From assembly GCA_903912525.1 (NCBI GenBank), contig CAIWHK010000031.1, positions 1-64,000 of the forward strand: a stretch of 64,000 nt of DNA. Direction: 5' to 3'. The notes below the pieces were generated by a model, which did no database searches, had not been told where the DNA came from, and was given only the letters and a program-made list of their open reading frames with translations. Numbering within the stretch: position 1 is the stretch's first letter; every line of letters begins with the position of its first letter. Shown here one piece after another: positions 1 to 64,000 of this stretch. Origin of the DNA: an uncultured bacterium. GTDB lineage: Bacteria > Krumholzibacteriota > Krumholzibacteriia > LZORAL124-64-63. A program made the position numbers and the translations under genes.

Positions 1-1
1 C

Positions 2-604
2 GGGGGCGCCGGCGCGGCCGGAGCGCCGCGCTGGGCACCGGTCACCCGGGCCGACCTTTCGCATGCGCTCGACGCGCGGCCGGGGCCGATCCAGCCGTCG
101 GGCCGCGACACGGACGTGGCCGTCATGGGCCGGGGGTTCTTCGAGATCACGACGGCCGAAGGTCCGCGCTACACGCGCAACGGCTCCTTCATCCTCGACT
201 CCGAGCGCCGGTTGACGACGCCGGACGGCCGCCCGGTCGCCGGGGACGGCGGCGAGATCCGCATTGACGGAAGCGACTTCACGATCGGCGCCGACGGCAC
301 CGTGAACGTGGACGGGCAGAACGTCGCCCGTATCAAGCTGGTCGATTTCGCGGATCCTTCCAGGCTGGAGCACATGGGGGACTCGCTGCTCAAGGCCCCG
401 GCCGACCTGGCCCCGCAGCCCATGGCCGCAGCCGACACCATCATGGCCCAGGGCCACGTCGAGGGCAGCAACGTCAATACCATCGACACCCTCGTGGCGA
501 TGATCGAGGCGCAGCGCGCGTTCGAGATCCAGTCCAAGGTGATGCAGACGGAAAACGACCTGTTGAGCAAGTCGGTGAACAATCTGCCGCGGACCAACGC
601 CTAG
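2..604 (+). CDS. flgF: Flagellar basal-body rod protein FlgF (5' truncated by window edge)
   Basis: C-terminal part of a FlgF/FlgG-type distal/proximal rod protein. The reading frame is open to the left edge, so the true start lies outside the window. The visible part has the family block GRDTDVAVMGRGFFEI followed by a YTRNGSF segment, and ends in the conserved C-terminal rod/hook helix (GSNVNTIDTLVAMIEAQRAFE). It is placed directly before flgG, as flgF is in most flgFG operons, which is why I prefer FlgF over a second FlgG. An internal GTG at 116 could be mistaken for the start, but it lies inside the conserved block. The protein is exported by the flagellar type III system and polymerises in the rod. 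Confidence 0.85.
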   Translation, partial: GGAGAAGAPRWAPVTRADLSHALDARPGPIQPSGRDTDVAVMGRGFFEITTAEGPRYTRNGSFILDSERRLTTPDGRPVAGDGGEIRIDGSDFTIGADGTVNVDGQNVARIKLVDFADPSRLEHMGDSLLKAPADLAPQPMAAADTIMAQGHVEGSNVNTIDTLVAMIEAQRAFEIQSKVMQTENDLLSKSVNNLPRTNA

Positions 605-637
605 CGTGGCCGCCGGACGGCCAGGAGGAGCACACAC

Positions 638-1429
638 ATGATCAGAGCGATGGGTTCCGCCGCCTCGGGCATGAAGGCCCAGCAGATGAATATCGACACG
701 ATCGCCAACAACCTGGCGAACGTGAATACGACGGGCTACAAGCGCAGCCATACCGAGTTCCAGGACCTGCTTTATGAAAAGGTCATGCCCGGCGGCCTGG
801 TCAATGCCGAGGGGCGCGCGACGCCCGTCCGCGTCGAGATCGGCCACGGCGTCAAGCTGGTGGCGACGAACAAGAACTTCGACCAGGGCACGATCGTGGC
901 GACGGGCAACCCGCTCGACGTCATGGTCGAGGGCGACGGATTCTTCCAGCTGCGCATGCCCGACGGCACCATCAAGTACACGCGCGACGGCAGCTTCAAG
1001 ATGGACGCTGACCGCAACGTCGTGACGGCCGCGGGCTACCGGCTCGAGCCGGCGATCGTCATCCCCGCGGATGCCCAGGAAGTCTCGGTCTCGCGCGACG
1101 GCGTCATCAGCACGATGATCGCGGGCGACGACACCAACGTGCAGGAGATCGGCCAGATCGAACTGGCGCGGTTTCCCAATGCCGGCGGCCTGGCGGCCCT
1201 CGGCGGCAACGTGTTCAGCCAGTCGCCGGCCAGCGGCCAACCGCTCCTGGGCACGCCCGGACTCCAGGGCATGGGCGCCACTTCTGCCGGCTACCTCGAA
1301 ATGAGCAACGTCGAGACGGTTGACGAGCTGGTCAACATGATCACGGCCCAGCGCGCCTACGAGCTCAATTCCAAGTCCATCACCATGGCGGACGAGATGC
1401 TGCAGATCGTCAACCGGCTGGTGAGGTAG
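638..1429 (+). CDS. flgG: Flagellar distal rod protein FlgG
   Basis: Full-length FlgG (263 aa, the usual family size). It shows the N-terminal rod motif (NIDTIANNLANVNTTGYKRS, about residues 18-37), the central GDGFFQ and YTRDGSF blocks, and the C-terminal helix (SNVETVDELVNMITAQRAYE) that packs in the rod core. A clear Shine-Dalgarno (CAGGAGGAG) precedes ATG 638. It follows flgF by 33 bases and is followed by flgA after 3 bases. FlgG forms the distal rod that crosses the P and L rings made by genes just downstream. Confidence 0.97.
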   Translation: MIRAMGSAASGMKAQQMNIDTIANNLANVNTTGYKRSHTEFQDLLYEKVMPGGLVNAEGRATPVRVEIGHGVKLVATNKNFDQGTIVATGNPLDVMVEGDGFFQLRMPDGTIKYTRDGSFKMDADRNVVTAAGYRLEPAIVIPADAQEVSVSRDGVISTMIAGDDTNVQEIGQIELARFPNAGGLAALGGNVFSQSPASGQPLLGTPGLQGMGATSAGYLEMSNVETVDELVNMITAQRAYELNSKSITMADEMLQIVNRLVR

Positions 1430-1432
1430 GCC

Positions 1433-2392
1433 ATGAAGTCCGCGGTCCTGGCCCTGGTGATGCTGTCGTCGGTGATGCTGTCGTCGGCGCTGCTCGCGCC
1501 GGCGCCGGCGTCCGCGTGGGTCGTGGACCTGCCCGACAGCCTGAGCGCCGGCACCGGGCTCGTGCGCCTGTCCGACCTGTCGCTGACGCCGGTCCTGCCG
1601 GACGCCGCCGGCATCGTCATCGCCGATGGCGGGGCGCCCGGCGAAACCACGATGGTCACCCGGCAGGGCGTGCTGCGCCGGTTGGTCGTGGCCGGCCTGG
1701 CCGCGACCGTGCAGATGACCGGGGCGACGCGCTGCGTCATCCGCTTCGGCGGCGGGAACCTGGCACCGGAGGCACTGCAGGCCGAGGCCGAGCGCGTTGT
1801 GAACGGACTGCTGCCCCCGACGCCTGCCGGCGCTCCCGCCGTCTGGGCTGCGGTCACCTTGCCCGCTGGCGCCCTGTCCGCAGCCGGTTCCTGGTCGCTC
1901 GAGAGCGAGCGGCGCGAACCACTGCCCGCGGGACGGAGCCAGCTTCGGTTGGTATTGCGGGACGGCTGGCAGTCGCGCGACCTGCCGGTAACCGTCGTCG
2001 TGCATGCACCCGGCGAGTTGGCCGTGGCCCGCCTGGGCGTGCAGCGCGACCAGCCCCTGGACGAGGGGCAGTTCGAATGGCGCTGGACCGACCTGTCGGA
2101 GATTCCCGGCGGCATGGTGGTCTCGCGTGCGCAACTGCAGGACGCCAGCGCCGCGCGCACGATGCGCGCGGGCGATCCGCTGAGGTCGAGCGACCTCAAG
2201 CCGACCCCCGTCATCCGGGCCGGCGATTCGGTGGAACTGATCGTGCAGCGCGGGAGCGTGGCCGTCAGCGTCCGCGCGATGGCGCGGCAGGCGGGCTGCC
2301 TGGGACAGACGATTCCCGTGAGAAACGAACTGACCGGCCGGCTGGTCAACGCCCGCGTGGCGGGACCCGGCGTGGTCGAATGGAGGCGCTGA
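1433..2392 (+). CDS. flgA: P-ring assembly chaperone FlgA
   Basis: Periplasmic chaperone that helps FlgI assemble into the P ring. The protein (319 aa) begins with a Sec signal peptide (hydrophobic stretch to about residue 29, cleavage near ASA-WVV). Its C-terminal half carries the SAF-type domain with the usual blocks: LDEGQFEWRWTDLSEIPGG, then MRAGDPLRSSDLKP, then VSVRAMARQAGCLGQ and a VRNELTGRLVNARV end. It is longer than minimal FlgA because of the N-terminal half, as in many non-enteric bacteria. It sits between flgG and flgH and is almost contiguous with both. Confidence 0.9.
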   Translation: MKSAVLALVMLSSVMLSSALLAPAPASAWVVDLPDSLSAGTGLVRLSDLSLTPVLPDAAGIVIADGGAPGETTMVTRQGVLRRLVVAGLAATVQMTGATRCVIRFGGGNLAPEALQAEAERVVNGLLPPTPAGAPAVWAAVTLPAGALSAAGSWSLESERREPLPAGRSQLRLVLRDGWQSRDLPVTVVVHAPGELAVARLGVQRDQPLDEGQFEWRWTDLSEIPGGMVVSRAQLQDASAARTMRAGDPLRSSDLKPTPVIRAGDSVELIVQRGSVAVSVRAMARQAGCLGQTIPVRNELTGRLVNARVAGPGVVEWRR

Positions 2393-2393
2393 G

Positions 2394-2984
2394 ATGAAGA
2401 GCAACCCGTGGCGTTACCTTGCGGTGGCCCTGGCGGCGACGGTCCTGGTCCCGGCGACGGCGCTGGCGAACCGCCCGTTGATCGACCTGGAGACCGGCAC
2501 CTCGCTGGTCAGCAACCTGAAGGCGCACCGTGTCGGCGACCTGGTCACCATCCTCATCACCGAGGAGGCTACCGCCAGCTCGTCGGCCAAGACCAAGGCC
2601 GACAACAAGAGCGAGCATGGCGCCGGGCCCGGGCTCGGGTTCCTGGATTTCATCAAGCCGTTCGACATCTCGGCGGAGAACAAGTACCAGGGCACGGGCG
2701 ACACCCAGCGTGACGGCAGCCTGCAGGCGCAGATCACCGCCCGCATCACCGAAGTGCTGCACAACGGCGACTTCCGACTGTCGGGCCAGCGCATGGTCAA
2801 CATCAACGGCGAGAAGCAGCTCATCGAGATCACCGGCATCTGCCGCGCGCGCGACATCGGTTCCGACAACACGATCATGAGCACGTACATCTCCGACGCC
2901 CAGATCGCCTACAACGGCTCGGGCCTCGTCACGGACGCGTCCCAGCCGGGCGTCGTCACGCGCATCCTGAACTGGCTCTTCTAG
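2394..2984 (+). CDS. flgH: Flagellar L-ring protein FlgH, without lipobox
   Basis: L-ring subunit that lets the rod pass the outer membrane (196 aa, slightly shorter than the ~230 aa of enteric FlgH). Family blocks are present: a VGDLVTILITEEATASSSA segment near residues 44-62, the glycine-rich middle, and the C-terminal GDFRLSGQRMVNINGEKQ with the final RGxD-like end. Oddly, the signal peptide (about residues 1-25, ending ATALA-N) has no lipobox cysteine; the only cysteine lies deep in the mature protein. FlgH is normally a lipoprotein, so this one probably uses signal peptidase I. It is followed by flgI after 9 bases. Confidence 0.93.
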   Translation: MKSNPWRYLAVALAATVLVPATALANRPLIDLETGTSLVSNLKAHRVGDLVTILITEEATASSSAKTKADNKSEHGAGPGLGFLDFIKPFDISAENKYQGTGDTQRDGSLQAQITARITEVLHNGDFRLSGQRMVNINGEKQLIEITGICRARDIGSDNTIMSTYISDAQIAYNGSGLVTDASQPGVVTRILNWLF

Positions 2985-2993
2985 GGGGACGAC

Positions 2994-4136
2994 ATGAACC
3001 GGGTACGCGGCAATTTGGCGCAGATCGGGTCCGGGGCGGCAGCCGTGGCGCTGTTGGTGGCACTGGCCCTGCCGGCGTCGTCCCTGGAAGCGGACGAGTC
3101 GCGGATCAAGGACCTCGGCTTCCTCGAGGGCACGAGCGCCGAGCCGCTGGTGGGCTACGGCCTGGTCATCGGCCTGAACGGCACCGGCGACAGCCCGAAG
3201 GCGGGCGGCACCAGCAACTCGCTGGCGACGCTGCTGGAGCGCCTCGATGTCACTGTCGCGCCCGGCGACCTCAAGGCGAAGAACGTCGCCGAGGTCATGG
3301 TCACCGCCGACCTGGATCCCAACGCCAATGCCGGCGGCCGCATCGACGTGAAGGTCAGTTCGATGAACGACGCCGGCAGCCTCGAGGGAGGCACCCTCGT
3401 CATGACGCCGCTGAAGTCGATGGACGGCGCCGCGCGCGTCGTTGCGCAGGGCAGCGTCTCGCTGGGCGGTTTTAATGTCACCGCCGGCGGGGGCAACAGC
3501 GTCCGGAAGAACCATGCGCAGTCCGGCATCATCAGCAACGGCGGCACGGTGCGCGTGCCCATCGGCGGCTCCTGGCAGCAGGGCGGGAAAATGGCCTGGC
3601 TGCTGCATTCCCCCGACTTCCAGACGGCGTCGGCCGTCGCGGCCTCGATCAACCATGCGTTCGGCGACGGCGTGGCGCTTGCCCGCGACGCCCAGCGCGT
3701 CGAAGTGACCATCCCGGCGGCCATGGGCGCCGACCCCGTCAGCTTCGTCGCGGCGATGGGCCAGCTCGCCGCGGCCAGCGACGCGCCCGCCCGAGTCGTC
3801 CTGAACGAGCGGACCGGCACGATCATCGTCGGCAAGAATGTGAAGCTGAAGGAAGCCGCCGTGGCGCACGGCACGCTCAAGGTGATCGTCAGCACCGCCT
3901 ACAACGTGTCGCAACCGCAGGCGCTCAGCACGGGTGGGCAGACGGTGGTCACGCCGGATGTGCGGGCCGACACCACCGAACACGAGGCGCGCGTGCTGCG
4001 CGTCCCGGACACGAGCACGGTGGCCGACGTGGTGGCGGTGCTGAACGAGATCGGCGCCACGCCGCGCGACATCATCGCGATCCTCGAGGCGCTCAAACAG
4101 GCCGGTTCGCTGCAGGCGGACCTGGTCATCATGTAG
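2994..4136 (+). CDS. flgI: Flagellar P-ring protein FlgI
   Basis: P-ring subunit anchored to peptidoglycan (380 aa, family-typical). A signal peptide covers roughly residues 1-31. The mature start has [30 protein letters not shown], the FlgI hallmark (first conserved block), followed by [23 protein letters not shown] and the C-terminal [26 protein letters not shown]. Every long family block is present, with no sign of damage. It lies between flgH and the flgJ fusion, so ring and rod-assembly genes form one transcription unit. A GGGGGACG sequence upstream serves as a modest ribosome-binding site. Confidence 0.97.
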
Positions 4137-4146
4137 GCGGGGAGTC

Positions 4147-5343
4147 ATGGACGTCACGGGCAACGGGCAGGTCCAGGCAGCTGTCGACCGCGCGCAAGTC
4201 GCGGGCGAGGGCGCCCGCCTCCGTGCGCTGCAGGACAAGCGCGCACCGCACACCCGCGACGACCTGGCCAAGACCGCCCGCGAATTCGAGAGCGTCTTTT
4301 TGAACATGATGCTCGGCGCCATGCGCCAGACCGTGCCCGACAGCGACCTGATGGGCGGCAGCGCGACCCGTATGTACCGGCAGATGCACGACGCCGAGAT
4401 GGCCAAGGTCCTGGCCGGCACCGGCGACGGCTTCGGCATCGCCAAATTGCTGGAATCGCAGTTCGCCTCGCAATTCGCGGCCGAAGAGGATGGCGGGCTG
4501 GACGGCACCGGGGCGACAGCCGCCGCCGACGGGGGGGACGAGCTTCTGGCCGGCGCAAAGCCCGGCCACGGCCTGCCGGCCCAGATGGCGCTGGACCGCT
4601 ACCGCCGGATCGCCGCGCGTGGCGTGGACGGCGATGGGCCGCGCCCGGTGACGACGCGGGACATCGCCCCGTTCATCGCACCGGCGCCGACCCCGACCCA
4701 TGCCGCGGACCGCGAGCCCAACGTGCCGGCGGCGGCGCCGCCGGCTGTCGCTGCCGATATCGACCCACGGACGCCCGGTCGCGACACGCCGCCGCCGGCC
4801 GCCCTTCCCGCCACCAAGGCCGAACCCGCGCCGGTCGCCCGCGATGCGGCGCCGGTGCGCGTCGGCCTGGTGCCGACCGACCTGCGGTTGTCCGATTCCG
4901 GGCTGGTGGCCGCCGAAGCCGACACGGTCGCCCGCTTCGGCGCGCACATCGAGAAGTCGGCCGCGGCCGCCGGGTTGGACCCGCGATTGGTGCTGGCCGT
5001 CGTCATGGAGGAGTCGGGCGGCAACCCGTCCGCCCGGTCGCCGGTGGGCGCCCGCGGCCTGATGCAGTTGATGCCGGGCACGGCCCGCCAGCTGGGTGTG
5101 CACAACGCGCTGGACCCGGCCGCCAACCTGGCCGGCGGCTCGCGCTACCTCTCCGAGCAACTGGAACGGTTTGACGGGCGCCTCGACCTGGCCCTGGCCG
5201 CCTACAACGCGGGACCCGGCGCCGTCGACCGGGCCGGGGGACGGGTGCCGGGCTTCCGGGAGACCCGCGGGTACGTCCAACGGGTCATGGCGCGGTACGA
5301 ACGCATCAAGGGTGGCACGGAACTGGATACAGGGCAGAGGTAA
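4147..5343 (+). CDS. flgJ: FlgJ-type rod-binding protein fused to a lytic transglycosylase domain
   Basis: Rod-cap/peptidoglycan-opening protein (398 aa). Residues about 38-105 are the FlgJ rod-binding domain ([17 protein letters not shown] and [12 protein letters not shown]). Residues 110-265 are a proline/alanine-rich linker. Residues about 275-385 form an SLT-type (GH23) lytic transglycosylase, with the catalytic Glu in [13 protein letters not shown], then [13 protein letters not shown] and the [10 protein letters not shown] block. Enteric FlgJ carries a glucosaminidase-type domain instead, and many FlgJ proteins have only the rod-binding half. Here the enzyme that cuts the wall for the rod is therefore a different fold in the same polypeptide. 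It is placed directly after flgI. Confidence 0.93.
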
Positions 5344-5381
5344 GCGTTTCTGCCCAACCCTTTACCTGAGGACGCGGGACG

Positions 5382-5909
5382 ATGCACAACGAGCCGAATC
5401 TGCTGCATCCGGACGAAGTTCGCCTCCTGGCGGACCTTCTGGCCGCGGAACTGACGCACTACCGGCGGCTGCTCCGCCTGGCCTGGCGGCAGAATTCCTA
5501 CATGAAGCGGCAAGATGTCGACCGGTTGTCGGCCAATGCCGGCGACTGGGGTCGCTGGATCCCGGCTTCGGACCGTGCCCGCCTGGCCCGTGAGCGCCTC
5601 GTGGCATCGCTGGGTGGCCGGATGGGCGTGGCGATTCCCCCGGGGCGCGTCGGCGACCTGCTGGACTACGCCGACCCGGGGCAGCGTCAACTTGTTTCCG
5701 GGCTCCTTGCCGAGATCCGCACGACGGCCGGCGCCCTGGCGCGCCAGAACGCGCTGAACCGGCAGCTGGCCGAATTCTGCGTCGAGCTGGCCCACGAGGA
5801 AGCGGAGATCTTCAAACGTTGCGTGCTGCAGGATCCCGCGGGCTGCTACCGCGGCGACGCCAAGCAACACGATCGCGGCCCGGGCGGCGTCATCGTCCGG
5901 CAAGCCTGA
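5382..5909 (+). CDS. flgN: FlgN-like export chaperone for FlgK/FlgL
   Basis: Small, mostly helical protein (175 aa) immediately before flgK (11-base gap). It has the FlgN layout: an N-terminal helix with LLADLLAAELTHYRRLLRLAWRQ, an acidic/heptad middle and a long C-terminal helix (GLLAEIRTTAGALARQNALNRQ). FlgN binds the hook-filament junction proteins FlgK and FlgL in the cytosol and brings them to the export gate. The last ~30 residues (GDAKQHDRGPGG) look disordered. Family resemblance at sequence level is loose; the position between flgJ and flgK supports the call. Confidence 0.75.
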   Translation: MHNEPNLLHPDEVRLLADLLAAELTHYRRLLRLAWRQNSYMKRQDVDRLSANAGDWGRWIPASDRARLARERLVASLGGRMGVAIPPGRVGDLLDYADPGQRQLVSGLLAEIRTTAGALARQNALNRQLAEFCVELAHEEAEIFKRCVLQDPAGCYRGDAKQHDRGPGGVIVRQA

Positions 5910-5920
5910 GAGGAACCCGC

Positions 5921-7291
5921 ATGCCCGGCTTGAACTCGATCATGGACACCAGCCTGTCGGCGCTCTTCGCCGCGCAGGCCGGCCTGGCCACGACCGGTCA
6001 CAATATCGCCAACGCGAACACCGCGGGCTACAGTCGGCAGGAAGTCCTGTTCTCTCCCCGCCGGCCCGACATGACCGCCTACGGGGCGATCGGGCGCGGC
6101 GTGGAAGTGGCCGGGATCCGGCGCATCCAGGACGATTTCGTCCTGAACAACCTGCGCTCGCAGAACGCGCGGGGCCAGTCCTACGCGGCCATCGACTCGT
6201 CGTTGAGCGAAGTGGAGTCGATCCTCGGCTCCATCGACAACGACCACCTGGGCAATGCCCTGTCGGCGTTTTTCAAGTCGTGGAACGCCCTGTCGCAGGC
6301 GTCGATCAACACCACGATGAAAGAGAACGTCGTCGCGAGCGCCAAGAGCCTCATCGCGGACTTCCGTTCCATCGACGACGGCCTGACGGCGCTGGAATCG
6401 AACATCGACTCGAGCATCCAGTTGGAGATCGGCAACCTGAACCGGCTGCTGGGCCAGGTCGCCGACATGAACGGCCAGATCATGGCGGCCGAGACGTCGG
6501 GCGAGCCGGCCAACGACCTGCGCGACCAGCGCGACCTGCTGATCACCCAGGTGTCGTCCATCGCCGAGGTGTCGGTGCTGGAGCGCGAAGACGGGTCGAA
6601 GGACGTCATCCTGGCCGGCCGGACGATGGTGGCCCGCGACAGCGTCACGGTCTTCCAGAGCACCTACGAGAACACGAGCGACGGCTACCGCATGACCGTC
6701 GTCACGCAGGGCAACAAGCAGGCCGTCCAGTTGTCGCAGGGCAAGCTCGAGGGCCTGCTCACCAGCCGCGATGTCCAGGTGCGTCAGGTGCGCGAGCAGC
6801 TGGATGGACTGGCCGCCAAGCTCGTCAACGAGGTCAACGACCTGCACACGCAGGGCCGCACCTCCGAGGGCAGCGGACTGCTGTTCTTCACCGGCTCCAG
6901 CATGCACACGATCGACGTCAACCAGGCCCTCAAGGACAACCCGACCCAGGTGGCCACCGGCCGCACGACGGCCGCGGGTGACAACGAGATCGCGCTGGCG
7001 ATCGCCAACCTCGGCAACGTCAGCAGCGGCGGCACGGGGAGCACGACGGTCACGGACGAATACCGTGCCCTGCTGACCGAACTGGCCAGCAATCGCAGCA
7101 CCTTCGAGTTCATGGTGGTCAACCAGCAGAACGTCGTCGCCGCCCTGGAATCGAAGCTGGCGAGCGTCGCCGGGGTCAGCCTCGACGAAGAGGGCGCCTC
7201 GATGGTCCGTTACCAGAACAGCTACAACGCGGCCGCGAAGGTCATCGGCACGGTGCAGGAAATGTACGACACACTCATGAACATGGTCTAG
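5921..7291 (+). CDS. flgK: Hook-associated protein 1 FlgK
   Basis: First junction protein between hook and filament. ATG 5921 is chosen because it has an AGAGGAAC ribosome-binding site and starts right at the conserved N-terminus (GLNSIMDTSLSALFAAQAGL, then GHNIANANTAGYSRQ). The frame is open upstream into flgN, but that part is not FlgK-like. The product is 456 aa, clearly shorter than the ~550 aa enteric protein, so the outer D3-type domain is probably reduced or missing. The C-terminus has the D0 helix block ending YQNSYNAAAKVIGTVQEMYD. It is followed by flgL after 16 bases. Confidence 0.95.
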   Translation: MPGLNSIMDTSLSALFAAQAGLATTGHNIANANTAGYSRQEVLFSPRRPDMTAYGAIGRGVEVAGIRRIQDDFVLNNLRSQNARGQSYAAIDSSLSEVESILGSIDNDHLGNALSAFFKSWNALSQASINTTMKENVVASAKSLIADFRSIDDGLTALESNIDSSIQLEIGNLNRLLGQVADMNGQIMAAETSGEPANDLRDQRDLLITQVSSIAEVSVLEREDGSKDVILAGRTMVARDSVTVFQSTYENTSDGYRMTVVTQGNKQAVQLSQGKLEGLLTSRDVQVRQVREQLDGLAAKLVNEVNDLHTQGRTSEGSGLLFFTGSSMHTIDVNQALKDNPTQVATGRTTAAGDNEIALAIANLGNVSSGGTGSTTVTDEYRALLTELASNRSTFEFMVVNQQNVVAALESKLASVAGVSLDEEGASMVRYQNSYNAAAKVIGTVQEMYDTLMNMV

Positions 7292-7307
7292 GGGAGGGAA
7301 TGACGCG

Positions 7308-8840
7308 ATGAGCATGCGCATCACAGACAGTTACATGGCGTCGATCCTGCTCGGCGACCTGAACCGCAGCCTGGGCAACATGCTGGACCAGCAGCGCATG
7401 GCAGGCAGCATGAGGCGGCTGAATTCCTATGCCGACGACCCGCGCGCCGTCGGCACCATCAACCGCTACAATTCCCTTCTCGCCAACAACGAGGACTACC
7501 TGTCGAACGTCTCGAAGAGCCGCGTGATCGTCGACTCGACCGACGTGGCCCTCCAGAGCATCAGCGACGTCCTGGCGCAGGCCCGCGAACTCGCATTGCG
7601 CGAGTCGTCCGCGCTCTCGGACAACGACACCGCGACGGTTCAGGTGCAGTCCCTGATGGATCGCCTCATGGACGTCCTGAACACGGACGTCGAGGGCAAC
7701 TACATCTTCTCCGGGCGGCAGGTGTTCACACCGCCGTTCGTGCGCAGCGGCGACTCGGTCCTCTACCAGGGCGACAGTGGGGAAATCCTGTCCCGGACCG
7801 GTCCGTCGTCCACGACGGCCGTGAACCTTCCCGGCAGCGTTTTCATGGGCAACAGCAGCGCCACGCTGGGTGGCCGCGTCGACATCGCCCCGGCGGTCAC
7901 CGGAGCCACGCTCCTGGCCGACCTGAACCTGGGCGACGGCTGGCAGGCCGGTTCGGTTTCGATCACCAACGGCACCGGCGCCGCCTGGGAAGTCGACCTC
8001 TCGGGCGCGCTGACGGTGTCGGATGTCATCAACACGATCAACGCTTCCACCGGCGGCGCCGTTACGGTCGCTGTCCAGGCCAACGGCAAGGGCCTGATCC
8101 TGACGGGCACAGGCCCGATGGCGATCACGGAGGTCTCCGGCGGCCGGGCCGCCGCTTCGCTCGGGATCAACGGCACCACGACGGGCGGGACGCTGACCGG
8201 GCGCGACATACGCTCGGCTGCCGGCGACGCCACCCTGCTGGCGAACGTGGCGGCATTCAGCGGCAAGTTGCCGCTGGGCACGATGACGATCACCTGGCAG
8301 GGGACTGCGCACGCCGTCGACCTCAGTGCGGCAGCCACGCTGGGCGACCTCAGGACCATGATCGCCGCCGCCGTGCCGGGGATGGAATTGCAGGTGCGCA
8401 ACTCGGCGCTCGTCCTGGTGGGCGGCAGCACCGACCGGTTCACCGTCGCCAACAGCGACGCGACGAATACGGCCACGGCCCTGGGCCTGGCCGGCGAGGG
8501 CGGCCCCACGCGGCTGTTCGGGATGCTTGAAGACCTCAAGGCGTCGCTGGCCGCCGGGGACACTGACGCGATCCGCGGCGCGGCCAGCGAACTGGCCTCG
8601 CTCGAGGACCTCATCCAGAAGCTGATGATCCGCAACGGCGGTCGCCAGAACGACCTCGACTGGTCCGAAGGCGTGCTCCGGCAGCGGAACGAGCGCCTGC
8701 GCTCGAACCTGTCGCTGGAGACGGATGTGGATGTGGCCCAGGTCGCCTCCGACCTGAGCCGGGCCGAGACGACGTACCAGGCGAGCCTGCTGGTGGCCAG
8801 CAAGCTCTACCAGACCAACCTGATGCAGTACCTGCGTTAG
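7308..8840 (+). CDS. flgL: Hook-associated protein 3 FlgL with inserted tandem domains
   Basis: Second junction protein. N- and C-terminal flagellin-like segments are normal (SMRITDSYMASILLGDLNRS at the start; ETTYQASLLVASKLYQTNLMQYL at the end). At 510 aa it is much longer than the ~300-320 aa of many FlgL proteins. The extra length is a surface insertion from about residue 190 to 400, made of two related units (about 196-285 and 308-397). Each has the pattern ATLLA-x-hydrophobic, a short beta segment, VDLS, a SDVINTINA-type helix and a final LGI/LGL. This resembles the Flagellin_IN repeat found in other exported flagellar proteins. The unit probably decorates the filament base. Confidence 0.93.
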   Translation: MSMRITDSYMASILLGDLNRSLGNMLDQQRMAGSMRRLNSYADDPRAVGTINRYNSLLANNEDYLSNVSKSRVIVDSTDVALQSISDVLAQARELALRESSALSDNDTATVQVQSLMDRLMDVLNTDVEGNYIFSGRQVFTPPFVRSGDSVLYQGDSGEILSRTGPSSTTAVNLPGSVFMGNSSATLGGRVDIAPAVTGATLLADLNLGDGWQAGSVSITNGTGAAWEVDLSGALTVSDVINTINASTGGAVTVAVQANGKGLILTGTGPMAITEVSGGRAAASLGINGTTTGGTLTGRDIRSAAGDATLLANVAAFSGKLPLGTMTITWQGTAHAVDLSAAATLGDLRTMIAAAVPGMELQVRNSALVLVGGSTDRFTVANSDATNTATALGLAGEGGPTRLFGMLEDLKASLAAGDTDAIRGAASELASLEDLIQKLMIRNGGRQNDLDWSEGVLRQRNERLRSNLSLETDVDVAQVASDLSRAETTYQASLLVASKLYQTNLMQYLR

Positions 8841-8883
8841 ACCGGGGGACGGCGCGCAGCGCCGCGATCGACAAGGAGCCGAG

Positions 8884-9423
8884 ATGGCGAAGTTCAACAC
8901 GGTGCGATTCGGGGAGCTGGACTACCAGCAGAGCGACGTGATCCACCTGCCCGACGGCCTGGTCGGCATGCCGCAGCTGCGCAACTGGCTGCTGCTGGAA
9001 ATGGGTGACGACATCCCCATGAAGTGGCTGCAGTCCCTCGACCGCAGCGACTTCGGCGTGCCCGTGGCCCCGGCGTGGCTGTTCCACGACGAATACGAGT
9101 TCGACCTGCCGGCCGCCGCGGCCCGCCACCTGCAGACCACGGACGCCGCGAACCTGACGGTGATGGTCATCACGACCATCCACCCGGGCGGGGTCCTGGT
9201 CACGGGTAACCTGATGGCGCCGTTGGTGATCGACACCGAGACCCGTCGGGGACTGCAGCTGACGCTGGATGACCAGAAGTGGAGCCTGCGCCAGGAGATC
9301 GATTACTGCAAATTTGAGCTTGCCGTAACCGGTCAGACCCCGGAAAATGCCGGTCAGACGGTGCCGATGGCCTCGGGTGCCCTGCGGATGTCCGCCGGGG
9401 CTGCCGAGACAGTCGGGGCCTGA
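8884..9423 (+). CDS. fliW: Flagellar assembly factor FliW (CsrA antagonist)
   Basis: FliW binds CsrA, or flagellin when it accumulates, and so couples flagellin translation to secretion. The 179-aa protein has the FliW core: [23 protein letters not shown] at the N-terminus, [17 protein letters not shown] in the middle, and the [12 protein letters not shown] and NLMAPLVID blocks. A ~30-residue tail after VDYCKFEL-type sequence is not conserved. An AAGGAG ribosome-binding site precedes ATG 8884. csrA starts 52 bases downstream, the common partner arrangement. Confidence 0.96.
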
Positions 9424-9475
9424 GCCGGTCACGCCCTGTGGGGGCGTTTGGCTGGAAACAGGACAGGGAGGTCCC

Positions 9476-9718
9476 GTGCTCATCCTCAGTCGCAAGCGCA
9501 ACGAGAAGATCATGATCGGCGATGACATCGCCATCATGATCGTGGACATACGGGGCGATCAGGTCCAGATCGGGATCGACGCACCCCGGAGTATTCCCGT
9601 GCACCGGCACGAGATCTACGAAGAGATCAAGAGCACCACGCTCGGCGCCGCCGCCTCGGAAAAGGTCGACCTTGAAGCGATGCGCCGGAAGGCGCGGCGG
9701 CAGGAAGGCGACAAGTAG
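9476..9718 (+). CDS. csrA: Carbon storage regulator CsrA (translational repressor)
   Basis: RNA-binding repressor of 80 aa. The start is GTG 9476, with an AGGGAGG ribosome-binding site 4-5 bases upstream; the N-terminus [17 protein letters not shown] is the CsrA hallmark, and upstream in-frame codons run into fliW and are not coding. It includes the beta strands and the [22 protein letters not shown] block. The C-terminal tail (to ARRQEGDK) is longer than in E. coli CsrA, as is usual for FliW-controlled CsrA. Its likely local targets are the flagellin leaders on the opposite strand (14503-14520 and 15529-15548). Confidence 0.97.
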
Positions 9719-9749
9719 AGCGGCCCCCGGCACATCTCGGGACGGACGG

Positions 9750-9774
9750 GAAACTCCCCTTTGCGGGGAGTTTC
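9750..9774. terminator. Hairpin between convergent csrA and the fliT-like gene
   Basis: Perfect 10-bp stem, GAAACTCCCC/GGGGAGTTTC, with a 5-base loop. It lies 31 bases after the csrA stop and 29 bases past the end of the minus-strand fliT-like gene, so it could stop transcription from both sides. The U-tract is weak on either strand, so efficiency is uncertain. Confidence 0.7.
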
Positions 9775-9803
9775 GCTGTTTGGGGGAGGATCGGGAGCGG
9801 GGC

Positions 9804-10145
9804 TCAGGCCAGGCGATCGACGGCGGTCGGCAGTGCGTCCGCTTCCTGGGCCGGGCGGGGGCGATTGCCCATGGTGATGCCGGCGTGAAAGGCCACATCG
9901 GCTTCGGCCAGGGCGTCCCGGGCGGCCGCCTGCAGGACCCGGTCGGCCTCGACCAGCGCCTGAAGTCGGGACTGCAGGCGAACGCGGCCGGCTGAATCCG
10001 CGGCCGCTGCGGCCGCGAGGGCGGCCAGGGCGTCACCGCGCGCAACCAGGAGTTCCGCCCACGCAGGCTCGTTGCCCGCAGCCAGCGCCGCCCCCAGCGC
10101 CGAAGTCAATCCTTCCGCGCGGTCGAGATGTTCGTGCAGGTCCAT
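9804..10145 (-). CDS. FliT-like small helical protein, probable export chaperone
   Basis: Alanine-rich, all-helical protein of 113 aa, 14 bases downstream of fliS. fliT commonly occupies this place after fliD-fliS, and FliT is a chaperone for the filament cap FliD. Size and heptad-like content (helices around residues 1-45 and 50-85) agree, but no diagnostic motif is visible, so the call rests mainly on context. Its 3' end faces csrA across the hairpin at 9750-9774. Confidence 0.5.
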   Translation of the reverse strand: MDLHEHLDRAEGLTSALGAALAAGNEPAWAELLVARGDALAALAAAAAADSAGRVRLQSRLQALVEADRVLQAAARDALAEADVAFHAGITMGNRPRPAQEADALPTAVDRLA

Positions 10146-10159
10146 GCAGCCGTTCCCCG

Positions 10160-10705
10160 TCAGGCCGAGACCGAGAGCAACCCGGTGCGTCCCGACAGGG
10201 GGTCGGTCGCGGCCGGGGCGGAGCCGGCAACGGGATTCCCGTCGCCGCCCGCGCGTCCACCGGACGATCCGTTTGCAGGATCCGCGCCAGCGCCGCCCGC
10301 GTTGCGCACCCGCGCGCGCAATTCGTTCTCGCCGGTACCGTTCGGGATCTGCCGCCAGGCGTCCAGCAGCGGGCGCAGGACGTCCATGCAGGCTTTCGCC
10401 CGCCGGGGATCACGATCGAGCAGGAGGCTCAGGTGCTCGCGGAACAGGAAGTCGTAGATCGAGTCGAGGTTGCCGGCGATCTCGCCGCCGTTCTTGTGGT
10501 CGAGGGCCTGGCGCAGCTCCGAAACGATGCGCTGGGAGTGGGTGACCCGCTTCGTGAACCGGGCCCGGTCGCCGGACTCGATGGCCGCGATGGCTTCCTC
10601 GAGGTCGCTGACCATCTTTTCGTAGAGCAGGACGACCATGCGTTCCCGGGACATCGTCCCGAGGTCGGTCTCCCGGTATCGCAGAACTCCCTGATTGCCG
10701 TACAT
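10160..10705 (-). CDS. fliS: Flagellin export chaperone FliS with extended tail
   Basis: FliS binds the C-terminus of flagellin in the cytosol and prevents early polymerisation. Residues 1-120 have the family pattern: a YRETDLGTMSRERMVVLLYEKMVSDLEEA start, SQRIVSELRQALD and SIYDFLFREHLSLLL. After the core there is a ~50-residue Gly/Ala/Pro-rich tail, giving 181 aa instead of ~130. The ATG at 10705 lies 30 bases after the fliD stop on the same strand. The flagellin clients are encoded just upstream in this same direction. Confidence 0.95.
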   Translation of the reverse strand: MYGNQGVLRYRETDLGTMSRERMVVLLYEKMVSDLEEAIAAIESGDRARFTKRVTHSQRIVSELRQALDHKNGGEIAGNLDSIYDFLFREHLSLLLDRDPRRAKACMDVLRPLLDAWRQIPNGTGENELRARVRNAGGAGADPANGSSGGRAGGDGNPVAGSAPAATDPLSGRTGLLSVSA

Positions 10706-10734
10706 GTGCGTGCCTTCCCGGTTTCCTGCGACCG

Positions 10735-12051
10735 CTAGCGGATGCTGCCGAGGTAGTTGCCCTGCGCCTGCAGCTGCGACACCATCTGCTCCATGGCCGT
10801 GAAGCGCCGCTGGAGCGTCGACTGGTACGATTCGATGCTGCGCTCGTAGCGCGCGATGCTGTCGTCGACGTTGTCGATACGCTTGTTCAGGGACGTCGTC
10901 GAAGCCTTGAACACGCCCTGCGTGCTGCTGGTCAGGCTCGAGATCAGCGTGTCGAGCTGCGAGGCCTTGCCGACGTTGCCCTCGCGCTTGACGAAGAAGT
11001 CGCGCACCGAGCCGAACTGCGCGGCCAGAGCGTCCTTCAGCTTCGCCGCGTCGAACTCGACCTGCCGGTTCGAGCCGCGCTTGACGCCCATCTGCGCGAA
11101 CATCGTGATGTCGCCCAGGCCGGTTGCGAACGAGCTGCCGAACATGTTCTCGACCGAGCTTGCGACGGTGCGCAGGGCCGCGTTCTCGCGCAGGGTGCCG
11201 TCGGCGGCGGATTCCTTGGCGATGAACGAGAAAAGGTCATTGTACGCGTCGGTCAGGCCCTTGACCTTGTCGGAAATGCCGTCGGTGTCGCGCGCGACGG
11301 TGACGGTCAGCGTCTTGCCCGCGTCTGCCTGCAGAAGGCGCAGCGTGATCCCCGAGATGGCGTCGTCCGGCGTGTTGCTGTCGGCCGTGATCAGGATGTC
11401 GTCGATCGACAACGAGGCGTCCGCGGCGGTCGACTTGGTGGTCATCACCGGCGGCACGCCGCCCGTCAGCCCGCTCAGGTCCAGCGTGAAGGCGTTGGCG
11501 GTGCCGGCCTCGGCGCCGTTGACGACCAGGGTGTAGCCGCCGGTCGCCGCGCCCGAGTTCACGATGGCCGCGGACACGCCCTCGACGTTGTCGTTGATCG
11601 CGTTGGCCAGCCCCTGCAGCGTGTTGACGCCGGTCAGGTTCAGTTCCTTCGTCTTGCCGTCGATCGTGATGCTGACCCGCCCCGAGCCGATGTTGTCCAG
11701 CTTGCTGTCGTAGCCCTGGCTCTGGAGCTTCTGGGACGTGGCGAGCGAAATGACCTTGACGTTGTACTGCCCGGGGGAAGCCGAACCGCCGGCCGACACG
11801 GTGAGCGCGTCGGTATCGCTGCTCGTGGCCTTGGCGGTGGAGAATTCGGTGGAAGTGTCGAGCTTGCGGGCAGCCGTCTGCAGGGCCAGCAGCTTGGTCT
11901 TCAGCGTGGCCAGCGAGGTGATCTGGTTCTGGTAGGACTGCTTGTCCTTCTGGAGGCGGTAGACCGGGGCCCGCTTGAGCTCCACCAGCTGGGAGATGAT
12001 GGAACCCGTATCCAAACCTGTGGCCAGGCCGGAGAACGAAACTGACGACAT
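10735..12051 (-). CDS. fliD: Filament cap protein FliD (HAP2)
   Basis: Cap protein that folds exported flagellin at the filament tip (438 aa, typical). The N-terminus has SFSGLATGLDTGSIISQLVELKRAPV, the FliD hallmark. The C-terminal half has the FliD_C blocks (GLTDAYNDLFSFIAKESA, FGSVRDFFV) and a terminal coiled coil (RRFTAMEQMVSQLQAQGNYL). A Flagellin_IN-like segment sits near residues 140-185. It lies between flaG and fliS. No separate promoter was seen in the short gap before it, so it is probably transcribed with flagellin 1 and flaG. Confidence 0.96.
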   Translation of the reverse strand: MSSVSFSGLATGLDTGSIISQLVELKRAPVYRLQKDKQSYQNQITSLATLKTKLLALQTAARKLDTSTEFSTAKATSSDTDALTVSAGGSASPGQYNVKVISLATSQKLQSQGYDSKLDNIGSGRVSITIDGKTKELNLTGVNTLQGLANAINDNVEGVSAAIVNSGAATGGYTLVVNGAEAGTANAFTLDLSGLTGGVPPVMTTKSTAADASLSIDDILITADSNTPDDAISGITLRLLQADAGKTLTVTVARDTDGISDKVKGLTDAYNDLFSFIAKESAADGTLRENAALRTVASSVENMFGSSFATGLGDITMFAQMGVKRGSNRQVEFDAAKLKDALAAQFGSVRDFFVKREGNVGKASQLDTLISSLTSSTQGVFKASTTSLNKRIDNVDDSIARYERSIESYQSTLQRRFTAMEQMVSQLQAQGNYLGSIR

Positions 12052-12106
12052 GATCGGCTCCCCCGTGACAGACAGCTAGTCGATCCGTCGACCCGCCCGC
12101 GCTCCG

Positions 12107-12481
12107 TCAGGTCATCTCGTCGATGACCATGCCGGACAGTTCGTCCAGTTTGCGGCGCAGGTTTAGCATTTCTTCTGAGGGATATTGACGAACCAGCGAG
12201 CCGTCCGGGTTTCGGACCTCGACGACGAACGATTTTGTCGTTTCGTCGCGCCTGAAGGTGATCTTGTGCGGTTCCGGGACCGCGCGCTGCAGGACTTCCT
12301 CGACATGCTGCGCGTACTCACGCGCCTGTTGCGGGTCGAGTTCCGGCAGGTCCCTCGCCGCGGGGGTGGCCCCGCTTCCCGGAAGGCTGCGTTCGGTTGC
12401 CTTGTCCTGGTGACCGTTTGCGGGTGCGGACCCGACGGCCCGCGGCCCGATCGGTGCGTTGACGGCCTGGATCGTTCCCAT
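12107..12481 (-). CDS. flaG: FlaG family protein
   Basis: Small flagellar protein (124 aa) with a disordered N-terminal half and the FlaG core near the C-terminus: HKITFRRDETTKSFVVEVRNPDG, then LVRQYPSEEMLNLRRKLDEL. FlaG proteins affect filament length in several bacteria; the mechanism is not settled. The start at 12481 (MGTIQAVNAP) is chosen because a GGGAG ribosome-binding site lies just upstream. An open frame further upstream runs through the hairpin region and is not FlaG-like. It lies between flagellin 1 and fliD. Confidence 0.88.
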   Translation of the reverse strand: MGTIQAVNAPIGPRAVGSAPANGHQDKATERSLPGSGATPAARDLPELDPQQAREYAQHVEEVLQRAVPEPHKITFRRDETTKSFVVEVRNPDGSLVRQYPSEEMLNLRRKLDELSGMVIDEMT

Positions 12482-12517
12482 GGCGCATCTCCCTTCCCAT
12501 CCCCGTGGGAATGGGGG

Positions 12518-12543
12518 TGGGGCCCCGCCGAAGCGGGGCCCCA
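12518..12543 (-). terminator. Strong hairpin between flagellin 1 and flaG
   Basis: Perfect 11-bp stem, TGGGGCCCCGC on each side of a CGAA (minus: TTCG) tetraloop, starting 8 bases after the flagellin 1 stop. No U-run follows. It may therefore be a partial terminator or a 3'-end stabiliser that lets abundant flagellin mRNA be cut off while some transcripts continue into flaG-fliD-fliS. Confidence 0.6.
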
Positions 12544-12550
12544 GGTCCAA

Positions 12551-13375
12551 CTAGCGCAGCAGAGACATCGCCAGGCTGGTGCTCGTGTTGGCCTGCGCCA
12601 GCATCGAGACGCCCGCCTGCTGGAGGATCTGGTAACTGGTCATGCGCGAGGTTTCCTTCGCGATGTCCACGTCACGGATGCGGCTGTTGGCGGCCGCCAG
12701 GTTCTCCGAGGTCATGTTGATGTTGCGGATCGAGCTCTCCAGGCGGTTCTGGATGGCGCCGAAGTCCGAACGCGCGCTGGTCACGGTCGAGATCGCGGTG
12801 TCGATCTGGCCCATGGCAACGCCGGCGCCCGAAGCACTGTCGATCGTCGCCGACAGGCCGAGGGTGGCGGTGTCGCGCGCGGTGCCGATGTTCACGTCCA
12901 CCTTGTCGGACGTGCCGGTGCCGATGCCCACCTGGATGGAGATCGTGCCGCCGTTGCCGTCGAGCAGCTTGACACCGTTGAACTCGGTCGCATCCGAGAT
13001 GCGGTCGATTTCACTCTTCAGCGCGCTGAATTCGTTGTTCAGGTAGCCGCGGTCGGTGTTCGACAGCGTCCCGTTCAACGACTGCTCGCTCAGTTCCTTC
13101 ATGCGCAGCAGGATCGAGGAGACCTCGTCCAGCGAGCCTTCACCCGTCTGCACGAGCGAGATGCCGTCGGCCGCGTTCCGGGACGCCTGGTCCAGGGCGC
13201 GGATGTCGGACTTCAAGCCCTCGCTGATGGCCAGGCCGGCCGCGTCGTCGCCGGCGCGGTTGATGCGCAGACCCGAGCTGAGCTTTTCCATCGACTTCTG
13301 GAACTCAGTCGAGCTGCGGGCCAGATGGCGCTGGGTGTTGAGTGAGCTGATGTTGGTGTTGATGCGGATGCCCAT
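12551..13375 (-). CDS. fliC: Flagellin 1
   Basis: Short flagellin (274 aa) made only of the D0/D1 core: N-terminal MGIRINTNISSLNTQRHLAR to about residue 140, and C-terminal LESSIRNINMTSENLAAANS to the end. No D2/D3 outer domain is present. The central ~40 residues differ most from the other three copies. The leader has a sigma28-like promoter (13507-13533), a weak AAGGAC hairpin (13401-13414) and the Shine-Dalgarno CAAGGAGGAA. flaG, fliD, fliS and the fliT-like gene follow on the same strand, so this copy probably heads the cap/chaperone operon. Confidence 0.97.
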   Translation of the reverse strand: MGIRINTNISSLNTQRHLARSSTEFQKSMEKLSSGLRINRAGDDAAGLAISEGLKSDIRALDQASRNAADGISLVQTGEGSLDEVSSILLRMKELSEQSLNGTLSNTDRGYLNNEFSALKSEIDRISDATEFNGVKLLDGNGGTISIQVGIGTGTSDKVDVNIGTARDTATLGLSATIDSASGAGVAMGQIDTAISTVTSARSDFGAIQNRLESSIRNINMTSENLAAANSRIRDVDIAKETSRMTSYQILQQAGVSMLAQANTSTSLAMSLLR

Positions 13376-13400
13376 GACATTCCTCCTTGAAATGCGTGCG

Positions 13401-13414
13401 GGACGTCCTTGCCC
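13401..13414 (-). promoter_or_regulatory. Weak candidate CsrA site in flagellin 1 leader
   Basis: On the mRNA strand the loop AAGGAC is closed by a 4-bp stem, GGGC/GUCC (one G-U pair), about 26 bases before the start codon. It is the same loop sequence as the stronger hairpins before flagellins 2 and 3. The Shine-Dalgarno AAGGAGGA supplies a second GGA. Alone this hairpin would be unconvincing. Confidence 0.4.
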
Positions 13415-13506
13415 TCAGCCGGGCTTGCAGCCCGTGGTCACTTGCCGTGTCCTGAGAGACTCACTTTCCCCGGGGTCGACCCTCTATTTGTCGTCCGGTA
13501 CGCAAA

Positions 13507-13533
13507 AGATCGACATCGTGCGCTTGAGCTTTA
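13507..13533 (-). promoter_or_regulatory. Sigma28 (FliA) promoter of flagellin 1
   Basis: On the minus strand: TAAA, a 15-base spacer, then GTCGATCT (consensus TAAA-N15-GCCGATAA; -35 perfect, -10 five of eight). It lies about 130 bases before the flagellin start, downstream of the terminator of flagellin 2. The same layout occurs before flagellin 3. Confidence 0.7.
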
Positions 13534-13571
13534 GGGTTGTTTTTTGCTTTGCTGATGTTTTTTGACACCGG

Positions 13572-13608
13572 GGAACAAAAAGAAACGGGGCGCCCGAAGG
13601 CGCCCCGT
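13572..13608 (-). terminator. Intrinsic terminator of flagellin 2
   Basis: 10-bp perfect stem, ACGGGGCGCC/GGCGCCCCGT, with a CGAA loop (TTCG on the transcript), followed on the minus strand by TTCTTTTTG. It starts 39 bases past the flagellin 2 stop. This separates the flagellin 2 transcript from the promoter of flagellin 1. Confidence 0.85.
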
Positions 13609-13646
13609 GTTCCGCCGGCCCCGGTGGCCGGTCAGCGAAGGTTCAA

Positions 13647-14474
13647 CTAGCCGCGGAGCAGATTCATCGCCAGACCCGTCGTGGTGTTGGCCTGGGCCAG
13701 CATCGCGACGCCCGCCTGCTGCAGGATCTGGTAGCTCGTCATCTGCGAGGTCTCCTTCGCCACGTCAACGTCGCGGATGCGGCTGTTGGCGGCGGCGAGG
13801 TTTTCCGAGGTCATGTTGATGTTGCGGATCGAGCTCTCCAGGCGGTTCTGGATGGCGCCGAAGTCCGAACGCGCGCTGGTCACGCTCGAGATCGCAGCGT
13901 CGATCTGGTCCATCGCCGTCGTCGCGCCGGAAGCGGCGTCGATCGTCGCCGACAGGCCCAGCTGCGCGGTGCTGCGGGCCAGGCCGAGGTCGATGTCCAC
14001 CTTGTCGGACGTGCCGGTGCCGATGCCAACCTGGATCGCAATCGTGCCGCCGGTGCCGTCGAGCAGCTTGACGCCGTTGAAGTCGGTCGAATCGGAGATG
14101 CGGTCGATTTCCGCCTTCAGCGCGCCGAACTCCGCGTTCAGGTAGCCGCGGTCGGTGTTCGACAGGGTGCCGTTCAGCGACTGCTCAGCCAGTTCCTTCA
14201 TGCGCAGCAGGATCGAGGAGACCTCGTCCAGCGAACCTTCACCCGTCTGCACGAGCGAGATGCCATCGGCAGCGTTCCGCGACGCCTGGTCCAGCGCACG
14301 GATGTCCGACTTCAAGCTCTCGCTGATGGCCAGGCCGGCCGCGTCGTCGCCGGCGCGGTTGATGCGCAGACCGGACGAGAGCTTTTCCATCGACTTGTTG
14401 AAGGAGATCGTGGAGTTGGCCAGGTGCCGGCGAGTGTTGATCGACGACACGTTCGTGTTGATGCGGATACCCAT
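13647..14474 (-). CDS. fliC: Flagellin 2
   Basis: Second short flagellin (275 aa), closest to flagellin 1: same N-terminal block (RINTNVSSINTRRHLANS), DFNGVKLLDG region and C-terminal LAAANSRIRDVDVAKETSQM. Variation is mostly in residues 145-200. It has a strong terminator of its own, but I found no sigma28 or sigma54 promoter in its 145-base upstream gap. It may be read from flagellin 3 through two hairpins without U-runs. Its leader has a perfect CsrA-type hairpin (14503-14520) and the CAAGGAGGAA Shine-Dalgarno. Confidence 0.97.
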   Translation of the reverse strand: MGIRINTNVSSINTRRHLANSTISFNKSMEKLSSGLRINRAGDDAAGLAISESLKSDIRALDQASRNAADGISLVQTGEGSLDEVSSILLRMKELAEQSLNGTLSNTDRGYLNAEFGALKAEIDRISDSTDFNGVKLLDGTGGTIAIQVGIGTGTSDKVDIDLGLARSTAQLGLSATIDAASGATTAMDQIDAAISSVTSARSDFGAIQNRLESSIRNINMTSENLAAANSRIRDVDVAKETSQMTSYQILQQAGVAMLAQANTTTGLAMNLLRG

Positions 14475-14502
14475 GATTCAATTCCTCCTTGAGTGTTCCC
14501 CT

Positions 14503-14520
14503 GCGGGCGTCCTTGCCCGC
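14503..14520 (-). promoter_or_regulatory. CsrA-binding hairpin in flagellin 2 leader
   Basis: On the mRNA strand: perfect 6-bp stem GCGGGC/GCCCGC closing the hexaloop AAGGAC, ending 29 bases before the start codon. ANGGAN in a hexaloop is the known high-affinity CsrA form. With the GGA of the Shine-Dalgarno at about 14481-14489, this gives the two-site layout typical of CsrA-repressed flagellin mRNAs. Confidence 0.75.
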
Positions 14521-14529
14521 TTCTTCTCA

Positions 14530-14557
14530 CCGGCCCGGCAACAGATTGCCGGACCGG
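14530..14557 (-). other. RNA hairpin between flagellins 3 and 2
   Basis: 12-bp stem with a 4-base loop. One position is C/A on the plus strand but G-U on the minus strand, so it is a full stem only in the minus-strand transcript. No U-run follows. With the GC hairpin at 14589-14608 it lies between the flagellin 3 stop and the flagellin 2 start, and may attenuate or stabilise a joint mRNA. Confidence 0.5.
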
Positions 14558-14588
14558 CTTCCCATCAGCTGCCCCGCTAAGGCTGGCC

Positions 14589-14608
14589 GGCGGCGCCGGG
14601 GCGCCGCC
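14589..14608 (-). other. GC-rich hairpin just after flagellin 3
   Basis: 8-bp perfect stem, GGCGGCGC/GCGCCGCC, with a 4-base loop, 11 bases past the flagellin 3 stop. There is no U-run, so factor-independent termination is doubtful. Confidence 0.45.
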
Positions 14609-14619
14609 CGCTACCGCCG

Positions 14620-15447
14620 CTAGCCGCGCAGCAGATTCATCGCCAGGCCCGTCGTGGTGTTGGCCTGCGCCAACATGTCCACGCCGGCCTGCTGCAGGAT
14701 CTGGTACGACGTCATGTTCGACGTCTCCTGGGCCACATCCACGTCGCGGATGCGACTGTTGGCGGCCGCCAGATTCTCAGAGGTCATGTTGATGTTGCGG
14801 ATGGAGCTCTCCAGGCGGTTCTGGATGGCGCCGAAACCGCCGCGCGCGCTGACGACCTGCGACACCGCGGCGTCGACCTGGTCCATCGCCACGGCGGCGT
14901 TGCTGTACGTGTCGACGCTCGAGGACAGGCCCATGTGCGCCGTGTCGAGGTCCGCACTGAGGTCGATGGCCACGCTGTCGGCGGCCGTGGTGCCGATACC
15001 CACCTGGATGCCGACCGTCCCGCCCTGGCCGTCGAGCAGCTTGACGTTGTTGAAGTCGACGCTGTCGCTGATGCGATCGATTTCGCTCCGGAGCGCCGCG
15101 AATTCCGAATTGAGGTAGCCGCGGTCGGTGTTCGACAGCGTGCCGTTCAGCGACTGCTCGGCCAGTTCCTTCATGCGCAGCAGGATGTTGCTGACTTCGT
15201 CGAGCGAGCCTTCCGCCGTCTGGATCAGCGAGATGCCGTCGGCAGCGTTGCGCGCAGCCTGGTCGAGGGCGCGGATGTCCGACTTGAGGGATTCGCTGAT
15301 GGCGAGGCCGGCAGCGTCATCACCGGCGCGGTTGATCCGCAGGCCGGAACTGAGCTTTTCCATCGACTTGTTGAAAGCGGTGGTGGAGCCCTGGAGGTGA
15401 CGGCGCGTATTGATCGACGAAACGTTGGTATTGATGCGGATGCCCAT
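14620..15447 (-). CDS. fliC: Flagellin 3
   Basis: Third short flagellin (275 aa). N-terminus MGIRINTNVSSINTRRHLQGS and the C-terminal core match flagellins 1 and 2; the middle (residues 145-200, VDTYSNAAVAMDQVDAAVSQ) is more divergent. It is only D0/D1, so the filament is probably smooth and thin. It has its own sigma28-like promoter (15575-15601) and a 7-bp CsrA-type hairpin (15529-15548) near the predicted 5' end. The Shine-Dalgarno is again CAAGGAGGAA. Confidence 0.97.
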   Translation of the reverse strand: MGIRINTNVSSINTRRHLQGSTTAFNKSMEKLSSGLRINRAGDDAAGLAISESLKSDIRALDQAARNAADGISLIQTAEGSLDEVSNILLRMKELAEQSLNGTLSNTDRGYLNSEFAALRSEIDRISDSVDFNNVKLLDGQGGTVGIQVGIGTTAADSVAIDLSADLDTAHMGLSSSVDTYSNAAVAMDQVDAAVSQVVSARGGFGAIQNRLESSIRNINMTSENLAAANSRIRDVDVAQETSNMTSYQILQQAGVDMLAQANTTTGLAMNLLRG

Positions 15448-15528
15448 GGTTTTCCTCCTTGAAAACGCCGGGTGATTTTGCCGTACGCCCCGCTCGGGGC
15501 CCGGATGTCCGTCCCGCTCCGGCTCCGT

Positions 15529-15548
15529 GCAGCGAGTCCTTTCGCTGC
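15529..15548 (-). promoter_or_regulatory. CsrA-binding hairpin in flagellin 3 leader
   Basis: Perfect 7-bp stem GCAGCGA/TCGCTGC closing the hexaloop AAGGAC on the mRNA strand. It lies about 20 bases after the predicted transcription start and 82 bases before the ATG. The stem differs completely in sequence from the one before flagellin 2 while the loop is identical, which is what selection for CsrA binding would produce. Confidence 0.75.
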
Positions 15549-15574
15549 CCGACCATCATTGCGTGACACGAGGG

Positions 15575-15601
15575 GTATCGTCGGTGGGGTGGGGGGCTTT
15601 A
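15575..15601 (-). promoter_or_regulatory. Sigma28 (FliA) promoter of flagellin 3
   Basis: On the minus strand: TAAA, exactly 15 bases, then GACGATAC (six of eight against GCCGATAA). It lies 128 bases before the start codon, between the terminator of flagellin 4 and the CsrA hairpin. Confidence 0.75.
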
Positions 15602-15611
15602 GCGTGATTTG

Positions 15612-15660
15612 AAAAAAAGATTCCGGCGGCCGCCCTCTGTGGGGTATGGCCGCCGGAATC
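15612..15660 (-). terminator. Intrinsic terminator of flagellin 4
   Basis: Perfect 13-bp stem, GATTCCGGCGGCC/GGCCGCCGGAATC, with a 16-base loop, followed on the minus strand by seven T residues. It lies 35 bases past the flagellin 4 stop. Confidence 0.92.
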
Positions 15661-15694
15661 ATCACCGGGCAGGCGGGAACGACCCGCTGCCGGA

Positions 15695-16540
15695 CTAGCC
15701 CTTCAGCAGGTTCAGCGCCAGCTGCGAGGTCATGTTGGCCTGCGCCAGGATGGACACGCCGGCCTGCTGCAGGATCTGCAGCGAGGTCATCGTCGACGTC
15801 TCGAGCGCCACGTCGACGTCGCGGATGCGGCTGTTGGCGGCCGCGAGATTTTCCGCCGTCATGCCGATGTTGCGGATCGACGTCTCGAACCGGTTCTGCG
15901 CCGCGCCGAAGTTGGCGCGCATGGAACTGACGACGCCCGTCGCCTCGGTGATCTTGCCGATCGCCGTGCGCGCCGCGTTGCCGTTCGTGCCGGTGATGTT
16001 GAAGATGCCGGCCGTCAGGTCGAGGGCGGAAGAGCTCATCGCCTGCGTCAAGTCGATCGACACTGCGCTGGTCGTCGCGTCGGTGCCGATGCCGACCTGC
16101 ACGCGCAGCGTCAGCGCCGTGCCGTCGAGCAGCTTGATGCCGTTGAACTCGGCCGTCATGCTGATACGGTCGACTTCGTCGAGCAGTTCCTGGAACTCGT
16201 TGTTCAGGTACACGCGCTCGTCCGAACCAAGCGTTTCCGTCGAGGCCTGTTCGGCCAGTTCCCGCAGGCGCAGCAGGATGCTGTTGACCTCATCCAGCGA
16301 ACCTTCAGCCGTCTGCACCAGCGAGACGCCGTCGGCAGCGTTGCGGGAGGCCTGCTGCAGCGCGCGGATGTCGGACTTCAGGCTCTCGCTGATAGCCAGG
16401 CCGGCGGCGTCATCGCCCGAACGGTTGATGCGCAGGCCCGAGCTCAGGCGCTCCATCGACTTCGAGAAGCGGGTGGTCGTGTCGTACAGGTGACGCTGTG
16501 CGTTCAGCGACGCGATGTTAGTATTGACTCTGAGTCCCAT
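15695..16540 (-). CDS. fliC: Flagellin 4 (divergent copy)
   Basis: Fourth flagellin (281 aa) and the most different: MGLRVNTNIASLNAQRHLYD start, SMERLSSGLRINRSGDD, LGSDERVYLNNEFQELLDE, and C-terminal RFETSIRNIGMTAENLAAAN. It also lacks outer domains. Its leader differs from the others: no AAGGAC hairpin, and Shine-Dalgarno ACGGAGGAA. Only a -10-like GCTGATAA (16624-16631, minus) was seen, without a matching -35. It may be a minor or differently timed filament component, for example at the base or tip. It is divergent from the acetyltransferase gene at 16731. Confidence 0.96.
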   Translation of the reverse strand: MGLRVNTNIASLNAQRHLYDTTTRFSKSMERLSSGLRINRSGDDAAGLAISESLKSDIRALQQASRNAADGVSLVQTAEGSLDEVNSILLRLRELAEQASTETLGSDERVYLNNEFQELLDEVDRISMTAEFNGIKLLDGTALTLRVQVGIGTDATTSAVSIDLTQAMSSSALDLTAGIFNITGTNGNAARTAIGKITEATGVVSSMRANFGAAQNRFETSIRNIGMTAENLAAANSRIRDVDVALETSTMTSLQILQQAGVSILAQANMTSQLALNLLKG

Positions 16541-16730
16541 GCCTTCTTCCTCCGTGACTCGCTGTGCGCTTTGGCGGATCCGGATCCGAGGGCAGGATTG
16601 CCACCTGGTTCCGCCGCGCCCCGTTATCAGCCATCAGACACTTGCCCGAACAAATGGCGCTTGCCGGTCGGTTCGGCGGGACCGTAGTCTGTACCGGTTC
16701 CATCCTGCAGCCCCTCGAGCCGGAGCCGCC

Positions 16731-17717
16731 ATGCAGATCGCCGGTCTGACCGATGCCCAGCACGCCGAGTACCTTGCCCTCGTCAATGCAGAGATCAGGC
16801 CATCGGGCCCGGGGACTACGGCGCTGGACGATTTCCCCCTCGCCCTGGGCCGGGACAACCTGGCCTGGATGCTGGCGGCCACTGACGGGCAGGGGCGCCT
16901 GGCCGGCGGCATCGCGACCCTAGTACGTACCTTTACAACCAGTTGCGGGGACATCGCGATCGGCGCGATCGGCAGCGTCGTCACGCGCGCCGATTGCCGC
17001 GGGCAAGGCCTGAGCGCCCGGTTGCAGGCCGCGGCGCTCGAACTGCTGCGGCGGCAGGAGGTGCCGCTGGCGGCACTCTGGACCGATCGGCCGGAAATTT
17101 ATGCCGGTCGGGGGTTCGTTCCGGCCGGCTGGGAATGGCACGCCGGGCTCGAGACGGCCGCATTGCCGGTACCGGCGCCGGTTGGGGTCGTGCTGCGGGA
17201 GTGGGCGCCCGGCGACTTGTCGGCCACCCAGCATTTGTACGAAAGGCACCGCTGGCGCACACACCGTCGCGAAGGGGACGCCTCCCGGCTGTACGGGATG
17301 CCGGGAACCCGCGGCCTGGTGGCCGAATCCGGCGGCGTGGTCCGCGCCACGGTTTTCTGCGGCAAGGGCGCCGACTTTCCCGACTACGTTACCGAATGGG
17401 GCGGCGACCATGACCTGGTGCTGTGCCTGCTCGGGCTGGCCCGGGCCCGGGCCCTGGCGACGGCTATCCTGGTCCCGGCGGGCGAAGAAGCGTTCGCCGG
17501 CCGCCTCGCCGGGCTGGGCGCGCTTCCGCTGGCGCTGCCGGCCGGGTGCTGGGCCGTGCCGCGCCCGGACATCCTGTTGGGCGCCGCACAAAAAGCAGGG
17601 GTAGCGCCCCCGCCCGCGCCCGATGATGCGCGCGCCTGGCTGGGCGGCGTCACCGCCGACGGGGACGTCGAGCCGGGCCCGCTCGCGCTGGCGGTCTGGG
17701 GGTTCGACTCCGTATGA
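16731..17717 (+). CDS. GNAT-family N-acetyltransferase
   Basis: Protein of 328 aa with an N-terminal GNAT fold. The acetyl-CoA loop is visible near residues 85-96 (TRADCRGQGLSARLQ, an RxxGxS/A type), followed by LWTDRPEIYAGRGFVPAGW, the GNAT motif B region. The C-terminal half has a second, weaker GNAT-like or sterol-carrier-like half, so the architecture may be Eis-like. ATG 16731 has a GGAG ribosome-binding site. It overlaps the next glycosyltransferase by 4 bases (ATGA). The position between flagellins and two sugar transferases suggests a role in modifying flagellin or its glycan; the substrate cannot be read from sequence. Confidence 0.8.
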   Translation: MQIAGLTDAQHAEYLALVNAEIRPSGPGTTALDDFPLALGRDNLAWMLAATDGQGRLAGGIATLVRTFTTSCGDIAIGAIGSVVTRADCRGQGLSARLQAAALELLRRQEVPLAALWTDRPEIYAGRGFVPAGWEWHAGLETAALPVPAPVGVVLREWAPGDLSATQHLYERHRWRTHRREGDASRLYGMPGTRGLVAESGGVVRATVFCGKGADFPDYVTEWGGDHDLVLCLLGLARARALATAILVPAGEEAFAGRLAGLGALPLALPAGCWAVPRPDILLGAAQKAGVAPPPAPDDARAWLGGVTADGDVEPGPLALAVWGFDSV

Positions 17718-18844
17718 CGCAACTGTCGCTGGTCATGATCGTCATGGATGCCGCGGACCTGCTGCCGGGATTCCTCGCGCATCACGCCGGGTTGTGGGAC
17801 GAGGCGGTGATCGTCGACACCGGTTCCCGCGATGCGACGGCGTCGCTGGCCGCGGCCGCCGGGGCGCGGGTGCTCGACCGGCCGTGGCAGGACGATTTTT
17901 CGGCGGCGCGCAACGCCGGACTGGCGGAAGCCAGCGGTACGACGGCGCTCCTGCTCGATGCCGATGAGCGGATCGCGGCCGGCGACTTCGCAGCCGTCCG
18001 TGCCGCCGCGGGTGAGGCCTGCGCCTGGCTGCAGGAGACGATCAACTACACGGACCAGCGTTCGCACCTTGAGTGGCGTCCTGTGCGCGGGCGCTACCCG
18101 GCCGAGGAGCAGGGCCACAGCGGCTACTTCGCCGCGCGGCGGGTCGGATTGTTCCCCCTGCGCGGCGACATCCGGTTCGTCGGTCGCATCCATGAATCGG
18201 TGCTCCCGTCGTGTGAGGCCGCCGGCGTGCCCGTGCGGACACTCGAAGTCCCCGTGCACCACTATGGCTATGTGCGAACGGCAGCCGTCGATGCCGGCCG
18301 GCGTGAGCTGTACGAACGCCTGGCCGCGAGCAAGCTCGCCGAGGCGCCCGGGGACTGGGGGGCGCGCCTCGAATACGCGACGGCCCTGCTCGAGGGCGGG
18401 CGCCCCGCAGAGGCCGCCACGGTACTGGCGGTGCTGGCGGCCGGACCAGGCGGCCTGCGGCCGGTGGCGCGTGGCCGTTTCCTGCTGGCCCGCCTGCGCC
18501 GGGAGGAGGGGCGAAGCGCCGAGGCCGGCGATCTGCTCGCCGCGGCCGTGGCCGACGACCCGACGTTCGTCTTCGGCTGGGTCGAGCGCGTGCGTTGGCT
18601 GGCCGCGGCCGAACGCTGGCGCGAGGCCTTCGACGCGCTGACGACGGCGCGCGCCGCCTGCGGCGCCGACGAGGCGCTTCTAGATCGCGAGGAACTCGTG
18701 GCGCTCGTCCGCACCGGGCAACTCGATGCTGCGCGCGCACTGGCCGCGCGACTGGCGGCGGCGTGCCCCGGTTGGTCGGAGATCGTCGCACTCGACCAGC
18801 GCCTGTCGCGGCAGCCATCGTCCGGAGGACCCGTTGAACCGTGA
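17714..18844 (+). CDS. Family 2 glycosyltransferase with TPR-like tail (copy 1)
   Basis: 376 aa. Residues 1-200 are a GT2 (GT-A) domain: LSLVMIVMDAADLL start, VIVDTGSRDAT nucleotide-binding region, DDFSAARNA, and the metal-binding DxD-type motif in LLLDADERIA; a GRIHE block follows. Residues 200-370 are helical repeats of TPR type. Cytoplasmic GT2-TPR enzymes often glycosylate proteins or act on flagellin. It is translationally coupled to the acetyltransferase and overlaps copy 2 by 11 bases. The flagellin cluster 1.2 kb away is the obvious candidate target. This is inference from position. Confidence 0.85.
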   Translation: MTQLSLVMIVMDAADLLPGFLAHHAGLWDEAVIVDTGSRDATASLAAAAGARVLDRPWQDDFSAARNAGLAEASGTTALLLDADERIAAGDFAAVRAAAGEACAWLQETINYTDQRSHLEWRPVRGRYPAEEQGHSGYFAARRVGLFPLRGDIRFVGRIHESVLPSCEAAGVPVRTLEVPVHHYGYVRTAAVDAGRRELYERLAASKLAEAPGDWGARLEYATALLEGGRPAEAATVLAVLAAGPGGLRPVARGRFLLARLRREEGRSAEAGDLLAAAVADDPTFVFGWVERVRWLAAAERWREAFDALTTARAACGADEALLDREELVALVRTGQLDAARALAARLAAACPGWSEIVALDQRLSRQPSSGGPVEP

Positions 18845-19898
18845 CACCGTGACCCGCGAACCCCTCATCAGCCTGGCTGTGATCGCGCGCGACGAGGCGG
18901 CTTCGCTGCCTCGCCTGCTGGACGGCCACCGCCGGTTGTGGGACGAGGCGATCGTGATCGACACGGGATCGCGCGACGACACGGTGGCCGTAGCGCGGCG
19001 GCTCGGCGCTCGTGTGGAGGCCTTCGCGTGGTGCGACGACTTCAGCGCCGCACGGAACGCCGCCCTCGCCTGCTGCCGGGGGCCCTGGGTGCTGGTTCTG
19101 GATGCGGACGAGCATATCGCGTCAGCCGATCAGGAGGGCTTGCGCGCCCTGGTGGCCGCCGCCGAACCTGCCGGCATCATCCTGCCGCAGTGGAACTATG
19201 CCGACGACCCGGGGCTTGTGGGCTGGGTTCCGGTTGGCTCCGACCGGGCCACGGAGGCGGAGGGCGCTCCCGGCTACGTCATCGCCCACCAGGTACGCCT
19301 GTTCCCGGCTGCCGATGCGCTGCGCTACTGCGGCCGTGTCCACGAGACGATCGAGCCGTCACTCCTGGCGTCGGGCCTCGGGCTGGTCACGGCGGCGATT
19401 CCCGTCCACCACAGCGGCCACCGGGGCGCTCCGTTCCGCGAGGCCGAACGCGTGGCGCGCGACGGGCGCCTGTTGCGCCTGAAACTGCACGAGGAGCCGA
19501 CCAACCCGCGGGCCCGCTACGAGATGGCGGTTCAGTTGCTGAAAGAGAGCCAGCCCGACCTGGCCCGGCGCCTGCTCGAATCCCTGGTCGCGGCGGCACC
19601 CGACGGCGCCCGCAGTTTCGAGGCCTGGAGCCTCCTGGGGCGTCTGGCTCTGGCTTCCGGAGACCGGGAGGGTGCCCGCGACGCCACTTCCCGGGCCATC
19701 GGTCTGCGGCCGGACCTGGCCGAGGGCTGGCTGGATCTCGTCCGCGTCCGCTGGCTGACAGGTGACCAGGCTGGTGCCCGCCGGGCCCTCTCGGAGTTCG
19801 CGCGGCTGTTCCCGAAAGATCCGCGCCTGCCGGCCCTGACGGCTCAAGTTCAAGCCCCGCCTGCCGATAACAATTTTACGGGCGGCATGGGCTCCTGA
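18834..19898 (+). CDS. Family 2 glycosyltransferase with TPR-like tail (copy 2)
   Basis: 354 aa, paralogous to the previous gene: LISLAVIARDEAAS start, VIDTGSRDDTV, DDFSAARNAAL, LDADEHIAS and GRVHE, then TPR-like repeats from about residue 215. The start is TTG 18834, chosen because GGAGGA lies 4-5 bases before it and it overlaps the upstream stop; GTG 18849 is the alternative. The two copies share motifs and architecture, which points to duplication followed by specialisation, possibly for successive sugars. The last 55 bases of coding sequence contain the flgM sigma28 promoter and use codons (CAA, GTT, AAT, TTT) that are otherwise avoided here. Confidence 0.85.
   Translation: MNRDTVTREPLISLAVIARDEAASLPRLLDGHRRLWDEAIVIDTGSRDDTVAVARRLGARVEAFAWCDDFSAARNAALACCRGPWVLVLDADEHIASADQEGLRALVAAAEPAGIILPQWNYADDPGLVGWVPVGSDRATEAEGAPGYVIAHQVRLFPAADALRYCGRVHETIEPSLLASGLGLVTAAIPVHHSGHRGAPFREAERVARDGRLLRLKLHEEPTNPRARYEMAVQLLKESQPDLARRLLESLVAAAPDGARSFEAWSLLGRLALASGDREGARDATSRAIGLRPDLAEGWLDLVRVRWLTGDQAGARRALSEFARLFPKDPRLPALTAQVQAPPADNNFTGGMGS
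19844..19870 (+). promoter_or_regulatory. Sigma28 (FliA) promoter of flgM
   Basis: TCAAGTTC, 11 bases, GCCGATAA. The -10 is a perfect match to the FliA consensus and the -35 matches six of eight (consensus TAAAGTTT). It sits inside the 3' end of the glycosyltransferase gene, about 109 bases before flgM. FliA-driven flgM transcription is known in enteric bacteria. Confidence 0.85.
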
Positions 19899-19899
19899 T

Positions 19900-19915
19900 C
19901 GGCATCGGGCTTGCA
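19900..19915 (+). promoter_or_regulatory. Sigma54 promoter of flgM
   Basis: CGGCATCGGGCTTGCA: GG and GC separated by exactly 10 bases, with -24 GGCA and -12 TTGCA matching the consensus TGGCAC-N5-TTGCA. It starts 2 bases after the glycosyltransferase stop and would start transcription near 19926, about 50 bases before flgM. Confidence 0.7.
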
Positions 19916-19978
19916 TTCGGAACCACGCAACGTGAACGGCAACCACAGCTTCAATACGGTCAACCAGGCAGGTTCGTG

Positions 19979-20335
19979 ATGGCCATGGACAAGATCAACG
20001 GGTCGCCGCTGCTGCGGCAGGGGATCCTGGACCGGTTTCGCGGCGCGGAGCGCGGTGCGGGCCAGACCGGGACAAACCTCGGTTCAATCGCCGACCCGAC
20101 CGCCGGGACCACCGCGGACAAGGCGGATATCAGCGATGCCGCCCGTCGCCTGATCGACCTGAGGCAGGCTGTGGATGTCGGTCGCCGCGCGCTGGCGGAC
20201 CTGCCCGACGTGCGACCGGAAAAGGTCGCGGCCGCACGGGAACGGTTGGCCACCGGCTTCTACAATTCGGTCGAGGTGCGCGACGCTGTCGCCGAACGCG
20301 TGGCTGGCGTCGTCGCCGGCATCGAGAGCCTCTAG
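19979..20335 (+). CDS. flgM: Anti-sigma28 factor FlgM
   Basis: 118-aa protein with a flexible N-terminal half and a C-terminal FlgM domain: DKADISDAARRLIDLRQAVD (about residues 45-64), DLPDVRPEKVAAARERLATGFY, then a last helix DAVAERVAGVVAGI. FlgM holds FliA inactive until the hook is finished and FlgM is exported. The start ATG 19979 has an AGG 6 bases upstream; GTG 19976 and ATG 19985 are alternatives. A tandem sigma28/sigma54 promoter pair and its own terminator make it monocistronic, unlike the flgM-flgN arrangement of many bacteria. Confidence 0.85.
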   Translation: MAMDKINGSPLLRQGILDRFRGAERGAGQTGTNLGSIADPTAGTTADKADISDAARRLIDLRQAVDVGRRALADLPDVRPEKVAAARERLATGFYNSVEVRDAVAERVAGVVAGIESL

Positions 20336-20382
20336 ACCGCAAGCTCAGCGGTCGGCGCCACGGCGCCGCCGCGCACAGGAGA

Positions 20383-20412
20383 GGGATTCCGCTTGGCGGG
20401 GTCCCTTTTCTT
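20383..20412 (+). terminator. Intrinsic terminator of flgM
   Basis: 10-bp stem GGGATTCCGC/GCGGGGTCCC (two G-U pairs) with a 3-base loop, followed by TTTTCTT. It lies 47 bases past the flgM stop, before the kinase gene. An AT-rich patch (20411-20440) follows, which may hold the kinase promoter; I could not assign clear -35/-10 boxes there. Confidence 0.8.
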
Positions 20413-20489
20413 GTTGCATGACATGGTAAATATCTTTACAGTTGCGGGGCGGCGCCGAGAGCCAACCCCAACCGGACGGCTGCCTTGCG

Positions 20490-22763
20490 ATGATCGACGG
20501 CAAGCTCTTCGACCTCCCGAGGCCCTGGCCCGCCGATGCGGTGTGGCTTGGTCCGGCCGGCTGGCCCGCCGAACACGTCGAACCGGGGCCGGGGAGCATC
20601 ATCCACCGTGATCCCGCCGCGGCGCTGGCCTGGCTGAGTGACGCCGCGCTTGCCGACGTCACCCGTTCCCGCCTCATCATCATCCACCAGGATGCCTTTG
20701 CCGGGCATGACGGCGCCGACCGCCTTGCCGGTTGGCTCGAATCCGTTTCGGCGCTGCGCGCTCCCCTGCTGCCGATGCTCTTGCACGGCGATCTCCCGGC
20801 TCCGCAGCTGGTCGAGTTCTTCCGTGCCGGCCTGTTCGATGCGATGGCTGTGCCGGTCGCCCGCGCGGCGTGGGTGAACATGTTGATCCGCGCCGAAAAA
20901 CAGATCGAGAAGCGGCACCAGGGTCGGCTCCTGCTGGCTTCGGCCGGCCACACGCGCGAGACGCTCCGCAAGTTGCAGAAGGAACTGGGCCAGGAGCAGG
21001 AGACACCGGCTGAACTGCTGCGTGCGCGCGACAGCCTGCAGACCGCCAATCGCCAGTTAAGCGAGGCGATGGCCGAGCTCTCGCTGCTCTACCGCTTTGG
21101 GCGCGAACTGAGCGCCGCCAGCAACTGGGACACGGTGCTGCGCGAAATCCTCAGCAGCCTGACCGGCTTCATCGGTGCCGGCGGCGCGGCGCTCGTGCTG
21201 CGCGCGGCGGCCGGCGGCACGTACTCGCCCAGGCAGACCTGGCAGTGGGAAGAGAGCGCCTGGGACAAGGTGCTCGTCAATCTTCAGGACCAGGTCGATG
21301 CCGCGGTGGCCGAGAGCATCCTGGCGCCCGGCGTATTCCGCGTCGAGCCGGGGCGCGAGCCCGGCGGCTCGACCGGCCAGCGACTCATCGCGCTGCCGCT
21401 CGAGCACAATGACGTGCGCCTGGGCTACCTGCTGCTGCTGTTCGTCAGCCCGGAGGCGCGGGACGCCGTCTCGCGCCGCTACCTGCCCTTCCTGCAGACG
21501 GTGCGCGTGGTGCTGGCGGAGGAGATCGCCGGCGCGCAGCATTCCGATCGCGTGCGCGAAGTGGGGGCGTTCAATGCGCGTGTCCTGCAGACGGTCAGCA
21601 GTGCCATCTGGGTGACCGACGAGCGCGGCCGCACGGTCTACTGCAACCGCGCCGGCCAGGAGATGCTCACCGGCCAGGTCTTCGACGACACGACGCCCGA
21701 GGAATTCCTCTTCCGCGTCGGCCGCGGGCGCGGGACCGTGCCCGACCCGGCGCCGGGCCTGCCGGAACTGTTCCTCGACGCGCGCCTGACGCTGCCGGGC
21801 ACCGAGGGGCCGGTGCTTGCGATGCTCCGGGACGCGAGCGAGGCGGGCTTCCAGGGCGAGGGCGAAATCAGGCGCGACGACGGCGCGGCGATCCCCGTGC
21901 AGATGCAGACCTCGTTCATGCCGGGCCGCCAGCAGGGTGAACTGTGGCTGGTGGTCGTTGCCGAGGACCTGCGGCCCGCGCGGCGCCTGGAGAGCGAGCG
22001 GCTGCGCGCCGGGCGCCTGCAGACGCTGGTGGAGATGTCAGCCACGCTGGCGCACGAGATCCGCAACCCGCTGGCTGGGCTCAGCGCGCAGGCCGAATTG
22101 CTGGCCGCGCAGTTGCCTGACGGCGACCCGCGCGTGCGCTATCTCGACGTCATTACGCGCGAGGTCGAACGCATCAACGAGACCATCACGCGCATGCTCA
22201 ACTACGTACGCCCGTACGAACCGGCCCTCGGTGCCTGCCCCCTGTGGGAGACCGCCCGCGACGCGATCGACCTTGTGCGGCCGCGCGCAGCTGCCGCCTC
22301 GGTGGCGCTGGCGCTTGATGCCGGCGGCGAGGCGGACCCCGAAACCGCCTTCAAGCTGAACGCCGATTCGGGCCAGCTCAAGCAGGTGCTGCTGAACCTG
22401 CTGTTGAATGGGATCGATGCGGCGCCGGTCGGCGGGCGCGTCACCCTTGTGCTCGAACGGCACGACCGCTGCGACCTGCCGGACGCGCGCTCGGGCGGCC
22501 ACCGCTGGGGCGCCGGTGTCAGCTTCGAGGTGCGGGACAACGGGCCGGGCTTCCGTGACGGCGACACAGCCCGGCTGTTCCAGCCCTTTTTCACGACCAA
22601 GAGCTCGGGCACCGGCCTGGGCCTGTCGCTCTGCCAGAAGGTGGTCGGCGCGCACGGCGGCGAGATCCGCGCCGAGCGCCGCGACGACCTGACCGTTTTC
22701 CGTGTGATCCTGCCGGCGGACCCGTCCGCCGCGCTGCGCCAGAAGCAAGAGGAGGCCTCATGA
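20490..22763 (+). CDS. Cytoplasmic sensor histidine kinase (REC-like, GAF, PAS, HisKA, HATPase)
   Basis: NtrB-like kinase of 757 aa. N-terminal ~115 residues look like a degenerate receiver fold without a clear phospho-Asp. A coiled coil follows, then a GAF domain (about 190-340) and a PAS domain (about 355-470, NARVLQTVSSAIWVTDERG). The HisKA H-box is LAHEIRNPLAG, with His near residue 521. The ATPase has N-box LNLLLNGIDAA, DNGPGF and GTGLGLSL. No membrane segment is present, so it senses an internal signal. Start is uncertain: ATG 20490 is used, TTG 20442 is also open, and neither has a good ribosome-binding site. The stop overlaps the next gene (ATGA), its probable response regulator. Confidence 0.9.
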   Translation: MIDGKLFDLPRPWPADAVWLGPAGWPAEHVEPGPGSIIHRDPAAALAWLSDAALADVTRSRLIIIHQDAFAGHDGADRLAGWLESVSALRAPLLPMLLHGDLPAPQLVEFFRAGLFDAMAVPVARAAWVNMLIRAEKQIEKRHQGRLLLASAGHTRETLRKLQKELGQEQETPAELLRARDSLQTANRQLSEAMAELSLLYRFGRELSAASNWDTVLREILSSLTGFIGAGGAALVLRAAAGGTYSPRQTWQWEESAWDKVLVNLQDQVDAAVAESILAPGVFRVEPGREPGGSTGQRLIALPLEHNDVRLGYLLLLFVSPEARDAVSRRYLPFLQTVRVVLAEEIAGAQHSDRVREVGAFNARVLQTVSSAIWVTDERGRTVYCNRAGQEMLTGQVFDDTTPEEFLFRVGRGRGTVPDPAPGLPELFLDARLTLPGTEGPVLAMLRDASEAGFQGEGEIRRDDGAAIPVQMQTSFMPGRQQGELWLVVVAEDLRPARRLESERLRAGRLQTLVEMSATLAHEIRNPLAGLSAQAELLAAQLPDGDPRVRYLDVITREVERINETITRMLNYVRPYEPALGACPLWETARDAIDLVRPRAAAASVALALDAGGEADPETAFKLNADSGQLKQVLLNLLLNGIDAAPVGGRVTLVLERHDRCDLPDARSGGHRWGAGVSFEVRDNGPGFRDGDTARLFQPFFTTKSSGTGLGLSLCQKVVGAHGGEIRAERRDDLTVFRVILPADPSAALRQKQEEAS

Positions 22764-24199
22764 ACCCCAGGATCCTGATCGTCGATGACGAGGCGACCAT
22801 CCGCGCCTCTCTGTTGGAAGCCCTCGCGGCCGACGGCTACGAGACCGACGCCGCCGAAACCGGCGAGGAGGCGCTGGCCCGCTGCCACGCCACCGCCTAC
22901 GACCTGGTCGTCACCGACCTGAAGCTGCCGGGCGTCAGCGGTCTCGAGATCCTGCAGGCCATGCGCAACCAGGGTAAACAGACGCCGGTCATCATGATGA
23001 CCGCCTACGGCGACGTCGACACCGCGGTCAGCGCCATGCGGCTGGGCGCCTACGACTTCATCCCCAAGCCGTTCAAGTTGACGATGCTGCGCAAGCAGGT
23101 GCGCGCAGCCCTGCGCGCGACGTCCGAGCCGACGGGCCTGGCGGAAGTGGTCGAGGCTCCCGCGGCCGCGCCGACGGCCGCCACCGCCAGCCTCGACGGC
23201 CAGTACATGCGGATGATCCGCTCGTGCCCGGGGCTCGAGAAGGTGGCGCGCGTGCTCGAGAAGATCGGCCACAGCCGAAGCGGCAACGACACGTCGATCC
23301 TGATCGGCGGCGAATCCGGCTCCGGCAAGGAGATCGTGGCGCGAGCCATCCACGAGGTCTCTTCGGTCCGCAACGAACGTTTCATGGAGATCAATTGCGC
23401 GGCCGTGCCCGAGACGCTGCTCGAGAGCGAGCTCTTTGGCCACGCGAAGGGCGCTTTCACCGACGCGAAGACCGCGAAGGAAGGCCTGTTCGAACTGGCC
23501 GGGGGCGGGACCATCTTCCTGGACGAGATCGGCGAGATGGGCATCCTGCTGCAGAGCCGCCTGCTTCGCGTGCTCGAGAACCGGCGTTGCCGGCGCGTGG
23601 GAGGGAAGGACGACTACGAAGTGCGCGCGCGCATCGTCGCCGCCACCAACCGCAAGCTGAGCGAGGCGATCGAGGCCGGGACCTTCCGCAACGACCTCTA
23701 TTTCCGACTGCAGGTAGTGGAAATCGACGTGCCGCCGCTGCGCGAGCGGCCGCAGGACCTCGAGATCCTGGTCAACGCGTTCCTGCGCGAACTGAACACG
23801 CAACTGGGCCTGCGCACCGAGCCGATCGACGCCGCGATGCTGGAGACCCTGCAGCGCTACCCGTGGCCCGGCAACGTCCGCGAACTGAAGAACGTCCTGA
23901 AGCGGATCATGATCCTGGAAGAGCCCGAACGGCTGGCCGAGAGCCACTTCCCGCCGCACATCCTGGACGGCCGCAACCCGCGCTCGTCCGCCCGGGCGGG
24001 CACGACGGGCCTCACCGGCCTGCAGCCGCTGGCCGAGGTCGAGCGGACGCAGATCCTGTACACCCTCGAGATGACGGACAACAACAAGTCGAAAGCGGCC
24101 CGCATCCTCGGCATCAGCCGGCAGACGTTGCGGGAGAAGCTGCGGCAGTACGGCGAGGTCGACGACGGCGACCTCAAGAGCGCCGAAGCCGAGGCCTGA
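22760..24199 (+). CDS. Sigma54-dependent response regulator with GAFTDA variant
   Basis: NtrC-type activator of 479 aa. Receiver domain 1-120 with phospho-acceptor Asp in VTDLKLPG. The AAA+ domain (about 150-390) has Walker A GGESGSGKE and Walker B IFLDEIGEM. The Fis-type HTH is near residues 430-465 (KAARILGISRQTLREKLRQY). The sigma54-contact loop reads GAFTDA rather than GAFTGA; this variant occurs in natural activators but may alter sigma54 interaction. It is translationally coupled to the kinase and followed by a long hairpin. Target genes are unknown; the nearby sigma54 promoters (19900, 24469, 42975) are candidates. Confidence 0.92.
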   Translation: MNPRILIVDDEATIRASLLEALAADGYETDAAETGEEALARCHATAYDLVVTDLKLPGVSGLEILQAMRNQGKQTPVIMMTAYGDVDTAVSAMRLGAYDFIPKPFKLTMLRKQVRAALRATSEPTGLAEVVEAPAAAPTAATASLDGQYMRMIRSCPGLEKVARVLEKIGHSRSGNDTSILIGGESGSGKEIVARAIHEVSSVRNERFMEINCAAVPETLLESELFGHAKGAFTDAKTAKEGLFELAGGGTIFLDEIGEMGILLQSRLLRVLENRRCRRVGGKDDYEVRARIVAATNRKLSEAIEAGTFRNDLYFRLQVVEIDVPPLRERPQDLEILVNAFLRELNTQLGLRTEPIDAAMLETLQRYPWPGNVRELKNVLKRIMILEEPERLAESHFPPHILDGRNPRSSARAGTTGLTGLQPLAEVERTQILYTLEMTDNNKSKAARILGISRQTLREKLRQYGEVDDGDLKSAEAEA

Positions 24200-24224
24200 G
24201 GCCCGGTTGACAGCTGACCGACAC

Positions 24225-24265
24225 GCGGGCAGGGGCTGGCAAGTGATTGTCCAGCCCCTGCCCGC
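24225..24265 (+). terminator. Long hairpin after the kinase/regulator operon
   Basis: Perfect 15-bp stem, GCGGGCAGGGGCTGG and its complement, with an 11-base loop, 25 bases past the regulator stop. No U-run follows. It most likely ends or stabilises the two-gene mRNA. The rest of the 24200-24535 gap holds an AT-rich segment (24330-24420) and a sigma54 promoter. Confidence 0.65.
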
Positions 24266-24468
24266 TGCTGTCCATCCACTGGCCGCGCCGCATCACAACA
24301 CCCCGGCGGCAGCTATCACCATCGGTTCGGGCGCTGTTGACCATATCTAGAAACTTCTTCAAGTGCGGCATCCAGCCTTCTGCCATAAAACAAGTTACAG
24401 GCATGGTTTTCAATCGACCGGCGCCCGCTTCCGCCGCCGGCGGCACGAATTGCCCGGTTCGCTCCGGA

Positions 24469-24484
24469 CGGCACGCCGCTTGCG
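24469..24484 (+). promoter_or_regulatory. Sigma54 promoter of the early flagellar operon
   Basis: CGGCACGCCGCTTGCG: all core positions of TGGCACG-N4-TTGC match except the first base, with the required 10 bases between GG and GC. Predicted start near 24495, about 40 bases before the first gene. An AT-rich segment with GTTACA at 24394-24399 lies upstream, where an activator could bind. Confidence 0.85.
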
Positions 24485-24535
24485 CTGGCGAAACCGGACG
24501 GGACGATTGTGCCCATGAGGGGGAAAAAGGAAGCC

Positions 24536-25804
24536 ATGCTCAGTCACGCGAAATTCGGGATCATCTGCGGCCTGGCGCTGGCGCTCGGGCCCAGGCTGTC
24601 CCTGGCGTCAGGCGAATCGGCCCCGGCCCACGGCGCGCCGGCGGCCGCGGCGTCGGCGGCGACGGCCCACACGCCCACCGATGCGCCCGTCGCCACCGCC
24701 TTCGACGAGATCGGCCTGCCGATCGAGACTGGTTATACGTATCCGGCCGTCACCGACACGTTTGCCGACACCGGCAGCTGGGCCCTCTGGCTGACGGCGC
24801 TGGAAGCCACCGTGGCCGCCCGCACGGCCGGAGGCCAACCCGAGTCCGGGCTGCTGTACCCGCTGGACAATGCGCCGGCTTCCGCAGTCGGCACAGGCGC
24901 CCATCCCTACCGTCACCTCGCGATCGCCAAGGCGATCGGGCAGCTGGAGGAAGGCGCCGAGGCGCGACCCGAGGTGCGGGGCAAGGCCGGCCATGGCGAG
25001 GCCCACGGGCAGGAAACCGCCGCGAATCGCGCCGGATCTCCGCTGCTGGCCCTGGCCAACGCCCGCAACTACCTGAATCTCAGCGAATACGACAAGGCCC
25101 TCGAGTGGTACGCGCAGGCGAGCGCCCGCGACGCCGCGGGCGATTTCCGCCGCGAGACGGGCCGCGAGAGGCTGGCTGCCGCCATCTGCGCCCGTGACAC
25201 CGTGGCGGCCGGTTTGGCCGTGGCGGCGACGCTGCAGGCCACCGACCTGATGGGCCGCGAGGCCGAGATCGTCCTGGCCTTTCGCTGGCTGCTTAACCGC
25301 AACGACGCCGCCGGGCTCGGCTGGCTGCTCAACCACACCGAGGCTCCCGAGATGACGGCTGATGCGCGTGTGGCCTTCTGGCGCGCGTACGCCTTGTCGG
25401 CGTTGGACCGTCGTCCCGAATGCCTGGCGCAGCTGAACGCACTGCTGGCCCTCGGGGGCAACGGCCGCGTCCTGAACGAGCGCGAGCGCTGCTGGGCCCT
25501 CACGGCAACCGCCGACCTGCTGCTCCTGCAGGGTTCGATCCCCGCCGCGGAGTCCCTCTACACCCGCCTGGCCGGCAGCACCGTGCCGGCGCTGCGCCAG
25601 TGGGGCCAACTGCAGTCCGCGGGTCTGGCCTTCGTCGACAACCGTTACACCGAGGCCGGTGCCGGTTATCGCGAGATCTGCCAGAACGACAAGCAGGGCC
25701 TGTGGGGCCCGCATGCGTGCGCGATGGCCGACATCGCCGCGCGCCTCGAACGCCTGATGTCCGAAGGGGAGCGCTATGGCGCTGACGCACACTTCCGTCG
25801 CTGA
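24536..25804 (+). CDS. Secreted helical-repeat (TPR-like) protein of unknown function
   Basis: 422 aa, not recognised as a known flagellar protein. A Sec-type signal peptide covers about residues 1-25 (GIICGLALALGPRLSLASG), then an Ala/Pro/Thr-rich stretch, a conserved-looking TGYTYPAVTDTFADTGSWALWL segment and helical repeats of TPR type from about residue 165 (NYLNLSEYDKALEWYAQASA). ATG 24536 is chosen for its AAAGGAAG ribosome-binding site; GTG 24509 is in frame. It is the first gene behind the sigma54 promoter and overlaps the next gene by 29 bases. Its position at the head of the early flagellar operon suggests a periplasmic role in assembly, perhaps wall- or ring-related. Confidence 0.75.
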   Translation: MLSHAKFGIICGLALALGPRLSLASGESAPAHGAPAAAASAATAHTPTDAPVATAFDEIGLPIETGYTYPAVTDTFADTGSWALWLTALEATVAARTAGGQPESGLLYPLDNAPASAVGTGAHPYRHLAIAKAIGQLEEGAEARPEVRGKAGHGEAHGQETAANRAGSPLLALANARNYLNLSEYDKALEWYAQASARDAAGDFRRETGRERLAAAICARDTVAAGLAVAATLQATDLMGREAEIVLAFRWLLNRNDAAGLGWLLNHTEAPEMTADARVAFWRAYALSALDRRPECLAQLNALLALGGNGRVLNERERCWALTATADLLLLQGSIPAAESLYTRLAGSTVPALRQWGQLQSAGLAFVDNRYTEAGAGYREICQNDKQGLWGPHACAMADIAARLERLMSEGERYGADAHFRR

Positions 25805-26174
25805 GCCCCGCGTGGCCGGCGAGAACGAGCTCCTGGGACGGCTGCTGAGCCTCTACGACGAGGAGGCCCGCGTGTATTCGCGCGTGCTCGAATTGTCGAA
25901 GCGGCAGGGCGAGGCCGTCCGCCAGGGCGCACCGTTCGGCGAGGTCCGCCGCCTGATCGAACAGAAGAAGGGCTGCCTGGACCTGATTGCGCGACTGGAA
26001 CGCGCCGAGGCGGGCACGAAACACGAATGGGAAAGCCGCCGCACGAGCATGTCGGCTCCGGGCCGTGCTCGCCTGCGGGCCGCGCTGGACCGCGTGGGCG
26101 GCCTGATCGAGGGCATCATCGTCTGCGAGGAAGCCAACGACCTGGATCTCTTCGCAATGACGGGTGTGTCTTGA
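25776..26174 (+). CDS. FlgN-like coiled-coil protein
   Basis: 132 aa, all helical. It has a FlgN-type pattern: ELLGRLLSLYDEEARVYSRVLELSKRQGEAVRQG, then a LIEQKKGCLDLIARLERAEA helix. This matches the general form of FlgN chaperones, so the cluster may have two (the other at 5382). The start lies inside the preceding gene and the stop overlaps the TTG start of the kinase, showing tight translational coupling. Its client cannot be told from sequence; early-substrate or regulator binding is possible. Confidence 0.55.
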   Translation: MALTHTSVAEPRVAGENELLGRLLSLYDEEARVYSRVLELSKRQGEAVRQGAPFGEVRRLIEQKKGCLDLIARLERAEAGTKHEWESRRTSMSAPGRARLRAALDRVGGLIEGIIVCEEANDLDLFAMTGVS

Positions 26175-26881
26175 GCGCCGCCGTGCAGGAAGCCGTCGTG
26201 GCCACCGCCTCGCTGGCGCCGGCGGGGGGCGCCGAGCGCCTGCTGCGCTCGTACCTGCACAAGACCAGCAACAGCCTCTGCGGGATCAAGGGCTACGCAA
26301 GCCTGATCGCCTCGCCGGACCAGGACATCGCCAAGCGCGCGGCCTGGGCCGAGAAGATCATCCGCGAGGTCGAGAGCATGGAGGCCATCTACCGCTCCGT
26401 GCACGACCTCACCGCGCCGCGCCGGAATCCCGACATCGGGGTCGACCTGCCGCACCTGCTGAACGACGTGTTCGCGGTTTGCGAACGACGCTGTCCGGGT
26501 CTCCAGGTGATGTGCGGCCGCATGCAGCCGGGCCGCATCCTGCTGCCGAAGGGCGACCTCTGTCTAGTCCTGACCGAGTTGCTGATGAACAGTTTCGAGG
26601 GCGCGGACGGCGCGCCACGGCCCGTGAGGGTCGAGGTCACTGCCGCACTGCAACCCACCGACCGCCTCGCCCTGCGGCTGCGCGACGACGGCGACGGCAT
26701 CGACGGGCCCCTGCTGGCGCAGGCCTGCGACCCGTTCGTGACGACGAAGGACGGACACCTGGGCGTGGGGCTGACCCGCGTCCAGACGCTGATGGAGATG
26801 TACGGACTGGCCTGGACGCTGGTGTCCACGCCGGGACAGGGGACGACGGTCACGCTCGAAGTGGCCGAGATCACGGGCTGA
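26171..26881 (+). CDS. Short sensor kinase of FlrB/FleS type, no sensor domain
   Basis: 236 aa, only a dimerisation/phosphotransfer helix and an ATPase domain. The probable phospho-His is in LHKTSNSLCGIKGYA near residue 29. The ATPase shows N-box LTELLMNSFEGA, RDDGDGI, and FVTTK followed by LGVGLTRVQTL. The start is probably TTG 26171 (TTGA overlap with the upstream stop) or GTG 26183; neither has a strong ribosome-binding site, which may keep expression low. It precedes an FlrC-like regulator, as in flrBC/fleSR systems. With no input domain, it likely senses the state of flagellar assembly through a protein partner. Confidence 0.85.
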   Translation: MSAAVQEAVVATASLAPAGGAERLLRSYLHKTSNSLCGIKGYASLIASPDQDIAKRAAWAEKIIREVESMEAIYRSVHDLTAPRRNPDIGVDLPHLLNDVFAVCERRCPGLQVMCGRMQPGRILLPKGDLCLVLTELLMNSFEGADGAPRPVRVEVTAALQPTDRLALRLRDDGDGIDGPLLAQACDPFVTTKDGHLGVGLTRVQTLMEMYGLAWTLVSTPGQGTTVTLEVAEITG

Positions 26882-26908
26882 GCCCGCTTCACGGAGGAAT
26901 GGCAGACG

Positions 26909-28279
<1,371 letters not shown>

Positions 28280-28283
28280 GGCC

Positions 28284-28694
28284 ATGATCCGGACCGGAAT
28301 GTTCAACAACACACACCTGGATGCACTGAAGAAGGCGTTGGACGTCTACGCCAAGCGCCACGAGGTGACGGTCCAGAACATCAGCAACATCGAGACGACG
28401 GGATACCGGGCACAGAAGGTGAGCTTCGAGGAGATGCTCTCCGACGAGGGCACGCGCCTGAAGGGCTACCGGACGCACCCCGACCATATGGCGATCGGAT
28501 CGCAGGAACCTACCGCCATCGCGGAGCGCGTCGAGGATGCGAACACCGACTTCGACAACGGGGTCAACAACGTGGACATCGACAACGAGATGACCATGCT
28601 GGCGACCAACGACCTGAGCTACCGGATGGCCACGCGGCTGTTGAGCGGCAAGTACAACACGCTGCGCGGCGCCATCCGCGGACGCATGGCCTAG
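28284..28694 (+). CDS. flgB: Proximal rod protein FlgB
   Basis: Rod subunit of 136 aa. It has the FlgB N-terminus (LDALKKALDVYAKRHEVTVQNISNIETTGYRAQ) and the C-terminal core (DNEMTMLATNDLSYRMATRLLSGKYNTLRGAIRG), which contains the FlgB-specific NxLxY pattern. It follows the FlrC-like gene by 4 bases and precedes flgC by 18 bases, starting the rod/MS-ring block flgBC-fliEFG. Confidence 0.97.
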   Translation: MIRTGMFNNTHLDALKKALDVYAKRHEVTVQNISNIETTGYRAQKVSFEEMLSDEGTRLKGYRTHPDHMAIGSQEPTAIAERVEDANTDFDNGVNNVDIDNEMTMLATNDLSYRMATRLLSGKYNTLRGAIRGRMA

Positions 28695-28712
28695 ACGAAT
28701 TGAGGAGGGGAC

Positions 28713-29216
28713 ATGGGAGACGGACTTTTCGGAGCGATCAAGACGAGCGCCACCGGCCTGAAGGGGCAGCGCCTCAAGATGGACGTGGTGGCACGCAACC
28801 TGGCGAACGCCGAAACGACGCAAACCGCCGAGGGCACGCCCTACCGGCGTCAGCGCGCCGTGTTCCAGGAGGTCCTGGGCGAGAAGGTGCGGGAGCACCA
28901 GACGCTCGTCGGCCGCGAGCAGGACAGCCGGCTGACGCGCACGAACCCGGCCCACATGATGGAAACGTCCAGCAACACGCGGACCGACGGTGGCGGCATC
29001 ACCTCGGATGTGACCGTGGCGCCGGACGCCTCGGACTTCCGGGTCGTGTATGACCCCGGGCACCCGGACGCCGACGAGTCGGGCTACGTCCTGATGCCGA
29101 ACGTCAACCCGATCACCGAGATGGTGGACATGATCACGGCCAGCAGGGCCTACGAGGCCAACGTCAGCGCCGTGCAATCATCCAAGGACATGTTCGGCGA
29201 CGCCCTGAAGATCTAG
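28713..29216 (+). CDS. flgC: Proximal rod protein FlgC
   Basis: Rod subunit of 167 aa. N-terminal block SATGLKGQRLKMDVVARNLANAETT, central YRRQRAVFQE, and C-terminal DESGYVLMPNVNPITEMVDMITASRAYEANV, all diagnostic of FlgC. A GAGGAGGGG ribosome-binding site precedes ATG 28713. It is slightly longer than enteric FlgC because of an insertion around residues 70-95. Confidence 0.97.
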   Translation: MGDGLFGAIKTSATGLKGQRLKMDVVARNLANAETTQTAEGTPYRRQRAVFQEVLGEKVREHQTLVGREQDSRLTRTNPAHMMETSSNTRTDGGGITSDVTVAPDASDFRVVYDPGHPDADESGYVLMPNVNPITEMVDMITASRAYEANVSAVQSSKDMFGDALKI

Positions 29217-29237
29217 GCGTTTGCGGAGGTAGCGGCC

Positions 29238-29543
29238 ATGGCACTGGACACCATCAAGGCACTCGGATCGATCGACCCCAGGGCGGCCTACGGATCCCTG
29301 CCGGCGACGACCGGCTCGGCGCCGACGGGCTTCTCTGACCAGTTGATGAGGGCTTTCGAGAAGGTCGACAGCCTGCAGAAGGCCAGCGACGACCTCACGG
29401 ACGGCATGGTGGCCGGCAGGGTCACCGAGGCCCATGACGTCCTGATCGCCAGCCGCGAATCGGGTTTGGCCTTTGAAATGCTGTTGGAAGTCCGCAACAA
29501 GCTCCTGGAAGCGTATCAGGAGATCATGCGGGTGCAGGTTTAG
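29238..29543 (+). CDS. fliE: MS-ring/rod junction protein FliE
   Basis: 101 aa. FliE joins the MS ring to the first rod subunits. The C-terminal two thirds carry the family signature: FSDQLMRAFEKVDSLQKASDDLTDGM, then VTEAHDVLIASRESGLAFEMLLEVRNKLLEAYQEIMRVQV. It lies between flgC and fliF in the standard order, with GGAGG before the start. Confidence 0.97.
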   Translation: MALDTIKALGSIDPRAAYGSLPATTGSAPTGFSDQLMRAFEKVDSLQKASDDLTDGMVAGRVTEAHDVLIASRESGLAFEMLLEVRNKLLEAYQEIMRVQV

Positions 29544-29574
29544 GCGCAATACAGTCACGGAGCCGAGGTAGCGC

Positions 29575-31122
29575 GTGGATAGTTTGAAGCAACTGACTGA
29601 CAACCTTAGAGCCAGGCTTGGTGAACTTTCGTTCAACCAGAAGGTCCTGCTCGGGGTTGTGGCCATCGCCAGCATCATCAGCGTGGCGGTCTTCAGCCTT
29701 TGGCTGCAGAAAGAGGACATGGCCGTCCTGTATTCCAACCTGAGCCCCGAGGACGCCTCGGCGACCCTCGAGGAGCTGGCGAAACAGGACGTCCCCACCG
29801 AGTTGAAGAACGGCGGCGGGACCATCATGGTCCCCGAGAGCATGGTCGCGCGACTGCGCATCGACCTGGCGGGCAAGGGCGTCGTCGCCAACGGCCCGAT
29901 CGGGTTCGAGATCTTCGACGGCAAGCAGTACGGCCTGACCGAGTTCCTGCAGAACGTCAACTTCAAGCGCGCCCTCGAGGGCGAGCTGACCAAGTCCATC
30001 CTGTCGCTGCAGGGGATCCAGCAGGCGCGGGTGCACCTGGTGCTGCCGCAGCCGTCGATCTTCAAGAAGGAGGACAACGGCGCGACCGCCAGCGTCGTCC
30101 TCCGCCTCGGTCGCGGCGCCAAGCTCAGCGAGAGCCAGATCGCCGGCATCCAGGCCCTGGTCTCGGGCAGCGTCGAGAACCTCGCGTCCGCGGCGGTCAC
30201 GGTCATCGACCAGACCGGCCGCGTGCTGTCGGCCGCGCCCCAGGACGGCGACACAGGCCGTTCCGAGAGCCAGCTGGCCCTGCGCAAGGAAGTCGAGGAG
30301 CACCTCACCGAGAAGGCCGCCAGCATGCTGGACAAGGTGCTCGGCGCCGGCCGCTCGATCGTGCGCGTGGACGCCACCCTGAACTTCGAGAAGATCGACC
30401 GCGAGCGCGAAATCTACGACCCGGCCTCGACGGTCGTCCGCAGCGAGGTCCGCGAAGAGGAAACCAATCCGCAGACGGGCCTGCAGCGCGAGAACAGCAC
30501 GACCAACTACGAGATGAATCGCACGGTCGAGCACATCGTCGGCCAGACCGGCGGCGTCAGCAACCTGTCGGTCGCCGTGTTCGTCGACGGGCACTATGCG
30601 CCGGGCGCCAAGGGCGCCGAGCCCGCCTACACGCCGCTGACCGAGGACGAACTGGGCCAGCTCCGCCGCATCGTGCAGACCGCCGTCGGCCTGAACCAGG
30701 TGCGCGGCGACCAGATCGAAGTCGTCAACATGCAGTTCCGCACCCTCGAAGAGCCCGAGACGGCCAGCCCGCTGACCGACTGGATGGGCATGGTCACCGA
30801 GTACGGCGGCAAGGTGCTGCTGGTGGTCATGCTGGCGGTCATGGCCCTGAGCCTGCGTCGCACCCTGGGCAAGATGGTGGCCGGTGGCGCCGGTTCCGGC
30901 AGCCAGCCGGTGGCGGCCGTCGGTCGCTCCGCAGGCGGCGCCCGGATGACCGCCATGCCCGAGGAGGAAGTGGAGCACTTCGACGGCATCCCCGAGATGA
31001 ACGACCAGGTCGTGGGCGACATCCGCGACTACGCGGCCGAGAACCCCGAGCGCGTGGCCGAGGTCATCCAGAGCTGGATCCGCGAGATCGACGTGAACGG
31101 CCGCGAAACGGTGGAGAACTGA
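29575..31122 (+). CDS. fliF: MS-ring protein FliF
   Basis: Inner-membrane ring of the motor (515 aa). It starts at GTG 29575 after AGCCGAGGTAGC. The first membrane helix is around residues 24-43 (LLGVVAIASIISVAVFSLWL). Next comes the secretin-like/YscJ region (VLYSNLSPEDASATLEELAK, LEGELTKSILSLQGIQQARVHLVLP), a FliF-specific middle, and a second helix around 415-430 (VLLVVMLAVMALSL). The cytosolic tail ends ENPERVAEVIQSWIRE, the FliG-binding segment. fliG begins 2 bases after. Confidence 0.97.
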   Translation: MDSLKQLTDNLRARLGELSFNQKVLLGVVAIASIISVAVFSLWLQKEDMAVLYSNLSPEDASATLEELAKQDVPTELKNGGGTIMVPESMVARLRIDLAGKGVVANGPIGFEIFDGKQYGLTEFLQNVNFKRALEGELTKSILSLQGIQQARVHLVLPQPSIFKKEDNGATASVVLRLGRGAKLSESQIAGIQALVSGSVENLASAAVTVIDQTGRVLSAAPQDGDTGRSESQLALRKEVEEHLTEKAASMLDKVLGAGRSIVRVDATLNFEKIDREREIYDPASTVVRSEVREEETNPQTGLQRENSTTNYEMNRTVEHIVGQTGGVSNLSVAVFVDGHYAPGAKGAEPAYTPLTEDELGQLRRIVQTAVGLNQVRGDQIEVVNMQFRTLEEPETASPLTDWMGMVTEYGGKVLLVVMLAVMALSLRRTLGKMVAGGAGSGSQPVAAVGRSAGGARMTAMPEEEVEHFDGIPEMNDQVVGDIRDYAAENPERVAEVIQSWIREIDVNGRETVEN

Positions 31123-31123
31123 C

Positions 31124-32125
31124 GTGAAGCAGCAGTCGGTGCGCAAAGCGGCGGTATTCCTGATGTCCCTCGGGAATGATGTGGCGGGACTCGTCATGTC
31201 CAAGCTGCCCGAGTCGATGGTCGAGGAACTGACCCACAACATCGCCTCCATCGGCCATATCACGTACCAGGAGAAGCGCAAGGTCCTGAGCGAGTTCATC
31301 GCCAAGAGCGGCCAGATCTCCGGCATTGCCTTCGGTGGCGAGGAGACAGCCAAGCAGATCCTCGAGGCCGGCTTCGGCACCCACAAGGCCTCGTCACTGC
31401 TCAGCCGCGTCACCAGTTACAGCGAGATCAAGAATTTCGAGAGCCTGCGCGCCGTCGACCCGCTGACGATCGCCAACTACCTGAAGAACGAGCACCCACA
31501 GACGATCGCGGTCGTCCTGGCTCACATGGACCCGCGCGGCAGCGGCCCGATCCTTCAGCTGTTGCCGGCCGACATGCAGGGGACCGTCGCGCACCGGATG
31601 GCCGTCCTTGAAGCCCCGCACCCGGAGACGCTGCGCGCGGTCGAAAAGGTCCTCGCCGGCCAGCTCCAGGGCGAGGTCGCGGCCAAGGACAGCAAGTACG
31701 GCGGCAAGAAGCAGGTCGCCGAGATCCTCAACGAGATCGAGCGCGAGGTCTGGCAGGAGATCCTCGACGAGATGCGCGAGATCGACGACGAGGTTGCCAA
31801 CGAGGTCAACAACCTGATGTTCGTGTTCGAGGACATCGTCCTGCTGAGCGACCAGCACATCCAGGAAGTGCTGAAGGAGATCGACAGCAAGGAACTGACG
31901 ATGGCCCTCAAGGGCGCCACGGACGAGATCCGGCGCAAGGTCTTCAAGAACATGTCCAAGCGGGCAGGCGAAGGCATCCAGGAGGACATGGATCTCATGG
32001 GCGCGGTCAAGCTGTCGGAGGTCGAGGAAGCGCAGCAGCGCGTCGTCGAGGTCATCCGCAGCCTCGAGGAAGCCGGCACCATCACCCTCGGCAAGGGCGG
32101 CACGAATGCAGAGATGGTGTCCTGA
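31124..32125 (+). CDS. fliG: Motor switch protein FliG
   Basis: Rotor protein that contacts the stator (333 aa, typical). Three armadillo-like domains can be followed: the N-terminal FliF-binding part (KAAVFLMSLGNDVAGLVMSKL), the middle domain with EHPQTIAVVLAHM, and the C-terminal torque helix region (FEDIVLLSDQHIQEVLKEIDSKELTMALKGA). It uses a GTG start two bases past fliF. fliH starts inside its last codons. Confidence 0.97.
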   Translation: MKQQSVRKAAVFLMSLGNDVAGLVMSKLPESMVEELTHNIASIGHITYQEKRKVLSEFIAKSGQISGIAFGGEETAKQILEAGFGTHKASSLLSRVTSYSEIKNFESLRAVDPLTIANYLKNEHPQTIAVVLAHMDPRGSGPILQLLPADMQGTVAHRMAVLEAPHPETLRAVEKVLAGQLQGEVAAKDSKYGGKKQVAEILNEIEREVWQEILDEMREIDDEVANEVNNLMFVFEDIVLLSDQHIQEVLKEIDSKELTMALKGATDEIRRKVFKNMSKRAGEGIQEDMDLMGAVKLSEVEEAQQRVVEVIRSLEEAGTITLGKGGTNAEMVS

Positions 32126-32867
32126 ACCGTTTGAGACCGCCGCGACCCTCGAGTCGCCGGAGGTCGCGACGGTCTTCCGAGGCGTGGGCGGGGCCGGCAG
32201 CACCGGGGCCGCCGCGCCGGCCGGGTCCGAGGAAACGCAGCAGTTCCGTCGCGAGACCGGCTACACGGACCCGCAGTCATTGCTGGCCACGCTCACGCGT
32301 CAGGAACGCGCGGACCTCTACGAACTGGCCGAGCAGGATGTGGCCGGGTCGTACGAGGCCCGCCAGGCCGAGCAGGTTTCGCAGTTCGAGACCAGCCTGG
32401 CCGAGACGCGCCGGGAGACCGAAGCCCGCCTTGCCGAGTGGACCGCCGGGATGGAGGCGATCGTGCGCGAGGACCTGGCGCGCGCGGCGGCGGGCGCGGC
32501 GCGCCTGGCCATCCAGATCGCCGGCAAGCTCGTGCGTGAAGTCGTGGCCGTTGACCACGGCGTCCTGACGCGCGCGCTCGAGACTGTGCTGCACCGCCAG
32601 CAGGCCGCCTCGCCGCTCCAGGTCTGGGTCAGCCCGGCCGACGCGGATTGGCTTAACGGCAACACGGAACTGCGCGCCCGGATGAACATCGAAGCCGTGG
32701 CCGCCGACCGCCGCCTTGGCGACGGCGATTGTCGCGTGCGTTCCGACGGCCGCGAGTGGGATCTGACGATCAACGGGCAGCTCGAGACGCTGGGCGAGAT
32801 CATCGAGGAAGCCCTGGCGACCCGCAGCTGCGGCGAATCGCCGGCCCCGGAGCGGGAGCCGGCATGA
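32106..32867 (+). CDS. fliH: Export ATPase regulator FliH
   Basis: FliH (253 aa) links the ATPase FliI to the C ring. The N-terminal 60 residues are variable, followed by a coiled coil (EQVSQFETSLAETRRETEARLAEW) and the C-terminal V-ATPase-E-like domain (RLAIQIAGKLVREVVAVDHGVLTRALETVL, then RSDGREWDLTINGQLETLGEIIEEAL). It overlaps fliG by 20 bases and fliI by 4 bases (ATGA), so the three are translationally coupled. Confidence 0.93.
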   Translation: MQRWCPEPFETAATLESPEVATVFRGVGGAGSTGAAAPAGSEETQQFRRETGYTDPQSLLATLTRQERADLYELAEQDVAGSYEARQAEQVSQFETSLAETRRETEARLAEWTAGMEAIVREDLARAAAGAARLAIQIAGKLVREVVAVDHGVLTRALETVLHRQQAASPLQVWVSPADADWLNGNTELRARMNIEAVAADRRLGDGDCRVRSDGREWDLTINGQLETLGEIIEEALATRSCGESPAPEREPA

Positions 32868-34180
32868 GCCTGGACTGGACCGCCCTCGAGACCCGACTTA
32901 AGCACGCCGACCCGGGTCGCGCCATCGGTCGCGTCTCGAACCTGGTCGGCATGATTGTCGAAGTCGCCGACCTGGGCGCGCCCGTCGGCTCGCTCTGCCG
33001 CATCGAGACGCGGCGCAACGAGCCGCCGGTGATGTGCGAAGTCGTCGGCTTCCGCGAGGACCGCCTGCTGGTGATGCCCTATAGCGAAGCCCGCGGCATC
33101 GCCCCGGGCTGCCGCGCCACCGTGCTGGCCAGCCAGTTGACCGTCCCGGCCGGCCCGGCGCTGCTTGGCCGCGTGCTGGACGGGCTCGGCCGGCCCATCG
33201 ACGGCGGTCCTCCGCTGGGCAACCTGCCGCGCGTGCGCTTGGGAGGCTCGCCCCCGAGCGCCATGAAGCGACGCCGGGTCACCGACGTCGTGTCGACCGG
33301 CATCCGCTCGCTGGACAGCATGGTCACGACGGCCCGCGGGCAGCGCATGGGCATCTTCGCGGGCTCCGGCGTCGGCAAGTCCGTGCTCATGGGCATGCTG
33401 GCGAGGCAGGCCCGCGTCGATGTGAACGTCCTGGCGCTGATCGGCGAGCGCGGCCGCGAGGTGCGCGAGTTCATCGAGCGTGATTTGGGCCCTGAAGGCC
33501 TTGCGCGCAGCGTCGTGGTCGTCGTCACGTCCGACGAGAGCGCCGTGATGCGCGCCAAGGGCGCCGACACGGCCATGAGCATCGCCGAGCATTTCCGCGA
33601 CACGGACAACGAAGTCCTCTTCATGATGGACTCGGCCACGCGCTACGCGATGGCCCTGCGCGAGATCGGCCTGGCGGCCGGCGAGCCCCCGACCACCAAG
33701 GGCTACCCGCCGTCCACGTTCGCCGCGCTGCCCCGGCTGTGCGAGCGCGCGGGCTGGTCCGAGATCAACGCAATGACCGCATTCTTCACCGTCCTGATCG
33801 AGGGCGACGACATCCACGACCCTGTGGGCGACGCCATGCGTTCGATCCTCGACGGCCACGTCATGCTCAGTCGCGACCTGGCCCGCCAGCACCACTACCC
33901 GGCTGTCGACGTGCTCGGCAGCATCAGCCGTCTGCGCAGCGACATCGTCGGGAAGGACGACCGCGAAGCCGGCGCCCGCCTGATGCGCTGGCTGAAGACG
34001 CTGGAGGACAACCGCGACCTGGTGAACATCGGCGCTTATGTGCCCGGCGCCGACCCCGTACTGGACGAGGCGCTGGCCCGCGAGAACGACATCAAGGCGT
34101 TCCTGCGGCAGGACGTGCTGGAATCGACCGACGCCGAGACCAGCCTGGCCGGCCTGCGCCGCCTGACCGGGGTGGAGTGA
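32864..34180 (+). CDS. fliI: Flagellar export ATPase FliI
   Basis: F1-beta-like ATPase of the type III export apparatus (438 aa). The start is ATG 32864, overlapping the fliH stop; the longer open frame upstream is a fliH shadow. Visible motifs are the Walker A FAGSGVGKSVLMGML (about residues 160-174), the LIGERGREVREFIERDLG block, Walker B VLFMMDSATRYAMA, and the DLARQHHYPAVDVLGSISR segment typical of FliI/YscN. fliJ follows after 1 base. Confidence 0.97.
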   Translation: MSLDWTALETRLKHADPGRAIGRVSNLVGMIVEVADLGAPVGSLCRIETRRNEPPVMCEVVGFREDRLLVMPYSEARGIAPGCRATVLASQLTVPAGPALLGRVLDGLGRPIDGGPPLGNLPRVRLGGSPPSAMKRRRVTDVVSTGIRSLDSMVTTARGQRMGIFAGSGVGKSVLMGMLARQARVDVNVLALIGERGREVREFIERDLGPEGLARSVVVVVTSDESAVMRAKGADTAMSIAEHFRDTDNEVLFMMDSATRYAMALREIGLAAGEPPTTKGYPPSTFAALPRLCERAGWSEINAMTAFFTVLIEGDDIHDPVGDAMRSILDGHVMLSRDLARQHHYPAVDVLGSISRLRSDIVGKDDREAGARLMRWLKTLEDNRDLVNIGAYVPGADPVLDEALARENDIKAFLRQDVLESTDAETSLAGLRRLTGVE

Positions 34181-34181
34181 C

Positions 34182-34640
34182 ATGCCGTTCCGGTTCCGAC
34201 TGGCCAAGGTCCTCAAGGTGCGCCAGCGCGTGCTGGACCAGCGCGCGCGCGACGTGGCCGAGGCCGACCGTGTGCGGCAGCGCTGCGTGGATCGCGAACA
34301 GCAACTGGCGGCCGGTTACACGCGCCTGGCCGGGGCAAAACCGGCGGCCGCGGGCTCGACCCTCGATGTCCGCGACCTTGCCGAGCAGGCCCTGCGCCTG
34401 AGGCGGCTGGCCGAACAGAGGGCCGAGGCCGCCCGCGACACGAAACTCGCCACGTTGGCCCTGGACCGGGAACGCAGCCGCCTGACCGAGGCCTGGCGCG
34501 ATGTCGAGGTGCTCAAGAAGCTCGAGGACCGGCGGCGGGAGCAGTGGGACGAGGAGCAGCGGCGCCAGGAAGGCCGCCAGCTCGACGAGGTCGGCGGCAT
34601 CCGCGCCGACCGGCTGAAGCGGTCAAGGATTTCCGCCTGA
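34182..34640 (+). CDS. fliJ: Export stalk protein FliJ
   Basis: 152-aa, highly charged coiled-coil protein directly after fliI. It has the FliJ pattern: FRLAKVLKVRQRVLDQRARDVAEADRVRQRC start, a long alpha-helical hairpin, and an EVLKKLEDRRREQWDEEQRRQE end with the conserved LExLxERxxEExxxxxxRxE-like spacing. FliJ fits into the centre of the FliI ring. The 205 bases after it hold no gene or clear promoter that I could find. Confidence 0.9.
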   Translation: MPFRFRLAKVLKVRQRVLDQRARDVAEADRVRQRCVDREQQLAAGYTRLAGAKPAAAGSTLDVRDLAEQALRLRRLAEQRAEAARDTKLATLALDRERSRLTEAWRDVEVLKKLEDRRREQWDEEQRRQEGRQLDEVGGIRADRLKRSRISA

Positions 34641-34845
34641 GCGGCACGAGTTGCCCACGGGACCGGGACCGGGGCCTGTCCCACGGTGACCGGAAGCGGC
34701 TCGGCGGCATCGGGATGGGGCGTTTCGGGGGTGATTGGCGGCGAAAGCTGCCTGATTCCCTTCGACGCTGCGGGATGGGAACAGAGGTTGCGTCCGCGAC
34801 GTGAGCGGTCGGCAGGTCCGACAGGAACTTGAGGGGAAAGTTGGC

Positions 34846-35370
34846 ATGAAGAGCATCCTGATCATCTCCGCCCTGACCTTCGCGCTGATCTTCGGCGGCG
34901 TTGTGCTGCTCAGCACCCAGATCAAGCAGGCCGCCCCTCCCGCCAACGGCCCCGAGCTGACCGCCACCGACTACGAGGGCGCCGAGCGCGTGTTCCGCGA
35001 CATGGCCGTCGAGCGCGACCGCATCCAGCAGGAGCGCGAGGAACTCAACGCCATGAAGCAGTCCACCGCCGCCCAGCAGGCCATCCTGACGCAGGAGCGC
35101 GAGCAGCTGCTGGCGGTCATCACCAAGCTGGAGGAGCGCCAGAAGGTGTACGCCGTCGAGCGTGACGCCTCGGCCGCCAAGCTGGCGAAGATGTACGAGG
35201 CGATGAAGCCGACCGCCGCGGCGCCCATCATCAGCGCCATGGATATCGAGATCATCCTCGACATCATGGGTCGCATGAAGGAACGCCCGGCGGCCAAGAT
35301 CCTCGCCTGCATGGATGCGTCCCTTGCCGCCCAGGTCAGCACGCGCATGAGCCTGAAGGGGGGCAGCTGA
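34846..35370 (+). CDS. MotE/FlbB-like membrane protein with MgtE-N-type domain
   Basis: 174 aa. One N-terminal membrane helix (ILIISALTFALIFGGVVLLST, residues 3-24), a periplasmic coiled coil (about 50-115, rich in RDRIQQEREEL heptads) and a C-terminal MgtE-N-like domain (SAMDIEIILDIMGRMKERPAAKILACMD). This is the architecture of MotE-like and FlbB-like proteins that help assemble or steer the stator and MotB. ATG 34846 is preferred, with GAGGGG upstream. It lies between fliJ and fliK, the usual position for this family outside enterics. The stop overlaps the fliK start (TGATG). Confidence 0.8.
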   Translation: MKSILIISALTFALIFGGVVLLSTQIKQAAPPANGPELTATDYEGAERVFRDMAVERDRIQQEREELNAMKQSTAAQQAILTQEREQLLAVITKLEERQKVYAVERDASAAKLAKMYEAMKPTAAAPIISAMDIEIILDIMGRMKERPAAKILACMDASLAAQVSTRMSLKGGS

Positions 35371-37100
35371 TGGATGCGGTCCTGACCAGCCTGGTGCCCG
35401 CCGCCACGGTCGCCCCGGTCCATGGGATCGGCTCGGCTGTCCGCAGCTGCGGCGTCGCCGAGTCCGAGGCTGCCGCGGGCTTCGCAGGCATCCTGGCTGC
35501 CGTGCCGGCCGCTCCGGCCGCACCCTGTGCGCCCGTCACGCCCGGCGGCGTGGCCACCGCCCCCGGCAAGCAATTCGCCGGTCCCGGTGTGGCGATCGGC
35601 GCGGCCGCGACCGACCAGGTTCCCATGGCCATGGCAGCGGTCGCGGCGCCCACCGAAAAGCCGGTCGACGCGAATCCCGCGGCCGCAGTCCCCACCGTGA
35701 CGGCGCCGAATCCGAATGGCGTTCCAGGCGCACCGGTCCAAGCCGCAACCGCCGAAGCCGTCGCTTCGGCCGTTCCCGTCGGCGCGACGCTCCCCGAAGC
35801 GGCGGAAACGATTCCGGAAGTCGCGCAGGCCGCGTCCGGCGACCCGGGTGCTGCGACGGTCGAAACCGCGACCATGGCCGTCGCCATGGCGACGCCGGCG
35901 CAGGCGGACATTGTGGCACTGGCCCAGGCGCAGACCGACGTCGCCACCCTGCCGGCGGCGACGCCGGCAGCGACGCCTGAACTGTCGCCCGGCACGGACC
36001 CGTCCCAGCCGGCAACCGTTTCGGCGGACGCGTCGCCGGCAGCGCCCGAAGCGATTGCCATGGCCAGGGTCCAGATCCTGGCGACGACGCCCGCGATCGG
36101 CTCGGCCGCACCGGTCCCGACCGCTGACACGCCCGTGGCTGCCGATCCCGAAGTCCCGGCGTCCGCCGCCGCGCCACTGAGTGTGGCCGCCGCGCTCGAC
36201 GCTGCGTCGCCTGTCGTCGCGATGGTCGCCGCGGACGCCGAAACCGGCACCGCCGTGGTGACGGACAAGCCCGCTGCCGCACACGACGCCGAGGACGACG
36301 CGCCCGACGCCGCGGCGATCCCGGCCGATACCGAGCCTGCGCTCCACGGCCCGACGGCCGCCGAACAGGCGATGTTGGGCTACGGCCTGCATACATACCT
36401 GAAGTCGGCCGGCCTGCCCGCCGCGCGCGCCGTCGCGGCCGAATCGGCGCAGCCGGCGACGACCGGCGACGCGTCGGCAACGGCCGGGCGTCCGGCCGCC
36501 TTTGCAGCCCTTGTGAACGACTTCCTGGCTGCCGATGCCGCCGCCACGACGGGCAACGGCCTGGGGGTGCGCTTGGCAGGCGACCTGTCCGATCCCGCGA
36601 CGGCCGCGCAGCTGCGCGCCCAGGGCAACGGCGCGTCCGCAGCCTCAATCCGCTCGCAGGTCGCCGAACAGATCTCGCGCGGCCTGTTGAACGGCAAGGG
36701 CGAGGAGAAGCTCACGATCCGCCTGAATCCCGAAGAGCTGGGCCAGGTGGATGTCGAACTGCGCGCGGTGAACGACCGCCTGACCGTCACGCTGCGCGCC
36801 GCCACACCGGAGGCCGAGCAGGCCCTGCGGTCCGGCGCCCGCGAGCTGACCGACAGCATCATCGAGCGGTCGGGCCGCTTCCAGCACGTCGAAGTGCGGG
36901 TCGAGTCGCGCGACGGCGGCACACTGCGCACCGAGCGGCCGGATGACCGCCACCAGGAACAGAAACAGGACGGCAAGCAGCAGGACGGGCGTCGCGCCGG
37001 GCGTGACGAGGCTCGCGGCCAGGCCGACGACGCCGATTCGGCGCGCGAGGCCTGGGTGCGCGCATTCACTGATCTCTCGCAACTTTCTCAGGAGGCCTGA
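35370..37100 (+). CDS. fliK: Hook-length control protein FliK
   Basis: 576 aa. The first ~380 residues are Ala/Pro/Val/Thr-rich low-complexity sequence, as expected for the secreted molecular-ruler part. The C-terminal hook domain (about residues 430-515) is well conserved: EEKLTIRLNPEELGQVDVEL, then DRLTVTLRAATPEAEQALRSGARELTDSI. A charged tail (KQDGKQQDGRRAGRDEARG) follows. FliK measures hook length and switches the export gate via FlhB. It starts inside the preceding stop codon, and flgD follows by 2 bases. Confidence 0.93.
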   Translation: MDAVLTSLVPAATVAPVHGIGSAVRSCGVAESEAAAGFAGILAAVPAAPAAPCAPVTPGGVATAPGKQFAGPGVAIGAAATDQVPMAMAAVAAPTEKPVDANPAAAVPTVTAPNPNGVPGAPVQAATAEAVASAVPVGATLPEAAETIPEVAQAASGDPGAATVETATMAVAMATPAQADIVALAQAQTDVATLPAATPAATPELSPGTDPSQPATVSADASPAAPEAIAMARVQILATTPAIGSAAPVPTADTPVAADPEVPASAAAPLSVAAALDAASPVVAMVAADAETGTAVVTDKPAAAHDAEDDAPDAAAIPADTEPALHGPTAAEQAMLGYGLHTYLKSAGLPAARAVAAESAQPATTGDASATAGRPAAFAALVNDFLAADAAATTGNGLGVRLAGDLSDPATAAQLRAQGNGASAASIRSQVAEQISRGLLNGKGEEKLTIRLNPEELGQVDVELRAVNDRLTVTLRAATPEAEQALRSGARELTDSIIERSGRFQHVEVRVESRDGGTLRTERPDDRHQEQKQDGKQQDGRRAGRDEARGQADDADSAREAWVRAFTDLSQLSQEA

Positions 37101-37102
37101 GC

Positions 37103-37753
37103 ATGGCCATCACCGGCATCACTGACGGGACTGGGGCCGTTCTCGGCCAGGCCAACCGCGACATCTCGCAGGTGAGCAAGCTCGACTTCATGGCACTGCT
37201 GGTCGCCCAGATCAAGAACCAGGATCCGACCAGTCCCATGGACAACGCGCAGTTCACGAGCCAGATCACGCAGTTCTCGATGCTCGACCAGCTGGAGTCG
37301 ATGTCGCAGAGCATGGAGGACAACGTGGCGATCGGCACCGCCATCAACAATACGGCAATGCTGGCGCTCGTCGGCCGCAATGTGACGGTCGAGGGTAACG
37401 ATATTCACGTGGCTGCCGGCAAGCCCAGCGAGACCGGTATCGCCGCCAATGCCGCGGGCACGGCAACGGTGAGCATCACCGACGCCACCGGCCACGTCGT
37501 TCGCACATTCAATGTGCCCGTCTCCAAGGGCCTCAATGCGGTCAAGTGGGACGGAAGGCTGGAAGACGGCACCGCGGCCGTCGACGGCGAGTACTCGATG
37601 TCCGCCGTCGTCAAGGACAGGTCCGGCGCCGACGTCACGTTCAAGAGCCTGATGACCGGGTCCGTAACGGGCCTCCGGTACAGCGACAACCAGGCCGTCG
37701 TGACGGTGAACGGCGAGGAATTCTTCGTTTCGGAAATCTACAAGGTCAGCTGA
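37103..37753 (+). CDS. flgD: Hook cap/scaffold protein FlgD
   Basis: 216 aa. FlgD caps the growing hook. The N-terminal part has the hallmark KLDFMALLVAQIKNQDPTSPMDNAQFTSQITQFSMLDQLE (about residues 28-67). The C-terminal part has FLgD_Ig/Tudor-like strands: VPVSKGLNAVKWDGRLEDGTAAVDGEYSMSA with the GDGVWDGRDxxGxxxPxGxY-like pattern. It is placed between fliK and flgE, as usual. Confidence 0.96.
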   Translation: MAITGITDGTGAVLGQANRDISQVSKLDFMALLVAQIKNQDPTSPMDNAQFTSQITQFSMLDQLESMSQSMEDNVAIGTAINNTAMLALVGRNVTVEGNDIHVAAGKPSETGIAANAAGTATVSITDATGHVVRTFNVPVSKGLNAVKWDGRLEDGTAAVDGEYSMSAVVKDRSGADVTFKSLMTGSVTGLRYSDNQAVVTVNGEEFFVSEIYKVS

Positions 37754-37798
37754 TGTGGCGCCCCGAACAGGGGCAGAACGGGAACCCGGGAGGAATCC

Positions 37799-39826
37799 AT
37801 GTTCAAGTCTCTCTACTCCGGTGTGTCGGGCCTCGGTGCGAACCTGACGAACCTCGACGTCATCGGCAATAACATCGCCAACAGCAACACCGTGGGGTTC
37901 AAGTCGGGCCGCGTCACGTTCAACGAGATGCTCACGCAGACCATCAAGTCCGCCAGTCGTCCGGTCAGCGGCGGCCTCGGTGGCACCAATGCCGCCCAGA
38001 TCGGCCTCGGCACCATGGTCGGCAGCATCGACACGAACTTCAACCAGGGCAACTTCCAGACGACCGGCAAGAAGACCGACATCGCCATCCAGGGCCCCGG
38101 CTTCTTCGTGTTGAGCGACGGCACCAGCCGTGTGTACACGCGCGCCGGCGTGTTCGGCCTCGACAGCGAGAACCAGCTGGTCAACCCGACCACCGGCCTG
38201 CGCGTCCAGGGCCTGATGGCGGACACCGCGGGGAACATTGTCAACGGCCCGCTGTCCGACATCTTCATCGACCCCGCGCTCGTGGTCCCGGCGCAGCCGT
38301 CGACCGCCGTGCAGTTGATGGGCAACCTCGACTCGAACAGCGACGCGAAGGGGACCGTGCGCGAGAGCACGTCGTTCCTGGTCGCTGCCGAGGGCGGTGA
38401 CCTGCTGACCAGCCTGACGCGGGGCGCCACCGGCACGTACGGGTTGAACACGGACGACGTCGTCAAGATCAACGGCAACGCGGGCGGCACCGCGTTCGGC
38501 GCCGCCTCGGTCACCGTGACCGACGGCATGACCTACCAGGAACTTGTCGCCGCCCTCAACGCCTCGCTGGCGGCCAACAGCCAGAGCGTGACCCTGTCGA
38601 TCGCCGCCGATGGCTCCCTGACGGCCAACAACGCCGGCGCCGACGTCACCGGGCTGTCGCTGTCGGTCGACAACTCGACGGTGTTCTCGTTCGCCGGCAC
38701 GATCGCCAACGGCGGCACCGCATCGTCCGCAGCCGCACTGGCCGCCGCCGACGAGACGGACCTGCTGAGCGACCTGCGCAACTTCTCGGGCGTGTCGCTC
38801 GGCCTGGCGCCGGGCGCCGGCACGATCGACCTGACCCTCGGCGGCGACGTGGGCGGCACGCCGACGGCCGACCGCTTGTTCACGATGGATGCTACGTCCA
38901 CCCTGGGCGACCTGCTGCAGGAGATCCAGTACACGCTCGGCGTGAATTCGAATCCGGTGGTGGTCAACGAGGACGGCCAGATCGTGGTCACCGGCGAGGT
39001 CGGGACCACCTCGGCCATCGGCGACATCTCGATCGAGCAGGTCGGCGCGGTCAACACCGCGCTGACCAATGCCTTCAAGTTCACCGAGACCCAGCAGGCC
39101 AGCGACAAGAAGACGTTCACGATGGCCACGACGACCTACGACTCGCTCGGTGGCGAGCACACGGTCAATTTCGAGTTCGAGAAGGTGCCCGGCCAGAACG
39201 AGTGGATCTGGAACGCGGCGATGGAGGGCGGCGAGTCCATCGTGGGCGGCGGATCGGGTCGGATGCGGTTCAACGAGTCGGGCGCGATCAGCAGCTTCTC
39301 GTTCTCGGACGGCAGCGCCGGCCTGGAGTTCCGCCCGCAGGGCACGAACGAAGAGGGTGCCGCGAACGTGATGCTCAACCTGGACTACGGCGACATCGGC
39401 GCCCTGAACGGCCTGACGCAGTTCGAGGGCACCGGCACGCTGAAGTCCGTCGCCGACGGCTACGGCACCGGCACGCTGGTCGACTTCAACATCGACCAGA
39501 GCGGCCTGATCACGGGCGTGTTCTCGAACGACACGTCGCAGGCGATCGCCCAGATCGCGCTGGCGACGTTCTCGAACCGGGACGGCCTGACGCGCGAAGC
39601 GAACAACACGTACCGTCGCAGCGGCAACTCGGGCGAGGCCATGGAAATCTTCGCCGGTGCCGGCAACGGCATTTCGCTGGTGACCGGCGCGCTTGAGACG
39701 AGCAACGTCGACTTGGCGCGCGAGTTCACCAACCTGGTCGTCGCCCAGCGCGCCTTCCAGGCCAACAGCCGGGTGGTCACCACGGCCGACCAGGTCATGC
39801 AGGAGCTTGTGAACCTGGTCCGGTAG
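37799..39826 (+). CDS. flgE: Hook protein FlgE (long form)
   Basis: Hook subunit of 675 aa, much longer than the ~400 aa of enteric FlgE, owing to extra outer domains between about residues 180 and 430. N-terminus MFKSLYSGVSGLGANLTNLDVIGNNIANSNTVGFKSGR, central NFQTTGKKTDIAIQGPGFFVLSDG, and C-terminal ETSNVDLAREFTNLVVAQRAFQANSRVVTTADQVMQELVNL are diagnostic. Within the insertion, Flagellin_IN-like pieces (SVTVTDGMTYQELVAALNASL) resemble those in flgL and fliD of this cluster. A GGGAGGAATCC ribosome-binding site precedes the start. Confidence 0.96.
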   Translation: MFKSLYSGVSGLGANLTNLDVIGNNIANSNTVGFKSGRVTFNEMLTQTIKSASRPVSGGLGGTNAAQIGLGTMVGSIDTNFNQGNFQTTGKKTDIAIQGPGFFVLSDGTSRVYTRAGVFGLDSENQLVNPTTGLRVQGLMADTAGNIVNGPLSDIFIDPALVVPAQPSTAVQLMGNLDSNSDAKGTVRESTSFLVAAEGGDLLTSLTRGATGTYGLNTDDVVKINGNAGGTAFGAASVTVTDGMTYQELVAALNASLAANSQSVTLSIAADGSLTANNAGADVTGLSLSVDNSTVFSFAGTIANGGTASSAAALAAADETDLLSDLRNFSGVSLGLAPGAGTIDLTLGGDVGGTPTADRLFTMDATSTLGDLLQEIQYTLGVNSNPVVVNEDGQIVVTGEVGTTSAIGDISIEQVGAVNTALTNAFKFTETQQASDKKTFTMATTTYDSLGGEHTVNFEFEKVPGQNEWIWNAAMEGGESIVGGGSGRMRFNESGAISSFSFSDGSAGLEFRPQGTNEEGAANVMLNLDYGDIGALNGLTQFEGTGTLKSVADGYGTGTLVDFNIDQSGLITGVFSNDTSQAIAQIALATFSNRDGLTREANNTYRRSGNSGEAMEIFAGAGNGISLVTGALETSNVDLAREFTNLVVAQRAFQANSRVVTTADQVMQELVNLVR

Positions 39827-39847
39827 ATCGCCGTTAGGAACAAGGCG

Positions 39848-39879
39848 CCGCCGCGGGTCCCGCTCGGGACCCGCGGCGG
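39848..39879 (+). terminator. Strong hairpin between flgE and flbD
   Basis: Perfect 14-bp stem CCGCCGCGGGTCCC/GGGACCCGCGGCGG with a 4-base loop, 22 bases past the flgE stop. No U-run follows, so it may give partial termination or protect the 3' end of hook mRNA, lowering expression of flbD and later genes. Confidence 0.6.
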
Positions 39880-39903
39880 GCGCGGTCCCGGGAGCACACG
39901 CCC

Positions 39904-40119
39904 ATGATCCGACTGACCAGGCTCGACGGCCAGGAACTGGTGGTCAACGCCGAGCTGATCGAATACATCCACGCCGGCCCTGACACCCTGATCGCGCTCA
40001 CCACGGACCGGAAGATCATGGTTCGGGAGAGCCCCGAGGAAGTGATCCGCCTGACTCTTGAATTCAAGGCCCGCGCCGCGCGGTCCCTGATGGTCCCGAT
40101 GCTGGTGGAGCCCGCCTGA
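39904..40119 (+). CDS. flbD: FlbD (FlbEr) family small flagellar protein
   Basis: 71 aa. The sequence MIRLTRLDGQELVVNAELIEYIHAGPDTLIALTTDRKIMVRESPEEVI is typical of the short FlbD family found after flgE in many bacteria (not the Caulobacter regulator of the same name). Its function is not firmly known. motA and motB, which often follow this gene, are absent here; a 224-base non-coding stretch comes next. Confidence 0.9.
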   Translation: MIRLTRLDGQELVVNAELIEYIHAGPDTLIALTTDRKIMVRESPEEVIRLTLEFKARAARSLMVPMLVEPA

Positions 40120-40133
40120 CGAGGCCCAGCGGC

Positions 40134-40149
40134 TGGCACGATACTTTCA
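40134..40149 (+). promoter_or_regulatory. Imperfect sigma54-like site before fliL
   Basis: TGGCACGATACTTTCA matches the consensus at every fixed position except that the invariant -12 GC is TC. GGCACG also pairs with CGTGCC at 40151-40156 to form a 6-bp hairpin, so the match may come from that palindrome. It lies about 195 bases before fliL in a gap that otherwise has no gene. Confidence 0.3.
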
Positions 40150-40343
40150 ACGTGCCGGGATGACCCCGGCTGCCGCGCGCGGCGGCCCGGCCCGGCGGCG
40201 CCTAAATGGCGCACCCGGGCGTGTCCGGTGGGACCGGTGGTCCGGCAGGTGCCTGAAATCCCGGCGGGGCGGCCAATTACCGGCCTGCCCGGCGGAGGGC
40301 GGCAAGCGGCGGGATGACCGCCGAGCAAGGCAAGGAGCCGAAG

Positions 40344-40982
40344 ATGGCCGACAAGAAGACCGATGCTGACCAGGAAAAGGCGGCCCCCAAGGCCAAGGCG
40401 AAGCTGAACCTGTTCGAGAACAAGGCGATTGTCCTGGGCGTGATCGTCGTGGCGCAGGCAGTGGTCGCGATCGGCCTGACCCAGTTCGTGATCGTGCCGC
40501 GCCTGAAAGGCGGCGGCGAGGCGGCCGCGGCGGCCGCCGAGCACGGGGCGGGCATCCCGGCCGCCGAGGGCGAGGGCAAGCACGCCGGCGGCGAAGCGAA
40601 GCCCGAAAAGAAGGCCGAAAAGAAGGAAAAGAAGGAAAAGAAGCACGAGAAGAAGGGCGAAGGCGGCGAGGAGGGTGGCGGCACCCTGGTCGACCTCCAG
40701 GAGATCGTCGTCACCCTGGCCGGCGACTCGGCCCGCCCGCGCTACCTGCGCCTGGGCGTCAACATCGAGACGGCCGACGAGGAAATCAAGATGGAGCTGG
40801 ACGAGAAGCGTCCGCAGCTCCGCGACGCGGTCATCATGGCCCTCTCGGACAAGACCGCGGCGATGCTCAGCACGCCCGAGGGCAAGAAACGGCTGCGCGA
40901 GGAGATCTTCAGCCGCGCCAGCGAACTCAGCCCCGAGGGCGGGGTCCTGAACGTGTTCTTCACGGACCTCGTGGTCCAGTAG
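40344..40982 (+). CDS. fliL: Basal-body/stator-associated protein FliL
   Basis: 212 aa. ATG 40344 is chosen for its AAGGAG site 6 bases upstream. The layout is N-terminal cytosolic Lys/Ala-rich part, one membrane helix (about residues 27-50, IVLGVIVVAQAVVAIGL), an unusually long Lys/Glu-rich linker (KPEKKAEKKEKKEKK), and the FliL domain (LVDLQEIVVTLAGD, RYLRLGVNIE, ELDEKRPQLRDAVIMALS, VLNVFFTDLVVQ). FliL supports stator function. It precedes fliM by 19 bases. Confidence 0.93.
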   Translation: MADKKTDADQEKAAPKAKAKLNLFENKAIVLGVIVVAQAVVAIGLTQFVIVPRLKGGGEAAAAAAEHGAGIPAAEGEGKHAGGEAKPEKKAEKKEKKEKKHEKKGEGGEEGGGTLVDLQEIVVTLAGDSARPRYLRLGVNIETADEEIKMELDEKRPQLRDAVIMALSDKTAAMLSTPEGKKRLREEIFSRASELSPEGGVLNVFFTDLVVQ

Positions 40983-41001
40983 CAGCCCGCGGAGTACCAA
41001 G

Positions 41002-42030
41002 ATGGCGCGCAACGGCATCGGCAACGACGACTCCCAGGGCCTCGAGGCGGCGATGGACGCCGCCCAGGACCTGGCCGGTATGGTCGAGGGCGCCGGCGGG
41101 ATGGACCTGGAGGAGGTCCTTCGCGCCGGTCCCGACGACAATGCCGACTCGACGTTGCGCCGTTACGACTTCTACCGTCCGCACAACATCTCGCGCACGT
41201 TCGAGCACAACCTGCAGGCGGTGGCCGACGGCTTCGCGAAGACCGGCTCCATCGACTTCACCAGCCTGCTGCGCATGAGCGTGCAGATCGACTACAAGGG
41301 CCTGCGCCAGTGCACGTTCGGCGAATACGTGCAGGACCTGCCCAACCCGACCTGCGTGTCCCTGGTCACGCTCCCGCCGCTGAAGGGCTATGCGCTGTGC
41401 CACGTGGACCTGGGCCTGGGCTTCGTCTTCATGAAGAAGCTGATGGGGGGCATCCCGGACGCCGAGGATTCGGTGCGTGAGTTCACCGAGATCGAGCGCG
41501 GCATCGTGGCCGGGATGATCGAGCGCTTCCTCGACATTTTCCGCCGCTCGGCCAACAAGCTGGTCAAGCTTGAGCCGGCCTTCTCCTCCCTGGAGAACAA
41601 CGCCAACTACCTGAGCGGCATCAACGACGGCGAGTCGCTGATCATCATGAAGTTCCAGATCCGGATGGACACGGTCGAGGGTCCGGTCCACCTGGCGATC
41701 CCGCAGTCCGCGTTCGGTCCGGTGCGGGACATCTTCGATCCGCGCGACGCGATCGAGATGCGCACCGCCCCCGAATTGCGCGATGACCGCCGGAAGATCC
41801 TGGACATGGTGCGCGCCACCAGCAGCGAACTGGTGGTCGTGCTGGGGGAAATCGAGACGAACCTTGAGGAAGTCATGAAACTGGCTCCCGGTGACGTCCT
41901 TCACCTGCCGCAGGCCGTGAACGGCCCGCTGAAGGTGCGGATCGAGGGCCAGAACGCGTGGCTGGGCGAGGCGGGACGCCTCGGCCAGAAGCGCGCGGTG
42001 AAACTGATCCAGCAGCTGACCAAGGAGTAG
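41002..42030 (+). CDS. fliM: Motor switch protein FliM with atypical N-terminus
   Basis: C-ring protein (342 aa). The core from about residue 50 is normal: YDFYRPHNISRTFEHNLQAVADGF, LPNPTCVSLVTLPPLKG, FTEIERGIVAGMIERFLDIF, and a C-terminal SpoA-like domain (GDVLHLPQAVNGPLKVRIEGQNAWLGEAG). The N-terminal ~45 residues do not contain the LSQxEIDALL motif with which FliM binds CheY-P; only a loose MDLEEVLRAG occurs at about 34-43. Chemotactic switching may therefore work differently. fliN follows by 6 bases. Confidence 0.95.
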   Translation: MARNGIGNDDSQGLEAAMDAAQDLAGMVEGAGGMDLEEVLRAGPDDNADSTLRRYDFYRPHNISRTFEHNLQAVADGFAKTGSIDFTSLLRMSVQIDYKGLRQCTFGEYVQDLPNPTCVSLVTLPPLKGYALCHVDLGLGFVFMKKLMGGIPDAEDSVREFTEIERGIVAGMIERFLDIFRRSANKLVKLEPAFSSLENNANYLSGINDGESLIIMKFQIRMDTVEGPVHLAIPQSAFGPVRDIFDPRDAIEMRTAPELRDDRRKILDMVRATSSELVVVLGEIETNLEEVMKLAPGDVLHLPQAVNGPLKVRIEGQNAWLGEAGRLGQKRAVKLIQQLTKE

Positions 42031-42036
42031 CGCGGC

Positions 42037-42402
42037 ATGAGCAACGACGACAATGCCCGGCGTGGCGGCAACAGCGCCGTGGGCCTGGCCGACGACGAGA
42101 CCGGGGCCCTGATCGCCGATCTGGGCGAGGACCTGGTGGGCGCCGGCAACCTGGACCTGCTGCTCGACGTGAACCTGCAGATCTCGGTGGAACTGGGGCG
42201 GACGCGCCTGAAGTTCCGCGATGTGCTGAACCTGTCGTCAGGTTCGGTCGTCGAATTGGGCCGCCAGACCAGCGAACCGGTGGACATCATGGTCAACGGC
42301 GCCCTGTTGGCCAGCGGCGAGGTTGTGGTCGTCGACGACCATTTCGCCGTCCGCATCACCAAGCTCCTGAACCGGGTCGAACGACTCAAGAGGGCCCTGT
42401 GA
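42037..42402 (+). CDS. fliN: Motor switch protein FliN
   Basis: 121 aa. The C-terminal SpoA domain is clear: LDLLLDVNLQISVELGRTRLKFRDVLNLSSGSVVELGR, VDIMVNGALLASGEVVVVDDHFAVRITKLL. The N-terminal ~45 residues are Asp/Gly-rich and variable. FliN forms the bottom of the C ring and binds FliH. Its stop overlaps the fliO start (TGATG). Confidence 0.97.
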   Translation: MSNDDNARRGGNSAVGLADDETGALIADLGEDLVGAGNLDLLLDVNLQISVELGRTRLKFRDVLNLSSGSVVELGRQTSEPVDIMVNGALLASGEVVVVDDHFAVRITKLLNRVERLKRAL

Positions 42403-42836
42403 TGGCCCCGGCGTTTCTCGCGACGCTGGATCCGTCGGCGCTCGACCCGTCGGCGCTTGGCTCGGGCGGGCTCGGCGCCGGCAGCTGGTGGCGCACCATC
42501 GGCGGCCTGGCCGTCGTGTTCGGGCTGCTGTTCCTGAGCCTGAAGCTGCTGAGCCGCTACGGCCGTCGCGGGGCCGCCGCGCAGGCCCGCATGGTCGCCG
42601 TCTGGCACCTGGGGCCGCGCCGGGAAATCCAGATCCTGCGCCTGGGCGAGGAAGTCTCGTACGTCTACAAGCACGAGAATGCGATGGTCCTGCTCCGGCA
42701 GGAGGAGTGGGAGGCCTACCGGCAGCAGTACGGCGAGACGGTGGCGGCCGGCCCGGCCGGCAGCCTGACGCTGCCGCCGGCGCTGACCCGCTGGTTCAAG
42801 GCCACGGCGCTGCGCCCGGCCGCATCCCGCGACTGA
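42402..42836 (+). CDS. fliO: Export-gate assembly protein FliO
   Basis: 144 aa. A periplasmic N-terminus, one membrane helix (about residues 29-47, TIGGLAVVFGLLFLSLKLL) and a cytosolic domain with RMVAVWHLGPRREIQILRLGEEV, the FliO/FliZ pattern. It lies between fliN and fliP. A 213-base gap with a sigma54 promoter then separates it from fliP, so fliM-N-O and fliP-Q-R are not simply one operon. Confidence 0.9.
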   Translation: MAPAFLATLDPSALDPSALGSGGLGAGSWWRTIGGLAVVFGLLFLSLKLLSRYGRRGAAAQARMVAVWHLGPRREIQILRLGEEVSYVYKHENAMVLLRQEEWEAYRQQYGETVAAGPAGSLTLPPALTRWFKATALRPAASRD

Positions 42837-42935
42837 CCAGATTATTGTCGGTTGGCTGACGGCGCCCCGGCGCCGGCGCCGGCCAGGCCGCCCCAGCCCC
42901 AGGGCACGATTCCGCAAGTTTAGCAAAAACAATCA

Positions 42936-42950
42936 GTTACATACGTTACA
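42936..42950 (+). promoter_or_regulatory. Direct repeat GTTACA upstream of the fliP sigma54 promoter
   Basis: Two GTTACA copies (42936-42941, 42945-42950), 9 bases apart, in an AT-rich island at about -65 and -56 from the predicted start. This is within the range for activator (enhancer) binding. A third GTTACA lies at 24394-24399 before the other sigma54 promoter. Confidence 0.35.
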
Positions 42951-42974
42951 AGCGATTCGGCCGTGTCCACCCCG

Positions 42975-42990
42975 TGGCACGGCCGTTGCG
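42975..42990 (+). promoter_or_regulatory. Sigma54 promoter of the fliPQR-flhBA operon
   Basis: TGGCACGGCCGTTGCG matches TGGCACG-N4-TTGC at every fixed position, with 10 bases between GG and GC. Predicted start near 43001, about 50 bases before fliP. Confidence 0.9.
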
Positions 42991-43049
42991 TTACCCGCCC
43001 GGCAGTCGCCGCCAGTGGGGGCGGGATCTAGCTCGAAACGGGGAACCGC

Positions 43050-43895
43050 TTGTCAGACCATCGCTTCATCCGCACCGCTGCCCGGGCGCCCGGGCGCTGC
43101 CCGCGCCTGGCCCGCCTGGCGCTCCTGACCATCCTGCTGGCGACCATCGCCCAGCCCGTCCTCGCGGCATCGTCTCCGGCCCCGATCCGGCCGATCAACT
43201 CCGCGGCGCCGGCCTCGCCGGCTTCGCCGAAGCTGACGCTCGAGATCCAGGGCGCCGACGGCCCGAAGGCCATGGGCTCGGCCCTGAAAATCGTCATCCT
43301 GATGACCGTGCTGTCGCTGGCGCCGGCCATCCTGATGCTGATGACCAGCTTCACGCGCATCGTCATCGTGCTCGGCTTCCTGCGTCAGGCCATCGGCGCC
43401 AACCAGGCGCCCGCCAACCAGATCCTCATCGGCCTGGCCGTGTTCCTGACCATGGTGATCATGGCGCCCACCTTCACGCGCATCAACAACGAGGCTGTGC
43501 AGCCGCTGCTGACCGAGACCATCAGCCAGCGCGAGGCGTTCACGCGCGCGCAGGTTCCCCTCAAGGAGTTCATGCTGCGCCAGGTGCGCGAGAAGGACAT
43601 CGCGCTGTTCCTGGACCTGACCAAGACGGCGGTCCCGGGCTCGCCGGAAGAGCTGCCGATGCTGGTCGTCGTGCCCGCCTTCGTGATCGGCGAGCTGAAG
43701 ACCGCGTTCCAGATGGGCTTCGTGCTCTTCATGCCGTTCCTGATCATCGACATGGTGGTGGCGTCGGTCCTCATGTCGATGGGCATGATGATGCTGCCGC
43801 CCGTGCTGATCAGCCTTCCGTTCAAGATCCTCCTGTTCGTCCTCGTCGACGGCTGGTTCCTGGTCGTCAAATCGCTCGTTCAGGCCTTCCAGTAG
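43050..43895 (+). CDS. fliP: Export gate protein FliP
   Basis: 281 aa, core of the type III export gate. It begins with a signal peptide (LARLALLTILLATIAQPVLA, about residues 20-39), as FliP does. Family blocks: LKIVILMTVLSLAPAILMLMTSFTRIVIVLGFLRQAIG, ANQILIGLAVFLTMVIMAPT, PAFVIGELKTAFQMGFVLFMPFLIIDMVVASVLMSMGMMMLPP. The start is TTG 43050 with GGGGAA upstream, the only reasonable start in frame. fliQ follows by 19 bases. Confidence 0.96.
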   Translation: MSDHRFIRTAARAPGRCPRLARLALLTILLATIAQPVLAASSPAPIRPINSAAPASPASPKLTLEIQGADGPKAMGSALKIVILMTVLSLAPAILMLMTSFTRIVIVLGFLRQAIGANQAPANQILIGLAVFLTMVIMAPTFTRINNEAVQPLLTETISQREAFTRAQVPLKEFMLRQVREKDIALFLDLTKTAVPGSPEELPMLVVVPAFVIGELKTAFQMGFVLFMPFLIIDMVVASVLMSMGMMMLPPVLISLPFKILLFVLVDGWFLVVKSLVQAFQ

Positions 43896-43914
43896 GCCCG
43901 GGGAAAGGACTCCA

Positions 43915-44178
43915 ATGACTCCCGAAAGCGTGGTCGAGATCGGCCAGTACGCGATGCGGACGGTGGTGATGGTGGCGGGCCCGATGCTGCTGACCGGCAT
44001 GGTCGTCGGCCTGGTGATTTCCATCTTCCAGGCCGCGACGCAGATCAACGAGATGACGATGACCTTCGTGCCGAAGATCCTGGCCGTGTTCGTCGTCATG
44101 ATCATCACGCTGCCCTGGACCATCAAGCAGCTGACGGCCTTCACCGAGGCGATGTTCACACGCGTCGCGAACATGTAG
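43915..44178 (+). CDS. fliQ: Export gate protein FliQ
   Basis: 87 aa, two membrane helices: TVVMVAGPMLLTGMVVGLVISIFQAATQINE and FVPKILAVFVVMIITLPWTIKQL. Size and sequence are fully typical of FliQ. It lies between fliP and fliR in the usual order. Confidence 0.97.
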   Translation: MTPESVVEIGQYAMRTVVMVAGPMLLTGMVVGLVISIFQAATQINEMTMTFVPKILAVFVVMIITLPWTIKQLTAFTEAMFTRVANM

Positions 44179-44185
44179 GGATGCC

Positions 44186-44971
44186 GTGGCCTTCGAGATC
44201 GACATCACCCTGCTGGGCGTGATCATGGCATTGACCGTGCGCTTCGGCGTCCTGGCCGCCACGCTGCCGATGCTGGACGTCCGCGCCGTGCCGGCGATCT
44301 GGCGCCTGGCGCTGGCCGGCACGCTGGCGACGGCGCTGGCGCCGGCGGTCGTCTCGGCCGTGCCGCCCGGGGCGGTCACCCTGGCTTGGCAGCCGCTGGT
44401 GACCGAGGCCGTCCGGTCGCTGGTCATCGGGATGATGATGGGCTTCACGATCAACCTGGTCTTCGTGGCCGTTCGCTTCGCCGGCGACGTGGCCGGCATG
44501 CAGATCGGGTTTTCGATCGTGAACGCCTTCGACCCCATGAGCAACAGCCAGATCTCGATCATCTCGCAGCTCTACCATGTCCTGGCCGTGCTGCTTTTCT
44601 TCGTCACCGGGGCGCACCTGGTGCTGATCTCGGCCATGTTCCAATCGTGCCTCGTGTTGCCGCCGTTCGGCGGCGGTTCCATGATGACGGGCGGGGCCTG
44701 GCACCTGCTGCAGGAATTCAGCACGGTGTTCCAGATCGGCCTTCGCATCGCGGCGCCGATCATCATCGTGCTGCTTCTGGTCAGCGCCGCGATGGGCGTC
44801 ATCGTCAAGACCATTCCCCAGCTGAACGTGCTGGTCGTCGGATTCCCGGTGAAGATCGGCGTCGGCCTGGTGACCCTGGGCACGTCGCTGGTCTTCTTCA
44901 GGCAGATCGTGATGGGAATGTACGCCGCGCTGCCCGATCAGTTGACCCGCACGCTGACGGCGATGCAGTAG
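44186..44971 (+). CDS. fliR: Export gate protein FliR
   Basis: 261 aa with about six membrane segments. It starts at GTG 44186 (AFEIDITLLGVIMALTVRFGVLAATLPML). The FliR pattern SLVIGMMMGFTINLVFVAVRFAGDVAGMQIGFSI is present, as is the C-terminal LNVLVVGFPVKIGVGLVTLGTSL block. FliR closes the FliPQR gate and is followed by flhB after 38 bases. Confidence 0.96.
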   Translation: MAFEIDITLLGVIMALTVRFGVLAATLPMLDVRAVPAIWRLALAGTLATALAPAVVSAVPPGAVTLAWQPLVTEAVRSLVIGMMMGFTINLVFVAVRFAGDVAGMQIGFSIVNAFDPMSNSQISIISQLYHVLAVLLFFVTGAHLVLISAMFQSCLVLPPFGGGSMMTGGAWHLLQEFSTVFQIGLRIAAPIIIVLLLVSAAMGVIVKTIPQLNVLVVGFPVKIGVGLVTLGTSLVFFRQIVMGMYAALPDQLTRTLTAMQ

Positions 44972-45009
44972 GACCCCAACCAGCGGACGCACCGCGCAGG
45001 AGGTGAGTG

Positions 45010-46071
45010 ATGGCCGACAGCGGAACGGGTGAACGCACAGAAACTGCGACAGGTAAACGGCGCCAGGAGGCGCGCGAGAAGGGCACCGTAGCCCGGAGTA
45101 CGGAAGTAAGCAGCGCCGTCGTGCTCATCGCCGGCATGACCCTGCTGGTGGCCAGTTCCGGCTTCATGTGCCGCAAGCTGTGCGAGAACACGGGCTACCT
45201 GCTCGGCCAGGCGCACATCCTGGCCCCGGTGAACGTCTACGCCGCCCGCGAACTGCTCGAGGGTTCCTTCTGGCCCGTCGCGTTCGCCCTCGCGCCCCTG
45301 GTCATCGGCGTCATGATCGCCTCGGTGTGGGGAAACGTGGCGCAGTTCGGCTTCCAGATCACACCCAAGGCGATGGGCTTCCAGTTCGACCGGATGAACC
45401 TCATCACGGGCATGCAGCGGTTCTTCAAGGCGCAGGCGGCCTTCGACGTCGTGAAGAACCTCTTCAAGATCTCCCTGATCAGCCTGCTCGCCTGGAAGAC
45501 CATCGACGGCCTCATGGACGCGCTGGTCGGCAGCGCCCTGCTGTCGCTGCCCGCCGTGATCGCCACGGGCAAGGCCGCCTTCATCAAGCTGATCGCCAAG
45601 CTCCTGGCCTTCTGCATCGTCCTGGCCCTGGGCGACTGGTTCTGGCAGAAGTGGCGGTACGAAGAGAACATCAAGATGTCGAAGTACGAGATCAAGCAGG
45701 AGGCCAAGGACTACGAGGGCGACCCGCAGATCAAGGCGAGGATCAGGGGCCTGCAGTACGAGGCGATCCGCAAGCGGATGCTCCAGGCGGTGCCCACGGC
45801 GGACGTCGTGGTGACCAACCCGACCCACTTCGCGGTGGCTTTGAAATACGAGAAGGGCTCGCCGGCCCCCAAGGTCGTCGCCAAGGGCGCCGATCACCTG
45901 GCCGGCATCATCCGTAAGCTGGCCCGCGAGAACCGCGTGCCGGTCATCGAGAACAAGCCTTTGGCACGGGCGCTGCATGCACAGGTGGAGGTCGGCAATT
46001 ATGTGCCCGAGAGCCTCTTCCAGGCCGTGGCTGAAGTGCTGGCCTACGTGTACCGCCTGAAGCGGTCGTGA
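45010..46071 (+). CDS. flhB: Export switch protein FlhB
   Basis: 353 aa. The N-terminal amphipathic start (GERTETATGKRRQEAREKGTVARSTEVSSA) and four membrane helices are followed by a linker with KMSKYEIKQEAKDYEGDPQIKARIRG. The C-terminal domain contains the self-cleaving NPTH motif (VVTNPTHFAVALKYE). FlhB changes export specificity from rod/hook to filament substrates, together with FliK. ATG 45010 is used, with AGGAGGTGAG just upstream; GTG 45007 is adjacent. Confidence 0.97.
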   Translation: MADSGTGERTETATGKRRQEAREKGTVARSTEVSSAVVLIAGMTLLVASSGFMCRKLCENTGYLLGQAHILAPVNVYAARELLEGSFWPVAFALAPLVIGVMIASVWGNVAQFGFQITPKAMGFQFDRMNLITGMQRFFKAQAAFDVVKNLFKISLISLLAWKTIDGLMDALVGSALLSLPAVIATGKAAFIKLIAKLLAFCIVLALGDWFWQKWRYEENIKMSKYEIKQEAKDYEGDPQIKARIRGLQYEAIRKRMLQAVPTADVVVTNPTHFAVALKYEKGSPAPKVVAKGADHLAGIIRKLARENRVPVIENKPLARALHAQVEVGNYVPESLFQAVAEVLAYVYRLKRS

Positions 46072-46094
46072 CCCCGAAGGGATTGTGACAGCGA

Positions 46095-48218
46095 GTGGAT
46101 CAGGAACAGGTCATCAACCGGGATCTCGTGCTGGCCAACAGCAACATCCTGAGCGCCGTAGCGGTGCTTTTGGTGCTGGGCCTCATGATTGTTCCGGTGC
46201 CGCCGATCCTGCTGGACCTGATGCTGACCTTCAGCATCGCATTCTCGGTGACGGTGCTGCTGGTCGCCCTGTACCTCAAGGAACCGCTCCAATTCAACAG
46301 TTTCCCCTCCCTGCTGCTGATCCTGACCCTGCTCCGGCTGTCGCTCAATGTCGCGTCAACCCGGCTGATTCTCAGCCGGGGCGAGGCCGGCCAGGTCATC
46401 GATGCCTTCGGCCATTTCGTCGTCGGCGGCAATTACGTCATCGGCGTCATCGTTTTCATCATCCTGGTGATCATCAACTTCATGGTCATCACCAAGGGCT
46501 CGGGCCGCATCGCGGAAGTCGCGGCCCGGTTCACCCTGGATGCCATGCCGGGCAAGCAGATGGCGATCGACGCCGACCTGAACGCCGGCATGATCAACGA
46601 GAAGCAGGCCCGCGAGCGGCGCGCCGACGTGGCCCGCGAGGCCGAGTTCTTCGGGGCCATGGACGGCGCCAGCAAGTTCGTCAAGGGCGATGCCATGGCC
46701 GGCATCATCATCACGGTGATCAACATCGTGGGCGGCTTCGCCATCGGCATGCTCCAGATGAAGATGTCCGCAGGAGAGGCGCTCGCGCGGTTCACCATGC
46801 TGACCGTCGGCGACGGCCTCGTCAGCCAGGTTCCGGCCCTGCTGGTGTCGACCGCGGCCGGTCTGGTCGTCACGCGGACTTCCGGCGAATTGAACCTGGG
46901 CCAGTCGATCACGGTCCAGGTTTTCCGCCAGACGAAGGCCCTGTACCTCAGTTCGGCCGCGCTGGCCGTTCTGGGCCTGATTCCCGGCCTGCCCACGGTG
47001 CCTTTCCTGCTGTTCGCCGCCGGCACGGCGATTACCGGCAAGCTGATGGGCGCCCGCGTGAAGAACTTCGACGCCAACGTGGAGATCGAGCGCCAGTCCA
47101 CGTCCGAATCCGAAACCGCGGGCAAGGTCGCCGATGAACGCCCCGGACCGCGCAGCGAGGAGCTCTTCGTGCTGGACAAGCTGGAGCTGGAGATCGGCTA
47201 CGGGCTGATCACGCTGGTGGACGAGGCCCGTGGTGGCGACCTGCTGCACCGCATCGGCAGCATCCGGCGCCAGGTCGGCGCCGAACTGGGCATCTTCATC
47301 CACCCGATCCGCGTTCGGGACAACCTGCAGCTCGGGGCCCACGAGTATGTCATCAAACTGAAGGGCGTGGAGGTGGCCAGGGCCGAGTTGACGCCCGGGC
47401 GCCTGCTGGCGATGAGCACGCGGCCCGACTGCGGGCACATCGAGGGCGTGGCCACGACCGAGCCGGCCTTCAACCTTCCGGCCGTCTGGATCGATGCCGA
47501 TGCCAGGACCCGCGCCGAGCGCGAAGGCTACACCGTGGTCGAGCCGGCTGCCGTGCTGGCGACCCATTTGTCGGAGATCATCCGCAGCCACGCCGACGAA
47601 TTGCTCAGTCGCCAGGACGTCAAGGACATGTGCGAGTCGGTGCGCGAGTTCGCACCCTCGCTGGTCGAGGACCTCATCCCCGATCGCGTGCCCGTCAACA
47701 CGCTGCACAACGTGCTGAAGGCGCTGCTGCACGAGCGCGTTCCCGTCCGCGACATCGTGACCATCCTCGAGACGCTGGCCAACCACAGCGGCGCCGGACA
47801 CGGGCCTGACTATCTGGTGGCCCGTGTACGCGAGGCACTGTCCCGCTCGATCACGGCCCTGTACAGCGAGTCCGGCAACAAGCTCCATGTCGTCGCCCTG
47901 CACCCGGAGTGCGAGCAGGTGCTGGTGGCGTCGGCGCGCGATTCCGAGAGCAGCGGTGGCGTGGCCATCGCGCCCGGCTTTACGCGCGAATTCCTGGGGC
48001 GCCTCGAGACGGTGCTCCGCTCGGCCTATGCCGGCGGCACGCCGCCCGTGCTGCTGGTGCCGACCCCCATCCGGATGTTCGTCAAGCGGCTCATCGAGCC
48101 GACCTACCCCAACCTTGCGGTGATGGGCTACACCGAGGTCTCGTCCTCGGCGTCCATCGTTTCCGCCGGAACGGTGGTGACCAGTGGCTCGAAGCTCGAA
48201 CACCAGGCCGTCGGTTGA
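46095..48218 (+). CDS. flhA: Export gate protein FlhA
   Basis: 707 aa, the largest export-gate component. Eight membrane helices fill the N-terminal ~320 residues. The conserved FHIPEP-type core is visible (FNSFPSLLLILTLLRLSLNVASTRLIL; GDAMAGIIITVINIVGG; GDGLVSQVPALLVSTAAGLVVTR). The cytosolic domain has VHPIRVRDNLQLGAHEYVIKLKGVEVARAELTPG and EFAPSLVEDLIPDRVPVNTLHNVLKALLHERVPVRD. It uses a GTG start. The flhF-like gene begins within its last 35 bases. Confidence 0.97.
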   Translation: MDQEQVINRDLVLANSNILSAVAVLLVLGLMIVPVPPILLDLMLTFSIAFSVTVLLVALYLKEPLQFNSFPSLLLILTLLRLSLNVASTRLILSRGEAGQVIDAFGHFVVGGNYVIGVIVFIILVIINFMVITKGSGRIAEVAARFTLDAMPGKQMAIDADLNAGMINEKQARERRADVAREAEFFGAMDGASKFVKGDAMAGIIITVINIVGGFAIGMLQMKMSAGEALARFTMLTVGDGLVSQVPALLVSTAAGLVVTRTSGELNLGQSITVQVFRQTKALYLSSAALAVLGLIPGLPTVPFLLFAAGTAITGKLMGARVKNFDANVEIERQSTSESETAGKVADERPGPRSEELFVLDKLELEIGYGLITLVDEARGGDLLHRIGSIRRQVGAELGIFIHPIRVRDNLQLGAHEYVIKLKGVEVARAELTPGRLLAMSTRPDCGHIEGVATTEPAFNLPAVWIDADARTRAEREGYTVVEPAAVLATHLSEIIRSHADELLSRQDVKDMCESVREFAPSLVEDLIPDRVPVNTLHNVLKALLHERVPVRDIVTILETLANHSGAGHGPDYLVARVREALSRSITALYSESGNKLHVVALHPECEQVLVASARDSESSGGVAIAPGFTREFLGRLETVLRSAYAGGTPPVLLVPTPIRMFVKRLIEPTYPNLAVMGYTEVSSSASIVSAGTVVTSGSKLEHQAVG

Positions 48219-49356
48219 TGGTGCTCCCGTCGTGATCGCGGCGCCGTCGCTCCAGACGGCCCACCGTCGCATCCGTGAGCGCTTCGGCGACGACGCCGTC
48301 ATCATCAGCACGCGCACCGTGACCCGTCGCCACGAGCTGGGACTGGGGCAGGAGCGCGGGGTGGAGGTCGTCGTGCAGGCGCCCGGCGCCGCAGCCTCAC
48401 GGTACAACGCGGCGTCGGCCCGGCTCGGCCTGGAGCCCCAGTCGCCTGACGCGGTGCCGGCCGAACTCCTCCGCGAGATCGAGCGCATCGAGTCGCTCGT
48501 CGAACAGGTCTCGGCCCAATATGAGCGGCAGCACGCCGACGACGGCGGCGCTGCGGATCCCGCCGCGGGACTGCTCATGGCCGCGGGAGCCTCTGCCGTC
48601 GTGGCTCGCCGCGTCTCGTCGCGGTACGCCGCATCGGCGGGCCGTGGCCCCGGCGATCCCGCGCAGCTGCGCGCCTGGCTGGCGACCCAGCTGCGGGCGA
48701 GCAACTGCGGCTGGGAGGGCTTCTACGGCTGCCACGCTTTCCTGGGCGACAGCGCCTGCGGCCGCACCGACCTGGTACTGGCCGCCGCCGCACACCTGCA
48801 GGCGCAGGGCCGGCGCACCCTCGTGCTGGCCGTGCTGCCGTCCGACCCGGGCACCACGCACCGGCTGCAGGAGACGGCCGCTGCCGGCGGTTTCGACGCC
48901 GCCGTCGTGACCGGCGCCCGCAACCTGGCCGAGGCCGAGCCGCACTTCGGCAACTACGACGCCGTTCTGGTCGAACTCCCGCGCCTCGATGCCCCGGCGA
49001 TGGCCGTGGGCGGGGCGCTGCACGCCTGGCTGGCCGCCAATGTCGGTTTTCATCGCCACCTCGTCGTGGCCGCGGATCGCGACTTGGGCGACCAGGCCGG
49101 CCTGGCGGGCGTCACGCGCGACTGGAACTGCGACTGGGTGGCCTTCACGCGCCTGGACCGCACGCGGCGCACGGGCAAGCTGCTGGACATCCTCGAGACG
49201 GTGCCGCTGGCCGTGTCCCTGCTCGGGCGTGACCCGCTCCATGGCGGCTCGTTGGCAGTCGCCTCGTCGGCCGATGTGGCCAGCCTTGTGGCGCCTCCGG
49301 CGGCCGCAAGCGGCCAGGTCGGCGCCGGGCACCTCGACCGTGAGGTGCTCCGTTGA
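48184..49356 (+). CDS. Degenerate FlhF-like protein (probable pseudo-GTPase)
   Basis: 390 aa in the flhF position after flhA. The N-terminus fits FlhF: SLQTAHRRIRERFGDDAVIISTRTV, a basic helix and strand before the NG domain. The GTPase motifs are damaged. The P-loop reads GDSACGRT (about residues 187-194; Lys replaced by Arg), the G3 DTAGR is replaced by VELPRLD, and the G4 TKLD is TRLD (near residue 321, then RTRRTGKLLD as in FlhF). Overall length and domain order are kept. The start may be GTG 48184 or, closer to family length, GTG 48232. FlhF normally sets flagellar placement with FlhG, and no flhG is present here. Confidence 0.78.
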   Translation: MARSSNTRPSVDGAPVVIAAPSLQTAHRRIRERFGDDAVIISTRTVTRRHELGLGQERGVEVVVQAPGAAASRYNAASARLGLEPQSPDAVPAELLREIERIESLVEQVSAQYERQHADDGGAADPAAGLLMAAGASAVVARRVSSRYAASAGRGPGDPAQLRAWLATQLRASNCGWEGFYGCHAFLGDSACGRTDLVLAAAAHLQAQGRRTLVLAVLPSDPGTTHRLQETAAAGGFDAAVVTGARNLAEAEPHFGNYDAVLVELPRLDAPAMAVGGALHAWLAANVGFHRHLVVAADRDLGDQAGLAGVTRDWNCDWVAFTRLDRTRRTGKLLDILETVPLAVSLLGRDPLHGGSLAVASSADVASLVAPPAAASGQVGAGHLDREVLR

Positions 49357-49559
49357 TGGCCCAGGTCATCCAGACGGTGGCCGTCGGGGCCGCCAGCGCC
49401 GTCGTGGCCGTCGGCCTCTGGCGCGGCTGGGGCACCCTTGCGGTGCTCAAGCGCGCCGGTATCGCCTATCTCGGTTTCTTCATCCTGGGCGCCCTGCTGC
49501 TGCTCCTGGTGCGCTCGGGGGCCCTTCACGGCCGGGATGGGACCGGCCGTGACTCGTAA
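49356..49559 (+). CDS. Small membrane protein, unknown
   Basis: 67 aa with two predicted membrane helices (about residues 5-22, VIQTVAVGAASAVVAVGL, and 34-53, GIAYLGFFILGALLLLLVRS) and a short polar tail. I do not recognise it. It is coupled to the flhF-like gene (start overlaps its stop) and sits where flhG (a MinD-like ATPase) is usually found before fliA. It could anchor or replace a positioning factor, but nothing in the sequence proves that. Confidence 0.6.
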   Translation: MAQVIQTVAVGAASAVVAVGLWRGWGTLAVLKRAGIAYLGFFILGALLLLLVRSGALHGRDGTGRDS

Positions 49560-49622
49560 ATTCCACCGGTGGCATGGATTCTGCAGCCCGGCACCCGGAC
49601 GCTTCTCCAGAAAGGTACCAGC

Positions 49623-50600
49623 ATGACCGAGACGATGGTCCCGATCCAGCATCTTGAAGTGTGGCGCAAGTATCGGCGGGAGAACTGCCAGGACTGCCGT
49701 CGGCAACTGGTCGATCTCCATGCCCGGATCGTCAAATATGTGGCCGGCAGGATGGCCATCGGCCTGCCCCACTACGTGGAATTCAACGACCTGATTTCGG
49801 CCGGCCTGCTTGGCTTGTTGCAGGCTGTCGACAATTTCGATCCCGAACGCGGGATCAAGTTCGAGACCTACGCCATCCCGCGCATCCGCGGCGCCATCCT
49901 CGACGAACTGCGCAGCCAGGACTGGTTCCCGCGTTCGCTGCGTCGCAAGGCGAAGATGCTGGAGGAGGCGTACGGCACGCTGGAGGTCCAGTTGGGCCGG
50001 CCGGCCACCGACGCCGAGGTCGCCAAGCGCCTGTCCATCGACATCAGCGAGTTGGACGGCATCATGGGCGAGGTCGCCGTGGCGACCATCGTTTCGCTGG
50101 ATGCCGACACCTCGGGCGACGACAGCGAGAACTCGACCAGCCTGGGCGACTACCTGGCCGACTCGCGCACCGACGACATCGAGAAGGTCATCGCGCGCCA
50201 GGAGATGAAGGACCTGATCGGCGCCCGCATGGCCGAGCTGCCCGAGAAGGAGCAGCTGGTCCTGGTGCTGTACTACTACGAGGAGCTGACGCTGAAGGAG
50301 ATCGGCGAGATCCTCGACGTGACCGAGAGCCGTGTCTGCCAGATCCATACGCGCGCGATCCTGCGCCTGAAGGGCAAGATCGACCGCAACGAGGGCCGCA
50401 GTTCCATCGGCCAGATCACGAAGCAGATCCGCCGCCGCCAGGAAGAGTCGGAGCGGGTCGAGACCGACGAGCCGGTTACCGCCGCCGTCAAGACGGGCAA
50501 GCGTGAATTCGAGCCCGTCAACGTGATGGCGTGCCTGTCGCTGTTCCAGGTGGCGTCATGTCTGACGTGGCTGGCGCGCAGCGGCAACTGGCCGACCTAG
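49623..50600 (+). CDS. fliA: Flagellar sigma factor FliA (sigma28) with C-terminal extension
   Basis: 325 aa. Regions are clear: sigma2 (LVDLHARIVKYVAGRMAIGLPHYVEFNDLISAGLLGLLQAVDNFDPERGIKFETYAIPRIRGAILDELR), sigma3 (YGTLEVQLGRPATDAEVAKRL) and sigma4 (LPEKEQLVLVLYYYEELTLKEIGEILDVTESRVCQIHTRAILRLK). FliA usually ends about here (~250 aa); this protein continues for ~70 residues (QIRRRQEESERVETDEP and onward) of unknown role. ATG 49623 has AGAAAGG upstream. It should drive the sigma28 promoters at 13507, 15575 and 19844, and be held by FlgM (19979). Confidence 0.95.
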   Translation: MTETMVPIQHLEVWRKYRRENCQDCRRQLVDLHARIVKYVAGRMAIGLPHYVEFNDLISAGLLGLLQAVDNFDPERGIKFETYAIPRIRGAILDELRSQDWFPRSLRRKAKMLEEAYGTLEVQLGRPATDAEVAKRLSIDISELDGIMGEVAVATIVSLDADTSGDDSENSTSLGDYLADSRTDDIEKVIARQEMKDLIGARMAELPEKEQLVLVLYYYEELTLKEIGEILDVTESRVCQIHTRAILRLKGKIDRNEGRSSIGQITKQIRRRQEESERVETDEPVTAAVKTGKREFEPVNVMACLSLFQVASCLTWLARSGNWPT

Positions 50601-50636
50601 CGCCCGCGACCGGCGGGTGGCGCAACGGAGGCGCCC

Positions 50637-50984
50637 ATGGCTGGTGACGGAGTTTCCATGCCCACGACGCTTGCCCAGATGGGCGACGTCGCCAAGGTAC
50701 AGGTCAGGGCGACCAGCCACGTCCAATCGGGCGCGCCGTTCGCCGAGCGACTCGATGACAAGGGGCAGCTGCAGGCTCATCGCGTGCAGGAGGCCGAGCA
50801 GCCGCAGACCCCGAAGCACGTCGATCCCGAGCAGGCCAACCTGGACAAGCGCCAGCGCCGCCGCCAGCGCCGGCAGGAGCGTCTCGACGGGCATGTCGAT
50901 ACGGAAGACGATGGTGACGAGGGCGAAGGCGATGCGGTCGAGGATGCCTCGCCCCTGGGACACCTGGTCGATTTGAGGGCCTGA
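50637..50984 (+). CDS. Small charged protein of unknown function
   Basis: 115 aa, unrecognised. The N-terminus (MPTTLAQMGDVAKVQVRATSHVQSGAPFAERLD, from residue 8) looks ordered; the rest is very polar with an Arg-rich run (DKRQRRRQRRQERL) and an acidic segment. GGAGG lies 5 bases before ATG 50637. Short charged proteins with a similar N-terminal 'VAKVQ' segment occur after fliA in other flagellar clusters as far as I recall, but no function is established. Codon use is normal for the region, so I consider it a real gene. Confidence 0.6.
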   Translation: MAGDGVSMPTTLAQMGDVAKVQVRATSHVQSGAPFAERLDDKGQLQAHRVQEAEQPQTPKHVDPEQANLDKRQRRRQRRQERLDGHVDTEDDGDEGEGDAVEDASPLGHLVDLRA

Positions 50985-51022
50985 GGCCCGCGGGCCACGG
51001 CCCGGCGAAAGGACGGATCCCC

Positions 51023-51442
51023 ATGTTGACCACGCTGCAGAGCCTCGCCGACGGCCAGGGCCCCCTGTTCTGGGGAGCCGTGGCCGCCGCGGCCCTCGGG
51101 GCGTCCCTGTTGGTGGCAGCGGTGCTGATGCAGGCCCGCCGCTGGCGGTTCCGCCTGACCCTGCCGCGGCTGGGCCGTCCGAAATTCCGCCGCCCCCGCC
51201 GCGGGACTGCCCCGGCGCCCGGGCTGGCCAGGGCCGTTCCCGGGGGTTATGCCCCGGTCGGACGCCCTGCCCTGCAGCCCATGGCCGCGGCACCGGCCCC
51301 GGCGGCCAACCTGGGTCCTGCCCTGGCTCGCCTGCGCCGCGCCAGCGACCGCCTGGCCGAACTCCATGACGCCGCATCCGAATCCCGGCTAAAGGGGACC
51401 CCCGGCGGGGTCGATCTCAAGGTTCGCCGGGGTGTCGGATAG
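51023..51442 (+). CDS. Single-span membrane protein, unknown
   Basis: 139 aa. One membrane helix at about residues 16-36 (FWGAVAAAALGASLLVAAVLM), then a strongly basic cytosolic stretch (RRWRFRLTLPRLGRPKFRRPRRG) and a Pro/Ala-rich region with a short helix (ALARLRRASDRLAELHDAASE). I do not recognise it. The basic region next to the membrane could bind lipid or nucleic acid. The last codons include a rare CTA that forms part of a sigma28-like promoter for the next gene. A 7-bp hairpin (51443-51465) follows the stop. Confidence 0.6.
   Translation: MLTTLQSLADGQGPLFWGAVAAAALGASLLVAAVLMQARRWRFRLTLPRLGRPKFRRPRRGTAPAPGLARAVPGGYAPVGRPALQPMAAAPAPAANLGPALARLRRASDRLAELHDAASESRLKGTPGGVDLKVRRGVG
51390..51417 (+). 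promoter_or_regulatory. Candidate sigma28 promoter for the HDOD genes
   Basis: TAAA, 16 bases, GTCGATCT; the -10 is identical to that of flagellin 1 (13507-13533), but the spacer is one base longer than ideal. TAAA overlaps a CTA leucine codon, a rare choice in this GC-rich coding sequence. It lies 113 bases before the HDOD gene at 51530. Confidence 0.4.
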
Positions 51443-51529
51443 GGGCCGGGGGAGCGCTCCGGCCCGTGACCGTTGATCGTCGCCCACGATCGACGCCTCG
51501 CCCGGACACAGCGTGCCCCAGGAGTCGGG

Positions 51530-52426
51530 ATGACCACCACGGTCGACGTTGAGGGAAGCGTAGCCCTGTTGGCGCCGGAAACGGCTGAGCGCCTGCAGGG
51601 CATCGTCATGACCACGCGCGACCTGCCGGCGATGCCGCAGGTCGCCGCCAAGGTCATCGAGCTTGCCTCGGATCCCGATACGTCGTCCAGCCAGCTTCAG
51701 CAGGTCATCTCCGACGACCAGGCGATGACCGGCCGCATCCTCAAGATCGCCAACAGCGCCATGTACTCGTGCAGCCGCCGCATCAAGACGCTGAACGAGG
51801 CGATCGTGATGCTCGGCTTCAACTCCATCCGCAGCCTGGTCGTCACGAGCGCGGCGCGCAATCTCTACAACACGCGCAAGAGCCGCACCGGCCTGAAGGA
51901 ACGGCTGCTGTGGGAGCACTCGATCGGCGGCGCCATCGCCTGCCGGCTGCTCGCGGCCGAACGCGCGCCGCTGCTGGCCGAGGAAGCGTTTCTGGCCGGC
52001 CTGATGCACGACATCGGCAAGCTGGTGCTGAATCTTCGGGTGCCGGAGAAGTTCGACCAGATCGTCCAGGTGGTCTACAACGAGAACCAGCCGTTCCATA
52101 CGACCGAAGCCGAACTGCTGGGCTTCGACCACACGCAGGTCGGCGCGCTGCTGGTCAACAAGTGGAAACTATCGCCGGCGTTGGAAGAGGCCATCCTCAA
52201 CCATCACAATCCCGAGGCGATGACGGCCGACAACCCGTTGCTGCTGTACCTGGACCTGGGCAACAAGATGTGCAAGAAGATGGGCATCGGGTTCATCGAC
52301 GACCCTGAGCTCGACATCCTGGATTGCCCGGCTAACCGGATCCTGCAGCTGCCGCGTTCGACGTTCGAGCAGGCGGCCGAGGTTCTCCAGACGACCCTGG
52401 AGAACGAGATGGAAATCTACGTCTGA
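51530..52426 (+). CDS. HDOD-domain signalling protein 1
   Basis: 298 aa, one HDOD domain: ARDLPAMPQVAAKVIELASDP near residue 25, then DDQAMTGRILKIANSAMYS, AIVMLGFNSIRSLVV and FLAGLMHDIGKLVLN, in which the His-Asp pair is kept. HDOD proteins act as output or scaffolding modules in motility and c-di-GMP signalling and often lack phosphodiesterase activity. ATG 51530 has CAGGAG upstream. It is followed by a paralog after 7 bases. Position at the end of the flagellar block suggests a motility or chemotaxis-related signal, not yet defined. Confidence 0.9.
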   Translation: MTTTVDVEGSVALLAPETAERLQGIVMTTRDLPAMPQVAAKVIELASDPDTSSSQLQQVISDDQAMTGRILKIANSAMYSCSRRIKTLNEAIVMLGFNSIRSLVVTSAARNLYNTRKSRTGLKERLLWEHSIGGAIACRLLAAERAPLLAEEAFLAGLMHDIGKLVLNLRVPEKFDQIVQVVYNENQPFHTTEAELLGFDHTQVGALLVNKWKLSPALEEAILNHHNPEAMTADNPLLLYLDLGNKMCKKMGIGFIDDPELDILDCPANRILQLPRSTFEQAAEVLQTTLENEMEIYV

Positions 52427-52433
52427 GGAGACC

Positions 52434-53345
52434 ATGGCCACGGCGACCGGCACAACGACGTTTGCGACGACGACCAAGGTGGTCGACGTCCGCACGCTGC
52501 TTGCCGAGGTCGACGACCTGCCTTCGATCCCCGAGACGCTGATCCGTATCCTCAAGGTCATCGATGATCCCGGCAGCGGCCCGGCCGACCTGACGCGCGT
52601 CGTCCGGATGGACGCGCCGGTGATGGCGAAGATCCTGCGCCTGGCCAACTCGCCGTACTACTCCAGCCGGGGCGACCTGGCCGACATCAACCGCTGTGTC
52701 GCCGTGCTCGGCTACCGGACGGTGCGGCAGGTGGCCATCTGCATCACCGTGGCCTCGAGCCTGATGAACGCCATGGAGAACGCAGGCGGGCAGTTGGACT
52801 ACCGCGAGCTGTGGCGGCACTCGGTCGTCACGGGCGCCGTGTCGCGGCACCTGGCGCGGCTGATCGGGTATCCCGACCCCGAGGAAGCGTTCACCGCGGG
52901 CCTGCTCCACGATCTTGGCAAGTTCGTCCTCGAGGTCTATGCGCCCCAGGCCTACGGCCGGCTGATCGCCGACCGCCATGAGCGAGGCCTCACACTGCCC
53001 CAGATCGAGCGCGAGACGTTCGGTTTCGACCACGCGGACCTGGGCGCCGCGTTCGCCGAATCCTGGCGGTTCCCGCCCGTACTCGTCCACGCGTTCGGCG
53101 GCCACCATCAGCCCGTGATCGGCCGGGCGACGACCCGCGAGGCCAAAGTCACGGCGGTCGTCGCCCTGGCTGACTACGTGGCCAATACGATCGACACGCC
53201 GCGGAGCGACCTCGGGTTCGACGCGGACGCCGCCGACCCCGAGGGCCTGCACGCGGCAGCCGGGCTTTCCGTCGAAACGGTCACCGGTGAACGCGATGCC
53301 ATCCGTGAGGACATCGCTCGCGCCGCGGCCTTCCTGAACCTGTAA
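52434..53345 (+). CDS. HDOD-domain signalling protein 2
   Basis: 303 aa, paralog of the previous gene: VDDLPSIPETLIRILKVIDDP, VVRMDAPVMAKILRLANSPYYSS, VAVLGYRTVRQVAI, and FTAGLLHDLGKFVLEVYA with the His-Asp pair, then FGFDHADLGAAFAESWRFP. The two proteins probably act together. The unit ends 94 bases before the sigma54 activator, which has its own promoter. Confidence 0.9.
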   Translation: MATATGTTTFATTTKVVDVRTLLAEVDDLPSIPETLIRILKVIDDPGSGPADLTRVVRMDAPVMAKILRLANSPYYSSRGDLADINRCVAVLGYRTVRQVAICITVASSLMNAMENAGGQLDYRELWRHSVVTGAVSRHLARLIGYPDPEEAFTAGLLHDLGKFVLEVYAPQAYGRLIADRHERGLTLPQIERETFGFDHADLGAAFAESWRFPPVLVHAFGGHHQPVIGRATTREAKVTAVVALADYVANTIDTPRSDLGFDADAADPEGLHAAAGLSVETVTGERDAIREDIARAAAFLNL

Positions 53346-53376
53346 TCCTTTCCAAATCAACCATTTAACGCGGCAC

Positions 53377-53405
53377 TTGCCGAACGGCGGCACCTGCGCT
53401 ATCCT
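53377..53405 (+). promoter_or_regulatory. Sigma70-type promoter of the third sigma54 activator
   Basis: TTGCCG, 17 bases, TATCCT, predicted start near 53412. The -10 end overlaps a perfect inverted repeat, CTGACA-CAT-TGTCAG (53404-53418), which could be an operator for repression at the start site. A housekeeping promoter would suit a top-level regulator. Confidence 0.55.
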
Positions 53406-53438
53406 GACACATTGTCAGCATCAGGTCAGGAGATCGAC

Positions 53439-54968
<1,530 letters not shown>

Positions 54969-54997
54969 GCCCGGCGCCGAAGGTCGCAGCCCGTGCT

Positions 54998-55025
54998 TTG
55001 CGGCAAACGGGAATTGCCCTATAAT
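54998..55025 (+). promoter_or_regulatory. Sigma70 promoter of the PorV-like gene
   Basis: TTGCGG, 16 bases, TATAAT (perfect -10), with the start expected near 55032 and ATG at 55092. A perfect TATAAT is rare in this GC-rich sequence, so this is probably a strong constitutive promoter. Confidence 0.75.
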
Positions 55026-55091
55026 CTCGTCACGGACCTCTGGATATCGCCCGTCCGCGGGCGCCAACCACCCCTGGATCGCGAGGCAGGC

Positions 55092-56150
55092 ATGATCGTC
55101 AACCCGGCGCGCCCGTTGCGGCGCCTGAGTCTGGTGGCCGCCCTGGTGCTGGGCGCGACGCTTCCGGGCGTCGCCCACGCCGACAAGTACGCCGGCGCCT
55201 TCATGGAGAACGGGGGCGGGGCGCGCGCATTGGGCATGGGCGCCGCCTTCACCGCCGTGGCGGACGACCCGTCGGCCACCTTCTGGAACCCGGCCGGGCT
55301 GGCCGGCGTGACCGGCCGCGAGCTGCTGCTGATGCACAGCGAGCGCTTCGGCGACCTGATCGACCGCGACTTCGCGGCCTTCGTGCAGCCGGTCGGCTGG
55401 AACCTGCTCGGCGGCGAGAATGCCGGCGTGGGCATCACGCTGATCCGGCTGGGCGTCGACGACATCCCGTTCACGAACCACCTGGGCGACCAGCTGGACA
55501 CGAACGGCGACGGCACCGTGGACGACACCGAGCTGCTCGGGCTGTTCGACCTGCAGGACCAGATCCAGTACAAGAGCGACCAGGAACTGGCGCTGCTGCT
55601 GTCGTACGGCGAGCAGAAGGGCGCCTGGCGCGTGGGCGGCACGCTGAAGTTCATCCGGCAGAGCGTCGGCCCGTACTCGAGCCTCGGCGTCGGCGCCGAC
55701 CTGGCTGTCCTGCGCCCTTCCGTGTGGCGCAACCTCGACTTCGGCCTCAAGCTGCAGGACGTTACCTCGACCTACCTGTCGTGGAGCACCGGCCGCAACG
55801 AGGTCATCAGCCCGGCGATCGTGCCCGGCCTGGCCTGGCGGCAGCCACTGCCGCAGTGGGACATGGACCTGACGCTGGCCGGCGCGATGGAAGCCCGCTT
55901 CGACAATCGCGGCGACGCTGACCAGTTCCACAGCGGTGCGCTGAGCATCAACACGCACACCGGGGTGGAAGTGGGCTTTTCGCAGAAGGTCTTCGTGCGC
56001 GCCGGCTATGACGGCGCGTTCGACTCGGGCCACTTCGCGGCCGGCGCGGGCTTCCGGCTCGAGCCGCTGACGATCGATTATGCCTACGCCGGCGACGCGC
56101 TCGAGATCGACGAGGCCACGCACCAGATCAGCCTGTCCGTCCGGTTCTAG
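55092..56150 (+). CDS. PorV/UPF0164-family outer-membrane beta-barrel protein
   Basis: 352 aa. Signal peptide 1-31 (LSLVAALVLGATLPGVAHA). The mature start has GGGARALGMGAAFTAVADDPSATFWNPAGLAG, the hallmark of the PorV/PorQ-UPF0164 group related to FadL-type barrels. Amphipathic strands continue to the C-terminal Phe (ISLSVRF), as for outer-membrane insertion. Around residues 136-147 an EF-hand-like calcium loop (DTNGDGTVDDTE) is inserted in a surface-loop position. ATG 55092 follows a perfect -10 promoter. It has its own terminator, so it is monocistronic. The family is frequent in FCB-group and related phyla, giving a taxonomic hint. Confidence 0.88.
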   Translation: MIVNPARPLRRLSLVAALVLGATLPGVAHADKYAGAFMENGGGARALGMGAAFTAVADDPSATFWNPAGLAGVTGRELLLMHSERFGDLIDRDFAAFVQPVGWNLLGGENAGVGITLIRLGVDDIPFTNHLGDQLDTNGDGTVDDTELLGLFDLQDQIQYKSDQELALLLSYGEQKGAWRVGGTLKFIRQSVGPYSSLGVGADLAVLRPSVWRNLDFGLKLQDVTSTYLSWSTGRNEVISPAIVPGLAWRQPLPQWDMDLTLAGAMEARFDNRGDADQFHSGALSINTHTGVEVGFSQKVFVRAGYDGAFDSGHFAAGAGFRLEPLTIDYAYAGDALEIDEATHQISLSVRF

Positions 56151-56175
56151 CCGGCCGGCCATGGACCGCAGGACC

Positions 56176-56214
56176 GAAGAAGGAGCCCACCATCGGCGGG
56201 CTCCTTCTTCTTTT
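56176..56214 (+). terminator. Intrinsic terminator of the PorV-like gene
   Basis: Perfect 13-bp stem GAAGAAGGAGCCC/GGGCTCCTTCTTC with a 9-base loop, followed by TTTTC. It lies 25 bases past the stop. It also lies between convergent genes and may serve the mltD-like gene from the other side, with AAGAAGGAG reading as a weaker tract there. Confidence 0.9.
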
Positions 56215-56246
56215 CGCTTCCATCCTCCCGGGCTGCGTCCGGCGCC

Positions 56247-58142
56247 TCAGCCGCGGGGCGGCCGGTAGGCCACGATCTTCTGCCCGATATGGATCATGTT
56301 GCTGCGCGGGATCCGGTTGACCTGCCGCAGGTGCGACACCGTCACGCCGAGCTTCTTGGCGATGGCGCCGACCGTGTCGCCCTTGCGCACGTCGTAGCTG
56401 ACGCGCTCCCAGCCGGAGGGAGGCTCGTAGCGCGCCGTGGCCTTGCCGGATTTCGCCGCGGCAGCCTTGCCGGACTTGCCCTTGGTCGCCTTGGCGGAGT
56501 TCGACTTGCCGGAAGCAGCCGCCGATTCCAGGCGCTGGCGCGCCTTGTCGCTCAGTTCGCCCGGCATCGGCACGAGCAGTTCATCGCCGGGGTGGATCAT
56601 GTACGGCGCGTTCAGCTTGTTGAGCCGTGCGATGTCGCCCACCGTGGTGCCGTAGTTCGCGGCGATGCGCCCGAGCGTCTCGCCGCGCGCAACATGGTGG
56701 CGGCTCCAGGTCAATCGTTTCTCGGCCGGCACCCTGGCGAGCGCCGCCTGCGTCGCGGCGCCGAGGCCGTCGGGGACCTTTACTTCGTATGCTTTGTGGT
56801 CCGGCGACGTCATCCCGCGAACAAGGCTCGGATTGAGCAGCTTGATCTCGGACACGTCGACGTTCGCGCACTTGGCAATGACCTCGAGATCGAACGCATC
56901 TTCGACCTTCAGCACATCGTAATGCAGCGGGCGCGCCGCGGGTACCGAGAAGCCGTAGCGCTCGGGGTCCTCGCCGATGCGCGCGGCGGCGATGAACTTC
57001 GGGATGTGCGCGATCGTCTGGCTTGGCAGGCGCAGATTCCAGAAGTCATTGTGGCCGGTCTGCCCGATCACGCGCTCGACGCGGCCTTCGCCGGTGTTGT
57101 ACGCCGCGAGCACGAGCGCCCAGTCGTTGAACTGCGCATACAGCCGACGGATGTACTTGCAGGCCGCGCGCGTCGACATCTCCATGTCGCGCCGCTCGTC
57201 GATCCACCAGTCGCTGCGCAACCCGTGCGCGCGGCCGGTCGGCGCCATGAACTGCCACGGACCGACCGCGCCGACGTTCGACACGGCGCGCGAACTGAGC
57301 CCGCTCTCGATCATCGCCAGGTAGATCAGTTCGCGCGGCAGCCCGTTCTCGTCGAGGATCGCCGTGATCATCGAATCGACCTGGGCGCGGCGTTCAAGCC
57401 AGACCTGGAAGTGGTCGCGCCCGCGGCCCGAGAAGTACGTGACCCAGCGGCTGACTTCCTGGTTGTCCACCTTGAGCAGGTCGACGGTGATCGGGGAGAG
57501 CTGCGCGCCGGTGGCCGGCACCAGGGAATCGGGGAAGGCGCCCTGCGCCAACCGGGCGTAACCGTCAGCGAGCAGCGAATCGGCCTGCGATTCGTCGCCG
57601 GCGAAAGCGTACTGCTCGGTCAGCAAGGCGCCCAGCAGGTCGGCGCGACGCTGCAAGCTGAGCTGGTGCTCGATGTAAAGGGAGTCGGCGCCGGAAGGAG
57701 CCGGCATCCCGGCCTGGTCCTCGAGGACGAAGACATGGTCCTGGGCCTCGTCGACCCGCCCGTCGGCGGCCAGCGACAGGGCCGTGCGGCTGAGTTTCTC
57801 AAGCGCCTCCAGCGATGCGCGCCCCTCGTCGTCGACCGCCAGTTCGATGGCATCGTCGGCTGTCAGGTCCAGGGCGCCGTCCGCTTCGGCGTCGGTCGAA
57901 TCCTCGCGCACATCGCGTCCGGCGAATTCGTTCTCGTCACCGAAGACGTCTTCAATCGACGTCCGGGCATGCGGTTGCGGGGGACGGGGGGTCGATCGGA
58001 CCGCGGTTTCATGGCTCGAGGCGCAACCGCCGACAAGGGCCGCCAGGGCCAGGAGCGCCACCAGGGAAAGCGCGCGAAGTCGGGCGCCAACGCCCGCAGT
58101 ATTGGTTAACTTGTTGCCGCCGTGCAACTTCTGCCATATCAT
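56247..58142 (-). CDS. mltD: Lipoprotein lytic transglycosylase, MltD-like, with LysM repeats
   Basis: 631 aa. Lipobox signal peptide with LVGGC (Cys 40). A long acidic, TPR-like N-terminal part (about 60-230) is followed by the SLT domain with catalytic Glu in LIYLAMIESGLSSRAVSNVGAVGPWQFM and AAYNTGEGR. Two clear LysM domains follow (RHHVARGETLGRIAANYGTTVGDIARLN; YDVRKGDTVGAIAKKLGVTVSHLRQVNRI), plus one degenerate LysM before them, and a Lys/Ala/Ser linker between. It cleaves peptidoglycan from the outer-membrane side. ATG 58142 is preferred over TTG 58151. It is divergent from the diguanylate cyclase gene. Confidence 0.92.
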   Translation of the reverse strand: MIWQKLHGGNKLTNTAGVGARLRALSLVALLALAALVGGCASSHETAVRSTPRPPQPHARTSIEDVFGDENEFAGRDVREDSTDAEADGALDLTADDAIELAVDDEGRASLEALEKLSRTALSLAADGRVDEAQDHVFVLEDQAGMPAPSGADSLYIEHQLSLQRRADLLGALLTEQYAFAGDESQADSLLADGYARLAQGAFPDSLVPATGAQLSPITVDLLKVDNQEVSRWVTYFSGRGRDHFQVWLERRAQVDSMITAILDENGLPRELIYLAMIESGLSSRAVSNVGAVGPWQFMAPTGRAHGLRSDWWIDERRDMEMSTRAACKYIRRLYAQFNDWALVLAAYNTGEGRVERVIGQTGHNDFWNLRLPSQTIAHIPKFIAAARIGEDPERYGFSVPAARPLHYDVLKVEDAFDLEVIAKCANVDVSEIKLLNPSLVRGMTSPDHKAYEVKVPDGLGAATQAALARVPAEKRLTWSRHHVARGETLGRIAANYGTTVGDIARLNKLNAPYMIHPGDELLVPMPGELSDKARQRLESAAASGKSNSAKATKGKSGKAAAAKSGKATARYEPPSGWERVSYDVRKGDTVGAIAKKLGVTVSHLRQVNRIPRSNMIHIGQKIVAYRPPRG

Positions 58143-58231
58143 CCGTGCCAATCCTTCCGGTCGGGAATGTCTTGGAACGGACAGCGCGTGTCACGGTTCC
58201 CGGACAAATCACCTGAGGGGGCGGACGGAGG

Positions 58232-58260
58232 AAGATAGCAGGTCCCCTGCAGGTCGCCAA
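58232..58260 (-). promoter_or_regulatory. Candidate sigma70 promoter of mltD
   Basis: On the minus strand: TTGGCG, 17 bases, TATCTT (both boxes four of six), giving a leader of about 80 bases. It lies back to back with the stronger promoter at 58270-58298. Confidence 0.45.
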
Positions 58261-58269
58261 CGTCAATGC

Positions 58270-58298
58270 TTGAAAAAATCCTTATGATATGTCATAAT
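58270..58298 (+). promoter_or_regulatory. Sigma70 promoter of the diguanylate cyclase, with operator-like palindrome
   Basis: TTGAAA, 17 bases, CATAAT (five of six in each box), with the start near 58305. A perfect inverted repeat TTATGA-TATG-TCATAA (58282-58297) covers the spacer end and the -10, the place for a repressor to bind. The element is AT-rich in GC-rich surroundings. Confidence 0.75.
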
Positions 58299-58349
58299 TG
58301 AAGGCGCGGTAGAGATGCCACCCAGACCAGAAAGCGCCCACCGGCCACC

Positions 58350-59738
58350 ATGGACACGAGCCTGACCGGTCTTCGCCGCCTGCTGGCCCTCGAGCTGCCG
58401 CTCGACGGGGTCGGTCCCGACCAGCGGGACGCCATCCGGCGTGCCCTGCGGGCCGGCGATCCGGCGCGCCTGAGGGCGGTCGCGCGCGCGGTGGTGGGCG
58501 AGTTGCTGCGCAGCGGGCGCCTGCTTCGCGTTGCCGTGGAAGGCGGTGGAACCCCAGGCAGCAGCTACGTGCTCGTCGCGGGCACCACGCGATTGATCGA
58601 CCTTGGTCAGCTTGGTCCCGACACGCCGCACGTTGTCATCCCGTCGCTGCCCCGCTTCGCGGTCGAAGCCACGACCGATCTGGGCGATGTCGCCGAACTC
58701 CTTGGTGCCATGGAATTCGCCCAGGATCTGGAAATCGCCGACCTGCGTACGGCCGACAAAGGCAATATCCTGGCCGGCGTGCTGCGCCTGGTCGGGCGCT
58801 TCGTACCGCAATTCGACCTCCACCTGCAGTTGCCACCGGGCGAGAACGCTCCCGACGATGCGGAGCATGTCTTCTCGCTTGGCCCGGCCAGCCGCGCGGA
58901 AGCCTGGCAGTCCATGCGCCCTGCTGGACACTCGGTGTGGATCCCCACGGCGGCCGAACTTCCCGCGCACGTGCGCGAACAGCACCAGCGCCGTCGTGGC
59001 CAGCCCGCGACCTGCGGCGTCGCGGTCCCGCTGTGGGAGCCGATCCGCCACGGCGAGGCCGGCGAGGCCGCTGTCGAGGCCGGCCTGCTCTACATGACGA
59101 CGGCGGGAGACTGGGGACGCGAGCCGCTGCTGCGCCTTGCCGAGCGCCTGTCGCGCTTCGTCACCCGGCGTTGGCAGAACCAGCGCGAGGTGAACCTCCG
59201 CATCCACAAGGACGGCCTGACCGGCGCCTTCAATCGCGCCTACTTCGACAGCCAGTTCCCCATCGAGATCGAGCGTGCGCGCCGCTCCCAGGGCCCGCTC
59301 ACGCTCGTGCTGGCCGACCTTGACCACTTCAAGTCGGTCAACGACCGCTACGGCCATCCGGCCGGCGACCGCGTGCTGCGCATGATGGCCCGCCGCCTGC
59401 AGGATGCGTTGCGCCGGATCGATCATGTCTGCCGCGTGGGTGGGGAGGAGTTCGCGCTCATCCTGCCGGACACACCGGCCGAGGCCGCGCACGAAGTCGT
59501 GGGCCGCCTCCTGGACGCCGACTACCTCGAGACGGTCGAAGAGGACGGGCAGAGCCGGGTCACGCGCGTGACGTTCTCGGCCGGCGCCGTCACGTTCCCC
59601 GCCGCGGGGCTCGACCCGTTCGAGTTGTACCGCAAGGCGGATGCGATGCTGTACCTCTCCAAGGATCTTGGCCGCGACCAATGCCACTTCTGGGACAGCG
59701 AAGGCCATCACCTGCGACTGACGCCCCGTCCCCGCTGA
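58350..59738 (+). CDS. Diguanylate cyclase (GGEEF) with N-terminal sensory region
   Basis: 462 aa. It makes c-di-GMP. The C-terminal domain has DGLTGAFNRAYFD, the metal-binding LADLDHFKSVNDRYGHPAGDRVL, and an intact active site RVGGEEF (near residue 365), preceded by the inhibitory I-site RRID; the enzyme should be active and product-inhibited. The N-terminal ~280 residues have a GAF-like region. There is no membrane segment. c-di-GMP commonly represses flagellar genes through FleQ-type activators, so a link to the gene at 53439 is possible but unproven. It overlaps comEC by 58 bases at its 3' end. Confidence 0.93.
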   Translation: MDTSLTGLRRLLALELPLDGVGPDQRDAIRRALRAGDPARLRAVARAVVGELLRSGRLLRVAVEGGGTPGSSYVLVAGTTRLIDLGQLGPDTPHVVIPSLPRFAVEATTDLGDVAELLGAMEFAQDLEIADLRTADKGNILAGVLRLVGRFVPQFDLHLQLPPGENAPDDAEHVFSLGPASRAEAWQSMRPAGHSVWIPTAAELPAHVREQHQRRRGQPATCGVAVPLWEPIRHGEAGEAAVEAGLLYMTTAGDWGREPLLRLAERLSRFVTRRWQNQREVNLRIHKDGLTGAFNRAYFDSQFPIEIERARRSQGPLTLVLADLDHFKSVNDRYGHPAGDRVLRMMARRLQDALRRIDHVCRVGGEEFALILPDTPAEAAHEVVGRLLDADYLETVEEDGQSRVTRVTFSAGAVTFPAAGLDPFELYRKADAMLYLSKDLGRDQCHFWDSEGHHLRLTPRPR

Positions 59739-62218
59739 CCGGCGCGTCCGCGCCATTCCTTGCCCTGCTCCGAAACTGGTGGCCTCTGGCGTGGGCCGTG
59801 CTGCACCTCGGCGGCCTGGCCTGCGGCGGCGCGCTCTCACGCGCCGCGCCCGCGCCGTGGGCCGCGACGCCCGCCGGCTGGGGGCGCGTCACGCTGCTGA
59901 CGCCGCTGCTTGCGGCCGGTACCGGCGGCCCCGGCGCCGCGCTGGCGGGCGTGGCGACGTTCAGCCTGGCCGGCGCGTGGGGGTGGGGCGAAGCGACGGC
60001 CCGCGGCGAGCGCGTTGATGCGCTGGCGCCCGCACCGTGCGACCCCGCGGTCGCCGTGGGTGCCCGGGGAGGCGCGCTGTTGCGCATCAGCGGCTGGCCC
60101 GCGCCCACGGGTGACGGGCGTTGGCGCGCTCCGGCGCGCGTGCTGGCGTTCACCCCGACTGATCGCAACGGCGCCGTCATTGCGCCGGGCCTCGGGGTCA
60201 TGGTCACCGGGCGCGGCGACCTGCCGGGCATCGGCCAGGCGATGACCGCGAAGGTGCGCCTGGCGCGGCCGCGCGGCGCCGGCATCGAAGGCGGCTTCGA
60301 CTATCGTCACCACCTGGCTGCGCGCGATCTCGAGTGGACCGCCCGCGCGGACAGCATCCACCTGCTTGCGCCGGCGCCCGGCGACCTGGCGGCCATTGCC
60401 GGAGTGCGCGGACTCGGCCCCGTCCAGGCGACGCTTCGCTCGGGCCTCGACCGCATCCTGCCGCCGCGGGAAGCCTCGCTCAGCGCCTCGGTGATCCTGG
60501 GCTCCCGCGATCCCGGCAACCGCGAACTGAGCCAGCCATTCACCGACCTGGGACTCGTGCACCTGTTTTCGGTCGGCGGCCTGCACGTCGGAATCCTGCT
60601 GGCGCTGTTGCTGGCGCCGGCGAGGGCGGCCGGCCTGGGCCCGGTGTTCGCCGCCGTGCCGGTGCTGTGCGTGCTCGCGCCGTACGCGGTCATCACGGGC
60701 CTGCCCACCTGCGTCATCCGCGCGGCAGGCGCGGGCGCCCTCGCACTGGCGGCGCCGTGCCTCGGCCGCCGGCTCGACACGCTGCGCACGCTCGGCCTTC
60801 TTTATGCGCTGTGCATCGCCTGGGATCCGCTCACGGCGCTCGACACAGGCCTGCGCCTGTCGTACATCGCGGCCGCTGGCATCCTGGCGGTCAGTCGCGC
60901 CACCGATGGCCTGCGGTTTTCCAGTCGGCGCCCATGGTCCTGGCTCGGCAGCGGCGTCGCCGTGACGCTGGCGGCGCAGTGGGCCACGCTGCCCGTGACG
61001 GCCGACGCGTTCGGGCGACTGAGCCTCGTCTCGCCGCTGGCGAACCTGGTGGCCGTGCCGCTGTTCGGCATCGCGGTCTGGGTGACGGTCGTCGCGTTGG
61101 CGCTGGTGGCGATCGTCCCGGCAGCAGGGCTGGCCGGTGGCGCCCTGGCCTGGCTGCTGTGGCGCGTGATGGCCGCCGCCGTCGCCTGGTCCGCCACGCG
61201 CTCGGCCGGCTGGGAGGTGGGGATGATGCCGATGTCGCCGGCGAGAGTCGTGCTGTGGGCCGCGTTGACGGGCGCGCTGCTGGTGATGCTGGCCCGGTTC
61301 ACGCGTGCGCACCGGCCCGGGCGGGCCCTCCTGCTGCTGGCGGGTTCGGCGGTGGTCGGTCCGCTGCTGGCCGTCGTCCCCGCGCGGGCGCCGTGGTCCG
61401 CCGGCGACGTGACGCTGCACGTGCTCGACGTCGGCCAGGGCGACTGCGGCCTGCTCACGTTCCCGGACGGTTGGCGCGTCCTTCTGGACACCGCGGGCGT
61501 CTACGGCGGGCGGGGGGCCACCGAAGGACCGTTCGCGCGCGAGGTGCTGCCGTGGCTCCACCGCGCCGGCATCCGCCGGCTCGACGACGTGGTGCTCACG
61601 CACGGCCACCGCGACCACACCGGCGGTGCGCGCGCGGCGGCCACGGCGCTGCGCGTGGATCACTGGTGGTGCGGCGGCCACGCGGCACGCGCGCTCGCCG
61701 GCCTGCCCGACTCGGCGCGGGCGCACGCAGACCCGCCGCCGACCGTGCTGCACCGCTGGCGCGGGTGGGAGGCCGTGCGGGTGGGAGGCTCGGACCCGGC
61801 GTCCGCGCGAACGCCCGAGAACGATTGTTCCCTGGTGCTGGTCCTGCGCCAGGGCGACCAGGTGCGCCTGGTGTGGAGCGGCGACCTCGAGGTCGGGGGC
61901 GAGGAACGCCTGCTGGCCGGTCACCCGGAACTCCGCCGGGCGGAGGCCTGGAAGGCCGGCCACCACGGCAGCGACACCTCGGGCGGCGCGCCGTGGCTGT
62001 CCCGTCTGGCGCCGGAGGTCGTCCTGGTCAGTTGCGGGGTGGGCAACCGCTACGGCCACCCCAGCCACGGGCCCTATGTGGTGGCGGGGGACACCCTGGC
62101 CGTCCGCCGCACCGACGTGCAGGGTTCCCTGGCCGTCCGCTGGGACGCGCAAACCGGGAAACGACGGGTTTCGACAGCCTGGCCGGGCCCCCGGCATCTG
62201 CGTTCAGGGTCGCCTTGA
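59681..62218 (+). CDS. comEC: ComEC/Rec2-family DNA uptake channel with metallo-beta-lactamase domain
   Basis: 845 aa. N-terminal OB-like domain (about 130-250), a competence channel domain with many helices (SLSASVILGSRDPGN, FSVGGLHVGILLALL, PTCVIRAAGAGALALAAP) and a C-terminal metallo-beta-lactamase-type domain with HVLDVGQGDCGLLTFPDG and the metal motif THGHRDHTGG (near residue 640), then AGHHGSDTSGG. ComEC brings single-stranded DNA across the inner membrane. The start ATG 59681 overlaps the cyclase gene; a later start is possible because the first ~20 residues are polar. Confidence 0.92.
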   Translation: MPLLGQRRPSPATDAPSPLTGASAPFLALLRNWWPLAWAVLHLGGLACGGALSRAAPAPWAATPAGWGRVTLLTPLLAAGTGGPGAALAGVATFSLAGAWGWGEATARGERVDALAPAPCDPAVAVGARGGALLRISGWPAPTGDGRWRAPARVLAFTPTDRNGAVIAPGLGVMVTGRGDLPGIGQAMTAKVRLARPRGAGIEGGFDYRHHLAARDLEWTARADSIHLLAPAPGDLAAIAGVRGLGPVQATLRSGLDRILPPREASLSASVILGSRDPGNRELSQPFTDLGLVHLFSVGGLHVGILLALLLAPARAAGLGPVFAAVPVLCVLAPYAVITGLPTCVIRAAGAGALALAAPCLGRRLDTLRTLGLLYALCIAWDPLTALDTGLRLSYIAAAGILAVSRATDGLRFSSRRPWSWLGSGVAVTLAAQWATLPVTADAFGRLSLVSPLANLVAVPLFGIAVWVTVVALALVAIVPAAGLAGGALAWLLWRVMAAAVAWSATRSAGWEVGMMPMSPARVVLWAALTGALLVMLARFTRAHRPGRALLLLAGSAVVGPLLAVVPARAPWSAGDVTLHVLDVGQGDCGLLTFPDGWRVLLDTAGVYGGRGATEGPFAREVLPWLHRAGIRRLDDVVLTHGHRDHTGGARAAATALRVDHWWCGGHAARALAGLPDSARAHADPPPTVLHRWRGWEAVRVGGSDPASARTPENDCSLVLVLRQGDQVRLVWSGDLEVGGEERLLAGHPELRRAEAWKAGHHGSDTSGGAPWLSRLAPEVVLVSCGVGNRYGHPSHGPYVVAGDTLAVRRTDVQGSLAVRWDAQTGKRRVSTAWPGPRHLRSGSP

Positions 62219-62244
62219 CACCCGCCGGGGCTGCCGCCTAACAT
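62215..62244 (+). promoter_or_regulatory. Sigma70 promoter of purC
   Basis: TTGACA (perfect) overlaps the comEC stop codon; 18 bases on is TAACAT (four of six). Predicted start near 62251, giving a ~100-base leader before purC. No PurR-type operator or purine riboswitch aptamer was recognised in the leader. Confidence 0.6.
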
Positions 62245-62350
62245 CGCGCCGCGGCGCCGTGACCGGGTCAGGGGACGTGACCGGGACGAGACGCCGCACC
62301 GCACCTGACGCCGCCGGGCAGCGCCCCGGGGCGCACCCGGAGGAAATCCC

Positions 62351-63256
62351 ATGCCTGCCTTGCGCAGTACGCGCGACCTGGGTCTCGTGCCCGATCACGA
62401 GGGCAAGGTCCGCGATATCTTCGACCTCGGAAGCCAGCTGCTGATCGTCGCCACCGACCGTGTCTCCGCCTTCGACGTCATCATGAACGACCTCGTGCCC
62501 GGACGCGGCGTGGTGCTGACGGTGATGAGCCTCGGCTGGTTCCGGCACTTCCGCGACACCGTACCCAATCATGTGATCACCGCCGACCCGACGGCATTTC
62601 CGGCGCCCTTCGCGGCTCATGCCGCGGCCCTCGGCGGCCGCTCGATGCTCGTGCACAAGGCGGAGCGCTTCCCCGTCGAGTGCGTGGTGCGCGGCTACCT
62701 CGCCGGCTCCGGGTTCAAGTCGTACAAGGCCACGGGCGCCATCTGCGGGCAGCCGTTGCCGGCGGGCCTGCGGCTGGCCGATCGCCTGCCCGGGCCCCTC
62801 TTCACGCCGACGACGAAGGCCGACGAGGGCCACGACCTGGACATCACCTTCGCCGAGGTCGAGGCTGCGGTCGGCGCCGCGCACGCGGCGGCGCTGCGCG
62901 ACCTGACGCTCAATCTGTACGGTGAAGGCGCGGAGTATGCGCGCTCGCGGGGCGTCGTGCTGGCCGACACGAAGTTCGAGTTCGGGATCATCGACGGGAA
63001 GATCGCCCTGATCGACGAGGTGATGACGCCGGATTCGAGCCGCTTCTGGCCCGCCGGCGACGTCGTGCCCGGGCAGGAGCCCCCGAGCTGGGACAAGCAG
63101 ATCCTGCGCAACCATCTCGAGACGCTGACCTGGGACAAGGCGCCGCCGCCGCCGCCGCTTCCTGCCGACGTCCTGGCGCGCACGGCGCAGCGCTATCGCG
63201 AAGTGCTGGAGATCCTGTTCCCCGAGGAGGCGGCGACATGGCAGGCGTACCTGTGA
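62351..63256 (+). CDS. purC: SAICAR synthetase PurC
   Basis: Phosphoribosylaminoimidazole-succinocarboxamide synthase (301 aa), purine biosynthesis. It has GLVPDHEGKVRDIFDLGSQLLIVATDRVSAFDVIM at the N-terminus, CVVRGYLAGSGFKSYKATG, the FTPTTKADEGHD substrate loop, LADTKFEFGI and the IDEVMTPDSSRFW metal/aspartate block. It is the ~300-aa form rather than the ~240-aa E. coli form. GGAGGAAAT precedes ATG 62351. purH starts within its last codons. Confidence 0.97.
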   Translation: MPALRSTRDLGLVPDHEGKVRDIFDLGSQLLIVATDRVSAFDVIMNDLVPGRGVVLTVMSLGWFRHFRDTVPNHVITADPTAFPAPFAAHAAALGGRSMLVHKAERFPVECVVRGYLAGSGFKSYKATGAICGQPLPAGLRLADRLPGPLFTPTTKADEGHDLDITFAEVEAAVGAAHAAALRDLTLNLYGEGAEYARSRGVVLADTKFEFGIIDGKIALIDEVMTPDSSRFWPAGDVVPGQEPPSWDKQILRNHLETLTWDKAPPPPPLPADVLARTAQRYREVLEILFPEEAATWQAYL

Positions 63257-64000
63257 GGCGCCGGCGCGCGCTGCTGAGCGTCACCGACAAGGCCGGGCTC
63301 GAGGCGTTCGCGCGCGGACTGGCCGGTCACGGTTACGAACTGCTGGCTTCCGGCGGCACGGCAACGGCGCTGCGCGGGTGGGGGCTTGATGTCATCGACG
63401 TCGACGCCGTGACCGGCTACCCGGAGATCTTCGGCGGGCGCGTCAAGACGCTGCACCCGGCCATCCACGGCGGCATCCTCGGCCCGGACGAAGCGTCGTT
63501 CGCCGCCGTGGCGGAACTGGGCATCACGCCGATCGACCTGGTCGCAGTGAACCTGTACCGCTTCGGGCAGGCGCGCGCCGACGGCGGCGACCAGGCGCAA
63601 CTGGTGGCGAAGATCGACGTGGGCGGCCCGACGATGCTGCGAGCAGCGGCCAAGAACTTCTCGCGAGTGACCGTCGTGCCCGACCCGGCGCACTATGCCG
63701 AGGTGCTGGCCGAGTTGGCGACGAACGACGGTTCAACGACGCTGGAGCTGCGGCGCCGGCTGGCGGCCGCCGTGTTCCGGTTGACCGAGCGTTACGACGA
63801 CGCCATCGCCGACTGGCTCGAGGGCGTCACGGGCACCGTCGACCACGGCACTGAGCTGCGCTACGGCGAGAACCCGCACCAGGGCGCGCGGATGTTCCTG
63901 CCGGCCGGCGGCGACCTCGCCTCGGTGGGCCTGACGCTGCACGGCGGCAAGGAACTCTCGTACAACAACCTCGTCGACCTGGTGGCCGGGCTGAAACTGG
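63238..64000 (+). CDS. purH: PurH (AICAR transformylase/IMP cyclohydrolase), 3' truncated by window edge
   Basis: First 254 residues of the bifunctional enzyme for the last two steps of IMP synthesis. The IMP cyclohydrolase domain is clear: ALLSVTDKAGLEAFARGLAGHGYELLASGGTA, VTGYPEIFGGRVKTLHPAIHGGIL, DLVAVNLYRF, KIDVGGPTMLRAAAKNF, and then LRYGENPHQGARMF and KELSYNNLVD at the start of the transformylase part. It overlaps purC by 19 bases, so the two are co-translated. The frame is open to the right edge. Confidence 0.96.
   Translation, partial: MAGVPVRRRRALLSVTDKAGLEAFARGLAGHGYELLASGGTATALRGWGLDVIDVDAVTGYPEIFGGRVKTLHPAIHGGILGPDEASFAAVAELGITPIDLVAVNLYRFGQARADGGDQAQLVAKIDVGGPTMLRAAAKNFSRVTVVPDPAHYAEVLAELATNDGSTTLELRRRLAAAVFRLTERYDDAIADWLEGVTGTVDHGTELRYGENPHQGARMFLPAGGDLASVGLTLHGGKELSYNNLVDLVAGLKL

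Follow-up and report, generated by a model that had tools for sequence, protein, structure and literature searches.

Hairpins with ANGGAN hexaloops in the flagellin leaders of an uncultured Krumholzibacteriota bacterium are predicted CsrA operators

Introduction

Relief of CsrA repression by FliW is known in Bacillus and Campylobacter (PMC7652899, PMC6529632, PMC4894983). NMR analysis of the CsrA homologue RsmE placed the ANGGAN motif exactly in a hexaloop (PMC7652899), and the high-affinity ligands of RsmE and CsrA (hcnA and the CsrB/RsmZ repeats) share with the elements described here a short-stemmed, six-base ANGGAN loop. They differ in that our candidates reside in flagellin leaders and have stems of 6-7 bp in flagellins 2 and 3, longer than those of most SELEX ligands, which have four or fewer contiguous pairs.

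The leader of Campylobacter jejuni flaA comprises two adjacent ANGGA hexaloop hairpins, of which the second covers the ribosome-binding site; related species show compensatory changes, FliW is the protein antagonist and transcription starts from a sigma-28 promoter (PMC4894983). The Krumholzibacteriota leaders have the same anatomy and thus belong to an already known kind. The two systems differ in the spacing of the sites (21 nt in flaA and 81 nt in flagellin 3 here), in phylum, in the presence here of several flagellin paralogues with leader types of their own, and in the hairpin sites that csrA itself and fliD carry. The flaA sites were shown to bind CsrA, whereas the Krumholzibacteriota sites are predicted from sequence.

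Bacillus subtilis hag likewise has two CsrA sites in its leader, one of them on the Shine-Dalgarno sequence (PMC7652899, PMC6529632), and the Hag-FliW-CsrA partner switch shares with our locus the FliW antagonist and a CsrA with an extended, FliW-binding C-terminus. B. subtilis has one flagellin gene, and FliW antagonism is proven there and predicted in Krumholzibacteriota. Treponema denticola resembles our locus in having several flagellins with predicted CsrA sites (flaB1 and flaB2) and fliW-csrA in a flagellar cluster; where that report deals with these genes, it mentions sites near the Shine-Dalgarno sequence only and describes no covarying hairpin (PMC9481697).

A search of the open-licence literature found no study of CsrA in Krumholzibacteriota. 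Our analysis extends the FliW-CsrA flagellin switch to an uncultured phylum by base-pair covariation, beyond motif matching. What is predicted to be new is the occurrence in this phylum, together with leader types specific to each paralogue, a wider spacing of the sites, csrA and fliD hairpins conserved family-wide, and an amidase.

Genomic context of the flagellin leaders

The window, by which we mean the whole stretch of 64,000 nucleotides that was analysed, comes from contig C31. The genome measures 4.29 Mb at 97.75% completeness, and Candidatus Krumholzibacteriota MAGs are its relatives. In the flagellar cluster of the window, the minus strand encodes flaG, fliD and four flagellins and the plus strand flgK, flgL, fliW and csrA (Table 1); a fifth flagellin of the same genome is found on another contig, C25. 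The initial annotation had located fliW and csrA 4-6 kb from the flagellins and, indeed, both genes were identified by Pfam at a distance of 3.7-6.7 kb.

Table 1. Features of the flagellin locus, in window positions
Feature	Positions	Strand	Description
fliW, predicted protein antagonist of CsrA	8884..9423	+	Pfam FliW, 95 bits; matches solved FliW 5dmb
csrA Shine-Dalgarno hairpin, predicted autoregulation site	9461..9474	+	GGAC-AGGGAG-GUCC, one base 5' of GTG
csrA, RNA-binding repressor	9476..9718	+	Pfam CsrA; GTG start; L4, R44, extended C-terminus
fliD (filament cap), predicted CsrA target	10735..12051	-	Pfam FliD_N + FliD_C
fliD leader hairpin, predicted CsrA site	12078..12093	-	GGUCG-ACGGAU-CGACU (GUCG/CGAC core)
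Flagellin 1	12551..13375	-	Pfam Flagellin_N + Flagellin_C
Flagellin 1 Shine-Dalgarno stem	13378..13394	-	CAUUUC-AAGGA-GGAAUG, 6 bp, five-base loop
Flagellin 1 AAGGAC element	13401..13414	-	GGGC-AAGGAC-GUCC, 4 bp including one G-U; motif conserved, stem without covariation support
Flagellin 1 conserved two-tier structure	13414..13456	-	RNAalifold, 12 relatives
Sigma-28-type promoter, flagellin 1	13509..13533	-	TAAAG-N16-CGAT
Flagellin 2	13647..14474	-	Pfam
Flagellin 2 upstream hairpin, predicted CsrA site	14503..14520	-	GCGGGC-AAGGAC-GCCCGC, 6 bp, ANGGAN hexaloop
Flagellin 3	14620..15447	-	Pfam
Flagellin 3 Shine-Dalgarno hairpin	15449..15466	-	GUUUUC-AAGGAG-GAAAAC, 6 bp, ANGGAN hexaloop with ribosome-binding site
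Flagellin 3 upstream hairpin, predicted CsrA site	15529..15548	-	GCAGCGA-AAGGAC-TCGCTGC, 7 bp, ANGGAN hexaloop
Sigma-28-type promoter, flagellin 3	15575..15601	-	TAAAG-N16-CGATAC; same spacing upstream of many relatives
Flagellin 4	15695..16540	-	Pfam; leader without ANGGAN hairpin

The csrA gene is single-copy in the source genome; fliW is immediately upstream of it in the window and adjoins it in nearly all relatives. The encoded protein retains Leu4 and Arg44, the RNA-contact residues of CsrA (PMC7652899), and its residues 2-79 align with the CsrA chain of the FliW-CsrA complex 5dmb, C-terminal extension included. Among genomes from beyond the window's family, 13 contain both csrA and flagellin genes, two contain csrA alone, none contains flagellin without csrA, and 27 lack both. 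The csrA leaders of the two genomes with no detectable flagellin (G023 and G027) do not contain an ANGGAN hairpin.

Sigma-28-type promoters precede flagellins 1 and 3, which positions the elements of both genes within the transcribed leader. No sigma-28-type promoter was found for flagellin 2, the transcription of which probably comes from upstream and may be read-through from flagellin 3.

Hairpins in the flagellin 2 and flagellin 3 leaders

The AAGGAC hairpins described in the initial annotation before flagellin 2 (6 bp) and flagellin 3 (7 bp) are exact on the minus strand. The proposal that the Shine-Dalgarno sequence supplies a second GGA site also holds, as CAAGGAGGAA is found in the leaders of flagellins 1, 2 and 3. 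In the flagellin 2 leader, this second GGA is part of an unstructured AAGGAG, 24 nt away from the GGA of the upstream hairpin. The flagellin 3 leader comprises two ANGGAN hexaloop hairpins, one of which, overlooked at first, is formed around the Shine-Dalgarno sequence; the upstream hairpin is located ~80 nt 5' of it, with about 81 nt from GGA to GGA.

The minimum-energy structures of single-sequence folds include the flagellin 2 and flagellin 3 hairpins and exclude that of flagellin 1. Folding energies were not lower than those of shuffled sequences (z between -0.6 and +0.3), and energy alone is therefore no evidence. Scanning the window with Rfam returned no family at the gathering score and no known Csr-type sRNA.

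We found 302 ANGGAN hexamers on the two strands of the 64 kb, only three of which are closed into a hexaloop by at least six Watson-Crick pairs, each in a flagellin leader. Easing the cut-off to four Watson-Crick pairs adds only the csrA Shine-Dalgarno hairpin, the fliD leader hairpin and one unrelated site (57690-57705). These counts bear on the possibility that the hairpins arose by chance, as palindromes enclosing Shine-Dalgarno-like, purine-rich motifs of a G+C-rich genome: AAGGAG is itself a Shine-Dalgarno sequence and hexaloops of at least six pairs number ~105 per strand per 64 kb, but the confinement of the enclosed ANGGAN sites to flagellin leaders, together with the compensatory changes across genera described below, renders this origin extremely improbable.

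We then extended the count to 90 leaders, with no selection on structure and with the Shine-Dalgarno sequence left out. At least five Watson-Crick pairs close 22 of the 108 ANGGAN hexamers (20%), as compared with 30 of the 8172 other hexamers (0.37%), a 55-fold higher frequency of stem closure for ANGGAN in these flagellin leaders. Relatives contributed ~1.0 Mb of sequence over both strands, in which 60 such ANGGAN hairpins occur: 38 belong to the listed flagellin leaders and, of the other 22, several correspond to flagellin or fliD leaders overlooked at first pass.

The hairpins could alternatively serve in mRNA processing or stability, as standby structures or as Shine-Dalgarno RNA thermometers, independently of CsrA. 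Stable hairpins are frequent near the starts of abundant mRNAs, a Shine-Dalgarno hairpin could by itself be a generic occlusion device, and strong hairpins devoid of GGA also occur between the flagellin genes of the window. Neither stability nor occlusion, however, requires A-N-GGA-N in a loop of exactly six bases, and the other hexamers of the same leaders are enclosed 55-fold less often. Since the upstream site is also 80 nt from the start codon and csrA and fliD are preceded by the same loop, we regard such CsrA-independent roles as highly unlikely.

Conservation and covariation in relatives

Leaders were gathered from 38 Krumholzibacteriia genomes of the same family and, within the class, from further families; these sequences are related and the counts that follow are not independent events. 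Most flagellin-3-type relatives have a GGA in an ANGGAN hexaloop hairpin. We aligned 17 leaders of the flagellin-3 type on sequence alone, and RNAalifold recovered two helices only, corresponding to the upstream hairpin and to the Shine-Dalgarno hairpin. Both sides have changed in six of the seven pairs of the upstream helix. Over the two helices, 24 cells are changed on both sides, compared with 8.2 +/- 2.9 after shuffling and 4-12 with slid partners, and the covariation score of these leaders is 0.340 (0.149 +/- 0.022 shuffled). The Shine-Dalgarno helix is nearly invariant in the 17-leader set and hence uninformative by covariation there; paralogous leaders have other stems at this position (CUAUUC/GAAUAG, AUAUUC/GAAUAU, AUUUUC/GAAAAU). 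The flagellin-2-type hairpin is kept in relatives with differing stems and loops, and its alignment (A4) has just four consensus pairs, two of which show compensatory change. Related genomes thus keep the loop and the stems of flagellins 2 and 3, the loss of which in relatives would have spoken against the initial annotation. As matched base changes maintain the hairpins, the Krumholzibacteriota elements very probably represent the known CsrA-FliW system of flagellin control.

The loops observed in relatives are AAGGAC, AAGGAU, AAGGAA, AAGGAG, AUGGAC, AUGGAU, AGGGAA and ACGGAC. The AAGGAC loop noted at the outset is not a fixed sequence: variation is confined to the two N positions, where CsrA tolerates it, so the A and the GGA are fixed and both N are free. 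The leaders provide a clean natural test of the changes that the loop tolerates. This pattern also addresses the possibility that the inverted repeats are DNA operators of a transcription factor. Perfect inverted repeats before co-regulated genes do look like dimer-binding sites, but here the arms vary and compensate around a fixed, non-palindromic AnGGAn center, the opposite of what a DNA operator would present, and the csrA and flagellin 3 sites include the Shine-Dalgarno sequence. We consider that DNA operators have a very remote chance of accounting for the repeats.

The flagellin 1 and flagellin 4 leaders

Flagellin 1 had been assigned the same loop on a weak 4-bp stem. The sequence is present, but the stem shows covariation no higher than chance: as a conserved helix, it scores 0.068 (0.045 shuffled), and 126 of 500 shuffles score as high. 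A different structure is conserved in its place. The outer tier of this structure pairs CUCAG (13452-13456) with CUGAG (13414-13418), and its inner tier is the hairpin CGGGC...GCCCG (13420-13434), which is of CCGG type and the last two pairs of which covary. The Shine-Dalgarno stem with its five-base loop is likewise conserved. When extended on its 3' side (GGC), the outer helix shares bases with the 4-bp stem, and the two structures therefore compete. The AAGGA motif is present in most of the 12 flagellin-1-type leaders and is gone in two relatives. Flagellin 1 probably binds CsrA via single-stranded AAGGA motifs, with the conserved longer-range helix alongside, and not via the 4-bp hairpin. 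In relatives, the two-tier helix is flanked by AAAGGAG on its 5' side and by CAAGGA(A/C) on its 3' side; the 5' motif is lost in the window. The two-tier helix may bring two GGA sites together.

Flagellin 4 forms a separate clade among the flagellins. It had been described as lacking the element, and this absence extends to its clade, as 20 of 21 leaders have no ANGGAN hairpin of four or more Watson-Crick pairs. Among the other cluster flagellins, 34 of 63 leaders have at least one such hexaloop and the rest have none (Fisher p = 6e-5, a nominal value since the leader sequences are related). Flagellin 4 leaders retain an ANGGA Shine-Dalgarno sequence (CACGGAGGA, CAUGGAGGA, CAGGGAGGA), so that weak, single-site CsrA binding is possible. 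The flagellin 4 leaders of many relatives have GGGCAAGCTGCAA in common ~90 nt before the start, where in some relatives it occupies the place of the sigma-28 -10 element; a sigma-54 reading of this sequence was rejected by eye for its wrong GG-GC spacing.

Leader type varies with the flagellin paralogue: some leaders have two hexaloop hairpins, some have one upstream hairpin only, some have AAGGA motifs on either side of a helix, and some have none of these. We predict from these types that the paralogous flagellins of one cell are repressed to differing degrees.

Hairpins before csrA, fliD and a fifth flagellin

The csrA leaders have GGACANGGAGGUCC on the Shine-Dalgarno sequence in nearly the whole family, within surrounding sequence that is unconserved; all four bases occur at loop position 2, and the stem is CGAC/GUCG in another family of the class. 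The fliD leaders of many genera have GUCGANGGANCGAC at the same position, with the loops ACGGAU, AAGGAU, ACGGAA and AAGGAA. The leader of the fifth flagellin contains UGGGG-AAGGAU-CCCCA directly after a sigma-28-type -10 element. No conserved ANGGAN hairpin was found when the FliS, FliW and FlgL leaders were scanned.

Proposed mechanism

The CsrA-operator reading put forward for the flagellin leaders stands for flagellins 2 and 3, the hairpins of which are conserved and covary, and does not extend to the 4-bp hairpin of flagellin 1, given a stem at chance level and another conserved structure. It is further backed by the csrA and fliD leaders, by the co-occurrence of csrA with flagellins and by the features of the CsrA protein. 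From the computed motifs, structures, conservation, covariation, gene content and promoters, we infer binding by CsrA, repression and antagonism by FliW. Taken as a whole, we hold with high confidence that the best explanation is one in which the hairpins of the flagellin 5' leaders are CsrA operators, FliW acts as antagonist, csrA is autoregulated, and fliD and the fifth flagellin are additional targets.

By analogy with hag and flaA, CsrA bound to the upstream hairpin and to the Shine-Dalgarno GGA of flagellins 2 and 3 would exclude the ribosome. FliW would remove CsrA, unless FliW is itself held by unsecreted flagellin; export of flagellin would free FliW, and flagellin translation would in this way track secretion. 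CsrA would also repress its own translation via the hairpin containing the csrA Shine-Dalgarno sequence and would act on fliD and the fifth flagellin, and flagellin 4 would stand outside the hairpin class. One Escherichia coli CsrA dimer bridges sites 10-63 nt apart. The spacing in flagellin 2 is close to the optimum for bridging by one dimer, and that in flagellin 3 is beyond the range, so that we assume either two dimers or a leader compacted by its hairpins.

CsrA could also bind the hairpins mainly to be titrated, the flagellin mRNAs acting as a sponge more than being repressed themselves. The C. jejuni flaA leader draws CsrA off weaker targets (PMC4894983), and several abundant flagellin mRNAs would present many sites against the single sites of fliD and the amidase described below. 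The position of the Shine-Dalgarno hairpin nevertheless suits direct repression. We judge titration as the main role to be rather unlikely, with the two activities being compatible.

Genome-wide search for further predicted targets

Our genome-wide view is that of a covariance model trained on the hairpins. Flagellin 3 ranks second and flagellin 2 third in the genome, with the window's flagellin hairpins being part of the training set. The search is weakly specific, and several matches (for example L225 and L227) were discarded because they are inside coding sequence.

The fourth match is outside the window, in the leader of a peptidoglycan amidase with AMIN, Amidase_3 and LysM domains. This predicted CsrA target, GCCGGC-AAGGAC-GCCGGC (contig C32, 236137-236160, minus strand), is upstream of a GAAGGAG Shine-Dalgarno sequence. 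Close relatives keep its stem, and their loops (AAGGAC, AUGGAC, AGGGAC, AGGGAG) vary at the N positions alone; the amidase leaders of other genera have different stems. The predicted targets of CsrA thereby come to include its own gene, fliD and a cell-wall amidase. We tentatively propose, as a possibility somewhat short of even, that CsrA of Krumholzibacteriia is a dedicated motility regulator with paralogue-specific operators that set in what proportion and in what order flagellins enter the filament, and that the conserved hairpin ties the amidase to the same switch.

The best match of the covariance model (contig C32, 337504-337527, minus strand) has a long stem, modelled at 9 bp and extendable, and an AAGGAU loop, and is located 38 nt past the stop codon of a gene for a protein with a lamin-tail domain. 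The stem is kept in four species, with the loops AAGGAU, AAGGAA, AAGGAA and AUGGAG, and the hairpin may act as a terminator or as a CsrA sponge in the 3'UTR.

Flagellin leaders from other families of the class (L250, L256, L260 and L261) contain GACANGGANGUC, as in family f3, or the similar AAUACAGGGAUGUAUU ~50 nt before the start, and GACANGGANGUC resembles the E. coli CsrA SELEX consensus RUACARGGAUGU.
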